From: Cochliopodium minus
Lineage: Eukaryota > Discosea > Himatismenida > Cochliopodiidae
NCBI GenBank assembly: GCA_024220525.1
Contig: JAMYWO010000004.1
Coordinates: 206,401-226,946, forward strand
Direction of reading: 5' to 3'
Length of the DNA: 20,546 bases
Part shown: in pieces, positions 1 to 20,546 of the stretch
Layout of the letters: each line of letters begins with the position of its first letter
How positions within the stretch are numbered: the first letter of the stretch is position 1
The notes under the pieces: model-generated
What the model was told of the DNA's origin: nothing
The model's input: only the letters and a program-made list of their open reading frames with translations
Databases searched by the model: none
Program-made: the position numbers and the translations under genes

Positions 1-78
1 AAAAATAAAAAATAAAAAATAAAAAATAAAAAATAAAAAATAAAAAATAAAAAATAAAAAATAAAATAATAAAAAATG
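1..78. repeat. AT-only heptanucleotide tandem repeat
   Basis: About nine near-perfect copies of the heptamer AAAAATA fill positions 1-63, followed by a degenerate A/T tail. It lies just beyond the last visible exon of the Sel1-repeat gene (minus strand), downstream of a plausible GT donor at 107-108, so it is probably intronic sequence of that gene. It could equally be 3' flanking DNA. No coding signal is seen in it. Confidence 0.85.
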
Positions 79-108
79 AAAATATAAATTAAAAATAAAA
101 ATTTTTAC

Positions 109-855
109 TAAAGCACATTGGGACAAAATGAATCCTGATCTCGCAGACGAGATGAAATAACTCTCTGCAGACTTAAAGTCCGATTTTTTGAGCAAATTGG
201 CCAGCTGGTATTGAGCAGGAGCACTTTTTTAAAAAAAAATTTTGTTTCATATTTTGAATTAAAACTTTTTTGACAAAAATAATTACTGAGTTTGAGAAGC
301 TCTTGAAAACCATTCTTTTGCAGACTCTTCGCTGATTTTGAGATCCGCCCTTCCCATCAAATACATCATCCCCATTATGTATTGTGCATCTTCGTCTGTT
401 TCCACGATATCTTTGGCTGTGTCATATGATAATTTATCTATCAAAAAAAAAATTCAATTTTAAATTTCTTGTCAAAATCATCAATTTATATTCATTTGGA
501 TAAATATAATTTTTTATCCTACCTTTTGTATATATGAAATCCTTTATCATCTTGGTTATCTTACATCCCTTTCTTATTGCCATATTGGCATATTTATCTC
601 CTTTTAAAAATCTCCAAATAAATATTCAATGATGTGATATTCTTTTTTTTACCCAATTTCACTGATTCTAATAAAACGATCAATATAATCTCTAATGAAA
701 TTTTTTTTTTTTGAAGAATGATTACCATTGTTTCCCCATCCTAAATAATATGATCTTGCCAATTTCCTTTGCGAATTCAAATCTCCATTGTTTGCTTTGT
801 CGATCAATTTATCTTGTTCTAATTTGGCCAATTTTTCAAAATCAAACAGATCCAT
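109..855 (-). CDS. Sel1-like repeat protein (partial at left edge)
   Basis: I read four exons on the minus strand: 855-653, 611-523, 437-287 and 223-109, joined by GT..AG introns of 41, 85 and 63 bp with consistent phase, giving 186 residues. The start is the first ATG (855), followed by an acidic/Lys-rich leader. The product carries Sel1-type (TPR-like, about 36-residue) motifs: a GDLNSQRKLARSYYLG segment in exon 1, DEDAQYIMGMMYLMG followed by SAKEWFSRAS in exon 3, and APAQYQLANLLKK followed by SAESYFISSARSG in exon 4. Sel1 repeats form alpha solenoids that scaffold protein complexes; the specific role here is unknown. A fifth exon is expected beyond the donor at 107-108, outside the window. 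The gene is divergent from the kinesin-like gene. Family assignment is secure, exact splice sites moderately so. Confidence 0.72.
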
Positions 856-1252
856 CTTATTTTAAAGTATTTCTTTTTTTTTTTTTTTTTTTTTTTTGAA
901 TAATATTGAAATCAATTTTCTTTTATTTACCAATTCAATGAAATAAGAAGAAAATTTGATTGTATTCAAAGTTTTTCTTCAATCATCAAAAATGTTTAAT
1001 TATAAACAAGGTAATCCTTTGATTCCTCTTTATTGAATCAACATTGTTGATTCTATTTTCCTTTATTTTATGATAATTTTGTTTCAATTTAAATTGGAAT
1101 TGTGATCAGACTCTTTGTTTTCAATTTTTAATTTTTTTTATTCTTTTCAAATTTTCATTTTCAACAAGATTTAATTTTGCGCCAAAATCAAAAAATTTAT
1201 CAAAATGTCGTTTTTTTATAAATCTTGAAATTAAAAAAAATTTGCTTGATAA
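856..1252. promoter_or_regulatory. Divergent intergenic region between Sel1 and kinesin-like genes
   Basis: A 397-bp, very AT-rich spacer separates two divergent start codons and so presumably holds both promoters. It contains a T24 homopolymer (874-897), next to the Sel1 start. Two short upstream ATGs face the plus-strand gene: one at 991, followed after 19 coding bases by a GTAATC donor-like site, and one at 1205 that opens an 8-codon upstream ORF ending in TGA. A TAA directly precedes the ATG at 1253 in frame. No other gene is seen. Confidence 0.4.
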
Positions 1253-4200
1253 ATGACTTCGAACATCAAAACCATCATAGTATTAAATGATGAAGAGAAT
1301 TTAGAAACATCACAAAATATAATAGGAAAGATAGAACATTCACTAGAATCTTTATGGATAAATTACAATTCGATAGATGAAGGGATGACACCATTGGATA
1401 AGAGAAGGAAATCAGTTGGGGTATCATCTATCATCCCAAAGGATCCAATAGCACCAAAAACTTTACTGAACGATATGATAGGAACGATGCCAAATAAGCA
1501 TAGGGATATAGGAATCTTATACTTTGATGAGATATTGGAATCAAAATCATCTCAATATAAATTCCCACTCAAAATTTTGGAATGCCTAAGATTTTCGATT
1601 GAATGTGAAAATAATCTATGCATCACCACATTGGGTGATGGATCATTCATACTCGATGATATCAAGGATGATAACAGGAGATTGGATATCATAGTGAAGA
1701 AAATCTTCTCCTATTCTCCCTTCTCTGTTTCTGCTTCATACACATCCACACATACACGATCATTCAACGAGATAGGATTGTATGTGACAAATGGATTGAA
1801 AAAGCCACAAATGACAAAGTTGGAGGATCTCTCCTACTACATGTACGATGATGAAGAAAAATTGATAACTAATATAAGAGAAAAGGTGAAAGAGCATGAA
1901 GATTCCAATTCATGGATGAATCTATTGACCTTTAAGATCATAAAAGAAGAGGATTCATTGCCATTCTATATCTACCTTCCGCACATTCTTCTGACAGGAA
2001 AAACGATGGAGATATTGGAAGATTGGATAGAAGGAATGTTGAACAATAATTTCATCGAGAACATCCTTGATATGTTCTATCAGAACTGCATGTCGATCTT
2101 CATCGCATCAATAGACAGCACCATCCACAATATAGAAGAAACATCATTGTTATTATCTATCTGCAGCAGAATGAATGTAATCACCACAAAGTATCCATCC
2201 AACAGAAGCATCCTAAACATTTCTAAGATTGAAAAGATGAAAAAAGTAAATGAAAAAGAAGAGCCTAATGAAATCCAAGAAGTAGAAGAGCAAGAAGAAG
2301 AATTGGAAGAGGTACTTGAAGAAATTATGGAAGAAGAGGAGGTTCTGGAGAATAATAACAATCAAAACATTGATTTAGAAATCGTGCAAATCACCAAAGA
2401 ATCTTCTGACGAGAACATGGTGATTCAAATGGATGTGACACCAAACAATCTTGAAGAAATTCAATATTTCGAGAAAGATTCACCTATTGAGAACATCCTC
2501 CCAAAAGAGAACGAAAGTATGGAAAACAAGGAAGAGATTTTGGAAGAGAACAATAAACAAGAAGAGGATATGGAAGATGATGTACCATCTAAAAGCAACA
2601 GAACATACGCAACTGAGAAAACATTCCAACAAGATGAAGAGGAGAGTGATGAAGATAGAGATTCAGATTTCCATTTCACTTCTTCAAGAATTGACAAAAC
2701 AATTTCGTACGGAAAAAACAGACTTTCTGTTATCCCAGTTTCCAGTTTCCATTGGCTGGAAGACGACGAAGAAGAGCTAGACGATCAATTCGAAGAAGAA
2801 AGAGAAAACCACAGGGAACAAATGGAGGCTTTGGAAAACAAATATAAGAAATTAACGGAAAATCTCGTCATATGTTTGAATAAGAGGGATATGGAATACT
2901 CAAAGCTTCAAAGAGAAGTGGAACAAAACAAAAAGAAGGAATTCCAAAGAGTTCTAGAGAAAAAAATTTTGATGGCCAGAGTAAAGTCACACGACAAGAG
3001 AAAATCTCTGCACATAGCAAAACTCAAACTTTTCAATTCAATAAGCCAACTTTCTGATCACGAAAACCAAGTGGATATTGCTTTGTTGCGTGCAAAATCA
3101 ACTCAGTTGGAACAGGAAGGAAATTTCCTCGAAGATGATATCTCCTCCCTTAAGAAACAGCTTGATGAAGCAACCAAGTCTCTTTCAAAATGCAAAAAGT
3201 CACTCGAAAGCAAACAAGAACAAATCTCAAAGTTGGAAGATCAACTCAACGTTCAACTTGAAGAACAAAAAGATCTCAAGAAAAAATCAAACGAAGCAGC
3301 CGAGAAAAAAGGGCAGGTGGAGATATTGAAGGAGCAGTTGCAATCCAAAGAGAGGGAAGTGAAAGAAACCAAGAAGAAACTCAAATCATTGAAGCTCAAT
3401 CTGCAAAAGGGAAGTGATGATCTCGAGAACCAAGTTTCCCTCCTCCAAAAGAACATCGATCAAAAGGATAACATGATCATGAACGATCAAAAGAAGAGGA
3501 TCGAAAAAGAAAAGGAGCTGGAGGATCTTCAAAAAAAGTTTGAGCAGCTGAAGAAAAGCCAGAATGTGATCACTGAGAAAAGAAAGTCGATTGTGCAGCA
3601 AGCAGAAAGAAGGATCTCTTTGATCGAAGATATCTTGCCTCCCAAAACAAGATCCAAGAGCAAAGATACTTTTCTTGTGATTGTGGAAGAAAATAATACA
3701 AAGGAGAGGATAGAAATGGAAGAAAAGAATGAGGATAAAGATGAAGATGAAAATAAAAATAAAAAAAAAATTGAAGAGATGCCAAAAAACGTAGGAAGGC
3801 CAAAAAAAATAGATAAACAAAAAGAAGAGGATGAAGAGAAGATAACTGAAGAAAAAAAACAAAAAGATGTGAGCAAGAAGAGAGGCAGACCAAGAAAAGA
3901 AGAAACAAGCACAACCAAACCCAAAAACAAGAAGGATATCTCGCTAGATGAGAAAGACATGGTCGAAGATAAAAAAAGCAACAAAAAGACCAAGATATCT
4001 GAAACCAAATCCAAAGCATCAACCACGATAGATCTGACTGAAGACAGTCCCAAGAAAACATCCTCATCAACTACCAACAAGAAAATAACTACCACTAAAA
4101 AAAAAGAGGAAGAAACACCAAAGACAAAGCCAAAGGAAGTAGAACCACCAAAGAGAAGAGGAAGGTCTAAAAACTTTGAAGAGAAAGAGGCAGACGAGGA

Positions 4201-4804
4201 AGAAGAGGAAGAGATACCAAAGCCAAAGGAAGTAGAACCGCCAAAGAGAAGAGGAAGGCCAAAGAAAGTAGAAAAGGCGACAGAGACACCTAAACCTAAA
4301 GCTAAAGCGAAATCCAAAGCAAAAGCCAAGACAGCAAAGAAAAACCAAAAAAAGATTGATGAGGAAGAAATGGAAGAAGTGGAAGAGAAATTGACTGAAA
4401 AAAAGGTTGTACAAAAAGAGAAAGAAAAAGAAAAAGAGAAAGAAAAGTCGAAAAAGAGTTTAACAAAAGCAACAGAAAAAGAAGACAAAACAAGCGATAC
4501 AAATAAGAAGAGAAAGAATGCATCTACATCGAAAGAAACAAGCAGCAAATCTGATACAGAAGAATCACCCAACAAGAAAAAGAAAAATTCCGAACATCCT
4601 CCAAAGAAAACCACACCAAAAACATTGAGCGATATCACCAATACTGTCGAAAACAAAGAGACCAAAGAAGCTCCTGCAAAGAAAATCACCAAGCCGCTTT
4701 TCGGCGTGATGAAGAATGTGGGAAAATTCTCGGGAAGCTCCATCTTGCAAGGAACTCTTTTTGCTAATAGCATCAAGATTCCCAAGTTGAAAGGAGACAA
4801 ATGA
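1253..4804 (+). CDS. Kinesin-like protein with degenerate motor, coiled coil and AT-hook tail
   Basis: A single uninterrupted exon of 1183 aa. Residues 5-312 follow the order of a kinesin motor domain: a beta-1-like strand (5-11), YFDEIL (90-95) where FDxVF is expected, NNLCITTLGDGSFILDD (120-136) in the P-loop position, FNEIGLYV (171-178) in the 'YNExVxDLL' position, DSNSWMNLLTFKI (217-229) in the switch I position, and a C-terminal IASIDSTIHNIEETSLLLSI stretch (284-303), close to the motor's 'SPSxxNxxETLSTL' helix. The GQTGSGKT, SSRSH and DLAGSE motifs are all lost, so ATP hydrolysis is unlikely. Acidic low-complexity segments follow (about 330-500), then a coiled coil (about 515-800) and a basic/acidic tail with four AT-hook-type cores (near 846, 876, 967, 997). 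These suggest chromatin or nuclear binding. The C-terminal 35 residues are compact and not recognised. The kinesin relationship is my inference from motif order, not from a search. Confidence 0.68.
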   Translation: MTSNIKTIIVLNDEENLETSQNIIGKIEHSLESLWINYNSIDEGMTPLDKRRKSVGVSSIIPKDPIAPKTLLNDMIGTMPNKHRDIGILYFDEILESKSSQYKFPLKILECLRFSIECENNLCITTLGDGSFILDDIKDDNRRLDIIVKKIFSYSPFSVSASYTSTHTRSFNEIGLYVTNGLKKPQMTKLEDLSYYMYDDEEKLITNIREKVKEHEDSNSWMNLLTFKIIKEEDSLPFYIYLPHILLTGKTMEILEDWIEGMLNNNFIENILDMFYQNCMSIFIASIDSTIHNIEETSLLLSICSRMNVITTKYPSNRSILNISKIEKMKKVNEKEEPNEIQEVEEQEEELEEVLEEIMEEEEVLENNNNQNIDLEIVQITKESSDENMVIQMDVTPNNLEEIQYFEKDSPIENILPKENESMENKEEILEENNKQEEDMEDDVPSKSNRTYATEKTFQQDEEESDEDRDSDFHFTSSRIDKTISYGKNRLSVIPVSSFHWLEDDEEELDDQFEEERENHREQMEALENKYKKLTENLVICLNKRDMEYSKLQREVEQNKKKEFQRVLEKKILMARVKSHDKRKSLHIAKLKLFNSISQLSDHENQVDIALLRAKSTQLEQEGNFLEDDISSLKKQLDEATKSLSKCKKSLESKQEQISKLEDQLNVQLEEQKDLKKKSNEAAEKKGQVEILKEQLQSKEREVKETKKKLKSLKLNLQKGSDDLENQVSLLQKNIDQKDNMIMNDQKKRIEKEKELEDLQKKFEQLKKSQNVITEKRKSIVQQAERRISLIEDILPPKTRSKSKDTFLVIVEENNTKERIEMEEKNEDKDEDENKNKKKIEEMPKNVGRPKKIDKQKEEDEEKITEEKKQKDVSKKRGRPRKEETSTTKPKNKKDISLDEKDMVEDKKSNKKTKISETKSKASTTIDLTEDSPKKTSSSTTNKKITTTKKKEEETPKTKPKEVEPPKRRGRSKNFEEKEADEEEEEEIPKPKEVEPPKRRGRPKKVEKATETPKPKAKAKSKAKAKTAKKNQKKIDEEEMEEVEEKLTEKKVVQKEKEKEKEKEKSKKSLTKATEKEDKTSDTNKKRKNASTSKETSSKSDTEESPNKKKKNSEHPPKKTTPKTLSDITNTVENKETKEAPAKKITKPLFGVMKNVGKFSGSSILQGTLFANSIKIPKLKGDK
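4126..4258 (+). repeat. Internal direct repeat encoding AT-hook cassette
   Basis: Positions 4126-4165 and 4219-4258 are a 40-bp direct repeat, 93 bp (31 codons) apart and in frame, with one visible mismatch. Each unit encodes KPKEVEPPKRRGR, an AT-hook core preceded by an acidic/proline leader. Glu-rich sequence separates the copies. The near identity of both copies indicates a recent in-frame duplication within the tail of the kinesin-like gene. Confidence 0.8.
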
Positions 4805-4908
4805 ACCAATAAAATTTCAAACATCAAAAAAAAAATTAAAAAAAAAAAGTTTTAAAAAAATTAAAAAAATTGAATTTTAATTGATTTAAATAATTTTTTT
4901 TTTATATA
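4805..4908. terminator. Convergent 3' intergenic spacer
   Basis: A 104-bp A/T-rich spacer lies between the TGA of the kinesin-like gene and the stop of the ITPase gene on the other strand. It contains CAATAAAA at 4808, usable as a polyadenylation signal for the plus-strand gene, and T-rich runs on the plus strand that read as A-rich on the minus strand. Both 3' ends must fall here or overlap. Confidence 0.35.
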
Positions 4909-5744
4909 TCACCACTCAACAAAGTCTTTTCTATCTTTCTTCCAATTCAAAATCGCATCTCTGATGAAATCGGCCCTAGATCTCTTTCCCTCAGTAATGA
5001 TCGAATGAGGATCTTTGTAAACAGACCATTCACCACTAGGCCCACCTTCAAAATTTTCAGGGATCTTCAATTCATCGCTCCAAATTATAATTTCTTCAAA
5101 ATCTTCCAATTGATTCAGATTATTCTCATCTCTGTTTACAGGTGTGACCCATCTCAAATATATACATGCGGCATCCACTTTTTCGTTGTTCACATTCACA
5201 AACATCCCGCTCTCTATTCCCACCCACATTTTCGCATTTGGATATTTCTCACTATTTAATTAATTTTGAAAAATACTTAATATTTGGAAAGAATTTCCTC
5301 AAAAGATAGATTGTTTATAAAGAAGATATCTTCAAAGAAGTTGATATGTAATTGTTCATATGTTGAATTTTTCATATATTCTTGATTAATTCAATAAAAC
5401 ATGTGAATATTATTGCAAGAAATTTATTTGGTATTTTTAATCAATAGTGATAATATCATGATGAATAGTTTCTATTATAAACTCAATTTATTTTATTTAT
5501 TTTTTTACTTTGCTCTATCGCATCTATTTTTTGCCCCAATTATTGTCTGTTCTTTTCCAACAGGCTGTGGTGGAACACCCGATTCACAATTAACCTCTAA
5601 TATTTCACAATTTGGGAATGATCTTTCCAAAGCTTTTTTCTTTAGGAAAGAAGTGCTTCCAATAGCAATTTTTGTCAATTTTTTCTTTTCTTCTTCATCA
5701 TTCTTTTGTCTTGCAAAAATTTCCAAAAAATTTGAAATATTCAT
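4909..5744 (-). CDS. Inosine/xanthosine triphosphatase, YjjX/DUF84 (NTPase 1) family
   Basis: Two exons, 5744-5509 and 5251-4909, are joined across a 257-bp GT..AG intron to give 192 aa. The family hydrolyses non-canonical purine nucleoside triphosphates (ITP, XTP) to clean the nucleotide pool. Exon 1 carries the GSTSFLKKKALE nucleotide-binding turn (29-40) and the signature SGVPPQPVGKEQT (55-67) followed by IGAKNR (69-74). Exon 2 resumes with EKYPNAKMWVGIESGM (80-95), matching the 'ADFWVAIEAGI' block of the bacterial enzyme, and ends with EGKRSRADFIRDAIL in the place of its C-terminal 'GKLTRASxYxxA' block. Joining across the intron loses and adds no residues relative to the family, which supports the splice. 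A 20-residue Glu/Lys-rich N-terminal extension is present. The gene is divergent from the DOCK gene. Confidence 0.86.
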
Positions 5745-6054
5745 TTTTTACACCCTTTTTTTTTTTATTTTATTTGATTGGTTTGATAAATGAACATTTT
5801 CGTACTGATTTTGAAATTGGATTTTGACTTTGATAATAATAACAATGAGTGTCAAGCTATATAAAAATGAATTGTTCAATAACGATTTGTCATCAAATTT
5901 TTTTTATTTTCAAAATATAAGAATTGTGATCCTTAAGAACCATTTAAACAATCTCCTCATTCAGATTTGTTAAAACAGAATTATAAAGTTAATTGTAAAT
6001 TCAAAAAATATAAAAAATTGGCTATATTCTTCTGACAATCATTCCTTTTTAAAA
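5745..6054. promoter_or_regulatory. Divergent promoter region of ITPase and DOCK genes
   Basis: A 310-bp AT-rich spacer lies between two divergent start codons. It includes a T-rich run (about 5757-5768), the sequence CTATATAAAAATG near 5858 that could act as a TATA-type element for the plus strand, and a second TATAAAAAATTG block near 6009, closer to the DOCK start. No reading frame or structured element is convincing here. Confidence 0.35.
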
Positions 6055-9000
6055 ATGTCAAAATGGATTCCTTTTGATGCAAATGGGATCAGTAATTTTT
6101 ATTATAATATATCCTTTTTATTTTTCAAATACTTATTTTTGAATATAGTCATATATGTATTCGATAATAGCACCCCAACAATAGAAAATGAAATGAGATT
6201 TGATTTGGGAACTAAAGTGATAATCACAGAAAAATATGGAGACACATGGTTGAAAGGATATCCTTTATTGGGGCCATTTCAACTTAAAAATAAAATGTAT
6301 ATCAACCCAAAATAATTGAATTATATAATGATCCTTTATCATATTTTGATCTATATAAAATTATAATTTTATATCACAAATATATTCTTTCAAATTCGAC
6401 TTATGGGAATTTTATATAGAGGAATATTTCCATCAGTATGTGTACAATTAGAAAGCGAATTGACTGTTGATCCATTGGTCAGTGATCTTGCGCAATCATT
6501 GAAAGATTTTGGAGATTTATACAAGATATTGATGAAGAAAGGAGATTTAGATAAAGCTGATAGTTTGATAGAGACAATATCTCCAGTATTATCACAATAT
6601 CATAAAATGAACAATAGTGGGCTGAATAATCTGGCAAAAGAGAAAATGAGAGATAAATTATCTATCAAAATAGCTAAAACAAAAATGTCATATGGAACAG
6701 ATGTTTATGTCACAAATGAATCAGGACAAATAGCCAATCATAAAAACACACCAATCATAAATATTTTCACCAAATATCAGGATATCATCTCTGATAAAGA
6801 TAATCAGCCCCAACCACAGGAAACAGCAAAAACATCCTCTCCCATTTTGAGTGGAAATTCCTCTCCCAATCCAAAATTGGTCAATACAAGTCTCAGAAAG
6901 ATATCTACCACATCTCTCGCATCCTCATCCAATCTCACCTCTCTGATGTCCACTCCCCTTTCGAGAACATCAAGCATATCCAACCTCAAGAATGTGGAAT
7001 CTGATAAATATATCAACATCTATCTCGATTTCAAGAACATCATCTGTCCTGTTGGTGATCCCACCACCCTCTACTTTTCTCTCTACGATTCTACCAAAAA
7101 GTTTTTTCTTTCGGAAGATTTCAAAATCGATTTGAATGCAAGTGGTATGCCACTAGACATCAAGCTCGTTGGAAATTCTAAAGTCATTTTTAGAGTAAAA
7201 TCATCTTATTTTTAATCTATTAATTTTCTTTATTTACAAATTTTTTGAACAGAATTTCGATCAAAGGGAAGTTACCAGAGACTTGGTGATAGTTTGCAGA
7301 GTTGTAAGATATGGTGACTTGAAAACCGACTACAAATTGAGTAGCGGGAATAAAAAGAAAAAGTCTGCAGAGTACAGAAGACTTGTCGGTGTTTCTCTGA
7401 TTAGACTTTCCTTGAATAAAAGCACGGAAACAGAGCAACAAACATCAATATACACATCAGTTAATACTAAAAAAGAAGAGGAGTCTTGGTTAAAAATACT
7501 CGAAAGTAAAAAATTTTTTTTTTTTTTTTGGTTTTTTTTTAACTTTTTTAAAAGATATTATTTCGAACAACGAAAAGGAAATATCTGTAGTTCCTAATTC
7601 CACAGGTTTATTCACTTCCACACAAATTTTCAACAGTAATGTTGACGAAATTATTTTGGAGAAGAAGTTGTCGGAACCACCGATCATCCAAAGAACCCAA
7701 TACAAAGACAAAAAGATCAAGCGTAACGACTTTTATGTCACATTGAGCTCATTAGAGTTAGAAAACAACAAAGCCACAAAAATCGAAGTGAGTGCTGTTG
7801 TCATGGACAAAAATGGGAACCCACACAAGAACGCAATCTGTGTTGGACAAGGAGAAAAGTACATCCCTGAATATATTTCCACTGTCTATCACTCTCCTAG
7901 TCCTGTATTAGAAGAAACTTTTTGTATACGTGTTCCTTCTGAAGAATTGAGCGGTTTACACATTCTCTTCACCATAAAAGCAGTTTCATCCAAAGAGAAC
8001 AAATGTAAAGTACATTCTTATGCTGTGTTCAAGTTGTTGGGAGAAAGTGGAGCTATCATCAGCGACAACTTGCATCCTATAAAGCAATTCAGAATGGCCA
8101 AGGGGAAAGAGCCCAAGGCTTTGGCTTATCTAAACCAAGAAAATGTTACTCCAGTCACTGGACTCTTTAAGATCAAAACAATTTTGGCATCCAATCAATT
8201 AACATCAGTTGGTAAAATCTGATTTTTAAATTCATTTTTGTTTCAACTTTTTTTTTATAAATTTAGATGCTGTACATAGAATTTTCAACTGGAAGGCATT
8301 GACTGCCAACAAAGATCCAAAAACCATCACAGGGCTGTTGGACAGAATCAGTTATGTAGATAAACAAGAGGTGGGAAAGTTTTTCAACCAGATCATGGGC
8401 TGCGTCATGTCTTTGCTTGATCTCCTGCCTTATCCCTCCGAGGAAGATGATGTGAACGGGGACATTTGTGTAAATCATAGAACTGCTGCAGGTACCGTCA
8501 TTGGTATCTTAGAAACGCTTTTGGACGAAAAGTTGGGAAACAGATTTTTTGAAAGCTACCAAGAATTCCTCACTATATATTGTAAAACAGTTTCTGCTCA
8601 CCACCACTTCTTAAAGTTGTTTCATTACTACATTGACAACATTAATCCGAAGAACCTGAAGACTCTGACCTCCTGCTTCAAGTCCTTCCAGAATTTGCTC
8701 TTGCTCATGAAGGTTTCCAGTTGCAACAACAAAGAGAACCCTGAAGATTTTTGCAAAGAGTTGAACAGCTTACTCACCAAATTTAATTCTTTTTGCCAAC
8801 TTACTGACTCAAGCCTTTTTGCTTCTCAAGTGGCCATATTAAAGGTAAGATTTTTTTATTTTTTTTTAAATCAATCTTTTTTATTTCTTTTTTCTATCAA
8901 AGTGTATTCCTAGTTGGGTGGATAATTTAATGAATATATATACCCTCAAGGAAGTCAGTAACTGGGTGATCAATCTCATCTTGTCAAGTTCTTATTCTGA

Positions 9001-12000
9001 GGAGAAAAAGCAAAAGAACATTGAAAAACTAAACATCATACAAGTGCTTCTCAATTCCAGCCCTGATTCTCCAACTTACTTTTTGTTCAGAAACAAAGAA
9101 AGCTTGTCCATTACACTCAACCCTCTTTTGGGACATTTGGGTATTTATTTCAGTGCAAAGAATGTAGAAGAAATCTCAAAGACAATCGAAATCTTGTTTT
9201 TTATTTTTGACCAGAAACTCACTTCTGAAGGAGAATACCACTTGCTCCATTTATGCAATCACTTTGCAGACTCTTTCCGCTCATTGGAAGAGAACGAGAA
9301 ACTCAAAGATCAGTTAATTCTTTTGTGGGGTATTGTGTTAGAGCAAACATCTTTGGAATCTTTGAAAAAGCACGTTTCTAACTTGTCGATTAGTGAACAA
9401 AATGTAATCACTTTAAAAATTTTCAAAAACTTATAAAAATTTATTTTTTTTTACAGAGATTCTTCAAATCTAATTTCGAAATGTTTGAAGTAATGGATGT
9501 CAAAGGCTTCCCTAAAGCTTTTGTGACTTTGAGAATGTGGATCTTCACAGTCGCAGTCGATTTCTGCAAGAATTCTAGCATCATTTTGAACGAGTTAGAG
9601 TGGAACGAAGAGAGATCCAGTGTGCACGTCAAACTCATTGAAGTAGTCAAAATTTTCTTGGAATCAGAAACTCTCAACCTTGAAAAGATGCAGCCAAAGA
9701 AGAAGGAGTCCATCACTTCGATGTACGGTGACCTCCGTGTGCCTCTCACCAATACATTCATGGAACACGTGCAGACCCTTAGAAAATTTGTTGAGGGTAT
9801 CGACTTTTTGTTCGTCCCCGAAAACAAAATGTTCTCCACTTTGTTCTGCATCATGTTGAGACAAGAGAACAAGGAGCAGTGCTTGGAGATTTACTTCTGT
9901 CTTCTCGACGATGAGTATACCAAATCCCAATCCTTCCAGAAGATCGAGGCCGTGAGTATGGACGCCTTTGGCTCCATCACAAACGAAGGAGGATTCAACG
10001 AGCTCGTCTCTTTCTTCTTCTCTCAATTGAAGGAGAAGCTCAAAAACCTAAAGGCTCCCGAGACTGAAAAGAACGGCTTTGTCACTGGTTTAGAGGAGCT
10101 CTTGCAACTCTCCAAGCAGCTCAACACTTTGCCAAATGACATTCTCTATGAAGACGAACGTTGCACTGCCATGTTGAAGTTAATGGCTTTTTTGAAGAGA
10201 ACTGACAAGATGGCAACCTACTATCGTTATCTCCAGAACTTGTCCAAGGTTCAAGAAGACTTCCAAAACTATGCTGAAGCAGGAAATTGTTTGCGTGATT
10301 ATGCCCAACATTTACCATGGAGTAAGATATTATATCATTTTTGTTGATTTTTAAAATTTTCTTTTCATTTTTAATTTTATTCATAAATTTTAATAGAATT
10401 ACATATTTGTTCATTAATTCATTTTAATCTGTTTTTTTTATCAGTCAAAAATAAATTTTTTTTTAAGAATTTTAAATTGATTTTTAATTGTGACAATAAA
10501 TAGGTGACACCAATAAAGAGAAAAGCTTAACTTCTGCAATCAACCTGTTCGAAAAGGCAGGTTGCTACGAAGACGGTATCGAGATCTACAAACAACTCCA
10601 GAACTATTATCTCAATGAAAACATCAATCTCGTGAGAATCTCCTCCCTCTTCTTCTCTGAATCCAAGTTTGTCGAAAAAATAATGGTTGCAGAGAGATAT
10701 AAGATCTCGCATTTCAGAGTTGCTTACTACGGAACTGGCTTTTCTTCTTCTATTAGAGGGGAGCACATTTACAGAGGAAATGCGTAAAAAAGAATTTTTT
10801 TTTTATTTTAATTTGTAAATTTTTCATTTTTAATCAAATGATGACTATTTTATTTGATCAAATCTTATTTTTCATTCATTTCAAATTATTTATTATTGTT
10901 GATTTATTTATAGGTTGCAACAAGTCAATGAGTTCGCAGAACAATTAAAGCGTAAATTTCCACAAGCAGAGTTTTTGCAATACACCAGTCCTCCTCCGAT
11001 TGAGGTGATCAATTCAGAGGACAAAATGTACATCCAACTCTTCCAAGTACGTCCTTCCTACAACGAGGAGCTCGAAGGTAATTTTTTATCAATTTTAATT
11101 TTTTTTTTTTTAAAGAGAATATAAATTTTTTTGTTTAACATTTTTTCTAGGTCTTCCACGTAGCCCAGACTTTTACAAGAAGCCTGAAAGGGTCAGATTT
11201 TTTGACGAGAACAACCACTTGTCCATCTTCACTTACAAACAGCCCTTCAAAAAGACCAAAACTGACAACGAGTTCCGTGATTTGTGGACTCGTCAATACT
11301 TGTACAAAACAGAAGATGTCATGCCATCCATCATTAGAAGGTAAAAAAAAATTAATTAAAATTATAATAAATTTTTTTCATTTTATTTTAAACCCTAATA
11401 AAGATTGTCCATTTTTTTATTTTTAATTCTAATTTTTGTTATATTTTTTATTTTTTATTATAATTTTTATTTTTATTTTATTTTATTTTTTTTTTATTAA
11501 AAAAAGGTCAAAAATAGTGAGCATCATAGTTAGAGAAGTCTCACCCATTGAAAACGCAGTTGAGTCCATGGTCAGCAAGAACAGGGAGTTAGAAGACATG
11601 ATCCTCAAGTACGCTGCTAAAAAGCCTCCTTCTGACGTCAATCCCTTCACTCAAGCCATCCAAGGTGTAGTTCAGGTAAAAAAGAAAGAAAAAGATTTTT
11701 TATTAAATTCGTTTAAAATTCGTTTGAATTAAAATTTTAAACTTTTTTTATTCATCTAGGCTTTTGTTAACGGAGGTACCAAACAATATGAAAATGTGTT
11801 TTTTCCTCTGGAATATCTCAATGACTACCCAGAACACTCTACTTTTGTCCAACAACTCAAACACCTCCTCAACGAGCAAGACGACATTCTGGAGCGTTCT
11901 TTGAAGGTTTATCAGTTGGTTTGCCCTAAGGAGTTCGAGCCTTTACGTCTTTCTTTTGAGGAGACTTTCGAGAAGATGCAAAAGGAAAAGCAAGAGAAGC

Positions 12001-12029
12001 TTAAATCTGAAACAAATTTGAAAAATTAA
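6055..12029 (+). CDS. DOCK-family Rho/Rac guanine nucleotide exchange factor (SH3, DHR-1, DHR-2)
   Basis: Thirteen exons give 1628 aa: 6055-6091, 6149-6296, 6420-7194, 7253-7505, 7555-8211, 8267-8844, 8903-9403, 9457-10321, 10504-10783, 10914-11077, 11151-11340, 11507-11675, 11760-12029. All junctions are GT..AG and phase-consistent. DOCK proteins activate Rac/Cdc42 at membranes in motility and phagocytosis. The N-terminus (MSKWIPF) leads into an SH3 domain (about 14-72; DTWLKGY, then GIFPSV completed across intron 2), as in the ELMO-dependent DOCK-A/B groups. A Ser-rich linker spans about 200-255. DHR-1, the C2-like phosphoinositide-binding domain, begins at KRNDFYVTL and covers about 455-600. 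A helical middle follows. DHR-2, the catalytic domain (about 1220-1610), shows FRVAYYGTGF, the YRG turn, RFFDENNHLSIFTYKQPF and EVSPIENAVESM, all typical of the family. The length is normal for the family. Substrate GTPase is not readable from sequence. Confidence 0.93.
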
Positions 12030-12076
12030 AAATCAATTTCGCTAAATTTTTTAATTTGAGAAAAAATAAAAAAAAA
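12030..12076 (+). other. 47-bp spacer between DOCK and the NTPase gene
   Basis: Only 47 bp separate the TAA of the DOCK gene from the next ATG on the same strand. The spacer is almost entirely A/T and includes an AATAAA hexamer a few bases before the downstream start. There is hardly room for both a 3' end and a separate promoter. Confidence 0.6.
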
Positions 12077-15000
12077 ATGGGTAACTCATTAAGTTCATCA
12101 AATAACAAATATTATTGCAATCAATGCAACCAATTCTTTGATGACAGAGAATTATTGGAGCATGAACATATAAGAAAAATCTCAAATTTGAGATCATTCT
12201 TGGATATAGATTTAAATTTAGAGACAAGTAATAGAATTTCAACTTATGATTTGATAAAAAGAATCAAAATGGGCAAAGAAATAAAATTCAGGGAGTATAT
12301 CTATATTGCCAGAAATTTTCCATCACATATTGAGGATTTCAAAAGAGGTAATACTTCAATAATTATAGTCATTTTTTGATATAATTAGGTTATAATATTG
12401 ATCATTTTTAACAAATTCATTTTTTAGAACTTTATGATAAGAAAAATGGTTACAAGACACTCATTTCGTTGATAACTTCAATGTTGGAAGGAGAAAGTGA
12501 AAATGCAATCAAAAAAACATTCAAGGAAGTCAATCATTTTTGCCCTCCTCCTAAAAACATAATGGAAAGAGAAAAGTTTATTTCCCAAATTGAAGATACT
12601 TTCACTCTGAGGTTAGACATTTTTGAAAATGATCCAAAAAGCCCCGAGAGATTAAAATTTCCTGTGATACACAATTCACCTGGATATGGAAAAGTATTAA
12701 CATATTTGTTTAAAGATTATTTTTGAATTATTTTTTTTTTAAAATAATGAAAATTTTGTAGTCAACAATTTGTTCACAAATGGTTTCTGCTTATTTAAAT
12801 GAGAATAAATGTGCAATATCGGTCACTTTCAATGATCAAATGAACATAGATAAAAGTGAAGAGTTTACTCTTCTCCGCAAATATGAGGGAAAGACTTTGA
12901 AAAAAATAAAGGAAGCAGTTAATTCTCAAGACCCCAATTCAGACAAAGTGATCATTCAGTTAAAATCTCAATTTTTTGAAAAATATGATTGTATTTTTAG
13001 AACACATTTAATAACCAGAATATTTGCAAGGTAAACATTAATTTTCTCATTTATTTAAAAATTATAATTTTTTTTCATTGATAAGCTATTTCTTTGAATT
13101 AAAATTTAATTTCAAAGAAATTTCTCAAAAGCTTGAGTATCTCATCCCCTCTGTTAAAACAGATAGTTGCATTTTTGATACTTTCGACCTATTGTCTTTT
13201 CATTGGAAAACTTTAAATAAAAAATTAAAGTTGATAGCTGGAAGACTTCCTATTTTGGTAACTATAGATGAATCTCAAAGGTTTAAATAACATTTTTTTT
13301 TTTCGTTTAAACAATGAATAACAAACTTCAAATATACTATTACAAAAATTTTATTTAAAGTTAAAAGTTAATTAACTTTTTTTTTTTGCTGAAAGACTGG
13401 GACACTTTTATACCAAAAAATTGGTTGAAAATTTGTCAGAAACTAGGACTTGCAACGAAAATTTTCTTTTGTTGCCTCTCTTTGTAACTCTCGACTACTC
13501 ACTTTTCTTGATTAAAACTAATGACATTGTTGAATCTCCACCCAACCTTGAATGGATTTTACTTGAACCCCTCTCTTACATTTCTTCCCTAAATATTGCA
13601 AAGATACACGGAGTGGACACTGATAATCATTTATACAAGTTGTTGGTTCAACATTGCATGGGACATCCCAGAAATTTACACGAGCTCTTGGTTTTTATAA
13701 TGAATCATTCTTCTAAAATACAACATGACTCATCATCTCTCATCAATTTTTCACAGTTTATAAAAGCTTTTAAAACAAAAAACAAAAAAAGAAAAGAGCT
13801 GATGGAATCTAGGATGGAAGGTGAGGAAGGAAACAAAATCCTTTTGAGTATAATCAAAAAATGTGAAGATCTTGGGAAGAAAATTCAAACAGAAGAACAA
13901 CAACAAAGGAAAAAGAAAGAAATTACTGGAATAGAGGAAAGTTTTGTTATTACAATGAATGAAGAACAAATCAAAAGTTTTCTCAATTTTACCGAAGAAG
14001 AAATGCTGATGGAATTATCTTTCCAAAAATACTCTTTCCCCGAGAAAAACTTTCAAATCCACTCGATTGAAGAATACAAATTTTTTGCAAATAAAATGAA
14101 TTTTGAGGTGCAATCTTCTCCTCACTTTCTTCAAGCACTGCTCAATCTCCCTATGAAAATTAGATTCCCCATCAATAACATTGACAAAGATAAGTTTATG
14201 AATCCATTGTCACCTCTTTATCTTTTGCTCAACGGAATTTTTCACTTGACAGAAAGACCAAAGGATCCTTCTTATTGGAAAAGAAAAGATTTCGAATCTA
14301 CTTTCAAAGTTTCTCCTCTTTATGTTTTCAACTATTGTCTTTATAGAAATCCACCCAATAATATTGAGAAGAAGTTGATAGATTTTCTCGGGCAGTTTTT
14401 AGAGTTTCAGTTGAAGGAAGATGTTGAAGATTTTGCGAGAACAGTGGAGCTCTTAGTCGGAGTTTTTTGGGCTTTTAAATTGACAACTTGCAGTCTCTTC
14501 AATCCTCAATCTCCTTATTATTCTTTTTACAAAACTCCCTCTCTTACTTCTCCGAAACTAAACAATCCCAAGATGGTTACTCTTTGTGAATTGTTGGGGG
14601 ACTATGAAATTATTGATGGAGAAATGAATCTATCTTTTTTTCAATCAGAATGGAAATTTACTGTAGAAAAAAAAGATCACATTTTTGTTGAAAATGAAAT
14701 TTATTCTCCTGAAGATAATACCGAACCAGCAGTTGATTTGATTGCTTGTGCAAGAAGGGATGACGGAGAATTAATCTACTTTTTGATGGACACTACTTTA
14801 GGTGATCAAAATATTTTGAAGCATATTTCCAATATAAACTATTACCAATCAAAAGAGCCAAATGTGACATTTCAGTCGAAAGTTGTTGAAAAATACTCAA
14901 AACTTAAAAATTGGTTAAAAGGAAAAGTAGAACTTACAAACAAAAATACCTACTTCATTCTCTTTTCAGGTCAAACGCTCGGACAAAAATACAATTATTC

Positions 15001-15241
15001 TGATATTGTTGCCGGCTTTTATAATGTTAATGATCTTTCAAAGTTTTTTGGAGTTTTTTATCCTTTTTTTGTTACGCAATACAAACTGAATGATGAAAAC
15101 TGTTGTCATTGTCAAAACAAGATCTTAAAGGTATATAGATGTTACAAAAATTGCAACAAACCTCTACATTGCTCAGGGAAATGTCTTAATACTCACTACA
15201 TGAAAGTCCATAATTCTGCCATTCACATTAATTTTATTTAA
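12077..15241 (+). CDS. Crinkler/RHS-like P-loop NTPase with zinc fingers and possible nuclease-fold domain
   Basis: Five exons (12077-12347, 12428-12693, 12762-13030, 13086-13280, 13396-15241) encode 948 aa. The start MGNSLSSS fits an N-myristoylation signal (Gly2, Ser6). A C2H2-like finger follows (CNQC..H.H, about 15-31). The NTPase module has Walker A NSPGYGKST (173-181, Lys179; the first Gly is Asn), Walker B ILVTIDES (Asp330-Glu331) and a C-terminal MGHPRNL block (422-428), like the 'GGhPR' element of Crinkler/RHS-type NTPases. A Lys/Glu-rich helix follows, then a region with PAVDLIA (Asp781) and LIYFLMDTT (Asp799) that could be the core of a divergent restriction-endonuclease fold. The C-terminus is MYND-like: Cys903, 906, 916, 920, 926, 930, His934, His939. 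Such proteins derive from transposon-linked ATPase-nucleases and occur as effectors or in intragenomic conflict; the role here is unknown. No secretion signal is seen. Confidence 0.7.
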
Positions 15242-15469
15242 AATTATTAATTTAGATTTTTAATTCTATTCTTTTTACAACTTGTATCTCCAATCAAGAT
15301 AAATCAATTTGTAATTTTCCTGGGTTCACATCCAATGTTGAAACTATAACTTGTTTAATGGTTATTAGTCTACCTTTTTTTCTGTTAGATTTTCAAAAAA
15401 AACTTTAGCTTTTAAAACAATTGCATATTTGGTCCAAAAATAAAAATGTAAGCTTCAAAAATAAAAAAA
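15242..15469 (+). promoter_or_regulatory. Intergenic region upstream of Ras-like/ankyrin gene 1
   Basis: A 228-bp AT-rich spacer lies between the NTPase stop and the ATG at 15470. It must hold the 3' end of the first gene and the promoter of the second. A short CTGGGTTCACATCC stretch near 15319 recalls a tRNA B box, but there is no A box or cloverleaf around it. Nothing else is recognisable. Confidence 0.35.
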
Positions 15470-16263
15470 ATGAAAACCGAGATTAAGATTAATATAATAG
15501 GCAGCAAAAGTGTGAGCACATCAGCATTAATAATCCCTTTTTTAAAAGGGATTTCGTACCATTATAAGTAATTAAAATCGATTATAAAAATTTGATTCAA
15601 ATTAATAATTTACCAAGTGATCTAGCAATAGAGGATGATTATCTCAAAATAGTGGTGGATGGGATAAAACTGGAACTCGAAATTCTTTTTACTGCAGGAA
15701 ATGAGCAATTCACAGGGATGAGAGATCTATACATGAAGAATGGGGACGGATTCATTTTGGCATTCAATTTAAATTCAAAATCAACTTTCAATGATTTGGA
15801 TGATATAAGAGAACAATTGACAAGAGTGAGAGATACAGATGATATACCAATGATTTTGGTTGGATTTTATTCTGGGGAAATAGAGATTTGCTTTGAAGAA
15901 ATAAATGAGAAGGTCAAAAAGTGGGGATGCTCCTTCATGGTGGTTGATATTGAAAAAAAAATCAATGTTGATGAATGCTTTGTCAACATTGTTAGGCAGG
16001 TAGGAAAAATAAAAAAGTTGAGAACAAAAGATCCATTCGTAGATACAGAGTTGTTTGTTGAGCTTGAGAATAATCCCACCATAAACTCTATTGACAAACT
16101 CAAGAGTATTGAAATAAATGGTAAGGACGGTTTTGGGAGAACTCCTCTGATGGTTGCTATCGACAAAAACGTTGCGGACGAAATATTAGAGCATCTACTT
16201 GCGCTCAAAGCAAATCCCAATCTCAACAACTTTTTTGGAGAAAATTCATTCCATGTGTTGTTT
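15470..16263 (+). CDS. Ras-like pseudoGTPase with ankyrin repeats, copy 1 (truncated at the N)
   Basis: Exons 15470-15567 and 15618-16263, with a 50-bp intron, give 248 codons before the undetermined base. The fold follows Ras: KINIIGSKSVSTSA in the P-loop place, DLAIEDDYLKIVVDG after switch I, LFTAGNEQF at switch II, MRDLYMKNGDGFILAFNLNS, then ILVGFYSGE where 'VGNKxD' belongs. The P-loop Lys (Ras Lys16) is Thr, the DxxG Asp is Phe, the NKxD motif is gone and the SAK loop is VDI, so normal GTP binding is unlikely. No CAAX box follows; instead ankyrin repeats begin at NGKDGFGRTPLMVAI and stop at FHVLF. The ATG at 15470 is chosen because it alone supplies the Ras beta-1/P-loop. After the N the frame meets TGA within four codons, in sequence belonging to the opposite strand. 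The real 3' part is missing. Confidence 0.75.
15568..15617 (+). other. Conserved intron 1 of the Ras-like/ankyrin copy 1
   Basis: GTAATT...CCAAG, 50 bp. The position is identical to intron 1 of copy 2 on the other strand (18139-18077): each follows an exon 1 of exactly 98 nt and is phase 2, interrupting the segment between helix 1 and switch I. The intron sequences themselves are different. Shared position with diverged sequence shows that the pair descends from one spliced ancestor, not from a retrocopy. Confidence 0.65.
15742..16263 (+). repeat. Left arm of a large inverted repeat (Ras-like/ankyrin copy 1)
   Basis: This 522-bp block is nearly identical, in inverted orientation, to 17392-17952. 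Identity includes an exact run of close to 60 bp around 15755-15815 and extends to the last base before the N. The other arm is 39 bp longer, because of a 13-codon Lys-rich insertion in copy 2. The arms are separated by about 1.1 kb. Confidence 0.85.
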
Positions 16264-16264
16264 N
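16264..16264. other. Undetermined base (N) at a head-on junction of two genes
   Basis: The only N in the window. To its left, sequence codes on the plus strand for copy 1 up to a full codon. To its right, sequence codes on the minus strand for copy 2, also up to a full codon. Neither protein has reached a natural end, and neither reading frame makes sense past this base. This is most simply an assembly join or one-base gap placeholder between two fragments, less likely a real inversion breakpoint. Confidence 0.8.
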
Positions 16265-18237
16265 GCACAATTTGAAGAATGGTGTTTCTGAACTTCTGTT
16301 TCTCATATTGATATCTCCTTCTTTCTTGATGAACAAACCAACAATATCCATAAATAGCTGTTCATGTTTTATATACTCGTTGGATGCAATAAAATGGAAA
16401 GGAGTATCATCATTTGAATTTTTTTTGTTGATATCTGCAGAAAAATCCAACAAAGATTTTACAACTTTCAAATCGGGAGGTTCTATTAGAGAAGCAAAAT
16501 GTAAACAAAAGTTTTCATTGAGAAGATTAGCACTTAAACCATTTTGTAGTAAGAAAACAACTTGTTCAACATTACTTCCCTTGATAGCACCAATAATTCC
16601 ACCCTCAACATCAAGTAATTCATCTTTTTCAATACAATCTACAACTTCATTAGAATTATTCTTCTCTCTTAATCTAGACAAGATTGTATTTCCACTCTTT
16701 GTGGAAGAACTTGCATTAGATTTATTTGTTAAGAAAGAAATGATTTCATTTGAACTATGTTCACAAGCAACAAGAAATGGAGTTTTTCCGTTTAAATCTT
16801 TGATATTTAAATCTGCCTTGTATTCAACTAATTTCTCCACGTATTTCAATTCCAAATTTTTTCTTTCAAGTAAATAATGAAAAGGTGTTTTATCATCTAC
16901 CAAAGAATTAGTTGAAGCTCCACTTTCCAAAAGATAACTCTTATTTTAAATGAAAAAAAAAAATTAATTATCAAAAAAAAAAAATTGGAAAAAGAATCAG
17001 GATGAAAGAAAATTTTTGAAGTGATTATTTTGAAAAGGATATTGAGTTGATGGATTATTTCAAGAATAATTTTCAAAATCATCGTCAAATATCTAATCAA
17101 ATATAATTAATATATTCACCTATTCACAGATAATAAACATATTGAAAGAATAAAATTTACAATCATCTCCAAATCAGATTTTGGATTTTGACACAAACAA
17201 TGAAGACCTTTAAAACACCCAGAGTTTAAGTTGGCTTTGTTTACAATAAAAACTTGGAGATACTTCAAAGATATATTCGGACTCAAACAGGCATAACAAA
17301 AACAAGATTTTCCCTCTGTATCTTCTGTGTTAGGATCTGCATTCGATTTGAAAAAAGATTCGATTAATTTTAAGTTTTCTTTCTCTTTTTTAAACAACAC
17401 ATGGAATGAATTTTCTCCAAAAAAGTTATTGAGATTGGGATTTGCTTTGAGCGCAAGTAGATGCTCTATTATTTCTTCCTCAACGTTGTTGTCGATAGCA
17501 ACCATCAGAGGAGTTCTCCCAAAACCATCCTTCCCATTAATTTGAAAATACTTGAGTTTGTCAATAGAGTTTATGTTGGGATTATTCTCAAGCTCAACAA
17601 ACAACTCTGTATCTAGGAATGGATCTTTTGTTCTCAACTTTTTAATTTTTCCTACCTGCCTAACAATATTGACAAAGCATTCATCAACATTGATCCCATT
17701 TTTCAAATCAACCACCATGAAGGAGCATCCCCACTTTTTGACCTTCTCGTTTATCTCTTCAAAGCTAATCTCTATTTCCCCAGAATAAAATCCAACCAAA
17801 GTAATGGGAATGTCGTTGATATCTTTTTTTTTCTTCGATTTCATTGATATATTTTTTGTATCTCTCCCTCTTGTCAATTGATCTCTTATATCATCCAAAT
17901 CATTGAAAGTTGATTTTGAATTTAAATTGAATGCCAAAATAAATCCGTCGCCATCCTTAAACTTTTTGTCTTTCATAGAAGAGCTGTGCTCTGTTTTAAT
18001 ATCTAAAATATCAATTGTGAAATTCATCCCATCCACTTCGATGTTTTTGCGATAATAATTATCCATTGTTGGATCTCTGGTATTAAAAAAAATTACAGCC
18101 CAAAATTATTAAAAGAATCCAAATAAAAAAATTAAATACATTTTGTCAACAAATCTCCCTTTTACGAACATAACTGTTAATTCTGACTTGCTGACACCTT
18201 CACCACTTGAAACAATAATCTTGATTCTTTTCTTCAT
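16265..18237 (-). CDS. Ras-like pseudoGTPase with ankyrin repeats, copy 2 (3' end cut at the N)
   Basis: Exons 18237-18140, 18076-17161 and 16939-16265 give 563 codons without a stop. Residues 1-178 follow Ras: KIIVSSGEGVSKSELT as P-loop, FVDK|IDPTMDNYYRKNIEVDG through switch I (completed across intron 1), then LDIKTEHSSSM in place of 'LDTAGQEEYSAM', and VGFYSGE in place of 'VGNKxD'. The P-loop Lys and Ser remain, but its flanking Gly is Ser. The DxxG Gly and both base-recognition motifs are lost. A 13-residue Lys-rich insertion (around 107-119) is absent from copy 1. From residue 213 ankyrin repeats run to the gap, for example GRTPLMVAIDNN, KTPFHYLLERKN, GKTPFLVACEHSS and DTPFHFIASN. For intron 2 I prefer the donor at 17160, because DLEMI|SYLLESGAS then restores an uninterrupted ankyrin helix. 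The likely role is a non-hydrolysing binding scaffold. Confidence 0.8.
17392..17952 (-). repeat. Right arm of the inverted repeat (Ras-like/ankyrin copy 2)
   Basis: The reverse complement of this block matches 15742-16263, from the GDGF codons through FHVLF. Most differences are single bases, plus one 39-bp in-frame insertion near 17835. Upstream of the arm the two genes are barely alignable at DNA level although the protein fold is shared. Confidence 0.85.
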
Positions 18238-18470
18238 TTTTATTTTTATTTTATTTAAATCGGAGAAAGTTTTATGGACTTTCTTCAAACCAACATTATA
18301 TTAATTATTTTTACAATCAGGCTGACATTTCATAAATATGATGTTTAATTATTATTATCGATTTGGCTCAATATAATGAAAATTTTCTTTCAATTGCTGT
18401 CCCTCATTGCTTTGGATGCGAAAGTTTTTCTTTAAAATTTATTATTTTAATTAATATATACATTCATTTA
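18238..18470 (-). promoter_or_regulatory. Intergenic region between UFD1-like gene and Ras-like/ankyrin copy 2
   Basis: A 233-bp spacer lies between two minus-strand genes, AT-rich and with mixed sequence. It should hold the 3' end of the UFD1-like gene and the promoter of copy 2. Read on the minus strand, copy 2 starts after an A/T-rich tract ending in AAAAATGAAG. No gene or structured RNA is seen. Confidence 0.35.
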
Positions 18471-20420
18471 TCAAATGTTGATGGCATCATTGTCAGTAAT
18501 TTGGCTGGGAAGAAATTGATGGACAGTCATGAGATGATGCTTCATTTCTTCCATATAAAAAAAAAAAAATTAATAAAACAAAAAAAAATGTGGAATGAAA
18601 AAAGTAAACCTTTTCTTTTGAAATTTCCATTACAATGAGAGCAAAGACAAGATCTGTTTCCACAATAATCCATGTGATCAAACTTCTCCTTTTCGACGAT
18701 TTTCAAGCTGCAATAAAAGCACTTGGAAAGTTTCATGTCGCAATACTTGCTTTTGTGCTTCTTCAAATTGAATCTTTCCAAGTTCTTCATGCCACAATCA
18801 GAACAAGAAGTGAAAGAGTGGTACAAATCATGATGTTTGTCCTTCGAGTCAATGGGGATGATGATGTCGCACTTTTCGCAGTAGAAGTTCCTTTTCTTGC
18901 ATTGGATCTCGTGAAGAGAAAAAGAAGGGAGCGGCACAAACTTTTTGCAATTCAAACAAAACTCGTTTTGAACGACATTCTCCGAGATGACGTTGTTTTG
19001 ATTCAAAACAGTTTGATGGCCTTTGTCTTTGGACAAAACTTTCTTAGCGGAGATTTTGTATTTACTGGAATGACCAGAGTAGCAGGTGATGCCAACGAAA
19101 ATGCGAGAAGGAGTTTGAAAATCAGAATAGGTGAACGTCAGCTCACTGTTCCCTTTTCTGTTATCGCAAAAATCATTGATGTCGATGCTTGGTTTAGACT
19201 CTGTAGAAGATATGTAAAGATCCAAATCCTTTTTTAATTAAATATAAAAAATAAGGAAAAATTAAATTTATTGTTTAAAATAAAAAATTGTTAAAATTAA
19301 ATATAAATTTTTACACTCTTTGGATCAGAAGGCTCAACAACAAGATTGATAGAAAATTCATCTTTCAGGAAACTCTCATACTCGTCCAACTTTTTCAAAT
19401 CAAAAACATAATAGCAAAACTCACCCTGAGAAAGAGAAGAAGCCAAAGAATTCTCCCCTCCGAGCTTGAGCTCAAGAAAGAGGAGGTCTTCTTGCAAGGG
19501 AGGAGCGAAATCAACTTTGAGATCAGTGTCGATGACGGAAGCGTAAGAGAGGGGTTCTCCCTTGCACTCTATCTTGTCCACTTCGAATTCCCACAGCTTC
19601 CCTTGCCCTTCCAAAATTATGGTGGTGTTGGACGTGATGCAAGGATAGTGAAGTGTGAGTGCATTTTCTGTAAAAATAATTTAACAATTAATAAAAAATA
19701 AAGATAATATTTGAAAAGTACAAAAAATTTAATTAAATACAAATAATGTTTTAAAAATTTTTAAAAATATAAATAACAAAAATATTTTAAAAATTTTTTA
19801 AATTTAAAAAAAAAAGATTTTTTTTTAACCAATTAAAGCTAGGGAGGTTGAAGTTGTCAAATCTTGAAATTGGTGTTGGTGAGGAACTAATCTTACATAA
19901 TCTGCTTTGATGAGTTTTATTGTTTCAAAGTTAACGAATTCTCCTTCATCGATACTCAAAGTTTTCATCATCCAGTAAGGCAGATAAGCACAGTCCTCAT
20001 TACCACTGAAGTCCTGATAAATAAAAAAAAAAAAACTTTGTTTAAATTTAAAAATAAAATAAAAATAAAAATTAATAAAATAAACAAAAAAAATATAAAG
20101 TAAAAATAAAAATAAATAATTTAAAATTAAGATAAAAAATAAAAAATAAAAAAAATGATCATCCAGAAACATAAAAAAAAAAATAAAAAAAAATTTTTAT
20201 TTGTTTTATGATTAACCAATACTGATGCAACTACACATTGTCCTTCCTTTTCTTTGTAAACCTTCATCATGATGGGCAAGTTCAGCCTGTTGTCGATAAA
20301 TGTCTGCAGCATTTTTTCGTGGAGGATGATTTTCGATCCCAAGTTCTTGACGTTCTCCTTTTCTAGAAGTGCATTGGAAAAACATTTCAAGGAGAAATTC
20401 ACGCTAGCTTCGTCATTCAT
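18471..20420 (-). CDS. UFD1-domain protein with PPC-like domain and C-terminal zinc fingers (PRLI-interacting factor K type)
   Basis: Exons 20420-20217, 20013-19830, 19667-19315, 19228-18610 and 18547-18471 encode 478 aa from the ATG at 20420. UFD1 is a Cdc48/p97 cofactor that helps deliver ubiquitylated substrates. The UFD1 fold is clear: GSKIILHEKML, then ASVLDFSGNEDCAYLPYWMM joined across intron 1, EGEFVNFETIKL, DYVRLVPH and the signature DTDLKVDFAPPLQ. The second part (about 185-310) reads DLDLYISS and RIFVGITCYSG..SKYKISA, like a bacterial pre-peptidase C-terminal (PPC) beta domain. Residues 338-463 hold a series of CxxC..H..C/H zinc fingers (Cys338/341, 364/367, 389/392, 417/420, 443/446). 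The acceptor at 18548 was chosen because it completes the last finger as KEMKHHLMTVHQ. A typical acceptor (TTTTTCAG) sits just before the ATG, so a 5' exon may lie outside the window. Confidence 0.85.
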
Positions 20421-20546
20421 TTCCTGAAAAAGTTTTTGAAAAAAAAATTTAATAAACAAAATTTAAAGGTTATTGATTGAATTCTTTCAATACAAATGTA
20501 TTGTATTTGTGAATGAAAAGAAGTTTTTTGTTTGATATAATTGGAT
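20421..20546 (-). other. 5' flank or first intron of the UFD1-like gene
   Basis: Read on the minus strand, this AT-rich segment contains no ATG and ends in a pyrimidine-rich AAAAACTTTTTCAG directly before GAAATGAATG. That pattern looks like an intron 3' end, so the true first exon may be beyond the right edge. Alternatively it is 5' UTR and promoter. Confidence 0.4.

Follow-up and report, generated by a model that had tools for sequence, protein, structure and literature searches.

What remains of a small GTPase when most of its nucleotide-binding motifs are gone, and can the remainder still be a working part of a protein? The question is raised by two related genes found in a stretch of 20,546 nucleotides of contig JAMYWO010000004.1 of Cochliopodium minus (from here on, the window). 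Each of them codes for a Ras-superfamily domain that runs into ankyrin repeats. A preliminary description of this DNA had taken the two copies for Ras pseudoGTPases with complementary remaining motifs, which might have split functions or might pair with each other. We have analyzed both genes and slightly favour, over all other readings taken together, that they code for Rap-derived pseudoGTPases set on ankyrin arrays, proteins that would not go through guanine-nucleotide cycling and would serve as nucleotide-independent, Rap-shaped binding modules. The number of pseudoGTPases known by 2017 was small ("relatively few", in an excerpt of a work on the subject, PMC5593906).

Gene models

The window is eukaryotic, as indicated by the introns and by a DOCK-family gene, and its GC content calculated per 1 kb varies between 0.245 and 0.382. 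The two genes are spliced and lie on opposite strands, copy 1 on the forward strand (15470-16263) and copy 2 on the reverse strand (18237-16265). The splice sites of both were derived from the genomic sequence, without transcripts. The first exon of copy 1 (15470-15567, 98 nt) codes for beta-1, the P-loop and alpha-1, with GSKSVSTS replacing GxxxxGKS. It is followed by a putative GT..AG intron of 50 nt (15568-15617) and by exon 2 (15618-16263), which codes for the remaining Rap-type domain and the first ankyrin repeats and is cut by an N. For this intron there were seven frame-keeping GT-AG options, and the one given here was picked because its donor position matches that of copy 2, so that the equal length of exon 1 in both copies is partly a choice.

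Exon 1 of copy 2 (18140-18237, reverse strand, also 98 nt) has SGEGVSKS in place of GxxxxGKS. The predicted intron 1 (18077-18139, 63 nt, GT..AG) is the one of two frame-keeping options that preserves a Rap-like FVDK-DPT stretch. Exon 2 (17161-18076) codes for the remaining Rap-type domain, for a Lys-rich in-frame insertion of 13 residues after RDT, and for ankyrin repeats. This insertion, located at about 17818-17856 on the reverse strand with an exact position that depends on the alignment, is absent from copy 1 and from Rap1b. For intron 2 (16940-17160, 221 nt) we picked, among several options, the one that yields a gapless ankyrin repeat (DLEMI/SYLLESGAS). Exon 3 (16265-16939) adds more ankyrin repeats and stops at the same N, its C-terminus missing. 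With this predicted splicing the frames are open over 248 codons in copy 1 and 563 codons in copy 2. Searching the window by tblastn gave no third copy; besides copies 1 and 2 there was one further weak match, of ankyrin to ankyrin, with 22% identity.

Probable scaffold join and mosaic structure

The N at position 16264 is the sole ambiguous base of the window, and copy 1 and exon 3 of copy 2 halt at it in the middle of a repeat, coming from opposite sides. Scaffolders write a single n at joins of this kind, and position 16264 is probably such a scaffold join. Reading the frames across it, with the N taken as unknown, they end after 3 and 13 residues. A continuation of copy 1 to the right of the N, looked for by homology to copy 2, did not rise above shuffled sequence: the best stretches had 21 and 22 of 40 matches, and 20 shuffles gave values of 20 to 24. 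Since both genes are interrupted within the ankyrins at this point, neither has its C-terminus, and the convergent layout may be a product of scaffolding. The bodies of the two genes form an inverted repeat, with one arm at 15831-16263 (copy 1, forward strand) and the other at 17392-17824 (copy 2, reverse strand), which are 92% complementary to each other.

The similarity between the copies is far from uniform. Up to codon 74 (copy 1 numbering) 127 of 217 nucleotides are identical, and after it 487 of 524. The breakpoint, at 15739 in copy 1 (forward strand, after nucleotide 220 of the CDS), brought a log-likelihood gain of 58.5, a value that none of 500 shuffles reached (the best was 8.7). The synonymous divergence follows the same division, with a Ks of 0.97 in the head (residues 1-72) vs. 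0.155 in the body (residues 73-248), so that the contrast between both parts is one of age and not of selection alone. The pattern suggests two old and different heads on one body that was shared more recently. It would fit recombination or gene conversion, in which the copies exchanged sequence with each other or with a third family member not seen here; perhaps it came about by crossing between paralogues in the assembly graph.

This brings up how much of the arrangement was made by the assembly. We consider it rather likely that the inverted pair, and perhaps the mosaic of heads and bodies too, are assembly products, either because the N links contigs that come from different members of one gene family or because the graph crossed between paralogues where they are near-identical. 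The exact coincidence of the N with the ends of both genes and the early closing of the frames beyond it agree with this explanation, and so does the identity of 59 out of 60 nucleotides in codons 81-100, just past the breakpoint, where short-read graphs can cross. However, there are 37 differences between the bodies over 174 aligned codons, indicating that the copies are not one collapsed locus, and neither fusion extends across the N. The fusion proteins would stay real even if their arrangement is not, and an origin of this kind is compatible with the other readings, including that of Rap-derived pseudoGTPases on ankyrin arrays.

Identity of the domain

The PF00071 (Ras) profile is matched by the ORFs around exon 2 of both copies (E values of 8.5e-20 and 2.5e-12) and by spliced copy 2 (7.1e-20). 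To find the closest group, we compared the copies with PDB chains by phmmer, considering the best 60 matches per list. Rap1b was the top match of copy 1 (1.3e-40, 143 bits), with Rap2A at 116 and the best KRas at 108 bits, and also of copy 2 (5e-30, 108 bits), with Rap2A at 104.7 and the best KRas at 88. The same ranking was found for the head of copy 1 alone (Rap1b 60.6 vs. Rap2A 49.8 bits) and for the body alone, taken from copy 1 (69.7 vs. 52.5), and residues 57-76 of copy 1 are identical to Rap1b in 16 of 20 positions. The head of copy 2 gave Rap2A 58.3, Rap1b 55.0 and best KRas 53.4 bits, scores that make it ambiguous among the three. By G-domain homology, and with Rap as the best group among PDB chains, both copies fall in the Rap group of the Ras superfamily; as few protist GTPases are present in PDB, Rap-type stands here for the nearest solved structure and not for a placement in a tree. 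The superfamily assignment made before is therefore maintained, with Rap in place of generic Ras. The Roc profile scored 21.7 bits in copy 1, under its cut-off of 27.

Damage to the G motifs

A canonical small GTPase has its motifs G1 to G5 intact. When both copies were aligned to Rap1b, G1, G3, G4 and G5 were altered in both, and G2 was damaged in copy 1 and only partially in copy 2. At G1 the Rap1b sequence GSGGVGKS has become GSKSVSTS in copy 1, with Thr for Lys16. In copy 2 it is SGEGVSKS, where Lys16-Ser17 are retained and Ser has replaced the glycines 10 and 15. At G2 copy 1 has lost Thr35, which copy 2 retains, with Ile in the place of Tyr32. G3 is affected in different ways, copy 1 having lost Asp57 and retained Gly60 (and TAGNE), and copy 2 the reverse. 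G4 (NKCD) is replaced by F and a gap of three residues, identically in both copies, and G5 (SAK) is DIE in copy 1 and DLK in copy 2. The alignment thus bears out every individual motif call of the preliminary description: NKxD and SAK lost in both copies, TAGNE retained next to a Thr at the P-loop Lys in copy 1, and Lys-Ser retained together with the loss of the DxxG glycine in copy 2.

The complementarity that had been read into these motifs is another matter. Over residues 3-76 the Rap1 residue is kept by both copies in 18 positions, by copy 1 only in 21, by copy 2 only in 15 and by neither in 20. If retention were independent 17.4 shared positions would be expected, so the complementarity is not above chance, and we rejected it as a special pattern. 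Nothing except the fact that the copies differ supports the proposed split of functions or mutual pairing, the kept residues being distributed independently; the pattern is accounted for by two diverged heads whose common body was shared more recently. Nor was the loss clearly aimed at the pocket. Of the nucleotide-contact positions, copy 1 keeps 8 of 27 vs. 70 of 137 positions elsewhere (p=0.057), and copy 2 keeps 11 of 27 vs. 56 of 137 (p=1.0), so that contacts have not been lost significantly faster than the rest. A structure model of exon 2 of copy 2, with exon 2 of copy 1 as second row, had a mean pLDDT of 43.1 and was uninformative.

Judged by their sequences, both domains are pseudoGTPases according to the definition in the excerpt of PMC5593906, and they are candidates for its class (i).

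Fusion to ankyrin repeats

The translations and the PF00071 matches agree with the description given before that in both copies the domain continues directly after helix 5 into ankyrin repeats, with no CAAX box between them (the sequences end at the N at 16264, so that the true C-termini are missing). In spliced copy 2 the Ank_4 family was matched with an E value of 5.9e-25, and at E<=0.001 Pfam gave Ras and Ank families only, with no PH or ArfGAP domain. Also in the exon-2 ORFs of both copies, whose genes lack their C-termini, Ras and Ank families were alone above the Pfam cut-offs. COR was found by Pfam neither in these ORFs nor in spliced copy 2, so the Roc-COR combination is absent from what is covered here. 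Rap ends in a short tail with a CAAX box. Rap1 (Rap1A/Rap1B) is the best PDB match of the whole copies and differs from them in two respects: the copies have G1, G3, G4 and G5 damaged (and G2 in copy 1), and they carry ankyrin repeats where Rap has this tail.

The combination of a Ras-like domain with ankyrin repeats in one protein has precedents. It is found in AGAP/centaurin-gamma proteins (PMC5593906, PMC9818964), and the order in AGAP1-3 is GTPase-like domain, PH, ArfGAP and ankyrin, according to excerpts of the latter, which also mention several reports suggesting nucleotide binding by the GTPase-like domain (PMC9818964). The copies resemble AGAP1-3 in the N-terminal Ras-like domain and the C-terminal ankyrins, but have no detected PH or ArfGAP and the repeats come right after helix 5. 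In the Roco proteins LRRK1/2 a Ras-like Roc domain occurs along with ankyrin repeats, COR and kinase (PMC6337361, in part). There the order is reversed, and neither Roc-COR nor kinase was found in the copies. The architecture had been described as unfamiliar, and this holds in a narrower form: among the literature matches listed (titles and beginnings of abstracts, with partial coverage) there was no direct fusion of a Rap- or Ras-type pseudoGTPase to ankyrins without other domains.

Neither an ankyrin array nor Rap-like sequence is known from p190RhoGAP pG1/pG2, CENP-M and fungal dynein LIC. They are given as class (i) pseudoGTPases in the excerpt of PMC5593906, and share with our copies a GTPase fold recognized by homology and degraded G motifs. 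Measurements showed that pG1 does not bind nucleotide, and for pG2 the same was predicted (PMC5593906, same excerpt); for the two copies, in contrast to pG1, this is deduced.

Selection on the shared body

We have estimated Ka/Ks between the copies, a pairwise measure for which one constrained lineage and two are indistinguishable. The ratio was 0.37 for residues 73-248 (bootstrap 0.19-0.69), 0.26 for residues 73-165 (0.11-0.56) and 0.56 for the head (0.22-0.97). Residues 166-248, the ankyrin side of copy 1, gave 0.65 (0.21-3.22), which is compatible with neutrality. As a reference, the 37 base changes observed in residues 75-248 were placed at random in 2000 simulations. The number of changed codons was 19, compared with a neutral expectation of 27.3±2.4, and only 1 of 2000 simulations was as low; 331 of the 2000 had no stop codon. 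This pattern of substitutions shows purifying selection on the shared body and argues against a simple pseudogene.

It is unlikely that one or both copies are young pseudogenes, decaying duplicates of an intact Rap-ankyrin gene located elsewhere in the genome. Such decay would agree with the high divergence of both copies from Rap1, with the independent losses in their heads and with residues 166-248, which taken alone are compatible with neutrality. Against it are the frames that stay open along both copies, as spliced here, and the scarcity of amino acid changes. Besides, the loss of G4 is identical in both copies and hence older than the divergence of the selected body. The body would then have been under selection after the usual guanine recognition had been lost, which speaks for a working pseudoGTPase rather than for a pseudogene. 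The pseudoGTPase reading of the preliminary description is supported by these data, as the damage affects four of the five G motifs in both copies, and in copy 1 also the fifth (G2), over a shared part that appears to be selected.

Lys16, Ser17, Thr35 and Asp57 hold phosphate and Mg in Ras. A slightly less probable alternative than decay is that one or both domains, most likely that of copy 2, still bind nucleotide or Mg but do not cycle normally (class ii or iii), for which the presence of all four residues in copy 2 leaves room, but NKxD is gone in both copies and P-loop glycines 10 and 15 of copy 2 are Ser.

Proposed mode of action

If the copies are Rap-derived pseudoGTPases on ankyrin arrays, the domain would keep a Rap-like fold without guanine-nucleotide cycling. 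Its fixed Rap-shaped surface might bind the partners of Rap or compete for them, or could have an interface of its own, and the ankyrin repeats would hold a second partner. With no nucleotide switch the binding would be constitutive, and the protein might keep a Rap partner in place or titrate it. Regarding their origin, a duplication may have been followed by gene conversion or recombination that evened out the 3' body (C-lobe and ankyrins) but spared the effector-lobe heads, which are old and unlike each other and may give different partners. The heads differ in the region through which Rap meets its effectors, and for this reason the two proteins may not have the same partners.

More speculatively, and with little confidence, the two copies could belong to a protist family in which varied degenerate Rap effector-lobe heads sit on one homogenised pseudoGTPase C-lobe/ankyrin body. 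If this were true, switch surfaces freed from nucleotide would diversify as the partner-choosing heads of a shared scaffold. A Rap-derived pseudoGTPase joined directly to an ankyrin array, and present in two forms that are distinct chiefly in the P-loop/switch half, would be a natural test of which Rap surfaces count when nucleotide is not involved. For the present the significance is modest.

Relatives and neighbouring genes

The searches for relatives covered viral and prokaryotic collections and have little bearing on eukaryotes. Exon 2 of copy 1, the ankyrin exon of copy 2 and the exon-2 alignment of both copies had no confirmed relative in viral contigs. The same was found for exon 2 of copy 1 and the two-copy alignment in prokaryotic genome contigs, and for exon 2 of copy 2 in phages.

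Directly upstream of copy 1, on the forward strand, there is an ORF of 606 aa (13421-15241) with no Pfam match above cut-off, for which the scan of viral contigs gave no confirmed relative either; by eye, the Cys/His cluster at its C-terminus resembles MYND. Further upstream on the same strand is the DOCK-family gene, with introns, which spans 6403-10347 and probably extends beyond, and matches DOCK_N (2.4e-18), DOCK-C2 (2.3e-26) and, also above cut-off, TPR_DOCK. An ORF of 1183 aa (1253-4804, forward strand), without Pfam match, is acidic, then coiled-coil-like and then Lys-rich, with RGRP motifs that by eye resemble AT-hooks. On the other side of copy 2, the reverse strand at 18542-19614 gave weak matches to UFD1_N2 and to TRAF/XAF1-type zinc fingers, all below cut-off, and perhaps holds one UFD1-like zinc-finger gene.
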